A DNA stretch of 33,215 nt from NCBI GenBank assembly GCA_030156825.1, contig JASGLU010000020.1:1-33215 (forward strand). Direction: 5' to 3'. How positions within the stretch are numbered: the stretch's first letter is position 1; every line of letters begins with the position of its first letter. Positions 1 through 33,215 of this stretch are shown in pieces. The position numbers and the translations under genes are program-made. The notes under the pieces were generated by a model. That model made no database searches and was not told the DNA's origin. It was given only the letters and a program-made list of their open reading frames with translations. This DNA is from Candidatus Atribacteria bacterium. Its GTDB lineage: Bacteria > Atribacterota > Atribacteria > Atribacterales > JASGLU01.

Positions 1-440
1 TGCCCGGCATGGGTGTATAGCTTGGCAGTGAAAGTCTGCTATGGGCGTGTGCCAGCGACCATTAGCCGAACAGCAAGGGTGTCTATCGTGAGGTAGAATT
101 TGAAGGAAGCTGTAGGCAAAGCCACGGCCTGAGGAACACGAACCACATAGGAGGCTATCCACGCCATGTGAGTTTGCGAGGCAAAACAAAATCCGATGCT
201 CAGCGGATTGGGTAGTATATGTGGCAGGCAAACGGGGCGAAGGCTAACATCCTTACCCGGTGGATCTTGCAGGAAAGTTAGGAAGCTAACAACCCAGGTT
301 GAGAAACCTGGCTGTACCGTCAGAAGTCAGCCGGTACAAGAGTAGTCGGAAGAAAAGAAAGTTATACCGATGAAGGGCCGAACACTAAGTGAGGGATGAA
401 ACTTAGCAAGTTCGAGGTACATACGAAAACGAAAGATATG
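1..440 (+). mobile_element. group II intron 5' RNA remnant (domain I onward), no RT ORF
   Basis: The stretch carries the conserved landmarks of bacterial group II intron RNA in the right order: 'gtgaaagtc' near 28, 'gaaggaagctgtaggcaaa' near 102, 'gaggaacacgaaccacatag' near 131, the 'ccgatgct' block near 192, 'cccggtgg' near 257, and the paired 'cctggctgtacc..gtcagaagtcagccggtac' segment near 306-338. In intact elements a reverse transcriptase/maturase gene of roughly 400 codons follows in domain IV. Here the sequence instead runs into a dispersed repeat at about 480, and no RT-like reading frame and no domain V hairpin were seen. The true 5' end probably lies before position 1. This is a decayed or interrupted copy; the exact right boundary is uncertain. 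Confidence 0.75.
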
Positions 441-477
441 CCCAAAAGGGTCCTGCCCAGAGAAAGGTGTGTTTCGA

Positions 478-690
478 TTTTTAGAATTTCCTCTCCCTTC
501 AAGGGAGAGGATTAAGATGAGGGTGAAAATGAACCTCAAGAACCTTATATTTTCATTTTCATCTGGTGTTATCAAGCTGGAACTTATGGTATAACTTGGG
601 TTAAAAAATAAAAAACTGAAGGGATAACCCTCGGAGCTTTCATATTCATCTGGTGCTGCCAAGCAGCATAAGGGTCTATTCTAAATTGGT
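478..690 (-). repeat. dispersed repeat element, copy C (inverted relative to copies near 10 kb)
   Basis: Read on the minus strand, 486-570 matches 10259-10340 closely: the 'caccagat' start, 'ggttcttgaggttcatttt', 'caccctca' and a small hairpin of the form cctctccc-loop-gggagagg. A second part at 638-680 reads on the minus strand as 'agaatagaccc', 'tgctgcttggcagca', 'ccagatgaatatgaaa', matching the 53-bp repeat at 9934 and 10226. Similarity is imperfect but continuous over about 80 bases. It contains no coding signature and looks like a miniature, hairpin-rich non-autonomous element. Confidence 0.7.
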
Positions 691-705
691 TTTTGGTTAA
701 ATTAA

Positions 706-872
706 AGTTGTGGATAACTTGTTGGTATCTATCTTAAAATCCTTTAACAAGAGAAAATCAGGGGAAGTGTCGCCCTGAAAATAGGCTTATCAAACTCTTT
801 TTCGAGTCGATTTTTGATGGAGACTAACCGCTTTTATTAGCTTAAAAGTTATGGGAGTTGTGGATAACTTGT
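706..872 (+). other. candidate replication origin: two exact DnaA-box repeats flanking AT-rich DNA
   Basis: The 17-mer 'agttgtggataacttgt' occurs twice, at 706-722 and 856-872, in the same orientation and exactly 150 bases apart. Each holds a perfect DnaA box in the TGTGGATAA orientation (709-717 and 859-867). The intervening DNA is rich in A+T and non-coding, and rsmG follows immediately; rsmG (gidB) lies beside oriC in many bacteria. Most genes to the right run away from this point, as expected for leading-strand genes. Only two perfect boxes are seen, so an origin is plausible but unproven; DnaA-controlled transcription of rsmG is an alternative. Confidence 0.45.
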
Positions 873-1596
873 GGAAAAGATTAGAGATATTATTTTAAAT
901 GGTTTTCAATCCATTTCTTCTTTTGAAATGGAAAACGACAAGCTGGACAAGATAAGCAAATATCTTTCTCTTCTTTCCTGGTGGAATCAAAAATTCAACC
1001 TTACTGGTTTTAAAAGCAAAGAGGCGATGGCTGTAGATTTAGTCCTGGATTCTTACACGGTTTTGGCTACGGGAGAGATTAGAAATGGTAGTCAATTTTT
1101 GGTTGATGTTGGTAGTGGGAGTGGAGTGCCGGGGATACCACTTAAAATTTTTTTCCCCGAACTCCAGCTTTTATTGGTGGACTCTAATCGGAAAAAGTGC
1201 TCTTTTTTGGAGGAGGTAATCCGAGAACTGAACTTATCACAATCTCAAATTGTTTGGGAAAGAGCAGAGAACCTGGCCCAGCAGGAGAACTTTAGAGAGT
1301 CTTTTGACTTAGCCACTACTCGAGCCTTGTCTGCCCTAAGAATTGACTTAGAATTGGTTATTCCTTTGCTTAAGGTTGGGGGGCGGGCCATTTTTTACAA
1401 AGGGACTGGCTATGATGTGGAATTGAAAGAAGCCCGGAGGGCACTTCAAATTCTGGGATGTGAAGTGAAAAACGTTTATCAGGTGCCGATTCCTTTTAGA
1501 GACAGAAAAAATTTCTTAGTTGTGATTAGGAAACAAAAGGCTACCTCCGAAAAATACCCTCGATCGACTAAAAAGATTTACAAAAATCCTCTGTAA
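871..1596 (+). CDS. rsmG: 16S rRNA (guanine-N7) methyltransferase RsmG
   Basis: RsmG (GidB) uses S-adenosylmethionine to methylate N7 of a guanine in the 530 loop of 16S rRNA. The 241-residue protein has the usual family length and its signature SAM-binding stretch VDVGSGSGVPGIPL (about 89-102), followed by the acidic strand end LLLVDSNRKKCSFL and the downstream TTRALS motif. The GTG start at 871 has a GGGAG element 13 bases upstream, and the start codon lies within the second copy of the DnaA-box repeat, so DnaA binding could affect its transcription or translation. The next gene is convergent. Loss of RsmG is known to give low-level streptomycin resistance in other bacteria. The identification is firm; the exact start is a little less certain. 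Confidence 0.95.
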   Translation: MEKIRDIILNGFQSISSFEMENDKLDKISKYLSLLSWWNQKFNLTGFKSKEAMAVDLVLDSYTVLATGEIRNGSQFLVDVGSGSGVPGIPLKIFFPELQLLLVDSNRKKCSFLEEVIRELNLSQSQIVWERAENLAQQENFRESFDLATTRALSALRIDLELVIPLLKVGGRAIFYKGTGYDVELKEARRALQILGCEVKNVYQVPIPFRDRKNFLVVIRKQKATSEKYPRSTKKIYKNPL

Positions 1597-1693
1597 TATG
1601 GATGAAGAACCAACTCTCGTTGATGATGTGCCAAGAGAGGAAAGCACGGTTGTCACCAGTTTTGAAAAGTTGAAAACCCCAGGGATTTATAAA

Positions 1694-1710
1694 AGGGAAA
1701 CAATTTCCCT
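1694..1710 (-). terminator. hairpin terminator of the small minus-strand gene
   Basis: A perfect 7-bp stem (agggaaa / tttccct) with a 3-base loop overlaps the stop codon of the minus-strand gene. Read on the minus strand it is followed by TTTTAT, as in a short intrinsic terminator. It may also stop plus-strand rsmG transcripts, but there is no U tract on that side. Confidence 0.45.
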
Positions 1711-1939
1711 AAATTTCAATCACTCTGCTTCCTGCATCATAGGTGGCTATTATTTTATCAAAAGCTCTTTTGGCTTCCTCCTGGCTGGAGTATTCTTTTA
1801 TTTCTACGGCTTTGCTCTTTGGATTTTGGGTTAACTCAAAAATTAGGGATACTTTATCTCCCTGGGGTTGCAGATAAAAATATATTACTTGGTCTAAGTT
1901 GATTGCCTGGCCTTCTTTTTCATTTAAAACTACTAACAA
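1709..1939 (-). CDS. small hypothetical protein, 76 aa
   Basis: I do not recognise this protein. Reasons to call it real: a TTG start at 1939 is preceded, with a 10-base spacer, by a strong AAAGGAGG Shine-Dalgarno (minus strand, 1950-1957). The composition is that of a folded soluble protein: a beta-rich first half (INLDQVIYFYLQPQGDKVSL), a charged middle, and a predicted helix with the residues EEAKRAFDKII. A hairpin overlaps its stop. It has no signal peptide, membrane segment, cysteine pair or DNA-binding motif. It lies alone between rsmG (convergent) and the chemoreceptor gene (same strand), separated from the latter by a hairpin, so it is probably monocistronic. The function is unknown. 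Confidence 0.65.
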   Translation of the reverse strand: MLVVLNEKEGQAINLDQVIYFYLQPQGDKVSLIFELTQNPKSKAVEIKEYSSQEEAKRAFDKIIATYDAGSRVIEI

Positions 1940-2105
1940 TTTTTCTAAACCTCCTTTGGGTCGGTAGTTAAATTATGCAATTCTATTTTACTTGACTTTT
2001 GCAATTTGGGAAATGGATCTACCAGGAAACAAACTGTAACCTGAGCAAAAAATCGAAAAGTTGGGGAGGGCTATACCATCTCTCTTAGGGAGTTTGATTT
2101 TGAAA

Positions 2106-2143
2106 GCAGCAAGAGAGGATGACCTCCCATCCTCTCTTGCTGC
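2106..2143 (-). terminator. 16-bp hairpin downstream of the chemoreceptor gene
   Basis: A perfect 16-bp inverted repeat (gcagcaagagaggatg and its complement) around a 6-base loop lies 12 bases beyond the chemoreceptor stop codon. The minus strand then reads only 'tttcaaaat', so the U tract is weak. It most likely terminates or protects the chemoreceptor mRNA. Confidence 0.6.
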
Positions 2144-2155
2144 CCTGAACTTTAG

Positions 2156-4747
2156 TTAAATTTTAAATTGTCCCAAATCTTCTTTTAACCCTTCAGCCAT
2201 TTTTCCCAAATCTTGAACGGTTTTATCCACTTCCTGAAGGGCAGCATTTTGTTCTTCCGAGGAGGCAGCTACTTCTTCAGCGGCAGCGGCATTTTCTTCC
2301 GAGATAGAAGCAACGTTGCTAAGTTTGGTAAACACTTCTTCTGCTGTTTCGGCTATTGCCTCACTTCTCTTTTCCCCCTGTTCAGCGATGCTGTTCATTT
2401 CTTTGACTAACTGAGTTATAATTTGAGAAGCCGTTTCTACCAGGTTGAAAGAAGAAGAAATGTTGTCGGCTTCTTGAGTTACCACTTGATTGGCCTGATG
2501 GATATCGTGAAACGCCTCTCGGGCTTTATTAACTGCCTGGTTTCCATCTTCTACCTGGGATTGACTATCGGTCATAGATTTAACTGCCTTTTCTGTCTCT
2601 TTTTGAATCTCGGAGATGAGCTGGGCAATACGCTGAGCAGCTTGAGCTGATTCCTCTGCCAGTTTTCTTACCTCGTCTGCTACCACGGCAAAACCTCGCC
2701 CGTGTTCACCGGCGCGAGCAGCCTCAATGGCTGCATTTAAAGCTAAAAGGTTGGTTTCTTCAGCAATACCGGTGATAAGGTCGGTAATGCTGCCGATTTC
2801 TTTGGAACTCCCACCCAGCTTCTTTACTACTTCTCCTACCGAGAATACTGAATGTTCGATTCTTTCCATAGCCCCCACTACTTCCTCTAAGGTTTTCTCC
2901 CCTTCTCCGGTGGCCTGGAAGGCAGAAGAGGCTGCTTTTTTAACTTTTTCTATGTTTCCTCCTGTTACCTGTATGCTCTCGATCACTTTGTCCGTTTCTT
3001 TTAAGCTTGCACTGGCTTTTTCTGCTTGTTCTTTCATTTCTCCTGCCATTTCTTTTACTTCTTTTAAAAGTTGTTCCATATGCTGGGAAACCTGGGTGAG
3101 GTTCTGGCTCTGGTCTTCTGATCCTCGGGCCACTTGAGAAATGGTCTGGGCAATTTGTTCTCCCACTTCTCTGATTTCACGCGAGGTATGCTGCAAACTA
3201 TCTAAGGAAGAGATGATTTTGTCCGCCCCTTCCCTTACCTCCTCTAAGAAATTGCGGAGGGAGGAAGCGGCCTGATTTAGGGAGGCAAATAATTTACCCA
3301 TCTCGTCTTTTCTCTTTTCTTTTATTTCCTGAGTAAGGTTTCCTTCAGCCAATACCTGGGCAAAGGCCACGCTCGAGGCAAGAGGTCTGGTAATACTTCG
3401 AGAGAGAGCGGTGCTCATGATGAGAGAAAATATGACTACCACTGCTATAACCAGATAGAGAACCTGGGAAAGGTTCTTTTGCACTGTTTCTACCTGGAGA
3501 AGAGCACGATCGAAGGCGTTTAACACTTCCTGATTCATAGCTTCCATGGTTAAAGAGAGGTCTTCCCCGACTGATTGCAAATCAGCCATGGCGACTCGAT
3601 TTCTATCATTTGATGTTTGTAAAAGGTTGTCTGCTTTCACTACGCTTTGCCAAAGATCGCGGAAGGGTTTCCAGCGGTTGTTTACCACGGTCCGGGCAGT
3701 ATCGGCGGCGTAAATTTTTAAGAAGTCTCCTTCTAAAAACTCTCCCAGCTTTTCTACAGAACTGTCTACTTTTGTTCTAATCGTTTCTTTTTGTTTTGGA
3801 TCAGAAGTAAGTAGGTAATTCTTCTGGTTCTGGTTAATTGTGTTCAACATTTCTAACCAACTATCTAACCTCAGCCCTTCCAAGGTGGTACCAAGTTTGC
3901 TATAGGAACGATGAACTTCCATGAATTGACTTTCTTTATCCATGTCGGTGGGTAAAATATTTCTTAAAACTTCCCAGTTGTTTTTCAAGGTTTCCACCTG
4001 GGCGGCTATTTCTTTTTTGGTTTCTTCTGAGAGTACGGGGGACCTATCGATATCCATTTTTAAACTCTCGAAATAGGAATCGATGTTAGCCGCAAGCCGC
4101 CCATCCGGGTCACCGTTAACTGCGTATCGGAAAAGGAGATAATAGATGCTATCCACCGGGTCACTCAGTTTTTTCACTGAGTCATCTACCAGCTGGGTAA
4201 AGTTCACTATTACCTGATATGGTTCGTCCATCTGGAGCGACTTTTCATTTCTCTCTTTTTGAGTGGTAAGATATTGCTTCCACAAGTTTTTAACCATATT
4301 TACCCGAGCCTGATGGTTTATGTGTAAATTTTTTAGTTCCTGCACTTTTTGAAAAAGGAGGCTATCCTCAGGTAAAGGGGAGAGAGAATAGGGAAATTCT
4401 TCCCGCTGCCACACCCCACCGTGCCACTTGAGAAATTCTTCCGATTCGCTACCTAAGCGGAGAGCTTCGAGGTAGGCAAGGAAGCGAGCGTCGAGGTCTT
4501 TAAAATTTGCCTCCATCTGGTCTAAGCTTTCCAAATTTTCTTCCTGGAAATAAGCAGAGACCAGAGAGTTCTTCTCGGCGACCAAATCTTTCAAACGGGA
4601 AGTCACCAAAAGCAGGGGTTGGTAGTTTTTGGCCTCCTGTAAGGAGGTATTGATTTGTTGTAAAGCAAAAATAGCTATTAGTCCAATAGCCAAAGCTACC
4701 AGGGTAAGAACGATAAAACCTAAAGACATTTTAGTTCGAATTTGCAA
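2156..4747 (-). CDS. methyl-accepting chemotaxis protein (transmembrane receptor)
   Basis: Chemoreceptors sense ligands outside the cell and control CheA through CheW. Counting from the TTG at 4747 (863 aa), there is a membrane segment at about 8-29, a very long extracytoplasmic helical region at about 30-425, a second membrane segment at about 426-448 ([16 protein letters not shown]), a HAMP domain, and a coiled-coil signalling domain. Its hairpin tip is highly conserved ([20 protein letters not shown], about 660-680). There is no C-terminal NWETF-type tether. The start at 4747 is preferred because the AAAAGGGAGGG Shine-Dalgarno lies just upstream; a TTG at 4768 would put the first codon inside it. 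A sigma-28 promoter lies upstream, so it should be co-expressed with flagellar genes elsewhere. The roughly 400-residue sensor region is unusually long and its ligand is unknown. Confidence 0.95.
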
Positions 4748-4800
4748 AGTTAAACCCTCCCTTTTCAACTTTTTATAGAGAATTCATCCTCTTCCCTATT

Positions 4801-4827
4801 AAATCGGCAAATTTAGGTAAAACTTTA
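4801..4827 (-). promoter_or_regulatory. sigma-28 (FliA/SigD) promoter for the chemoreceptor gene
   Basis: On the minus strand the -35 element TAAAGTTT (4820-4827), an 11-base spacer and the -10 element GCCGATTT (4801-4808) match the flagellar sigma-28 consensus TAAAGTTT-N11-GCCGATAA at 14 of 16 positions. The element lies about 50 bases upstream of the receptor start, as expected for late flagellar/chemotaxis genes. Confidence 0.85.
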
Positions 4828-5226
4828 GTGCAATTCAGCTTTTAAATCGAATTTTTGCAGAATTTATCCGGGATAACGAGTTTTTGTTTTATAAATAACG
4901 GACGAATTTGAGCAGTGTTGTTTTTTAGAGAGAGCTGAAAATAAAACAGGTAATATTGTTTTAAAGGGATTATCTCTTGCGAGAGTTATCCTGCATATAG
5001 AACTCCCACAATCTCCTATAGAACGATTCTTTGCCTTTTAAAGTGGAATAGAGCATCTTCCCCGGCTATTGTCACATCTTTGGCTCGTAATGACCTAATG
5101 GACACAAGAGATAAGAGGTTTTGCGAAGGACTATAATGTAAAGTAAACTAACACAAACCTGATGAGAGAATAGGTTTAAATTGTATCTTGTAATAAGTGT
5201 TTCTACTCGATATTTTTTGATTTTTC
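4828..5226. other. AT-rich intergenic region without a recognised gene
   Basis: About 400 bases between the divergent chemoreceptor and GntR regulator genes. No supported reading frame or RNA gene was seen. A TATAAT at 5132-5137 could be a -10 element but has no good -35. No convincing riboswitch motif was found. Confidence 0.5.
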
Positions 5227-5256
5227 TTGACGGTCAAGGCGAAGTTGTGGTAAAAA
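5227..5256 (+). promoter_or_regulatory. probable promoter of the GntR regulator gene
   Basis: TTGACG at 5227-5232 and TAAAAA at 5251-5256 are separated by 18 bases, giving a fair sigma-70-type promoter about 60 bases upstream of the gntR start. Confidence 0.45.
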
Positions 5257-5265
5257 GTATTTACC
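5249..5265. promoter_or_regulatory. palindrome, candidate GntR autoregulatory operator
   Basis: GGTAAA, a 5-base spacer and TTTACC form a perfect inverted repeat that overlaps the putative -10 of the regulator's own promoter. Size and position fit a site for a dimeric winged-helix repressor. Assignment to this regulator is inference. Confidence 0.4.
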
Positions 5266-5316
5266 AGATTACCTTTTAACTTAAACTCAACAATTTAGCA
5301 GGGAGGCAAACTTAAA

Positions 5317-6063
5317 ATGAAAGATGAGCTTAACCGGGGGGTACCTATCCCCCTTTACTACCAGTTAAAAGAGATGATTCGCGAACAAGTTGAAAAAGGA
5401 ATTTTGAAACCGGGTGACTCACTTCCTTCTGAGCGGGAGCTATCAGAAAAATATGGGATAAGTCGCCCCACCGTCAGACAAGCCATAAAAGAGCTGGTTT
5501 ATGAAGGTTTGCTGGAGCGGGAAAAAGGACGAGGGACTTTTGTTTCCCAACCCAAAATTGATTATAGCTTTATCCAGCACTTTACCACTTTTTACGATGA
5601 CATGTTAAAAAAAGGTTATACTTTAAAAACCAAAGTTTTGAAAAAAGAGGTAAGAGAAGCCAATCGAAAAATATCTCGCTTGCTGCAGATTGAAGAAGGG
5701 GACAAAATAATTTTTATTGAACGATTACGCTCTATTCGGGGTGAGCCCATTGTGGATGTGCAAAATCATATTCCCTACCATTTGTGCCCGGGGTTGGTAG
5801 AGGATGACCTGACCGATCGTTCTCTTTATAAGTTATTGGCTGAGAAGTATGGTTTAAGGTCTCAATGGGCGGATATAACGCTTGAAACCATTGTTGCTGG
5901 TGAGCAAGAATCGGCTCTTCTGGGAATAGAGAAAGGTTCCCCCATGCTTCTTATGGAAAACCTCACTTATGATCAGAACAACCGGATAATGGATTTTTTC
6001 CGGTCCCGCTTTCGAGGGGATAAAGGCAAGGTCCGGGTTAGAGTTTACCGGGATGAAGGCTAA
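5317..6063 (+). CDS. GntR-family (HutC/UTRA) transcriptional regulator
   Basis: The 248-residue protein has the two-domain HutC-subfamily architecture. A winged helix at about 10-76 has the typical opening IPLYYQLKEMIREQVEKG, then LPSERELSEKYGISRPTVRQAI and the wing LEREKGRGTFVS. A UTRA effector domain follows at about 95-240, including the family features 'IFIERLRSIRGEPI' and 'LLMENLTYDQNN'. Such proteins usually repress an adjacent catabolic or transport operon and release DNA on binding a small sugar-like effector. The ATG has a good upstream GGGAGG. The gene sits 200 bases before the sugar transporter operon on the same strand, so it is the obvious regulator of that operon; the effector is not known. 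Confidence 0.93.
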   Translation: MKDELNRGVPIPLYYQLKEMIREQVEKGILKPGDSLPSERELSEKYGISRPTVRQAIKELVYEGLLEREKGRGTFVSQPKIDYSFIQHFTTFYDDMLKKGYTLKTKVLKKEVREANRKISRLLQIEEGDKIIFIERLRSIRGEPIVDVQNHIPYHLCPGLVEDDLTDRSLYKLLAEKYGLRSQWADITLETIVAGEQESALLGIEKGSPMLLMENLTYDQNNRIMDFFRSRFRGDKGKVRVRVYRDEG

Positions 6064-6083
6064 AAGCCGCTAAAAAAGAAAAC

Positions 6084-6113
6084 TTGACAAGCTCGTTAAC
6101 CGTAAGGTAGCCT
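6084..6113 (+). promoter_or_regulatory. possible promoter of the sugar transport operon
   Basis: A perfect TTGACA at 6084-6089 lies in the gap before the binding-protein gene, but the -10 candidate about 17-18 bases on (TAGCCT, 6108-6113) is poor. The promoter may be weak or need an activator. Confidence 0.35.
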
Positions 6114-6132
6114 TGGTAAGGTTTTAATTTGT

Positions 6133-6151
6133 TTGGACTGCTCGTGTCCAA
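6133..6151. promoter_or_regulatory. palindrome TTGGAC-N7-GTCCAA, candidate operator
   Basis: A perfect 6-bp inverted repeat with a 7-base spacer lies between the possible promoter and the binding-protein gene. The extended half-site TTGGACT recurs upstream of xylulokinase (minus strand, 13940-13946). It could be a regulator site or an mRNA-leader hairpin. Confidence 0.35.
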
Positions 6152-6266
6152 GTGGTCACTTTTCTTTTGAAAGAGAGGTGGTGTTTGCTTAAACTTTGAA
6201 ATAGGCTTGGAAGTTGCTTGTTGGATTGAATCCTAACTTACCAGTTGAAGGGAGGAAGTTCGTTTT

Positions 6267-7307
6267 ATGAGAAAATTACTTGCTTTAGTGGTCATTCTGG
6301 GAATAACTATTCTGGGTTTTAGTGCCTTTGCTCAAGAAGAGCCGGTTTATTTAGGTACAGCTATTAGAAGTCTATCTAATCCTTATCATGCCGTATGGGC
6401 AGAGGGAGCTACTGCTTTTGCTAAATCTTTGGGTTGGGAAGATTATAATGTAATTCAAACTTGTGAGGGGTCGAGTGAGAAGCAGTTGAATGACATAAAA
6501 GCTCTGGTGGCACGTTCCCAGGGTAACGCAGTTTTTTCGATTGACCCTAACCAGGCTACTGATACCCAGGCCATTGCAAATGAACTGGAAAAAAGCGGAG
6601 TTTACTTTTTAACCTGGTGGAACAAGCCCGATGAGGTAAAAGTTTCTGATTACAAATACTGGGTATGCCACGTTACCTTTGATAACCGTGCTTCTGGATA
6701 CAATACTGCCAAAATCCTGTTTGATAGTATTGGCGGCTCGGGCAAGGTTTTTGCTTTGCAAGGATTATTAGGTAATAGTTCTGCAATTGAGCGTTGGGAA
6801 GGTTTTGAAAGGGCCCTGGCTGAATATCCAGAAATTGAGTTAGTAGGTTGGCAGGCAGCGGATTGGGAAAAAGTAAAAGCCTATAATCAAGTTTCTAATG
6901 CTTTGGTAGCTGATCCGGATATAAAGGCAATATGGTGTGCCAATGATGCTATGGCTATTGGGGCTTTGGAGGCTTTACGAGCCCGGGAATTGATAGGCAA
7001 AGTACCGGTATCTGGAGTTGATGCCATTCCCGAGATGATAACTGCTATTAAGAACGGAGAAGCAGTAGCCACTGTGGCATCTGATGCTTTTTGGCAGGGA
7101 GGAATGGGGCTGTCCATTCCTTTAGCGGCCAAACAGGGTAAGATTAAAGTCGAAGAATTACCAGAAAATAAGAGAGAGTGGATCGCCGATACTATTTTGA
7201 TTACTCAGGAAAATATCGATTGGTATATTGAAAATTATGTGGAAGGCGCTCCGGAGTACGATTGGAATGACTATTGGGGAAAATGGGTACGGGGTATAAG
7301 AGAATAG
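6267..7307 (+). CDS. sugar ABC transporter substrate-binding protein (RbsB-like, Peripla_BP_4)
   Basis: This is a secreted binding protein that captures a sugar or sugar alcohol and delivers it to the membrane permeases. The 346-residue precursor starts with a clear signal peptide (MRKLLALVVILGITILGF) with probable cleavage after AFA, before QEEP at about 23. The mature part has the two-lobe RbsB-type fold signature: an N-terminal strand 'YLGTAIRSLSNPYHAVWAEG', the middle 'CHVTFDNRASGYNTAKIL', and the C-lobe 'IKAIWCANDAMAIGALEALR' and 'VSGVDAIPEMITAIKNGE'. Aromatic residues (Trp, Tyr) are frequent, as in sugar sites. The start follows GGGAGGAAG. It is the first gene of the operon and is followed by a strong hairpin. 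Substrate inference (pentitol or pentose) rests on the neighbours only. Confidence 0.93.
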   Translation: MRKLLALVVILGITILGFSAFAQEEPVYLGTAIRSLSNPYHAVWAEGATAFAKSLGWEDYNVIQTCEGSSEKQLNDIKALVARSQGNAVFSIDPNQATDTQAIANELEKSGVYFLTWWNKPDEVKVSDYKYWVCHVTFDNRASGYNTAKILFDSIGGSGKVFALQGLLGNSSAIERWEGFERALAEYPEIELVGWQAADWEKVKAYNQVSNALVADPDIKAIWCANDAMAIGALEALRARELIGKVPVSGVDAIPEMITAIKNGEAVATVASDAFWQGGMGLSIPLAAKQGKIKVEELPENKREWIADTILITQENIDWYIENYVEGAPEYDWNDYWGKWVRGIRE

Positions 7308-7331
7308 AACAGTAATAACTTTATAATTTGA

Positions 7332-7361
7332 TTTAGCCCGGAGAACCTTCTCCGGGCTAAA
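7332..7361 (+). terminator. 13-bp hairpin between binding protein and permease genes
   Basis: A perfect 13-bp stem (tttagcccggaga and its complement) with an ACCT loop and no following T run. In binding-protein operons such intercistronic hairpins typically protect the upstream mRNA or cause partial termination, giving more binding protein than permease. Partial attenuation is more likely than full termination. Confidence 0.5.
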
Positions 7362-7386
7362 CTTATTAAGGGGGAATAAAAGAGAC

Positions 7387-8376
7387 GTGGAAACCAAAAC
7401 GGCCGTTTTATCTGATAAAGAAAAAACTTGGTTGAGTAGAATAGGAGCAAATCCTTCTTTACTGGCTTTAATCGTTTTAGTTATTTTTTTTAGTTTCTTA
7501 AATCCTCGTTTCTTCACTCTTTCTAATCTGTTTAATATCCTGGATTTAGCCTCTTTACTTATTATAACTTCACTTTCTCTGGCTTTTATCCTTATGATGG
7601 GGAGTATCGATCTCTCGGTAGAGGGAGTAGTAGGTTTATGTAGTGTAGTAGCAAGTTTATTGGTAAAGAATTTCTCTAATTCTAATGATTTTGGTTTTTT
7701 GGCTTTAATTATTTGTGGATTAGTGGGAGCTGGTTTTGGTTTTTTGAATGGTTTTATCCTTTCTCGCTTTAAAATTCCTTCTTTTATGGTTACTTTGGGT
7801 ATTGGCTACATTACCACTGGCCTTGGAGTTTTAATCACTCGAGGTAACCCGGTAGTAATTACCGACTGGAGTTTTCGTCTATTGAGTCTTGGTAAGGTTG
7901 GGTTTTTACCTTTTCCCTTTATTTTAGCTCTCGGCTTATTTTTTATAGTCTGGTTTATTAGTGAGAGGACGGCTTTTGGTCGGTATGTATTGGCTTTAGG
8001 AGGAGATGAGACTATTGTTCAAGACCTGGGGATACCTACTTCTCGAATTAAAACCGAAGCTTTTTTAATTGGAGGAATTCTTTATGGGATAGTCGGAGCC
8101 TTGCTTACAGCACGATTGGGTTCAGGAGATATTACTGCTCCTTTAGGTTTTACTTTTGATTCTATCGGTGCTTGTGTTTTGGGAGGTATCGCCATTACTG
8201 GTGGAGTAGGTAATATTCCCCGAGCTATTATTGGAGCCTTGATTTTAACTGTTTTGCGTAATGGAATGGTTTTGATGGGGGTAAGCCCGTATGTTCAACA
8301 AGGGATTATTGGAGTTATATTGATTGCCACAGTTGCTTTGACTATTGATAGGAAAAAGATAAAAATAATGAAATGA
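7387..8376 (+). CDS. sugar ABC transporter permease (RbsC-like, BPD_transp_2)
   Basis: An integral membrane subunit of a carbohydrate importer of the ribose/xylose type. The 329-residue protein is strongly hydrophobic with about eight to ten membrane segments from about residue 22 on. It carries family landmarks: 'MMGSIDLSVEGVVGL', 'GFLNGFILSRFKIPSFMVTLG', 'GRYVLALGGDETIVQDLGI' (the cytoplasmic coupling loop that contacts the ATPase) and 'ACVLGGIAITGGVGNIPRAI'. The GTG start at 7387 has an AAGGGGG element about 12 bases upstream. It lies between the binding protein and ATPase genes; a second, diverged permease is encoded further down, so the membrane domain is probably a heterodimer. It could be a homodimer if the second permease works separately. 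Confidence 0.92.
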   Translation: METKTAVLSDKEKTWLSRIGANPSLLALIVLVIFFSFLNPRFFTLSNLFNILDLASLLIITSLSLAFILMMGSIDLSVEGVVGLCSVVASLLVKNFSNSNDFGFLALIICGLVGAGFGFLNGFILSRFKIPSFMVTLGIGYITTGLGVLITRGNPVVITDWSFRLLSLGKVGFLPFPFILALGLFFIVWFISERTAFGRYVLALGGDETIVQDLGIPTSRIKTEAFLIGGILYGIVGALLTARLGSGDITAPLGFTFDSIGACVLGGIAITGGVGNIPRAIIGALILTVLRNGMVLMGVSPYVQQGIIGVILIATVALTIDRKKIKIMK

Positions 8377-8417
8377 CTTGTAATTTTGGTTAGATAAGTT
8401 TTAGGGGGTCCAAATTT

Positions 8418-9929
8418 ATGGAACCAGTCTTGAAAATGGAAAATATTTCTAAAGCTTTCCCTGGAGTTCGAGCTCTGGAGAAAGTAAGCATAGAAGTTTT
8501 TCCTAATGAAATTGTTGGTTTAGTGGGAGAAAACGGAGCAGGGAAAAGTACTTTGATGAAAATTTTAGCCGGGGTTTATAGAGCTGATAAGGGAGAAATT
8601 TTTCTTCGGGGGAAAAAAGTGGAGATCAAAAATCCCCATGATGCTCGAGCGTTGGGGATTGGGATGGTTTTTCAAGAACAAGCAGTGTTACCCAATATGC
8701 GAGTTTATGAGAATCTTTTTTTAGGGCGCGAGAAAATTTTTGCTCGTAGGGGAGCTTTAGACCAAAAATTAATGATGCAGGAAGCAACAAAAATTCTTGA
8801 AGAAGTGGGATTAGAATTATCTCCTCAGGTTTATGTCCATGAGCTAAATTTTATGGAGCGGCAGATGGTAGAAATTGCCCGAAACATCTGGTTAGCTCGT
8901 CAGGCTCAAGTTGACTATCCCACCATTGTTCTGGATGAACCCACTACCGTTTTGGAAGAAGAAGAGATTGAAAAGCTGTTTAACAAGCTAAGAGAACTGA
9001 AGAAAAGAGTTTCTTTCATTTATATTTCTCATCGATTGAAGGAAGTAGTTGAACTTTGTGACCGGGTTTATGTTCTAAAAGATGGTCACAATGCTGGATG
9101 TTTTTCTCGTGAAGAACTTTCTGAAGAGCTTTTGCGATCTAGGATGGTAGGACGAGAATTACATGAGGAGTATTATTTAGCATCAAGACAAAGAAAACCA
9201 GCAGAAAAGGTTGTTTTGGAACTGCGAAACTGCACTAAAAAGGGTGCTTTTTATGACATTTCTTTTAGCTTACATCAGGGGGAAATACTGAGTTTATGTG
9301 GAACAGTAGGGTCGGGTAAGGAGGAGCTTTGTAGGGTTCTCTATGGTGAAACCAAATTTGATTCTGGGGAGATTTGGATAGATGGGAAAAGAGTAAGCAT
9401 TAATTCTCCTGCTCAGGCTTTTGCCTTGGGTGTTGGATATATTTCCGAGGACCGAAGGAATGAGGGCTTGGTTTTACATCTTCCCATATTTGAAAATATT
9501 ACTTTACCCATTATCCATCGTTTAGTTCGAGGTTTTTTGGTCAGACGAGAAGAACAATTTCGTCTTTCCCAGGAAATGATGAATAAGCTGCAGATTAAAG
9601 CTCTTTCTCCCTCGGTTTTGTGTTTTAACTTAAGTGGAGGTAATCAGCAGAAAGTGGTGATAGCTAAGTGGTTGCTTTCTCAGGTTAAAGTTCTTATTAT
9701 GTCTCATCCTACTCGAGGAGTGGATGTAGGAGCAAAACACGAAATTTATGCTCTCATTAGAGAAATGGCAGAAAATGGAATGGCTATGATTATTATGGGA
9801 GATAGTTTTGAAGAAGATATTGGTTTGGCCAATCGGATTATAGTCATGAAAGACGGAAGAGTAAGCGGAGTGTTGGATGCTACCGAATCTAAGCCTGCTC
9901 CTTCTGATTTAATACAATATGTAGTTTGA
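8418..9929 (+). CDS. sugar ABC transporter ATP-binding protein, two fused NBDs (RbsA/XylG-like)
   Basis: This cytoplasmic ATPase energises import. The 503 residues hold two ABC domains in tandem, the usual RbsA/MglA/XylG size. NBD1 has Walker A GENGAGKST (37-45) and an intact Walker B/catalytic site VLDEPTT (near 171). NBD2 has an altered Walker A (GTVGSGKEE, near 295-305), a perfect signature NLSGGNQQK (near 409), and a Walker B in which the usual LDEPT is MSHPT (Ser429 and His430 replace Asp and catalytic Glu). NBD1's own signature is degenerate (LNFMERQ). Only the composite site using NBD1 Walker A/B with the NBD2 signature looks hydrolytically competent, as in asymmetric ABC ATPases. The start has an AGGGGGT Shine-Dalgarno. 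The next gene follows only after a 720-base repeat-filled gap. Confidence 0.93.
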   Translation: MEPVLKMENISKAFPGVRALEKVSIEVFPNEIVGLVGENGAGKSTLMKILAGVYRADKGEIFLRGKKVEIKNPHDARALGIGMVFQEQAVLPNMRVYENLFLGREKIFARRGALDQKLMMQEATKILEEVGLELSPQVYVHELNFMERQMVEIARNIWLARQAQVDYPTIVLDEPTTVLEEEEIEKLFNKLRELKKRVSFIYISHRLKEVVELCDRVYVLKDGHNAGCFSREELSEELLRSRMVGRELHEEYYLASRQRKPAEKVVLELRNCTKKGAFYDISFSLHQGEILSLCGTVGSGKEELCRVLYGETKFDSGEIWIDGKRVSINSPAQAFALGVGYISEDRRNEGLVLHLPIFENITLPIIHRLVRGFLVRREEQFRLSQEMMNKLQIKALSPSVLCFNLSGGNQQKVVIAKWLLSQVKVLIMSHPTRGVDVGAKHEIYALIREMAENGMAMIIMGDSFEEDIGLANRIIVMKDGRVSGVLDATESKPAPSDLIQYVV

Positions 9930-9933
9930 GTCA

Positions 9934-9986
9934 TTTGCAGGATAGACGGCCATGCTGCTTTGCAGCACCAGATAACAATGAAAACA
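9934..9986 (+). repeat. 53-bp perfect direct repeat, copy A of the dispersed element
   Basis: This 53-base unit, beginning 'tttgcaggatagacggcc' and containing the small hairpin tgctgc-ttt-gcagca and 'accagataacaatgaaaaca', recurs without a mismatch at 10226-10278. It begins 4 bases after the ATPase stop codon. Confidence 0.9.
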
Positions 9987-10084
9987 GAATTTAATATAAT
10001 CTTAGAGAAATAATAGTGGTCTATCCTTTCAGCTTTTCGTTTTTTTCAGTCTTTGCCTTTTATTTTTTAAATTTTTTGCTTTTT

Positions 10085-10152
10085 TCGGGGGGCTATAAGG
10101 GGGGCAGCGCCCCCATTACTGAGGAATGTCTTTCTTCCTCAGTAAGTATTTA
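10085..10152 (+). repeat. G-rich plus 'actgaggaa' hairpin module, copy 1
   Basis: A G-rich block (ggggggctataagggggg, then a gggggc-agc-gccccc hairpin, then 'cattact') is followed by a 10-bp stem tactgaggaa / ttcctcagta. Related modules follow at 10186, 10457 and 10549. Confidence 0.75.
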
Positions 10153-10163
10153 TCTTTTTAAGC

Positions 10164-10220
10164 TTTTTTTTTTTTTTTTTTTTTTGTGGGGGGGTTTAGG
10201 GGGGGCGAAGCCCCCATTAT
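10164..10220 (+). repeat. T22 homopolymer and G-rich module, copy 2
   Basis: An uninterrupted run of 22 T (10164-10185) precedes a G-rich block with a gggggc-gaa-gccccc type hairpin and 'cattattgcc', matching the ends of the other modules but lacking the actgaggaa stem. The hairpins before and the T run together could act as a terminator inside the operon. The exact run length is open to sequencing error. Confidence 0.65.
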
Positions 10221-10225
10221 TGCCG

Positions 10226-10340
10226 TTTGCAGGATAGACGGCCATGCTGCTTTGCAGCACCAGATAACAATGAAAACATGGGGTTCTTGAGGTTCATTTT
10301 CACCCTCACCCTAACCCTCTCCCGTCAAGGGAGAGGAGAA
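10226..10340 (+). repeat. dispersed repeat element, copy B (longest)
   Basis: The first 53 bases are identical to 9934-9986. The following part ('ggttcttgaggttcatttt', 'caccctcaccctaac', hairpin cctctccc-gtcaa-gggagagg) matches the minus-strand copy at 486-570. This copy joins both parts and so best defines the full element. Confidence 0.8.
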
Positions 10341-10456
10341 AGGCGTCTTGGATGCCCGATTACTAATTTCGGGCATGACGGAAAAGGGATACAATGTAGA
10401 AAACTGAGGAAGTGCTTTTCCCCCAGTTGTCTTTTTAGTCGTTGTTTTTTGCCTTT

Positions 10457-10515
10457 TGGGGGTTATAGGGGGTTTACCCCCTATAACTGAGGAAAGTACC
10501 TTTCTTCCTCAGTAA
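10457..10515 (+). repeat. G-rich plus 'actgaggaa' hairpin module, copy 3
   Basis: A perfect 10-bp stem ttataggggg-ttta-ccccctataa (10463-10486) runs directly into a second stem, actgaggaa / ttcctcagt, in the same order as copy 1. A degenerate 'aactgaggaagtgctttt' near 10402 may be the remnant of another. Confidence 0.7.
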
Positions 10516-10548
10516 TATTTTAATCTTTATCTTTTAATCTTTGTTTTT

Positions 10549-10620
10549 GGGGGTTATTAGGGGGGTATTTTCCCCCTGATAGTCGGGGTTGATAAGGGGG
10601 GCAGTGCCCCCATTATTGTT
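10549..10620 (+). repeat. G-rich module, copy 4
   Basis: Two G-rich half-modules in tandem; the second (ggggttgataaggggggcag, then tgcccccattattg) aligns with copy 1 almost base for base. It ends about 35 bases before the second permease gene. Confidence 0.65.
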
Positions 10621-10652
10621 CTTTTTAGGATAAATTTATAGGGAGGACGAAA

Positions 10653-11585
10653 GTGGATAAAGGGAAATTGTTAGCTTTAAGTGTAGTTGCCGTTCTTTTT
10701 GCTGTTTTGGCTTTTTCTAGCCCTCAAGCTTTTCTCTCTAGCTATAATGTTGGAACTCTTTTGGATTACGCTGCTACTTATTTTATAGCAGCTATCGGTT
10801 TAACTTTTGTGATTATGATTGGCAGTATCGATTTATCTATAGGAGGGATGCTCTCTCTTTTTACTGTTGTTTTTGTTTTGACTCTTAATTCTTTGGGTTT
10901 TTGGGCGTATCTTATTACTATTGGTTTGGGTTTCCTTTTGGGAATGGCCAACGGTTTAATTTTTACTAAGCTTAAAATTCCCTCCTTTATTGGAACTTTT
11001 GGAGCTTCGGGGGTATTTGCCAGTTTAGCCTTGATAGTTTCTGGCGGTCGCCCCATCGGATTGCACCCTCAAGCCTTATCTCTTCTCAAACCTTTAACTT
11101 TTGAGTTAGGACCAATTAAGGGTTCCCATTTATTGGCCTTTCTTCTTTTCGGTATATTTTTTTTGATTCAAAATTCTACTCCCTTTGGCAAGTATGTAGC
11201 GGCCGTTGGAAACTCAGAAAGGGCCACCTGGTTAAGTGGAGTTAGGGTAGACCGAACTAAAATTTTCTGTTTTGCTCTATCTGGGCTTTCGGCAGCCTTA
11301 GCTTCCATAGTTTTAGTTTCTCGAATGTTGAGTGGAGACCCCACTATCGGAACTCCTTATCAACTTCAAGTAATTGCTGCAGTAGTAGTAGGGGGTACTG
11401 CTCTTACTGGTGGAGTAGGGGGTATATTTAACACCCTGCTTGGGACTTTAATCATTACTTTGGTGGGCAATGGTTTGTATGTAGTGGGAATAGACGTATA
11501 TTATCAGATGATAATAACTGGTATTATTACTATGGTGGCGGTTATTTTAACCCTGGATCGAACAAAAATAAAGGTAGTGAAATGA
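10653..11585 (+). CDS. second sugar ABC transporter permease (RbsC-like, BPD_transp_2)
   Basis: A 310-residue hydrophobic permease of the same family as the upstream one. Landmarks: an N-terminal membrane segment at about 5-25, 'MIGSIDLSIGGMLSL', 'GLIFTKLKIPSFIGTFGASG', the coupling-loop region 'GKYVAAVGNSERATWLSGV', and 'AAVVVGGTALTGGVGGI'. The GTG start at 10653 is preceded by a strong GGGAGG. It is clearly a paralogue, not a duplicate, of the first permease. It follows the ATPase across the repeat-filled gap and ends 24 bases before the dehydrogenase gene. It probably forms a heterodimeric channel with the first permease. If the repeats terminate transcription, its level would be lower than that of the upstream genes. 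Confidence 0.92.
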   Translation: MDKGKLLALSVVAVLFAVLAFSSPQAFLSSYNVGTLLDYAATYFIAAIGLTFVIMIGSIDLSIGGMLSLFTVVFVLTLNSLGFWAYLITIGLGFLLGMANGLIFTKLKIPSFIGTFGASGVFASLALIVSGGRPIGLHPQALSLLKPLTFELGPIKGSHLLAFLLFGIFFLIQNSTPFGKYVAAVGNSERATWLSGVRVDRTKIFCFALSGLSAALASIVLVSRMLSGDPTIGTPYQLQVIAAVVVGGTALTGGVGGIFNTLLGTLIITLVGNGLYVVGIDVYYQMIITGIITMVAVILTLDRTKIKVVK

Positions 11586-11609
11586 GGAAGAACGAAGGAG
11601 GTTTTAGCT

Positions 11610-12404
11610 TTGGATTTGGGTCTTAAAGATAAAGTAGCGGTAATAACCGGAGGTAGTATTGGCATTGGGTATGCCGTGGCGCAAGCTTTTGCTCGGGAAG
11701 GAGTCAACCTTGCCCTTTGTGCTCGCGGGGAAGAGCGGGTGAAGGAAGCAGCGCAGGCTATCTCCCGGGAGTACGGTGTGCGGGCTATTGGGGTGAAAAC
11801 CGATGTGGCTAAAGCAGAAGATGTCAACCAATTTGTAAAGGCAATCGAAAGGGAGTTTGGAGGGGCAGATATTTTAGTTAATAATGCCGGAACCGGAAGT
11901 GCTGAGAAAATCATGGATGCGCCGGATGAAAAATGGCAATTCTACTGGGACTTACATGTTATGGCAGCAGTGAGGATGTCCCGTGCTCTGGTCCCTTTCA
12001 TGAAAAAGCGGGGAGGGGGTGCAATAATCAACAACGCCTCAATTTGTGCTCGCCAGCCCTTAGACTACGAGCCGATTTATAACGTGACCAAAGCCGCTTT
12101 GGCTATGTTCTCTAAGTGTTTAGCCAACGAGCTGATTAAAGATAACATTCGGGTAAACTCGATAAACCCCGGTCTCATTCGCACTCCTGATTGGGATAAA
12201 ACGGCGAATATTGTGAGTAAAGAAAAAGGAATGACTCCTGAAGAATATCTGGATAAGATAGCTAAAGATAACGCTCCTGTGGGTCGCTTTGCCACCCCGG
12301 AAGAGCTGGCTAACTTTTTTGTTTTCTTAGCTTCTGATTGTGCCAGCTACTGTGTAGGTTCTACTTACTATGTAGATGGAGGGTGGCTTAAAGTAGTGAT
12401 TTAG
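11610..12404 (+). CDS. short-chain dehydrogenase/reductase (SDR), probable polyol or sugar dehydrogenase
   Basis: A classical NAD(P)-dependent SDR of 264 residues. The sequence shows the dinucleotide motif TGGSIGIG (13-20), the NNAG motif (91-94), and the catalytic set Ser144, Tyr157 and Lys161 (YNVTK). The C-terminal 'VGSTYYVDGGW' is typical of family members that oxidise secondary alcohols. The TTG start at 11610 has an AAGGAGG element 7 bases upstream. It is the last gene of the transport operon and stops 10 bases from the convergent xylulokinase. In that setting oxidation of an imported pentitol to a ketopentose is a reasonable guess, but SDR substrates cannot be read from motifs, and an oxidoreductase for another sugar is possible. 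Confidence 0.92.
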   Translation: MDLGLKDKVAVITGGSIGIGYAVAQAFAREGVNLALCARGEERVKEAAQAISREYGVRAIGVKTDVAKAEDVNQFVKAIEREFGGADILVNNAGTGSAEKIMDAPDEKWQFYWDLHVMAAVRMSRALVPFMKKRGGGAIINNASICARQPLDYEPIYNVTKAALAMFSKCLANELIKDNIRVNSINPGLIRTPDWDKTANIVSKEKGMTPEEYLDKIAKDNAPVGRFATPEELANFFVFLASDCASYCVGSTYYVDGGWLKVVI

Positions 12405-12413
12405 CTTATCTCC

Positions 12414-13898
12414 TTAGCGGGGAAAAATTGGAGCCAGACAAAAGTAAGCTTCCTTAAATTTGGAAAACGTTTCCTGATAGGCGCCTACCCATTCCCGACG
12501 GGGCAGGGTAGGATTTTTATGTTTGACTATCTGTCGGGCAGCTTCCTCAGCTGAGGAAAAGGTTTCGGTGCCCAACATGGACAGAATGCAGGCGCCGGTA
12601 GCAGCTTCCTCTTTGGTTTGAGTGGTAAACAATGCTTGATTGAGGACTGAAGCCAAAATAAGGCGCCAGAGTGAGCTTTTGGATCCTCCTCCAGAAAAAA
12701 TAACCCGGTTGGGATTCACTTTGAGTTCTTGGAATACGCCAACTGAATCTTTAAGGGCAAAGGCTACACCTTCCATAATTGCTCGGAGTAGGTGAGCTCT
12801 GCTGTGGGTGAGGTGGAGGTTTAAAAAGGCTCCCCGAGCATAAGGGTCCATATGGGGAGTTCGCTCACCAATTAGGTAGGGTAAGAAAAGTAACCCCTCG
12901 GCTGATGGGGGGACGGCTCGCGCTTCTTCATCCAGTTTTTGAAAATCGAACTGGAATTCACTGGAGTCTAAAACCGATTTTTTGAACCAGCTCAAGGACA
13001 AACCGGCGCTTAGAGTGGCTCCTAAAAGGTGCCATTGGCCCGGTAGAGCGTGACAAAAAGTGTGGACTCTGAGCTGGGAGTCCACTGCTGGTTTGTCCAG
13101 CAGGGAAAAAATTTGTCCCCCGGTCCCGATGGTGAGCAAAAGCTCTCCTGGGTCAGTTATTCCATTTCCCAGGGCAGCACAGGGTTGGTCTCCGGCTCCG
13201 GCTACTACCGTTGCTTCTCCTTGAAGGTTGAGTTCGTCCTTCATTTTTTGGGAGAGCGGACCTAAGGGATGGGTTGACTCAAAAACCGGTGGGAAAAGGG
13301 AGGGGTTGAGCTCAAGCTGGGAAATTATATCAAACGACCAGTTTCTTAAATTGATATCAAAAAGCAAAGTAGAGGAGGCATCGGCCACATCGGAAGAAGG
13401 AGAAAAACCCAGCTTTATTTTCAGGTAATCCTTGGGCAGAAGCACCCACCTGGCTTTTTGATAAACTTCAGGTAAATTTTCTTTGACCCAGAGTAGAGAG
13501 GAGGCCATAAAACCGGTAAAAATGTTACTTCCACAAACGGTAACCAGCTTATCCCCCAGGTGTTCCCTTATGTATTTACTTTCTTCCTTGCTTCGCTGGT
13601 CTGCCCAGATGATGGCCGGGTAAAGAGGGCGCAAGTCCTCTCCCAAGATTACCAGACCGTGCATTTGTCCGGAGAAACTTAATCCTTTTACCCTAATTTC
13701 AGGTTGAGCGCTGGTTATTTCTATGATAGCTTCTCTGGTTTTTTCCCACCAGATTTCGGGGTCTTGTTCGGCAAATCCTGGTTCCGGGGTCAGAATGGGA
13801 TATTCTCGCTGGGCGACTGCCTGAAAGTTCCCCTGTTCGTCGTAGGCTACCACTTTGACGCTTTGAGTACCAAGGTCAATTCCCAAAAAAGAGTCCAT
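12414..13898 (-). CDS. xylB: xylulokinase (FGGY family)
   Basis: XylB phosphorylates D-xylulose with ATP to xylulose 5-phosphate, the entry to the pentose phosphate pathway. The 494-residue protein has the FGGY fold: N-terminal phosphate-binding 'FLGIDLGTQSVKVVAYDE', the xylulokinase-typical 'SFSGQMHGLV' (near 75-84), 'VVAGAGDQPCAALGNG' with the catalytic Asp (near 238), 'LTIGTGGQIFS', and the C-terminal adenine-site motif 'FSGGGSKSSLWRLI'. The SGQMHG motif favours xylulokinase over glycerol or ribulo-kinase. The ATG is preceded by GAGGTAAG. The gene is convergent with the dehydrogenase and divergent from rpsU, so it has its own promoter. A TTGGACT half-site in its leader is shared with the transport operon's upstream region. 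Confidence 0.93.
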   Translation of the reverse strand: MDSFLGIDLGTQSVKVVAYDEQGNFQAVAQREYPILTPEPGFAEQDPEIWWEKTREAIIEITSAQPEIRVKGLSFSGQMHGLVILGEDLRPLYPAIIWADQRSKEESKYIREHLGDKLVTVCGSNIFTGFMASSLLWVKENLPEVYQKARWVLLPKDYLKIKLGFSPSSDVADASSTLLFDINLRNWSFDIISQLELNPSLFPPVFESTHPLGPLSQKMKDELNLQGEATVVAGAGDQPCAALGNGITDPGELLLTIGTGGQIFSLLDKPAVDSQLRVHTFCHALPGQWHLLGATLSAGLSLSWFKKSVLDSSEFQFDFQKLDEEARAVPPSAEGLLFLPYLIGERTPHMDPYARGAFLNLHLTHSRAHLLRAIMEGVAFALKDSVGVFQELKVNPNRVIFSGGGSKSSLWRLILASVLNQALFTTQTKEEAATGACILSMLGTETFSSAEEAARQIVKHKNPTLPRREWVGAYQETFSKFKEAYFCLAPIFPR

Positions 13899-14175
13899 GG
13901 TCTTACCTCCTCGGTGATTACCCTCTTTACAGTTAATTTAGTCCAAGTTGCATCATAAGTTCCAGAAATCAGTCTATATCAGGTCTTTCCTTTTGGAGAT
14001 TTTCATTTTCAGGTAACCCAGATTAAAAGACTGATAAAAATCAGGAGATCATGAATCAATTATACTATAAACAGAGAGAGAGTTTTCTGGTAAAGATTTG
14101 CAACTTGGGTTAGTTTAGATTAACATTTGGGAGCCGGGCCTGCAAGAATTTTATACCACCAAATGGTCAGAGTTT
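13899..14175. other. divergent xylB / rpsU intergenic region
   Basis: No gene is seen here. The minus strand has a TATAAT (about 14058-14063) that could serve xylB with a long leader, though its -35 is poor. AGTCCAA at 13940-13946 is the complement of a TTGGACT half-site. The right part leads into the rpsU promoter. Confidence 0.4.
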
Positions 14176-14205
14176 TTGACACATTTTCTATAATTATTCT
14201 ATAAT
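14176..14205 (+). promoter_or_regulatory. strong sigma-70-type promoter for rpsU
   Basis: Perfect TTGACA (14176-14181) and TATAAT (14200-14205) hexamers with an 18-base spacer lie about 33 bases before the rpsU start, giving a short leader. This is the strongest consensus promoter in the window. Confidence 0.85.
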
Positions 14206-14237
14206 GTTACTTACTTTGCGATGAGGGAGGAGTAAAT

Positions 14238-14411
14238 GTGACCGAGATTAAAGTTGGTCAAGGAGAAAATATTGATGATGCCTTGAGACGATTTAAGAGA
14301 AAGTGCCAGAGAAGTGGGCTAACATCTGAGATTAAGCGAAGAAAATTTTATGAAAAACCGAGTGAAAGGAAAAGGAGAAAAGCTGCTCGCAGAAGAAGAA
14401 GAAAATTTTAG
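14238..14411 (+). CDS. rpsU: 30S ribosomal protein S21 (bS21)
   Basis: bS21 is a small basic protein of the 30S subunit near the mRNA exit/anti-Shine-Dalgarno region. The 57-residue product begins with GTG (14238) after GAGGGAGGAG. It shows the family pattern: [20 protein letters not shown], then [20 protein letters not shown] and a very basic tail ([10 protein letters not shown]). Length and charge are normal for bS21. In many bacteria rpsU adjoins dnaG-rpoD; here those genes lie about 16 kb downstream, and rpsU instead heads the phoH-to-recO ribosome-biogenesis run behind its own strong promoter. It is followed by a structured gap before phoH. Confidence 0.95.
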
Positions 14412-14430
14412 GAGTGGCCACTTAAAATTC

Positions 14431-14477
14431 TCCCGGGGTAGGTTGTGGAATTTTTGGAGGTAAACCTATCCCCGGGA
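14431..14477 (+). other. hairpin between rpsU and phoH
   Basis: An 8-bp perfect stem (tcccgggg / ccccggga) extends by four more pairs past a one-base bulge, with a 22-base loop. No T run follows, so it is likelier an mRNA processing or stability element that separates abundant rpsU mRNA from the downstream genes than a full terminator. Confidence 0.4.
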
Positions 14478-14540
14478 ATGAATTGGGAAAAGACTGGTTA
14501 TTTTTACATTTGAAAAATGGTTGTGAGGTGATTGTTAAGC

Positions 14541-15533
14541 TTGTCTACAGAGGTTCCTTCTCGAGAGTTAGAATTTTCGATCGAGATTAAGGATGTTTCG
14601 GATGTACAAAAAGTTTTTGGCAAGTTGGATCAAAATATTAAGCTAATTGAGGATATCTTTGGGGTAACAGTTGACCTAAAAGATAACACCCTTTCCCTTT
14701 GGAGTAAGGAACCTGCCAATGCCCATTTGGCGAGGGACTTTATAAAAGAACTTTTTTCTTTAGTGGAAGAGGGAACCCTTTTTTCTCCGGAGGACTTAAG
14801 AAAAATGGCCCTAAGCTTTAAAGAAGACCAAAAGACCTGGTGGAAAAACACCTTTGGTCAGAGCATTATGGTAACTGCCTATCACAAGTCCATTCGCCCT
14901 AAAACCCCGGGCCAGGTAAACTATGTTAGAGCAGTCCATCAGTCGGAGATGGTTTTTTGTATTGGTCCGGCCGGAACGGGGAAAACTTACTTAGCTATGG
15001 CTATGGCTTGTGCTGCTCTTCGCAATAAGGAAGTTAGTCGAATTGTTCTGATTCGGCCGGCGGTAGAAGCCGGAGAAAGTTTGGGTTATCTCCCGGGAGA
15101 TTTGAAGGAAAAAATCGAGCCTTACCTTCGCCCCTTGTACGATGCTCTCTATGAACTTCTTTCTCCCGAGAAATTTCATCGTTACAGTGAAAAAGGTATA
15201 ATTGAAGTGGCACCCTTAGCTTATATGAGGGGCCGTACTTTGAACGATTCTTTCATCGTTTTAGACGAAGCTCAAAATACTACCCCGGAACAGATGAAGA
15301 TGTTTTTAACCCGTATGGGGTTTGGTTCTAAAGTGGTTGTTACCGGGGATATTACCCAGATTGATCTACCAGCAGGGCATAATTCAGGTTTGGTGCTGAT
15401 TCAACAAATCTTGCGCGACATTCCAGGGATAGAGTTTGTCTATTTAAGCGAAAAAGACGTGATTCGCCATCAGCTGGTGCAAAAGATCATTTTAGCTTAT
15501 GAGAAATTTGAAAAAGAAAAACTCAACCGTTAA
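14541..15533 (+). CDS. phoH: PhoH-like ATPase (YbeZ family)
   Basis: A cytoplasmic P-loop ATPase associated with RNA metabolism and commonly encoded beside ybeY. The product of about 330 residues has an N-terminal region resembling a KH-like RNA-binding fold (1-100), then a PhoH domain with Walker A GPAGTGKTYLA (near 145), the family block 'RPAVEAGESLGYLPGDLKEK', and Walker B 'FIVLDEAQNTT' with the downstream 'TGDITQIDLP'. I prefer the TTG at 14541 because GAGGTG lies 10 bases upstream; a TTG at 14532 would sit too close to it. It overlaps the next gene by 35 bases, implying co-transcription and translational coupling. Confidence 0.95.
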   Translation: MSTEVPSRELEFSIEIKDVSDVQKVFGKLDQNIKLIEDIFGVTVDLKDNTLSLWSKEPANAHLARDFIKELFSLVEEGTLFSPEDLRKMALSFKEDQKTWWKNTFGQSIMVTAYHKSIRPKTPGQVNYVRAVHQSEMVFCIGPAGTGKTYLAMAMACAALRNKEVSRIVLIRPAVEAGESLGYLPGDLKEKIEPYLRPLYDALYELLSPEKFHRYSEKGIIEVAPLAYMRGRTLNDSFIVLDEAQNTTPEQMKMFLTRMGFGSKVVVTGDITQIDLPAGHNSGLVLIQQILRDIPGIEFVYLSEKDVIRHQLVQKIILAYEKFEKEKLNR

Positions 15534-17616
15534 ATTAGCTTTGTTAGAATCTTTCCCCCGTCTCTGGACCCGTTCTTTTCGGTATCTCAACTTCATTATT
15601 TACGGGGCTCTGCTTTTTTTGATTTTTTGGCTTGCTTATTCCTGGGTATGGGTAGATATCCGGGAGGGAGCGGTGGTTAGCAGAGATGTAGTGGCTCCTA
15701 AAACGGTGGAAATTGTTGATGTAGAAAAAACTGCTCAATTGAGAAGTGAAGCTCTGAACAATATCCCTTTGATCTACCGGGTAGATGAAGCGTTGGTGGA
15801 GGAGCAATTGCAGGCAGCCTCCCAATTTTTTTCTTCGGTGGAAGAGGTCCGTCAAAGCGGGTCTCCGGTAGAAGAAACGGTAAAGGAAGAGTTGACTAAA
15901 AGCTGGAATGTTACTCCGGGAGTTTTTGATTGGTTGGTTAACTCTCCTGGAGAAGATTATGAACGGGTAAAAGCTGTTTTTTTTGATTTTCTGGCCCGCT
16001 ACTTTTCCCAGCCTATTAGTGAAGATGAGGTGGAAGAAAATCTACTGCAAATTACGGCGGAGCTGGAAAGAATGAACCTTGAAGGGGAAGCCGTCCGGGT
16101 TTTAACCTTTTTGTTTTCTCAGTTTCTGCGGCCTACTGCGGTGGTAGATGCTGAGAAAATGCAAGCTGCCGAGGAAGAAGCCTTAAGAGAGGTAAAACCG
16201 GTTCGGCGGGTAATCCAAGAAGGAGAAATACTTTTACGCCGAGGGGATGTCGTAACCGCAGAAGATACAGAAACTCTTCGGGCTTTGGGATTGATAGGCG
16301 AGAGCTCGATGGTTTTAAGGCTGGTACTTTTAGGGTTGGTTGTCTTTTTGGCCATGGTAGCTGAGTTTTATTATCTTAAAAAGTTTTCCCCCCGGGTATT
16401 AGAGAGTAATTCTTTTTTGACTATTCGTCTTTTCATTGTGGTAGGTTTGTTGAGCTTGAGCATCCTGGTTTCCCGTTTCTCACCCTTTTTTCTTTTTCTT
16501 CCGGCTGTTTCTTTGATTATTTATTCTTTGTTGGGACGAGAAACGGCTTTTGGAGAAATTTTGATACTTTTCCCCTTGATTATTTTTGGGGAAAGAGCCG
16601 ATTTTATGAGAAGTTTTTATCTCTATGTTAATATGTTTTTGCCTCTTTTCTTTTTGGGGAAAACCGTTAAACGACGGGATTTAGTTTGGACCGGGCTCTG
16701 GATTTCTCTAATCAATGTAGTTTTAGTAGCCGTTTTTAGCCTGCAAAGAGGGGAAGGGGGAATAACTTTCTTCTCCAACTCTCTTTACGGATTTTCCAGC
16801 GGCATAGGTTCTTCGGTAATCGCTCTGGGAGGGATTTCTTTCCTCGAGAGCACTTTTGGTTTGGCCTCCGATTTGAGATTGGTTGAGCTTTTGAATCCTA
16901 CCCATCCCCTTTTAAAACGACTGTTGATCGAAGCCCCCGGGACTTATAACCATAGTTTAATGGTGGCCAATCTGGCAGAATCGGCGGCCGAAGCAATCGG
17001 TGCCAACCCCTTTTTGGCTCGAGTGGGGGCTTATTACCACGATGTGGGGAAGCTTAAGCGGCCTTACTTTTTTATCGAGAATCAATTTGGAGGGAAAAAT
17101 ATTCACAATCGGCTCTCGCCCAATTTAAGTGCTTTGGTTATCCAGACCCACGTCAAGGACGGGGTAGAGATTGGCCGTCAATACGGTTTACCGGTGGAAA
17201 TTGTAGAAATTATTCGGCGTCACCATGGAACCACTCTTTTGCGGTTCTTTTATGAAAAAGCAACTCGGGGCAGAAAAGATCAGGTACGGGAAGAAGAATT
17301 CCGCTATTCTGGTCCCCTGCCTGAGACGCCAGAAGAAGTGCTGGTTTTTATGGCTGATAGTGTGGAAGCAGCCGTTCGTAGCATGAGCAGCCCTACTCCC
17401 AGTCGGGTGGAAGCTATGGTGAACAATATTGTGCAAAGCTATTTGCGAGATGGCCAGTTAGACCGATCCAGCCTTACTATGAGAGATTTAAGAAAGATTA
17501 CCCATACTTTTGTTACGGTTTTGAACGGTACTTTCCACGCCCGGGTGGCCTATCCGGCCCTTGAGAAAAGCAAGGAGAAACTCCCTAAAAAGGAGTTAAA
17601 AGAAAGTTATGACTAA
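15499..17616 (+). CDS. pgpH: 7TM-HD membrane phosphodiesterase (PgpH/YqfF family), probable c-di-AMP hydrolase
   Basis: Characterised relatives (Listeria PgpH) hydrolyse cyclic di-AMP to pApA and lower this osmoregulatory messenger. The 705-residue protein has one N-terminal membrane segment (about 31-53), an extracytoplasmic 7TMR-HDED region (about 55-265), about seven membrane helices (about 270-460), and a cytoplasmic HD domain. The HD residues are intact: YNHSLMVANLAE (His near 485), HDVGKLK (His514, Asp515), 'IQTHVKDG' and 'RRHHGTT'. It begins inside phoH and overlaps the next gene by 8 bases, the conserved phoH-yqfF-ybeY order. The Shine-Dalgarno at the ATG is weak, fitting coupling to phoH. 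No diadenylate cyclase is in this window. Confidence 0.93.
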   Translation: MRNLKKKNSTVKLALLESFPRLWTRSFRYLNFIIYGALLFLIFWLAYSWVWVDIREGAVVSRDVVAPKTVEIVDVEKTAQLRSEALNNIPLIYRVDEALVEEQLQAASQFFSSVEEVRQSGSPVEETVKEELTKSWNVTPGVFDWLVNSPGEDYERVKAVFFDFLARYFSQPISEDEVEENLLQITAELERMNLEGEAVRVLTFLFSQFLRPTAVVDAEKMQAAEEEALREVKPVRRVIQEGEILLRRGDVVTAEDTETLRALGLIGESSMVLRLVLLGLVVFLAMVAEFYYLKKFSPRVLESNSFLTIRLFIVVGLLSLSILVSRFSPFFLFLPAVSLIIYSLLGRETAFGEILILFPLIIFGERADFMRSFYLYVNMFLPLFFLGKTVKRRDLVWTGLWISLINVVLVAVFSLQRGEGGITFFSNSLYGFSSGIGSSVIALGGISFLESTFGLASDLRLVELLNPTHPLLKRLLIEAPGTYNHSLMVANLAESAAEAIGANPFLARVGAYYHDVGKLKRPYFFIENQFGGKNIHNRLSPNLSALVIQTHVKDGVEIGRQYGLPVEIVEIIRRHHGTTLLRFFYEKATRGRKDQVREEEFRYSGPLPETPEEVLVFMADSVEAAVRSMSSPTPSRVEAMVNNIVQSYLRDGQLDRSSLTMRDLRKITHTFVTVLNGTFHARVAYPALEKSKEKLPKKELKESYD

Positions 17617-18433
17617 GGTTCTTTTTTCTAATCAGCTCCCGAGTAAGATAGTAAGTCGGGCTTTTTTACAGGAACTGGCCAATTTTGTTTTGGAAAATGA
17701 AAAACAAAGCCAATCCGGCAGTCTAAGTGTGGCCTTGGTAGGCAAAGAAGAAATTAGAAAACTCAAGCGCGAATTTTTTGGTGAAGATCGATACACCGAT
17801 GTGATTTCTTTTAATTACGGTTTGACGGAAAAGGACTCAATTTGGGGAGAAATAGTTATTTCTTTGCCGGTGGCAGAAGAACAGGCGAGGGAGAGAAATA
17901 TACCGGTTAAAGAAGAAGTTTCTTATTTGTTCATCCACGGTTTGCTTCACCTCCTGGGTTATGAAGATAGTGACCCGGAGAGCAAAAAAGTAATGACCGA
18001 GCGAGCAAAGAGCTTATTAGCTGAATTTGGGAAATTTCAAGCCCGAAAGTCTTTGATAAAGAAAGCGGAAAAAGCGCGCGCCCTGGCCTATGCTCCCTAC
18101 TCCCGGTTTCAGGTGGGAGCGGCGATTGCAGGAAGAGAAGGAGAGGTATTTACCGGGTGTAACATAGAAAACGCCTCTTTTGGCCTTACAGTATGTGCTG
18201 AGAGGGTTGCTCTTTGGAAAGGGGTATCGGCTGGAGTCCGAGATTTTTCTCGAATAGCTATTATTTCCACCTCTTCCCAGTTATGCCTTCCCTGCGGAGC
18301 TTGTCGCCAGGTTCTTTACCAGTTTTCTCCCGGGATAGAAGTGGTTGCTACCCGGGTGGATGGTTCCTACCAGTGTTTTTCTTTAAAAGAACTTTTTGCC
18401 TTTCCTTTTACCCTATCTTCGGAAGAAGAGTAA
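17609..18433 (+). CDS. fusion of rRNA maturation endonuclease YbeY and cytidine deaminase
   Basis: One uninterrupted 274-residue frame joins two proteins normally made separately. Residues about 1-140 are YbeY: 'LVGKEEIRKLKREFFGEDRYTDVISF' style core and the metal motif H110-GLL-H114-LLGYE-D120. The family's third ligand is His (HGxLHLxGYDH); here it is Asp120. Residues about 146-270 are a tetrameric-type cytidine deaminase: 'YAPYSRFQVGAAI', 'GCNIENASFGLTVCAERVAL' (zinc Cys and catalytic Glu) and 'PCGACRQVL'. YbeY matures rRNA ends; Cdd converts cytidine or deoxycytidine to uridine or deoxyuridine. In Firmicutes the order is ybeY-dgkA-cdd-era, so the fusion reflects loss of dgkA and joining of its neighbours. 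No internal Shine-Dalgarno for a separate Cdd was noted. Confidence 0.9.
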   Translation: MTKVLFSNQLPSKIVSRAFLQELANFVLENEKQSQSGSLSVALVGKEEIRKLKREFFGEDRYTDVISFNYGLTEKDSIWGEIVISLPVAEEQARERNIPVKEEVSYLFIHGLLHLLGYEDSDPESKKVMTERAKSLLAEFGKFQARKSLIKKAEKARALAYAPYSRFQVGAAIAGREGEVFTGCNIENASFGLTVCAERVALWKGVSAGVRDFSRIAIISTSSQLCLPCGACRQVLYQFSPGIEVVATRVDGSYQCFSLKELFAFPFTLSSEEE

Positions 18434-18436
18434 ACA

Positions 18437-19342
18437 ATGGCCGAAATTGAAAAAAAAGACATCGCTTTTAAAGCTGGGTTTGCAGTGGTTTTGGGTCGGC
18501 CAAACGTGGGAAAATCTACTTTCTTAAACCGGGTGGTGGGGCAAAAGGTAGCCATAGTTTCTGATAAACCCCAGACCACTCGCCGTGTTATTAAAGGAAT
18601 TGTCAACCGGGAGGACGCGCAAATTGTGTTTTTGGATACCCCCGGTCTCCATCAGCCAATTGATTCATTGGGAAAGTTTATGATGGAAGAGGTCAGGCAA
18701 GGCTTGGAAGGCGTAGATTTAATCTTATATATGACTGTGCCCGGGACTGATTGGGAAAAAGAAGAACCTTATTTGAAGAGTGCTTTAAGCCTGTCTCACT
18801 CACCGGTTTTTTTGGTGGTAAACCAGATAGACCGGTTTGAGAAAGAAGTAGTCGAACAAACCTTGAAAAAATTGCGAGTTTTTCCTTTCCAGTTTGAATT
18901 TGCCATTTCTGCTCTTACCGGAGAAGGTATCCCTCAACTCTTGGATAAAATGGTAGAGATCCTGCCCGAGAGCCCGGCTTATTTCCCGGGGGAGATAGCC
19001 TCTGACCTTTATCAGCGGGAAGTGGTGGCGGAAATCATCCGCGAGAAAGTCTGGAACTTTGTCTATCAGGAGGTTCCCTATGGGGTTGAGGTGAGAGTGG
19101 AGGAATTTAAAGACCGAGGGTCGGTTTTGTATCTTCGAGCCACTATTTTTGTGGAAAAGGACTCTCAGAAGAAAATTGTGATCGGGGCTGGTGGACAGAT
19201 GATTAAAAAAATTGGTAAAGCCGCCCGAGAAGAGATTGAATTAAACTGGGGGAAAAAAACTTTTCTCGACCTTTGGGTTAAAGTAGAGAAAAATTGGAGA
19301 AAACGACCGGAGGTTTTACGTCGGTGGGGTTATTGCCACTAA
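18437..19342 (+). CDS. era: GTPase Era
   Basis: Era is an essential GTPase that binds the 3' end of 16S rRNA and guides 30S assembly. The 301-residue protein has the G1 motif GRPNVGKSTF (near 17-26), the switch 'TTRRVIKGIV', G3 'DTPGLH', G4 'NQID', G5-like 'SALTGEG', and a C-terminal KH domain with the family motif 'VIGAGGQMIKKIGKAAREEI'. It follows the ybeY-cdd fusion by 3 bases and overlaps recO, so the genes are one transcription unit, all linked to ribosome assembly up to this point. Confidence 0.97.
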   Translation: MAEIEKKDIAFKAGFAVVLGRPNVGKSTFLNRVVGQKVAIVSDKPQTTRRVIKGIVNREDAQIVFLDTPGLHQPIDSLGKFMMEEVRQGLEGVDLILYMTVPGTDWEKEEPYLKSALSLSHSPVFLVVNQIDRFEKEVVEQTLKKLRVFPFQFEFAISALTGEGIPQLLDKMVEILPESPAYFPGEIASDLYQREVVAEIIREKVWNFVYQEVPYGVEVRVEEFKDRGSVLYLRATIFVEKDSQKKIVIGAGGQMIKKIGKAAREEIELNWGKKTFLDLWVKVEKNWRKRPEVLRRWGYCH

Positions 19343-20115
19343 CCAGGGATAGGTGTCGATACTGGAAAGACGAAGGAGTTTTGCTGGGGAGTTTTCCTTT
19401 TGGGGAAACCGACCGAATCGTTACTCTTTTTACCAGGCAAAGGGGAAAGATTCGGGTAATAGCCAAGGGAGCCCGAAAGGTGGGGAATCGATTTGGCATT
19501 AGTCTGGACTTTTTTTCTTACTCTTCCTTCTTTCTTTATTCCGGAAAAGGCTTGCCGATGTTGATTCAGGCTTCGTTGCAAGAATCTTACCGGAGTTTAG
19601 TGAATTCTCCTCGGCGATGGGGTGCGGGTCACTATCTGCTTTATTTGGTAGATCGATGTTTTGAGATGGGAGAACCCTGTCCTCGCATAGCAGAAGAGAT
19701 AAAGTCTGGCTGGCGAATATGTTTGGAGCGAGAAGATAAAGATATCGAAGCAATGTTGATTAAATTTCTTTTGGACCTTATTTTTTATATGGGCTTTACC
19801 CCCAGTTTTTCCAACTGTATTGCTTGCCAAAAAGCTGTTCCCTCCGATTCTGCTTTTTGGGATAACCGACGGGGAGGGGTATTGTGCGCTGAATGTGGGC
19901 CGGGGGAGATGCTGCTTCCGCCTTATGTTCTGCCTATTTTGCGCCAGCTCCAACTTTTACCTCTGACAACGGCGGCTACTACTTTATCCCTTTCTGCTTC
20001 CCAGCGTTCTTTTTTGGGTCAATTTCTAACCAAATATTTGGAACACCATATCGGGGAAAGAATTATTTCCTGGGACCATTTTTTGGCTAAAATTAAGGCC
20101 ATAGAAGTAAGTTGA
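19324..20115 (+). CDS. recO: DNA repair protein RecO
   Basis: RecO acts with RecR to load RecA on SSB-coated single-stranded DNA. The product of about 263 residues has the N-terminal OB-fold signature '[20 protein letters not shown]' followed by '[13 protein letters not shown]', and a C-terminal zinc site made of two CxxC pairs (CIAC near 160 and CAEC near 190). The GTG at 19324 is chosen because GGAGG lies 10 bases upstream; a TTG at 19294 has no such element. It overlaps the end of era by 19 bases. Its stop codon lies inside the -35 of the glyQ promoter. Confidence 0.92.
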
Positions 20116-20140
20116 CAGGGATTGTCTCAGTTGATATAGT
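20112..20140 (+). promoter_or_regulatory. promoter of glyQ overlapping the recO stop
   Basis: Perfect TTGACA at 20112-20117, a 17-base spacer and TATAGT at 20135-20140. The -35 contains the recO stop codon. It gives a short leader with no room for a T-box, so this glycyl-tRNA synthetase operon appears not to be T-box regulated from this promoter. Confidence 0.8.
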
Positions 20141-20174
20141 TTATTCTTGGTGCTATTTAAGAGAGAGGATGGAT

Positions 20175-21059
20175 ATGTATTTTCAAGATATTATTCTTTC
20201 ATTAGCGTCTTTTTGGAAAGAAAAAGGTTGTGTTGTCCAGCAGCCTTATGATGTGGAGGTAGGAGCCGGAACCATGAATCCGGCTACCTTCTTGCGGGTG
20301 TTGGGGCCTGAACCTTGGAGAGTGGCTTATTGCGAACCTTCAAGGCGCCCGACCGATGGGCGCTACGGGGAAAACCCTAATCGGTTGTATGAACATTACC
20401 AGTTTCAGGTGATTATAAAACCTTCGCCTCCCGATATCCAGGAACTTTATCTGGAGAGCCTTGGTCGGTTGGGAGTTGACCCGCAAGATCACGATATTAG
20501 GTTTGTAGAGGATAATTGGGAATCTCCCACTCTGGGCGCCTGGGGCCTGGGATGGGAAGTTTGGCTGGATGGGATGGAGATTACCCAGTTTACCTATTTT
20601 CAGCAGGCAGGGGGAGTAGATTTGAAGCCGATATCGGTGGAAATTACCTATGGTCTGGAGAGAATCGCTATGTATCTCCAGGAGCAGGAAAATGTTTTTG
20701 ATATCCGCTGGAATGACAACTACACCTACCGGGATATCCGCTGGGAGGAAGAGCGGGAACATTCAATCTATAGTTTTGAGGAGAGCAACTCGGAAACCCT
20801 TTTCACCTTGTTTGAACTTTTTGAAAAAGAGGGAAAAAGGTTGTTAGAGCGAGAACTGATTTTTCCGGCTTACGATTATGTGCTCAAATGTTCCCATATT
20901 TTTAACTTGCTGGATGCCCGGGGGGGAATAAGTGTGATGGAGAGAAGCCAGTATATGAGTCGTATTCGCCAGTTAGCCAACGGCTGTGCTCGGGTATATC
21001 TCCAGTATCGAGAACGAGCTGGCTTCCCCTGGATGAACTGGAAAAAATCGGAAAAGTAG
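20175..21059 (+). CDS. glyQ: glycyl-tRNA synthetase alpha subunit
   Basis: The alpha subunit forms the catalytic core of the two-subunit bacterial GlyRS that charges tRNA-Gly. The product of about 294 residues is close to the family's usual length of about 300. It has very conserved blocks: '[19 protein letters not shown]', '[16 protein letters not shown]', '[11 protein letters not shown]', '[20 protein letters not shown]' and '[14 protein letters not shown]'. The ATG at 20175 stands about 6 bases after GAGAGG; ATG 20169 abuts that element and is the alternative. It has its own promoter and is followed 4 bases later by glyS. Confidence 0.97.
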
Positions 21060-21063
21060 AGAG

Positions 21064-23166
21064 ATGGAAGAGAGAAAGAATCTTTTACTGGAGATTGGCC
21101 TGGAAGAAATCCCTACCAGTTTAATAGATGAAACTTTTCGCGCTTTCGGAGAAAATTTTTCTCAACTTTTCCGAGAAGCGCAGATTGAGTTTGAGCGGAT
21201 GGAAGTTTTAGGCACCCCGCGTCGCATAGCTTTACTTTTTTACCAGGTTTCTCCTTTACAAAAGGAAGTAATAAAAGAGGTAAAGGGACCTCCCAAAAAA
21301 GTGGGGATGTCAGAAGATGGTCAGTTTTTGAAACCGGCTCTGGCTTTTGCTGAAAATCAGGGTATTTCTCCTGCTGACTTGTTCCTGCGGGAGGAGGGAA
21401 AGGGAGTCTATATTTTTGGTAGGAAAAGAGAAGGGGGGAAGGAAGTGGTAAACCTTTTTCCCGACCTGCTAAAACAGGGAATAAGCTCCTTAAATTTTTC
21501 CCGATCTATGCTCTGGGGAGAAGGCGATTTTCGTTTCATCCGTCCTATCCGCTGGTTGTTGGCTCTTTATGGTGATCAGGTGGTCGATTTTCAGATAGCG
21601 GGGGTTACGGCTTCCCGGACGACCCGGGGCCATCGTTTTCTTTCCCCGGATTGGATAGCGGTGCCAGATGTTTCTTGCTATGTAGATTGTTTAAAGAAAA
21701 ATTTTGTAATAGTTGATCCCCGGGAACGAAGAACCAAAATTGAAGAGAGTCTGGAGAGGGAAGCTCAGGCTTTAGGTGCCCACTGGTTAAAAGATGAAGA
21801 TTTAATCAAAGAGGTTAATTTTTTGGTGGAATACCCCGACGCTCGATCCGGTCATTTTGACCAGCGCTATCTTTCTCTGCCCCCACGAGTGTTGGTTACG
21901 GTTATGAAACACCATCAGAAGTATTTTGCTTGTGTAGGCAGTCAGGGGGAGCTCCTTCCTTACTTTTTAGTGGTTTTGAACCGCCCAGGAGACGATAGCG
22001 AAAAAATTGTAAAAGGCAACGAGCGGGTGCTACGGGCCCGCCTGGAGGACGCCCTTTTCTTTTTCACCGAAGATCGAAAAAAAACCTTATCCAGCCGGGT
22101 AGAGGATTTGAAAGGAATAGTTTTTCAGGAAGGGCTGGGGACTCTCTGGGAAAAGACCCAACGGCTAAAAACATTGGTTCGTTATCTGGGAGAAAAACTG
22201 CAGTTTACTTCTAAAATAGCTTTTTTGGAGAGAGCAGCCTGGCTGTCCAAGGTTGATTTGACCTGTGAGATGGTAAAGGAACTGCCTGAACTCCAGGGAT
22301 ACATAGGCCGGGTTTATGCCTCCCTGGAGGGGGAACCGGAAGAAGTAGCTTCTGCCCTGGAAGAACAGTATCAACCTTTACCGGGAAAAGAGGATTACCC
22401 TCAGACCACCGAAGGGAGTGTCCTCTCACTGGCTGATCGGATGGACACTTTGGTTGCCAGTTTTGCTTTGGGTCGGATTCCCACCGGTTCAGAGGATCCC
22501 TTGGGATTACGTCGCTTGGTTTCGGCTATAATTACCCTTTTAATCCATCGACGGTGGTACTCTCCCCTTACTCCCTGGATAGAGGAAAACCTTGCTTTAA
22601 TTAAGGAGCAGGGCTTTGTCGCTTTTTCTCGGTCGGTGGTGAAAGAGGTAAAACAGTTTATTTTCAACCGCTTACGGTTTCATCTCTTGGAAGAAGGTTT
22701 TGACTATTCGGTAATCAATGCGGTGCTTGCTACCCCGGTGGATGATATTTTTGAAGTTTACTCCCGGGTACGGGCTCTCCAGCAGGTTTTTATCCAGCAG
22801 GCTGACCTTTTGGAAGAGATTGTAACCGGCTTTGTCCGAGCTAATAATATAACTAAGAACTTTTCCGGAGATGGGGAGGTGAAAGAGCCGCTTTTACAGG
22901 AAGAAGAGGAAAAAGAACTCTATTTGGCTTTTCTTCCTCTGGAAGAAAAGTTTAAGTCCGAAGTTCAAGCTGGAAGGTATCTGGAAGCTTTCCAGTCTTT
23001 TCAGTCGTTTCTACCCCATCTTCACCGTTTTTTTGATCGGGTTTTGGTAATGTGTGAGGAAGACGAGTTGCGGGAAAATCGATTGGTTCTTTTGAAAAAA
23101 ATTGTGAAAATGTGGGAGAGTTTTGCTGATCTCTCTCAGATTGTGGTGCGGGAGGAAGGGAAATGA
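21064..23166 (+). CDS. glyS: glycyl-tRNA synthetase beta subunit
   Basis: The beta subunit binds tRNA-Gly and completes the tetrameric synthetase. The 700-residue protein has the hallmark N terminus 'LLLEIGLEEIPTSLID', 'GPPKKVGMSEDGQFLKPA', 'SMLWGEGDFRFIRPIRWL', 'RTTRGHRFLSP' and the HD-like region 'PELQGYIGRVYASLEGEP', with the C-terminal anticodon-binding helices (about 590-690). The length is normal. It begins 4 bases after glyQ and overlaps the following gene by the ATGA arrangement, so glyQ, glyS, the PPDK regulator and ppdK form one translationally coupled unit. Confidence 0.97.
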   Translation: MEERKNLLLEIGLEEIPTSLIDETFRAFGENFSQLFREAQIEFERMEVLGTPRRIALLFYQVSPLQKEVIKEVKGPPKKVGMSEDGQFLKPALAFAENQGISPADLFLREEGKGVYIFGRKREGGKEVVNLFPDLLKQGISSLNFSRSMLWGEGDFRFIRPIRWLLALYGDQVVDFQIAGVTASRTTRGHRFLSPDWIAVPDVSCYVDCLKKNFVIVDPRERRTKIEESLEREAQALGAHWLKDEDLIKEVNFLVEYPDARSGHFDQRYLSLPPRVLVTVMKHHQKYFACVGSQGELLPYFLVVLNRPGDDSEKIVKGNERVLRARLEDALFFFTEDRKKTLSSRVEDLKGIVFQEGLGTLWEKTQRLKTLVRYLGEKLQFTSKIAFLERAAWLSKVDLTCEMVKELPELQGYIGRVYASLEGEPEEVASALEEQYQPLPGKEDYPQTTEGSVLSLADRMDTLVASFALGRIPTGSEDPLGLRRLVSAIITLLIHRRWYSPLTPWIEENLALIKEQGFVAFSRSVVKEVKQFIFNRLRFHLLEEGFDYSVINAVLATPVDDIFEVYSRVRALQQVFIQQADLLEEIVTGFVRANNITKNFSGDGEVKEPLLQEEEEKELYLAFLPLEEKFKSEVQAGRYLEAFQSFQSFLPHLHRFFDRVLVMCEEDELRENRLVLLKKIVKMWESFADLSQIVVREEGK

Positions 23167-24017
23167 CACCCTCAACCAGCGGTTACACGGTGAGTGATGA
23201 CTTTAATGTGTTTGTAGTTTCTGATGGTACGGCTAAGACTGCCTTGATGGTGGTACAAGCAGCACTGGCACAGTTTGACCTGCCTCGGGTTCGGGTCTTA
23301 CCTTTTGGACAGGTGCGAAACCAGGAGGCCCTTTATAATATTTTGGACATGGTTCGGGTGCAAAGGGATATTATGGTGTATACTTTGGTAAATGGAGAAA
23401 TAGCCCAACTTTTGCGGGCAGAGGCGGTAAACCGGGGGATAGTGGTTGTCGACCTTCTGGGACCGCTGGTAGATGTTTTGCACCGGATTAGTTCTCGTCA
23501 ACCTCGGGGTGAGGCTGGTCTTTTCCGAAGGTTAGAAGATAGTTCGGATAAAACCCAGGCTATCGAATATACTCTGGAACAAAGTACTGGTTTTAGCGAA
23601 GCCAAGTTGGATCAGGCGGATGTGATTCTTCTGACGGTCATCTTTCCCCATCGAGATGAATGTATGTTTATATTAGCCGAACAGGGAATAAAATGTGGCT
23701 TTTTATTGCTCGATCCCCATCTATTTCCCTCTCCCCATTGGCTACAAGTGATGGAGAAGATGAAACAAAAAGTGGTTGGAGTTACTGCCGACTTGGAATA
23801 TCTTAGGAAAATCCGACTGGAGCGACTGCAGGCTCTTGGTTTGGATTGCTTGTTGGAAAAAGCCGACTTGCAGGAAGTAAAGAAAGAGACAGAATTTGCT
23901 CAAAAGATTTTTGAGGAATTAAAATGTCCGGTGATAGATATTACCAACTTGAGTAGCCGGGAAATTGCAGACCAAATTTTATCTCAAATCCAAAGGAAGA
24001 AGGAGGAAGCAAAATGA
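23163..24017 (+). CDS. PPDK/PEP-synthase regulatory protein homologue (DUF299) with altered P-loop
   Basis: DUF299 proteins (YqfL, PpsR, plant RP1) inactivate PPDK by ADP-dependent phosphorylation of a Thr and reactivate it by Pi-dependent dephosphorylation. The 284-residue protein has the family N terminus (VVSDGTAKTALMVVQAALAQF), 'VVVDLLGPLVDVL', 'AIEYTLEQSTGF', 'LDQADVILL' and 'VIDITNLSSREIADQIL'. The nucleotide-binding P-loop, GVSRxxKTPxS in known members, should follow ILL; here residues 158-168 read TVIFPHRDECM, with the same length but no matching Gly, Ser, Lys or Thr. Alternative frames do not restore it. It overlaps glyS and ppdK by ATGA junctions. It may lack the kinase step, use a different phosphodonor, or be mainly a reactivating enzyme. 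Confidence 0.85.
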   Translation: MTPSTSGYTVSDDFNVFVVSDGTAKTALMVVQAALAQFDLPRVRVLPFGQVRNQEALYNILDMVRVQRDIMVYTLVNGEIAQLLRAEAVNRGIVVVDLLGPLVDVLHRISSRQPRGEAGLFRRLEDSSDKTQAIEYTLEQSTGFSEAKLDQADVILLTVIFPHRDECMFILAEQGIKCGFLLLDPHLFPSPHWLQVMEKMKQKVVGVTADLEYLRKIRLERLQALGLDCLLEKADLQEVKKETEFAQKIFEELKCPVIDITNLSSREIADQILSQIQRKKEEAK

Positions 24018-26668
24018 GTGAAAAGAAGTACGTTTACTTTTTTGGCGAAGGCGACGCTTCGATGAAAGTTCTCTTAGGTGGAAAAGGGGCCAATCTTTCC
24101 GAGATGACCCGGATTGGGCTGCCTGTTCCCCCAGGTTTTACCATTTCTACCGAAGCTTGCAACCATTACTACAAGAACAACCAGCAGTGGCCGGAAGGGT
24201 TAGAAGAAGAGATTAAGCAACATTTGAGCCGGTTGGAGAAAGAAGTTGGGAAGAAGCTGGGAGATGCAAACGACCCCCTGTTGGTCTCGGTTCGTTCGGG
24301 AGCTCCGGTTTCCATGCCTGGAATGATGGATACCATTTTGAACCTGGGCCTCAACGACCAATCGGTGGAAGGGCTGGCTAAATTGACCGGTGATAAACGG
24401 TTTGCCTATGATTGTTATCGGAGATTTATCCAGATGTTTGGTAACGTGGTGATGGGCATTGAACACGATAAGTTTGAAGCCATTCTGGATGAAGTGAAAG
24501 AAGAAGTAGGGGCTAAGCTGGATACCGAGCTTGACGCTGATGCCTTGAAGAAAGTTATTAATCGCTATAAAGAGCTTTACCGGAAAGAAACCGGAGAAGA
24601 CTTCCCCCAAGAACCTTATCAGCAATTAAAACGGGCTATCAACGCGGTCTTTGAGTCCTGGAACAACAAACGAGCTATTACTTATCGGCGGATTAATCGC
24701 ATTCCAGAAGAGTGGGGAACGGCGGTTAACGTTCAGACCATGGTTTTTGGCAATATGGGCTTTGATTCCGGTACCGGAGTCGGGTTTACCCGTAATCCTT
24801 CTACCGGCGAAAAAGAATACTATGGTGAGTATCTGCTGAACGCTCAGGGAGAAGATGTAGTGGCCGGTATTCGGACCCCCAAACCGATCAAAGAGATGGC
24901 ACAGGACTTACCCCAAGCTTTTGAAGATCTGAAGAAAGTTTACCAGGTTTTAGAAGAACACTACCGAGACATGCAGGACTTTGAATTCACCATTGAGCGA
25001 GGCAAACTTTACCTGCTACAAACTCGAACCGGTAAACGAACCACCCAGGCAGCGGTTAAAATCGCGGTGGACATGGTGAAAGAGGGCTTAATTGATAAGA
25101 AGACAGCGGTTACTCGGATTGACGCTGATCAACTAAACCAGCTTCTTCACCCACAGATCGATCGCAGCCAACCTCTGAAGGTCTTGGCTAAAGGTTTACC
25201 GGCTTCTCCAGGAGCAGCTTATGGAAAAGTAGTGTTTGAAGCGGATAAAGCCGAAGAATTGGGTAACAATGGAGAAAAAGTGATTTTGGTCCGGCCGGAA
25301 ACCACCCCGGACGATATTCACGGAGTAGTAGCTGCTCAGGGAGTCCTTACCAGTCGAGGAGGAATGACCAGCCATGCGGCGGTAGTAGCCCGGGGTATGG
25401 GTAAACCTTGTGTAGCTGGTTGTGAAGCGATTAAAATTGACTTGGCCAAGGGGATGTTCTCGGTAAACAGTACAGTGGTTAAGGAAGGAGATTACATAAC
25501 TATCGATGGGGGAGTAGGAGAGGTAATTTTAGGACAAGTTAAGACCATTCCCCCTCAGCTGTCAGGAGATTTCCAAGTGCTCCTTTCCTGGGCGGATGAA
25601 ATTAGAAAACTGGGGGTCCGGGCTAATGCCGATACTCCGGCTGATGCTCAAAAAGCCCTGGAATTTGGAGCCCAGGGAATTGGCCTTTGCCGGACTGAAC
25701 ACATGTTTATGGCTCCTGATCGTTTGCCAGCGATGCAACGAATGATTATGGCGCAAACGGTAGAGGAAAGGAAAGAGGCGCTGGCTAAAATCGAGCCCAT
25801 GCAAAAAGAAGACTTCAAGGGGATATTTAAGGTAATGGAAGAAAAACCGGTTACCATCCGCTTGATTGATCCCCCTCTCCATGAATTCCTTCCCAAACTG
25901 GAAGACCTGTTAGTGGAAGTGGCCACCCTGCGAGCCAAAGGAGTGACCGGTAAGGAACTGGAAGAAAAAGAAAATCTACTGAAAATAGTCAAGAATTTGA
26001 ACGAAGCTAACCCGATGCTCGGTCTTCGAGGTTGCCGATTGGGAATTCTTTACCCGGAAATCGTAGAGATGCAGGTTCGGGCCATTATGGAAGCAGCTTG
26101 TGAACTGACTAAAGAAGGGGTCAAAGTGATTCCTGAAATTATGATTCCTTTAGTGGGGCACCGGAACGAGATCAAGGTTTTGAAGGAACAGTTGGACCAG
26201 GTAGCCCAGGAAGTTATTGACCAGTATGGGGTCACAATAAGCTATAGTTTTGGAACCATGATTGAGGTTCCACGGGCTGCTTTGGTGGCTGATCAAATTG
26301 CAGAAGATGCTGAGTTTTTCTCTTTCGGCACCAACGACCTTACCCAGATGACTTTTGGTTATAGCCGAGATGATGCTGAAGGGAAATTCTTGTTCGTCTA
26401 TGAGGAAAAGAAGATTTTGGAAGATGATCCCTTTCAGGTTATTGACCAGGAAGGTGTAGGCCAGCTAATGCGTATGGGAGTAGAAAAAGGTAGAAAAACC
26501 CGGCCCAACCTCAAGTGCGGTATCTGCGGAGAGCATGGAGGAGAACCTCGGTCGGTCAAATTCTGCCATAGTATCGGTCTCAACTATGTGAGCTGTTCTC
26601 CTTTCCGGGTGCCTTTAGCTCGTTTAGCTGCTGCTCAGGCAGTTATTGAAGAAGAAAAGAAAAAGTAA
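24014..26668 (+). CDS. ppdK: pyruvate, phosphate dikinase
   Basis: PPDK interconverts PEP, AMP and PPi with pyruvate, ATP and Pi; many anaerobes use it in glycolysis or gluconeogenesis. The 884-residue protein has the typical three-domain layout: N-terminal nucleotide-binding domain (GGKGANLSEMTRIGLPVPPG, 'SVRSGAPVSMPGMMDTILNL'), the swivelling phosphohistidine domain with SRGGMTSHAAVVARGMGKP, and the TIM-barrel PEP domain ending 'CGICGEHGGEP' and 'VSCSPFRVPLARLA'. Both the catalytic His454 and the regulatory Thr452 are present, so it remains a target for a DUF299 enzyme. It starts within the stop of the regulator gene and is followed by a strong hairpin. The membrane PPase downstream links it to PPi metabolism. 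Confidence 0.98.
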   Translation: MSEKKYVYFFGEGDASMKVLLGGKGANLSEMTRIGLPVPPGFTISTEACNHYYKNNQQWPEGLEEEIKQHLSRLEKEVGKKLGDANDPLLVSVRSGAPVSMPGMMDTILNLGLNDQSVEGLAKLTGDKRFAYDCYRRFIQMFGNVVMGIEHDKFEAILDEVKEEVGAKLDTELDADALKKVINRYKELYRKETGEDFPQEPYQQLKRAINAVFESWNNKRAITYRRINRIPEEWGTAVNVQTMVFGNMGFDSGTGVGFTRNPSTGEKEYYGEYLLNAQGEDVVAGIRTPKPIKEMAQDLPQAFEDLKKVYQVLEEHYRDMQDFEFTIERGKLYLLQTRTGKRTTQAAVKIAVDMVKEGLIDKKTAVTRIDADQLNQLLHPQIDRSQPLKVLAKGLPASPGAAYGKVVFEADKAEELGNNGEKVILVRPETTPDDIHGVVAAQGVLTSRGGMTSHAAVVARGMGKPCVAGCEAIKIDLAKGMFSVNSTVVKEGDYITIDGGVGEVILGQVKTIPPQLSGDFQVLLSWADEIRKLGVRANADTPADAQKALEFGAQGIGLCRTEHMFMAPDRLPAMQRMIMAQTVEERKEALAKIEPMQKEDFKGIFKVMEEKPVTIRLIDPPLHEFLPKLEDLLVEVATLRAKGVTGKELEEKENLLKIVKNLNEANPMLGLRGCRLGILYPEIVEMQVRAIMEAACELTKEGVKVIPEIMIPLVGHRNEIKVLKEQLDQVAQEVIDQYGVTISYSFGTMIEVPRAALVADQIAEDAEFFSFGTNDLTQMTFGYSRDDAEGKFLFVYEEKKILEDDPFQVIDQEGVGQLMRMGVEKGRKTRPNLKCGICGEHGGEPRSVKFCHSIGLNYVSCSPFRVPLARLAAAQAVIEEEKKK

Positions 26669-26681
26669 CTTTAAGTTAATT

Positions 26682-26715
26682 TTATTACAGCCGGGCAAAT
26701 GCCCGGCTGTAATAA
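26682..26715 (+). terminator. 15-bp hairpin after ppdK
   Basis: A perfect 15-bp stem (ttattacagccgggc and its complement) with an AAAT loop starts 13 bases after the ppdK stop. There is no T run after it, and the dgt Shine-Dalgarno (AAGGTG) begins at its 3' foot, so it could hide or modulate dgt translation as well as stabilise ppdK mRNA. Confidence 0.5.
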
Positions 26716-26726
26716 GGTGATAATCC

Positions 26727-27815
26727 TTGAAGATTGAAGAAATAAAGAAATTTTGGCAGGAGGAAGAAAAACGGGTGCTTTCTCCCTATGCTACTTTGAG
26801 CACCCAGAGTCGGGGGCGGGCTCGTCCCGAGAAAGAGTGCGAACTTCGCAATTGTTTTCAACGGGATAGAGATCGGATTATTCATAGCAAATCCTTCCGT
26901 CGCCTGAAACATAAAAGTCAAGTTTTTTTAAGCCCGGAGGGAGACCACTACCGGACTCGTCTTACCCATACTCTCGAGGTTACGCAAATCGCACGTACCG
27001 TGGCTCGAGCTCTTCGTTTGAACGAAGATTTAGTAGAGGCTATTAGTTTAGGACACGACCTGGGGCACACCCCTTTTGGTCATGCCGGAGAAGATGCTTT
27101 AGATGAAATCCTTCCTACAGGCTTTAAGCACAATGAACAGAGCTTGCGGGTGGTGGACTACTTAGAAAGAGAGGGAGCCGGCCTTAATCTTACTTTTGAA
27201 GTCCGAGAGGGCATTTTGAAACATTCTAAAACTCACTCGCGCACTTTGGTTTTCTCCCAATCTGAGTTACCGAGTACTCTCGAGGGGCAGATAGTACGTT
27301 GGGCGGATATAGTGGCCTATGTAAACCATGATATTGATGATGCCTTGCGAGCTGGTCTTATCAGACAAGAAGAATTGCCCGCTTCTTCCTTGCAAGTTTT
27401 GGGTCGCTCCCATGGAGAACGATTAGACCGCATGGTGAAAAATTTGGTGGAAACCAGTTTTGGGCAACCAATGATTGACCTGAGTCAGGAGTTTCGAGAA
27501 GCTACCGAGACCCTTCGTCAGTTTCTATTTGAAGTGGTGTATCTGGGAGATGACCAACTGCGGGAGAGAGAAAAAGCCAAGGGTTTGATTAAAAGTTTAT
27601 ACCAATTTTTCCGGCAAAATCCAGAAGTTTTAGCGAAGGAGTACAGTTCTCCCTTGAGTAAAGAAGAGGAAATTGCTACAATAATTTGCGACTTCGTTTC
27701 GGGTATGACTGACCGATATGCTTTACATATTTACCAGAAGTATTTTATTCCTTCTTCCTGGCCTCAGAAGGGCAAGCCGAAGGGGGAAAACAAAATAAGA
27801 GAGGAGGAACAATAA
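26727..27815 (+). CDS. dgt: deoxyguanosinetriphosphate triphosphohydrolase-like protein (HD domain)
   Basis: This family cleaves dNTPs, often dGTP, to the nucleoside and triphosphate. The 362-residue protein has the '[20 protein letters not shown]' entry motif, '[20 protein letters not shown]' (metal His), the HD pair in '[19 protein letters not shown]' (near 108-126), and the distal '[17 protein letters not shown]' Asp. The length fits the short bacterial subclass, not the 500-residue E. coli enzyme. The TTG at 26727 is preceded by AAGGTG with a 7-base spacer. It is followed after 2 bases by the membrane pyrophosphatase gene. Substrate preference cannot be read from the sequence. Confidence 0.93.
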
Positions 27816-27817
27816 GC

Positions 27818-29779
27818 ATGGGAGCTGTTATTTTTGTACCGATTGCCGGATTAGTTGCTCTTTTGTTTGCTCTTTACTTAGTGAATCGAATCAATACTTT
27901 TTCTCCGGGCAATGACAAAATGCAAGAAATTTCCCAAGCAGTACAGGAAGGAGCCATGGCCTTTCTCCGGAGGGAATACTCGTTCTTGGTTATTTTTGTG
28001 ATTATTATGTTTGTGGCTTTAGGGTTTGCCCGCACTTGGGTTACTGCCTATTGCTTTTTACTGGGGGCCCTTTGTTCCGGGTTGGCCGGTTTTATTGGCA
28101 TGAGAGTTGCTACTCGGAGTAACGCCCGCACTACCCAGGCAGCTACTGAGGGAGCCAATACCGCTTTGCGAGTGGCTTTTTCTGCTGGAACCGTAATGGG
28201 GATGGCGGTAGTTGGTTTCGCTCTTTTGGGTTTAGGAATTCTTTACTATATCATTCGTGACCCGGAAACCATAAATGGCTTTGCGTTGGGAGCAAGCTCT
28301 ATCGCTCTTTTTGCCAGGGTAGGTGGTGGAATTTACACCAAAGCGGCCGATGTGGGGGCTGATTTGGTGGGTAAGGTAGAAGCCGGTATTCCCGAGGACG
28401 ACCCTCGTAACCCGGCGGTTATTGCCGATAACGTAGGCGATAATGTCGGTGACGTTGCCGGTATGGGGGCTGACCTTTTTGAGTCTTACGCCGGCTCGAT
28501 TATTGCCGCTATGATCTTGGGGGTAGCCTTTTTCGAAGGGTTAAGTGGAGTTCTTTATCCCCTCTTGTTGGCTGCTTGTGGAATTGTGGCCGCTATTTTG
28601 GGCACTTTCTTTGTGAACACCAAAGACGAAAAAGGCTTGGCGGCAGCCCTAAACCGGGGGACTTACGCCAGTGGAGTTCTGGTTGCTATTTTCAGCCTGG
28701 TTCTTTCTTTGATTCTTTTTGGAGGGCTGGGTCCATTTGTAGCTACTGTTTCTGGTTTAGTTGCCGGTATCGCTATTGGATTGCTTTCTGAATATTACAC
28801 TTCCAGTCATTATAAACCGGTGCAGGTTTTGGCCAATTCTGCCCAAACCGGGCCGGCTACGGTTATCATTGAGGGTTTATCGGTAGGAATGCAAAGCACG
28901 GTGTTCCCAGTATTGCTTATCTGTGCCGCTATCCTGATTTCTAACTGGGCGGCTGGTATTTATGGAATTGCAATTGCTGCCGTAGGTATGCTTTCTATTA
29001 CCGGTATGACTTTGGCGGTGGATGCCTATGGTCCGGTAGCTGATAATGCCGGTGGAATTGCTGAGATGGCGAGTTTACCGCCTGGGGTAAGAAAAATCAC
29101 CGATTCTTTAGACGCTCTGGGAAATACTACTGCTGCTATTGGTAAAGGATTGGCTATTGGGTCGGCTGCCTTAACCGCACTGGCTCTTTTTTCTGCTTAC
29201 AGTACGGCGGTGGGGCTGCAAATTATCGATCTTTTGCGACCACAAACGGTAGTGGGTATTTTTGTGGGAGGTATGATGCCTTTTCTCTTTAGCTCTTTGG
29301 CATTGAGAGCGGTAGGAAGGGCAGCTTTTAGAATGGTGGAAGAGGTTCGCCGCCAGTTCAAAGAAATTCCCGGTTTGATGGAAGGAAAAGCCAAACCAGA
29401 CCATGCTCGCTGTATTGATATCAGCACTCGAGGAGCTATCTCTCAGATGATACTGCCGGGTATTTTAGCGGTGGCGGTGCCACTGGTGGTAGGAGTTGTC
29501 CTGGGTAAAGAAGCCCTGGGCGGCTTGTTAGGTGGGGCTATTGTCTCTGGGCTGGTGCTGGCGATTATGATGGCTAATTCCGGGGGAGCCTGGGATAACG
29601 CTAAAAAATACATCGAAGAAGGTAATTTGGGTGGTAAAGGAACTCCAGTCCACTCTGCTTCGGTAGTAGGAGATACAGTAGGTGATCCGTTTAAAGATAC
29701 AGCTGGGCCTTCGCTCAACATTCTGATTAAGCTCATGTCGATTGTAGCCCTGGTTTTTGCTCCTTTATTTATTGGTTAG
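27818..29779 (+). CDS. hppA: membrane-bound ion-pumping pyrophosphatase (K+-dependent type, possibly Na+-pumping)
   Basis: Membrane PPases hydrolyse PPi and pump H+ or Na+ across the membrane. The 653-residue protein has about 16 membrane helices and the hallmark cytoplasmic motifs '[20 protein letters not shown]', '[19 protein letters not shown]', '[16 protein letters not shown]' and '[17 protein letters not shown]'. Ala439 and Gly442 in [10 protein letters not shown] match the K+-dependent subfamily, where K+-independent enzymes have Lys at the first position. Glu222 in [10 protein letters not shown] stands where Na+-transporting enzymes carry their gate Glu, suggesting Na+ or Na+/H+ pumping; this is inference. 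The ATG follows GAGGAGG. It closely follows dgt and lies 1.1 kb after ppdK. Confidence 0.95.
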
Positions 29780-29789
29780 CATTTCTTTT

Positions 29790-29828
29790 GCCACCGCCAG
29801 CGTTTTTTTAGGATTGTCTGGCGGTGGC
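29790..29828 (+). terminator. hairpin after the pyrophosphatase gene
   Basis: An 11-bp perfect GC-rich stem (gccaccgccag / ctggcggtggc) with a 17-base loop begins 10 bases after the stop. A run of seven T lies in the loop and none after the stem, so factor-independent termination is uncertain, but a gene-end signal is likely. Confidence 0.5.
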
Positions 29829-29906
29829 GGGTAATTTCCGATGCGTATTTTTATTTGCCTGAAGGTAAGAGTCTTATAGAATAGTTAATCGTGCAATCGC
29901 TTGAAT

Positions 29907-29936
29907 TTGACACCTTATTTGGTGGATGGGTAGAAA
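29907..29936 (+). promoter_or_regulatory. probable promoter of dnaG-rpoD
   Basis: TTGACA (29907-29912) and TAGAAA (29931-29936) with an 18-base spacer lie about 90 bases before dnaG. The -35 is perfect and the -10 moderate. Confidence 0.5.
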
Positions 29937-30026
29937 CTGGAGTAGCTTTAAAATCTGGTTTCTGAGAGAGTGAGGTTTTAAAAATTGTCTTCAGGCTGTC
30001 CTATTTAGATTTTTGGGTGAGGTAGC

Positions 30027-31808
30027 TTGTTTTTTGGAGAAGAGGTTCTGCAAGAGGTAAAAAGTCGGGTTGACCTGGTGGAATTCATTGGTGAATATGT
30101 AACCCTGAAACCATCGGGGAAAAATTTTCGGGGGCTTTGTCCTTTTCATGAGGAGAAAACACCTTCTTTTATGGTATCTCCTGAAAAGGAAATTTTCCAT
30201 TGTTTTGGCTGCGGGGTAGGGGGGAACCTCTTTACTTTTGTCATGAAAATAGAAAACCTTACCTTTCCGGAAGCGGTTCGCTTTTTAGCAGATAAAGTTG
30301 GAATGGATTTACCTACCAGGAGTAGTGAGGGAATTTCTCCGAAAGCCCGTCAACGAGAAAAATTGTTTAAGCTGAACCAGGCTCTGGGTCGCTTTTACGC
30401 TGCCTGTTTAAAAACCTCTTCTGAAGAAAGTGCTAAGTTAGCCCGTCGTTATCTTTTGGAGAAGAGAAAACTAAAGGCCTCTACCATTGAACAATTTGCC
30501 CTTGGTTTTTCTCCTCCCTCGGGGAGGGAAACTATTGACTTTCTTTTGGGGGAAGGATTTTCTGGCCAGGATATTCGCCAAGTTGGAGTGGGGATTTTGA
30601 CCGCCGGAGGAGAGTTGATTGATCGCTTTAGGGGAAGAATTATCTTTCCCTTGCATGATATTCAAGGTAGAATTATTGGATTTGCCGGCCGGTTGCTGGC
30701 AGGGGAAGGACCTAAATATCTGAATGTTTCCGATTCTCCTCTTTTTTCTAAAGGGGAAAATTTGTACGGCCTGTTTCAGGCAAAGCGACTTATCCAGAAA
30801 GAGGGAAAGGTGCTTTTAGTAGAAGGTTATATGGATTTCTTAACCCTTTTTGAGGAAGGTATTGGTTACTGTGTGGCATCGATGGGAACGGCCCTCACCC
30901 GGGAGCAGGCTCGGCTTTTGCGGAGATATACCGATTGGGTAATATTAGGCTACGATGCTGACTCAGCCGGTCAGGCAGCCACCTTAAGAGGGATTCAGAT
31001 TCTTTTAGAGCAGGGGTTGAGAGTTTCAATTTTACCGCTTCCGGCTAAATATGACCCCGATTCTTTCCTTCGCGAAAAGGGAAAAGAGCAATTTTTACAA
31101 CTTTTGACTCAAGATATTTCTTTTTTTGACTTTCACACGGAATTATTAATTAAAAAATATGGTTCTAATTCATTGGAGTCTAAGATAAAAATAATAAGGG
31201 AGCTTTTACCTTTTTTGCAGTCTTTGAACGACCCTTTGGAACAAGGCTTGCGGATTAACCATCTGGCAAAATTGGTTAAAGTGGATGAAGCTTTAATTTA
31301 TCGCCCGCTGCGGGAGGGGGGCGTTTCCAATCGGATTTTGAAAGACATGACTTCTTCGGCTGGAAACGTTAACGAACCAGGTAACGTTAAAGCAGAAAAG
31401 ATGCTTTTGCGGACGCTGATTGAACACCCACACCAGCGGGAAAGGGTTTTGCGTGAGATAGATGAAAATTGTTTTTTGATTGGAGAGCATCGACGCCTAT
31501 ATAGGGCTATTGTTCATTTTTGGCAAGAAGGGAATTTTTCGGCGTCTCGATTGGTTAATGTTTTTGCCGAAGATCAGATTATGTCTACTTTGATTGGTGA
31601 AATCCTGGCGCGGGAGGATTTTGTAGCTTGTGCTGAGCCGGAAGTGGTAGCCGGTCTTGTTCAGTCGGTTAAAAAAGCGGTTTATGATAGAGAGATTGAA
31701 AAACAGCGTCGGCTATGTTTGTCCCGCCCGGAAGATAAAGAAGAATTAAAAAAGCTTTCTGAACTTTTAAAGCAGAGAGAAGAGTTAAAAAAGTTAAATA
31801 TCAAGTAG
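30027..31808 (+). CDS. dnaG: DNA primase
   Basis: DnaG makes the RNA primers for replication. The 593-residue protein has an N-terminal zinc-binding domain with C38-x2-H41-x17-C59-x2-C62, the RNA polymerase-like catalytic core including '[20 protein letters not shown]', the Toprim acidic motifs '[13 protein letters not shown]' and '[12 protein letters not shown]', and a C-terminal helicase-interaction region (about 450-590) that ends in a charged coiled segment. The TTG start at 30027 follows GGGTGAGG. rpoD follows after 16 bases, the classic dnaG-rpoD macromolecular synthesis operon, here without rpsU at its head. Confidence 0.97.
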
Positions 31809-31824
31809 GGAGGAGCGGTCTTTT

Positions 31825-32925
31825 TTGAGTGGTAACGATAAGAAAAGGTCCTCTCAAAAATTTAATCACAGTTTAAATTCGCTAATTGAAAGCGGTAAAG
31901 AGAAGGGTTTTGTTACCTTCAAGCAGCTTAATGATTATTTGGGAGACGGGGTAGTCAACATTGATCATCTGGATGATATTTATAGCACCTTAACTGATTT
32001 GGGAATTGAAGTATCGGATGAGGAAAGAAAAGTAGAGGTTGAGGAAGAGGAAACCGAGGACCTGAAGTTTGAAGAAATAAGGGGAATTGGAGTTGATGAC
32101 CCGGTGAAGATGTATTTGAAAGAGATCGGCCAGGTTTCTCTTTTGACTCAGGAAGAAGAAGTGGAGTTGGCCAAAAGAGTGGAGGCCGGCGATCCGGAAG
32201 CCAAAAAGAAACTGATAGAGGCCAATCTTCGTTTGGTAGTTAGCATTGCCAAACGTTATGTGGGTCGGGGGATGCTTTTTTTGGATCTCATCCAGGAAGG
32301 AAATCTGGGTCTGATTCGGGCGGTAGAAAAATTTGATTATCGAAAAGGCTATAAATTTAGCACTTACGCTACCTGGTGGATTCGACAGGCTATTACCCGG
32401 GCCATTGCTGATCAGGCCCGAACAATCAGAATTCCGGTACATATGGTAGAGACTATCAACAAGCTAATTCGGATTACTCGCCAGTTAACCCAGGAGTTAG
32501 GAAGAGACCCTACGCCGGAAGAGATAGCCGAACGGATGGAAATCAGTGTGGGAAAAGTGAGAGATATCTTAAAAACCGCCCAGGAGCCTCTTTCTCTGGA
32601 GACACCTATTGGGGAGGAAGAGGACAGCCACTTAGGTGATTTTGTAGAAGATACCGGGGTTATGGCTCCACCTCAGGCAGCCTCTTACACTTTACTTAAA
32701 GAACAGCTGGAGAGTGTATTGAGCACCCTGACTGATAGGGAGCGAAACGTGCTTAAGTTGCGTTTTGGCTTAGAAGACGGTAAACCCCACACCTTGGAAG
32801 AGGTGGGCCAAATTTTTGGGGTTACCAGAGAAAGGATTCGCCAGATAGAAGCCAAAGCTTTGCGCAAACTACGTCACCCCAGCCGAAGCAAAAAACTGAA
32901 AGATTACCTTGACGAAAGTGAATGA
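31825..32925 (+). CDS. rpoD: RNA polymerase primary sigma factor (sigma-70/SigA)
   Basis: This is the housekeeping sigma factor. The 366-residue protein is short like SigA of Gram-positive bacteria and lacks the long non-conserved insert of E. coli RpoD. Seen in order: a region 1.1-like N-terminal helix bundle (about 10-70), region 1.2 '[18 protein letters not shown]', region 2 '[20 protein letters not shown]' with '[20 protein letters not shown]' and '[20 protein letters not shown]', region 3 '[17 protein letters not shown]', and region 4 with the helix-turn-helix '[20 protein letters not shown]'. The TTG at 31825 is preceded by GGGAGGAGC. It recognises the TTGACA/TATAAT promoters seen elsewhere in the window. 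Confidence 0.97.
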
Positions 32926-32956
32926 AGCCTTTATAATTCCAAACTGTGAGTAGCGC

Positions 32957-33031
32957 TCCTCGGTAGCTCAATGGTGGAGCATCCGGCTGTTAACCGGAGG
33001 GTTGCAGGTTCGAGTCCTGCCCGGGGAGCCA
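32957..33031 (+). tRNA. tRNA-Asn (anticodon GTT)
   Basis: A complete cloverleaf can be folded: acceptor tcctcgg / ccgggga, D stem gctc / gagc, anticodon stem tccgg / ccgga around ctGTTaa, a 5-base variable loop, T stem gcagg / cctgc around ttcgagt, discriminator G and an encoded CCA end. It lies 31 bases after rpoD and is probably co-transcribed or driven by a promoter inside rpoD. Confidence 0.95.
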
Positions 33032-33048
33032 GATTCAGCAAATTAGAT

Positions 33049-33088
33049 GCGGGGCTTTTAGTGAAAAGGCAAAGGCCCCGCTTTTTTT
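33049..33088 (+). terminator. intrinsic terminator after tRNA-Asn
   Basis: A GC-rich stem gcggggc / gccccgc, extended by ttt / aaa pairs past a bulge, is followed by seven T. It is the only classical stem-plus-U-tract terminator seen in the window and ends the dnaG-rpoD-tRNA unit. Confidence 0.85.
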
Positions 33089-33099
33089 ATGTTCTGCTA

Positions 33100-33137
33100 C
33101 CTCCATGCTGCATGGCAGCATGGAGGTCTATCCTGTA
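33100..33137 (-). repeat. dispersed repeat element, partial copy D
   Basis: On the minus strand it reads 'acaggatagacctccatgct' then a 12-bp hairpin centred on gcagc-cat-gctgc, matching the start of the 53-bp repeat (caggatagac-ggccatgctgc). Only the first third of the element is present. About 80 bases of unassigned sequence follow to the window end. Confidence 0.6.
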
Positions 33138-33215
33138 ACCGAAGTTCAACCCGATATTGGCAAATAGTCCTTGGTTAGGGGATTCTAACTAAAAAGTTTA
33201 CCCTACAGTAGGAAC

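Follow-up and report, generated by a model that had tools for sequence, protein, structure and literature searches.

A gap in a sugar transporter operon of an Atribacteria genome is probably filled by a non-autonomous mobile repeat that inserted twice in succession

Results

Locus and composition of the gap

The window, a stretch of 33,215 bp, is contig 33 of genome G000 (1.98 Mb, 98 contigs, ~93% complete), which belongs to an uncultured Candidatus Atribacteria bacterium of the phylum Atribacterota. It carries a sugar transporter operon in the order GntR regulator, sugar-binding protein, permease 1, ATPase, permease 2 and short-chain dehydrogenase, followed by an FGGY kinase on the strand opposite to the other genes. 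The RbsA-like sugar ABC transporter ATPase (8418–9929, + strand, stop codon 9927–9929) and the RbsC-like second permease (BPD_transp_2; 10653–11585, + strand, GTG start at 10653) are both intact, and from the stop codon of the former to the GTG of the latter extend 723 bp (9930–10652). No Rfam family scores above its gathering threshold in this gap; at the contig start, two matches to group II intron domains D1–D4 (124 and 40 bits) are found at 82–378.

An earlier note on this DNA, made from the sequence alone, described the gap as an array of at least four G-rich modules, two of them with an additional stem, interleaved with two copies of a dispersed element and a run of 22 T residues. All of these are present, and the modules number five (10087–10114, 10188–10215, 10458–10481, 10549–10576 and 10585–10611). 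The ACTGAGGAA...TTCCTCAGT stems are located at 10116–10145 and 10486–10513, the dispersed element corresponds to two 53-nt repeats of 100% identity (9934–9986 and 10226–10278), and the T22 run occupies 10164–10185, with no other run of A or T longer than 8 elsewhere in the window. What the note missed is that these parts belong to two units, 9945–10236 and 10237–10632, each with the pentamer GGATA at its end and each with a conserved head, termed head A.

All features of the two units lie on the + strand. A first GGATA at 9940–9944 represents the left copy of the target core, of which the relative G015 has a single copy in its empty site. Unit 1 (292 bp) consists of head A and a G-module tail ending in GTTTGCAGGATA; most of it has relatives elsewhere in G000 at 83–92% identity. 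Its head (9940–9986; 68.7 bits with covariance model R1) forms the hairpin TGCTGC/GCAGCA, and GGTCTATCC at 10018–10026, complementary to the GGATAGAC end, provides an outer stem in the left part of the unit. There follow G module 1 with its ACTGAGGAA stem, the T22 run and G module 2. Of the copies read, this one alone has the T22 run, where the others have AAGCTTTTTTGTATTTGTTTTATC, and the 7-G runs are likewise private to it; T22 could result from slippage or assembly error.

The second head A (10232–10278) is identical to the first, and its GGATA doubles as the end of unit 1. The identity extends to the preceding TTTGCA and may reflect exchange between the two heads. Unit 2 (396 bp) combines the same head with another tail, ending in CTTTTTAGGATA, which contains a cargo repeat CCCTCACCCTAACCCTCTCCC..GGGAGAGG (10301–10341), a cargo palindrome GATGCCCGA..TCGGGCATGAC (10351–10379), G module 3 with the second ACTGAGGAA stem, and G modules 4 and 5 (10549–10611). 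Atribacterota genomes for which no head A was detected also contain dispersed copies of the CCCTCACCCTAACCCTCTCCC repeat. The right copy of the target core (GGATA, 10628–10632) completes the unit. The gap gives 66 matches in its own genome, many of them long (up to 340 bp at 83–92% identity) and of the same internal order.

A covarying hairpin in a conserved head

Head A comprises 47 nt, namely GGATAGACnnnCATG, a hairpin with a 6-bp stem, and CACCAGATRAnnATGAAAA. The letters of the stem vary among copies (for instance CTGC/GCAG, CCCC/GGGG or CCAC/GTGG) without loss of pairing, 90.8% of cells being paired. Covariation amounts to 27 two-sided changes, a value reached in 0/500 shuffles, a control that leaves the kinship of the copies out of account; slid controls lose the signal. 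In many copies GGATAGACC pairs with a downstream GGTCTATCC to form the outer stem, and in a compact form the outer-stem complement reaches 12 bp, and GACGCTC is matched by GAGCGTC.

Downstream of the head, the tail belongs to one of several unrelated types, including unrelated dispersed repeats. The right end is short, usually TTT[AT]CA joined to GGATA, and no consistent hairpin was found there (29 clusters, mean z about −1). A repeat of ~110 bp, ending in AGACTGATAGATAA or similar, lies directly 5′ of head A at loci L017, L018, L023, L030, L031, L034, L035 and L044.

Filled and empty GGATA sites

In nine related genomes that have the operon, the gap between ATPase and permease 2 measures 21–50 bp and is free of elements. 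An empty site is seen in G015 (91% and 94% protein identity), where a 43-bp gap with one GGATA reads ATPase-...GATTTTCAGGATAAATTTATAAGGAGG-permease. The sequence is GAGTGATTTTCAGGATAAATTTATAAGGAGGACGAAAgtg in G015; in the window, GAGTCATTTGCAGGATA is followed by 688 bp with GGATA at the end and these by AATTTATAGGGAGGACGAAAgtg. Excision of these 688 bp (9945–10632) yields the junction of G015 with no alignment gap at that position. In G021, where the gap is 530 bp compared with 723 bp in the window, the same GGATA is filled, with a different first unit and different modules, which could mean two separate hits on this site, or else exchange or loss of elements.

A second insertion in G000 follows the same logic. 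Here a 179-bp unit splits an OmpR-type response-regulator gene (L037:1541–1724) that is uninterrupted in G015, G019 and G021. Once the unit and one GGATA are taken out, the alignment to these three relatives runs over 404 columns without a gap, and the frame is open, reading LTAKDRIKDRVKGLDSGADDYL. Copies sit at (A)GGATA(GA), with GGATA left on both sides; the flanks prefer G (0.84) then A (0.82) on the right and A (0.81) on the left. The insertion logic of head-A units is well supported. Some units lie exactly at gene ends (L021, L032, L041 and L072), where the GGATAG of the element supplies the stop as GGA-TAG; selection against gene damage might give as many such stops.

Could the gap be a product of the metagenome bin, with repeats collapsed or misjoined? 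Several contigs of the G000 assembly do end in head-A repeats, and in the window further copies lie near both contig ends (635–681, 548–574 and 33082–33133, − strand; 56.7, 21.2 and 22.6 bits). The private T22 and 7-G runs point the same way. However, the flanks rejoin exactly as in G015, the GGATA used here is also occupied in G021, and the complete, single-contig relative G008 carries at least 150 copies, so that an assembly artefact is extremely improbable.

Strict head-to-tail arrays

At the loci studied as stretches, 31/31 close pairs of units are arranged head-to-tail and 0 are inverted, and at each of the 31 tandem junctions a TTTnCA-like end precedes the GGATA-like start of the following unit. 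The same rule holds in G008, where the 150 heads listed form 115 sites: among them, neighbours within 1 kb share the strand in 35 cases and are opposed in 0. A replication-strand bias is expected for single-strand transposition; among the heads listed in G008, any such bias is weak (66–69 versus 46–49 sites, p 0.04–0.19). Tails frequently differ between adjacent units, so the order is not accounted for by simple tandem duplication. The stepwise, modular accumulation that the earlier note had suspected is supported by the two tandem units in the gap, the empty sites in relatives and the head-to-tail arrays throughout the genome.

Transcription and quadruplex potential

A different reading, also put forward in the note, is that of a regulatory attenuator or terminator, which would separate expression of permease 2 and the dehydrogenase from that of the genes upstream. 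The RNA structure of the gap region is indeed very strong (z = −8.1; 0/20 shuffles as strong), and T-rich stretches follow its hairpins. Yet terminator-like sites are not above chance (4 compared with 2.0, s.d. 1.9, in shuffles). Moreover, the same units recur at numerous unrelated loci, and in most relatives the operon carries no insertion at this place, which argues that the insertion is not a conserved operon part. We consider a regulatory role of this kind unlikely. A promoter-like ATAACA-17-TATAAT at 9972–10000 is within chance expectation; its TATAAT is common to units with the GAATTCAATATAAT tail and, judged by sequence, could drive downstream genes.

The G runs had further been proposed to form G-quadruplex DNA. 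Prediction bears this out for module 2 on the + strand, which matches G3N1-7 and folds at −21.4 kcal/mol with a quadruplex versus −14.2 kcal/mol without, and for a C-rich repeat on the − strand. It fails for the other four modules, where no quadruplex is predicted and the G runs pair with C runs. Confined to these two places, quadruplex potential is not a property of the modules, and it is very unlikely that they matter for this reason.

Distribution of head A

In a collection of 84,980 species genomes, an exact head pattern matched 58 stretches, every one of which bears the title Candidatus Atribacteria; among viral contigs and phage records it gave no match. The covariance model detects heads in 13/50 Atribacterota genomes and in none of the other 37. 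Copy numbers by this model are 95 in G000, 17 in G012, 9 in G021 and one or two each in G015, G019, G024 and G037, and the six genomes of genus g6 hold at least 56–123. In the collections searched, the family is hence confined to Atribacteria. No recent movement of the elements was seen. We found no literature on REP-type repeats in Atribacterota, and a literature text search with the head sequence returned only unrelated papers among the matches listed.

Candidates for the mobilising enzyme

No transposase that mobilises head-A elements was found. One candidate is a REP-associated tyrosine transposase (RAYT), in which case head-A units would be REP elements moved by the resident enzyme. RAYTs (NF047646 above cut-off) occur in relatives rich in head A, G000 retains only a decayed copy, and at one orthologous locus a head A lies ~0.8 kb downstream of the RAYT gene. 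That head sits beyond the next gene, and at this locus only. Against a REP relationship, the RAYT gene in three such genomes has a perfect 24-bp inverted repeat of its own, GGGGTCAGGTCTTGATTCTTGAAT, immediately adjacent at either end. The enzyme also has a C-terminal HTH like the TIR-associated RAYTs of subclass 2.1, for which no REPs were found (PMC6006769). Related genes in six other Atribacterota genomes are accompanied by a similar CAGGTCTTGA-type repeat at one or both ends. By sequence, the Atribacterota genes look like this subclass and like the TIR-associated group with the motif GGGGWSAS (Di Nocera 2013, PMC3733652). The decayed copy in G000 lies beside a ferritin-like gene (L145), and the HTH-tailed RAYT genes at L137, L140 and L142 have a DUF6036 nucleotidyltransferase gene downstream.

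Head-A units resemble REP and BIME repeats in being high-copy, short, mostly intergenic, hairpin-bearing, non-autonomous and clustered. They differ in that head A lacks a GTAG or GGAG tag at the foot of its hairpin, reading GGATAGACnnnCATG before the stem, and in their oriented GGATA target, seen in filled and empty pairs. They are strictly head-to-tail and never form inverted pairs, unlike the alternating (inverted) BIMEs, and the resident RAYT is flanked by its own GGGGTCAGGTCTTGA inverted repeats instead of head A. Because the RAYT has inverted repeats of its own, the head-A elements are probably not its REPs; the RAYT, a candidate mover on account of the head A near it, was rejected on this ground, and a REP origin appears decidedly unlikely.

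Alternatively, a site-specific or RNA-guided recombinase, such as an IS110-like enzyme, could have produced the units as non-autonomous derivatives; GGATA would then be the shared core, and head A would act as a guide or recognition structure. The geometry of tandem junctions (right end–GGATA–left end) and of targets (target–GGATA–target) fits recombination at a shared core, and the covarying hairpin fits RNA or a single strand. IS110 genes, however, are absent from G000 and G014, both rich in head A, and also from G021; they do not track with head A, and IS110 was rejected as the mover on this ground. Where IS110 or other transposase genes occur within units, they appear to be independent IS insertions. 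A recombinase origin seems unlikely.

A Y2_Tnp search (IS91-type) gave no match in the genome and none in any control genome either. The Y1 content of G000 is one decayed fragment, no IS200-type TnpA tracks with head-A elements, and no Y1 gene bounded by head A was seen in the relatives rich in head A, most of whose assemblies are incomplete. A gene-carrying full-length element was sought as well; the long units hold ordinary IS genes or host genes.

Discussion

On this evidence, the gap between ATPase and permease 2 probably arose when two copies of a non-autonomous mobile repeat inserted one after the other. Each copy consists of the conserved 47-nt head starting with GGATAGAC, a variable tail and a short right end joined to GGATA. 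We propose that an enzyme acting in trans would recognise the head as a folded single strand, as the covariation of its hairpin suggests, and would join it at GGATA, the tail travelling along as cargo. GGATA is directional and is regenerated at both ends, so that later copies can join head-to-tail only, which explains the modular order. Since the insertion lies upstream of the ribosome-binding region of permease 2, preserved to its right, the operon presumably stays translatable; any effect on transcription would be a side effect.

Several known systems share parts of this behaviour. Like IS200/IS605 elements and their MITE-like derivatives, head-A units insert in a fixed orientation at a short target (GGATA in two filled and empty pairs and in the flank profiles), with a structured left end and the target sequence always at the left junction. 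In contrast to them, they have no consistent right hairpin and the same GGATA at both junctions, and no related full-length element with TnpA was found in G000. In IS91 and ISCR elements, one conserved end carries variable adjacent DNA in head-to-tail order; head-A units share one conserved end, variable DNA and this order but hold no gene. Integron cassettes with attC likewise line up head-to-tail, share a folded site and differ in content, as head-A units do. These, however, are scattered over the genome at GGATA instead of residing on a single platform, and they show neither a typical GTTRRRY site nor coding cassettes.

Tentatively, head-A units might constitute a class of mobile element specific to Atribacterota, with one structured end, in which the 47-nt head and a minimal TTTWCA end would suffice for oriented insertion at GGATA. 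The head might then capture other dispersed repeats and spread them as cargo, by means of an enzyme linked to no such element yet.

For REP-like repeats, copy number is the usual ground for inferring movement. In the present case, the comparison of filled with empty sites fixes the target and the joints to the base, in a phylum of which few members have been cultured. The rule of strict head-to-tail order explains how bacterial intergenic mosaics can grow stepwise, and the missing enzyme becomes a concrete target for searches.

Follow-up and report, generated by a model that had tools for sequence, protein, structure and literature searches.

A DUF299 protein with a replaced C-terminal P-loop encoded beside pyruvate phosphate dikinase in Atribacterales

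Described DUF299 regulators and the atribacterial locus

Proteins of the DUF299 family are among the few enzymes in which a single active site serves both the phosphorylation and the dephosphorylation of the target, using ADP and Pi. For the maize enzyme, K274, K299 and D277 were reportedly named as catalytic residues by Jiang et al. in 2016. The C-terminal domain of maize PDRP1 is reported to be the single active site for the kinase and the phosphorylase, and the P-loop of its N-terminal domain was proposed to be allosteric (PMC9138534). The C-terminal P-loop GVSRTGKTP starts at residue 293 in peptide numbering (PMC6019023), which makes its lysine K299. According to a review, every bacterium with a pyruvate phosphate dikinase (PPDK) also has a DUF299 protein (PMC8100219).

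The window, i.e., the whole stretch of 33,215 nucleotides analyzed here (Candidatus Atribacteria bacterium, contig JASGLU010000020.1 of GCA_030156825.1), contains a divergent DUF299 gene that shares 4-base ATGA overlaps with glyS upstream and with ppdK downstream. The following features are referred to below:

21064..23166, + strand: glyS, conserved upstream neighbor of the DUF299 gene
23163..24017, + strand: divergent DUF299 gene (PF03618), 284 aa, ATG at 23163, stop codon ending at 24017
23220..23243, + strand: phosphate loop of the N-terminal domain, S20-D-G-T-A-K25-T-A27, matching SDGTGWTA of maize PDRP1 in the alignment
23577..23591, + strand: former catalytic motif K-H-D-D-G, now E139-Q-S-T-G143, at the positions of maize K274/D277
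23634..23660, + strand: former C-terminal P-loop GVSRTSKTP, now T158-V-I-F-P-H-R-D-E166
24014..26668, + strand: ppdK, pyruvate phosphate dikinase, the presumed partner (TIGR01828, 1462 bits)
25367..25375, + strand: codons Thr452-Ser-His454 of ppdK, with Thr452 and the catalytic His454 both intact

The DUF299 product matched PF03618 over the entire profile (positions 1-256 of 256) with 157.4 bits (E-value 7.2e-46), which is above the gathering score of 23.5 and below the curated cut-off of 225 bits of NCBIfam NF003742. The only PDB relative found by sequence was 5D0N (maize PDRP1), which is described as AMP-bound. The same entry was the best Foldseek match (E-value 2.7e-15) of an AlphaFold model of the Atribacterales protein, in which the DUF299 fold was recovered and the arrangement of the domains is not reliable (pLDDT 80, pTM 0.51).

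The replaced C-terminal site and the retained N-terminal loop

Residues 158-168 of the window protein read TVIFPHRDECM where the family has GVSRTSKTPLS. The preliminary description had reported this exchange as one of equal length in an intact frame, and the alignment with maize PDRP1 bears it out: T158-E166 falls on GVSRTGKTP of 5D0N without a gap, which leaves the C-terminal half without a canonical P-loop at any other place, and R164 takes the place of K299. The only other such loop is the N-terminal one, an extra that occurs throughout the family. The accompanying statement that the surrounding motifs are conserved held in part only, as the K-H-D-D-G motif reads E-Q-S-T-G (counting back in the alignment, maize K274 corresponds to E139 and D277 to T142) and the D-E-Y-F motif is also lost.

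The variant set comprised the 24 Atribacterales copies that span the P-loop segment, and the comparison set comprised 70 DUF299 proteins from approximately 36 families of other phyla together with E. coli, Chloroflexota and Planctomycetota; a single family contributed approximately 25 of them, so that the set is less independent than its size suggests. All 70 have G158, S160, R161, K164 and D141, and 69 have D142. The pattern G[VI]SR..KTP was found in 0/24 Atribacterales copies, where the canonical S160-R161, T165-P166, D141 and D142 are missing throughout, G158 is lost in 20 and K164 in 22, the remaining two having their Lys in the context WYPHKDE. The clade consensus at the former P-loop is (T/G)VW(Y/F)P(H/R)(R/K)(D/E)(E/D). 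By column, the 24 proteins have S141 (24/24), T/S/G142, T/G/S158, mostly W160, Y/F161, P162 (24/24), H/R163, R/K164, mostly D/E165, and E/D166. Since position 164, the column of the P-loop Lys, is always basic (R in 22, K in two), an anion or a nucleotide could still bind there. No His, Asp or Glu of the replacement loop is strictly invariant (H163 is R in three proteins, D165 is E, N or G in seven, and E166 is D or R in six), a pattern unlike that of a catalytic site and more in line with a role in structure or binding.

All twelve near-universal residues lost in the clade are C-terminal (positions 141, 142, 158, 160, 161, 164, 165, 166, 180, 182, 233, and 266) and none is N-terminal, where S20, D21, Q37, F38, T74, and D97 are retained. 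The N-terminal loop follows the pattern [IV]SD[SGA]TG.TA, reading SDGTAKTA at residues 20-27 with S20, D21, T23, and T26 kept. Sixteen new invariant positions were found in the N-terminal domain and the linker, among them D12, D13, G22, K25, R42, D62, D69, R112, and R115. K25 is present in 23/23 variants vs. 3/70 proteins elsewhere, where Glu is commonest. A migration of the Lys from the C-terminal to the N-terminal loop was considered as a hallmark of the clade, and this idea is weakened by the occurrence of K25 alongside a canonical C-terminal site elsewhere (L062; 3/70 overall).

Distribution, selection and sister lineages

In all 25 Atribacterales genomes (4 families, approximately 10 genera; 12 genomes with a completeness of 90% or more and a contamination of 5% or less) the divergent gene is the sole DUF299 gene and lies directly upstream of the only ppdK, on the same strand and with 33-69 bases between the domain matches. 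Among the 61 relatives searched, each genome of the order had one DUF299 copy, that of G002 being present as two halves at contig ends, and the full-length copies of the order scored 146-175 bits vs. 305-318 bits for another family of the same phylum. Every full-length match outside the order scored at least 236 bits in a search of 386 genomes, and two large phyla sampled separately gave 231-330 and 245-320 bits (approximately 1,200 genomes searched in total). An alignment-based scan of the genome contigs located 24 loci, 18 of them of the variant type; a single-sequence scan of the same contigs found no relative. No second, canonical DUF299 gene was found in the window genome or in any genome of the order, including two single-contig ones. 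Two of the checks proposed in the preliminary description came out on its side, close relatives sharing the replaced P-loop (24/24 orthologs) and a second DUF299 gene being absent from these genomes, while its implication that the variant is peculiar to one genome was wrong, as the variant is order-wide. Outside Atribacterota, one 197-aa frame (G446:C83:12865-13257) gave two adjoining DUF299 matches of low score (43 and 30 bits) and is possibly a truncated or degenerate member. The ppdK of G012 (L027/L153/L155, G012:C68:7382-9830) is split into overlapping frames of 433 and 445 aa by an apparent frameshift or assembly error.

In the maximum likelihood tree the Atribacterales clade has a single origin and groups as sister to the proteins of the JS1 class (support 99/92). 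The stem lengths of DUF299 are 1.21 changes per site for Atribacterales and 0.39 for JS1, and those of PPDK on the same split are 0.30 and 0.21. In close pairs, dN/dS was 0.00-0.07 in the N-terminal half and 0.03-0.20 in the C-terminal half, and DUF299 is under purifying selection in Atribacterales. Identity within the clade is higher in the N-terminal than in the C-terminal half (0.685 vs. 0.555); in the canonical set it is lower there (0.395 vs. 0.454). The long DUF299 stem, the short PPDK stem, and the low dN/dS together point to one episode of rapid change in the ancestor of the order, with conservation thereafter. A horizontal origin is disfavored by the sister position to JS1 and the shared glyS-DUF299-ppdK locus. 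The decay of a gene may begin with the loss of an active site, but a decaying pseudogene or a sequencing artifact has a negligible probability here and is already refuted by the comparative data: wherever the full gene is present its frame is open, the gene is present in 25/25 genomes, dN/dS is well below 1 in both domains, and the clade has invariant residues of its own. Sequencing error, frameshift, or chance cannot account for the exchange, which is shared by 24/24 orthologs from independent assemblies, two single-contig genomes among them.

The sister clade, from the JS1 class (Phoenicimicrobiia, family f7), has a canonical DUF299 gene at the same locus, between glyS and ppdK; unlike in the Atribacterales proteins, GVSRTSKTPLS is intact in the JS1 proteins, as is the Lys that precedes the DD motif. 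In nine of them (L002-L010) KYDAC was observed where the family has KHDDG, with Ala in place of the second Asp in 9/9. This second Asp of K-x-D-D-G is reportedly the catalytic base in maize; either the first Asp may do the work in JS1 or the JS1 proteins may be compromised too.

A second JS1 family (f5) had no DUF299 match in the 386-genome search, and ppdK directly follows glyS (identified by eye) in 8/8 loci read (L157-L164). The eight PPDKs of this family keep the same GGMTSHAAVVARGMG, which is thus present in all three states of the locus, with DUF299 canonical, dismantled, or absent. As GGMTSHAAVVARGMG is kept where there is no DUF299 protein, intact Thr452 and His454 are by themselves no sign of regulation by phosphorylation. 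The preliminary description was right that the adjoining PPDK has both residues; its argument from them is weak, given the eight sister-family PPDKs that retain the pair without DUF299. The presence of PPDK without DUF299 in this family runs against the statement of the review (PMC8100219).

Further observations concern the metabolic surroundings of PPDK. Genomes of f5 also encode an open-frame protein of approximately 1,380 aa, parts of which match the N-terminal (253-270 bits) and mobile (89-95 bits) domains of PPDK:

G025:C42, G027:C64, G029:C56, G033:C8, G034:C66, G038:C65, G040:C57, G047:C157: PPDK-like protein of approximately 1,380 aa in JS1 family f5

In the window, a 653-aa ORF resembling a membrane-type pyrophosphatase (27818-29779, identified by eye only) lies two genes downstream of ppdK, and the JS1 loci L165-L167 have a similar ORF immediately after ppdK; this would be a PPi-linked neighborhood. 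A search for pyruvate kinase (TIGR01064) gave no hit in the window genome, which is 93% complete, and none in four genomes belonging to one genus (g10, family f2); in these genomes PPDK may therefore carry the glycolytic flux from PEP to pyruvate. Loss of pyruvate kinase was rejected as an explanation of the variant, because most of the order has one, although none was found in the window genome.

Interpretation and comparison with known systems

The best reading of these data, which we hold at about even chances on the strength of sequence comparison, is a catalytically dead, non-covalent, and probably adenylate-binding partner of PPDK. The protein would be a vertically inherited DUF299 regulator of PPDK that was altered once in the ancestor of Atribacterales. 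The residues of the old C-terminal site are lost, and the site would be unable to carry out the ADP-dependent phosphorylation or the Pi-dependent dephosphorylation of PPDK. The protein would most likely still bind PPDK, an adenine nucleotide would be held in the N-terminal domain by the retained SDGTGKTA loop, the W-Y/F-P-H-R-D/E loop would provide a surface for binding and take no part in catalysis, and PPDK would then be regulated non-covalently by an inhibitor or activator responsive to energy charge. With the catalytic site replaced and the second nucleotide-binding loop kept and reinforced, regulation probably proceeds without the usual chemistry. A mechanistically new or binding-type regulator had been put forward in the preliminary description and gains support from the loss of all near-universal C-terminal catalytic residues, the retained selection, and the synteny. 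Its alternative of a phosphorylase-only or otherwise monofunctional enzyme is disfavored, since the kinase and the phosphorylase share the lost C-terminal site (PMC9138534), of which the P-loop Lys, the preceding Lys, and both Asp are replaced.

Three other readings keep the protein functional. The C-terminal site could have been remodeled and still be catalytic, with R164 in place of the P-loop Lys, D165/E166 or another acid as base, and a kinase or phosphorylase activity with an altered donor or acceptor. The basic residue at 164 in 24/24 proteins, the mostly acidic positions 165 and 166, and the unchanged loop length are in keeping with such a site; we nevertheless regard it as unlikely, because bulky W, Y/F, and P stand in place of the Gly/Ser backbone of a phosphate loop, both Asp are lost without any invariant acid or His, and the losses extend to N180 and P182, which follow the next strand. 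A somewhat lower probability is given to a relocation of the active site, in which the like-folded halves would have swapped roles: the N-terminal half would be catalytic via K25 and D12/D13, its formerly allosteric P-loop now being the working nucleotide or phosphotransfer site that controls PPDK, and the C-terminal half would be regulatory. Both halves of maize PDRP have the same fold, the N-terminal loop of the clade now has the TGKT of the maize C-terminal P-loop, the N-terminal domain has become the more constrained half, and K25, G22, D12, D13, R42, D62, D69, R112, and R115 are near-invariant in this clade only; however, no pattern resembling K-x-D-D-G was seen ahead of the N-terminal loop, and K25 and a canonical C-terminal site are found together in at least one protein, L062 (K25 in 3/70 proteins of the comparison set).

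Just as improbable, in our estimate, is that regulation of PPDK was abandoned for another partner or nucleotide-binding role and that the adjacency to ppdK reflects operon conservation only. The very long DUF299 stem (1.21) next to the modest PPDK stem (0.30) would fit such a change, and the PPDK Thr, being kept with or without DUF299, gives no argument for a functional link. Against it stand the adjacency in 25/25 genomes and the 4-base overlap in the window, although the sister family lacks the gene at this locus.

Atribacterales represent a natural experiment in which the active site was removed order-wide and the protein was kept by selection beside its target, in a phylum whose members can be compared for a canonical, a dismantled, and a missing DUF299 at the same locus. 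The clade allows a direct test of whether the rest of the protein, above all the poorly understood N-terminal nucleotide loop, regulates PPDK by itself, and the label 'bifunctional kinase/pyrophosphorylase', when assigned automatically, is probably incorrect for proteins of this order. Such a test is practical with the cultivated strains of the order; Atribacter laminatus and Thermatribacter velox are described as pure cultures (PMC11227167).

No description of a DUF299 clade without the P-loop was found in the literature searched, mostly openly accessible papers. The closest known systems are the DUF299/PF03618 regulators (maize PDRP1, 5D0N; E. coli PpsR; bacterial PDRP), which the Atribacterales protein resembles in full-length homology, fold, and the neighboring ppdK. 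It has the N-terminal SDGT..TA loop, R218, R221, E242, and G143 in common with the canonical members and differs from them in GVSRTxKTP, K-x-D-D-G, N180, P182, Y233, and E266, all of which are replaced. HPr kinase/phosphorylase (HPrK/P) is likewise a kinase/phosphorylase but belongs to a different family and was not detected by sequence; maize PDRP has been superimposed on it (PMC9138534). Maize PDRP2 and Arabidopsis RP2, which are naturally near-monofunctional kinases (PMC6019023), are natural departures from bifunctionality, as are the Atribacterales proteins; in PDRP2, however, the residues reported as catalytic are unaltered and the P-loop GVSRTGKTP is intact, whereas in Atribacterales the whole C-terminal site has been replaced.
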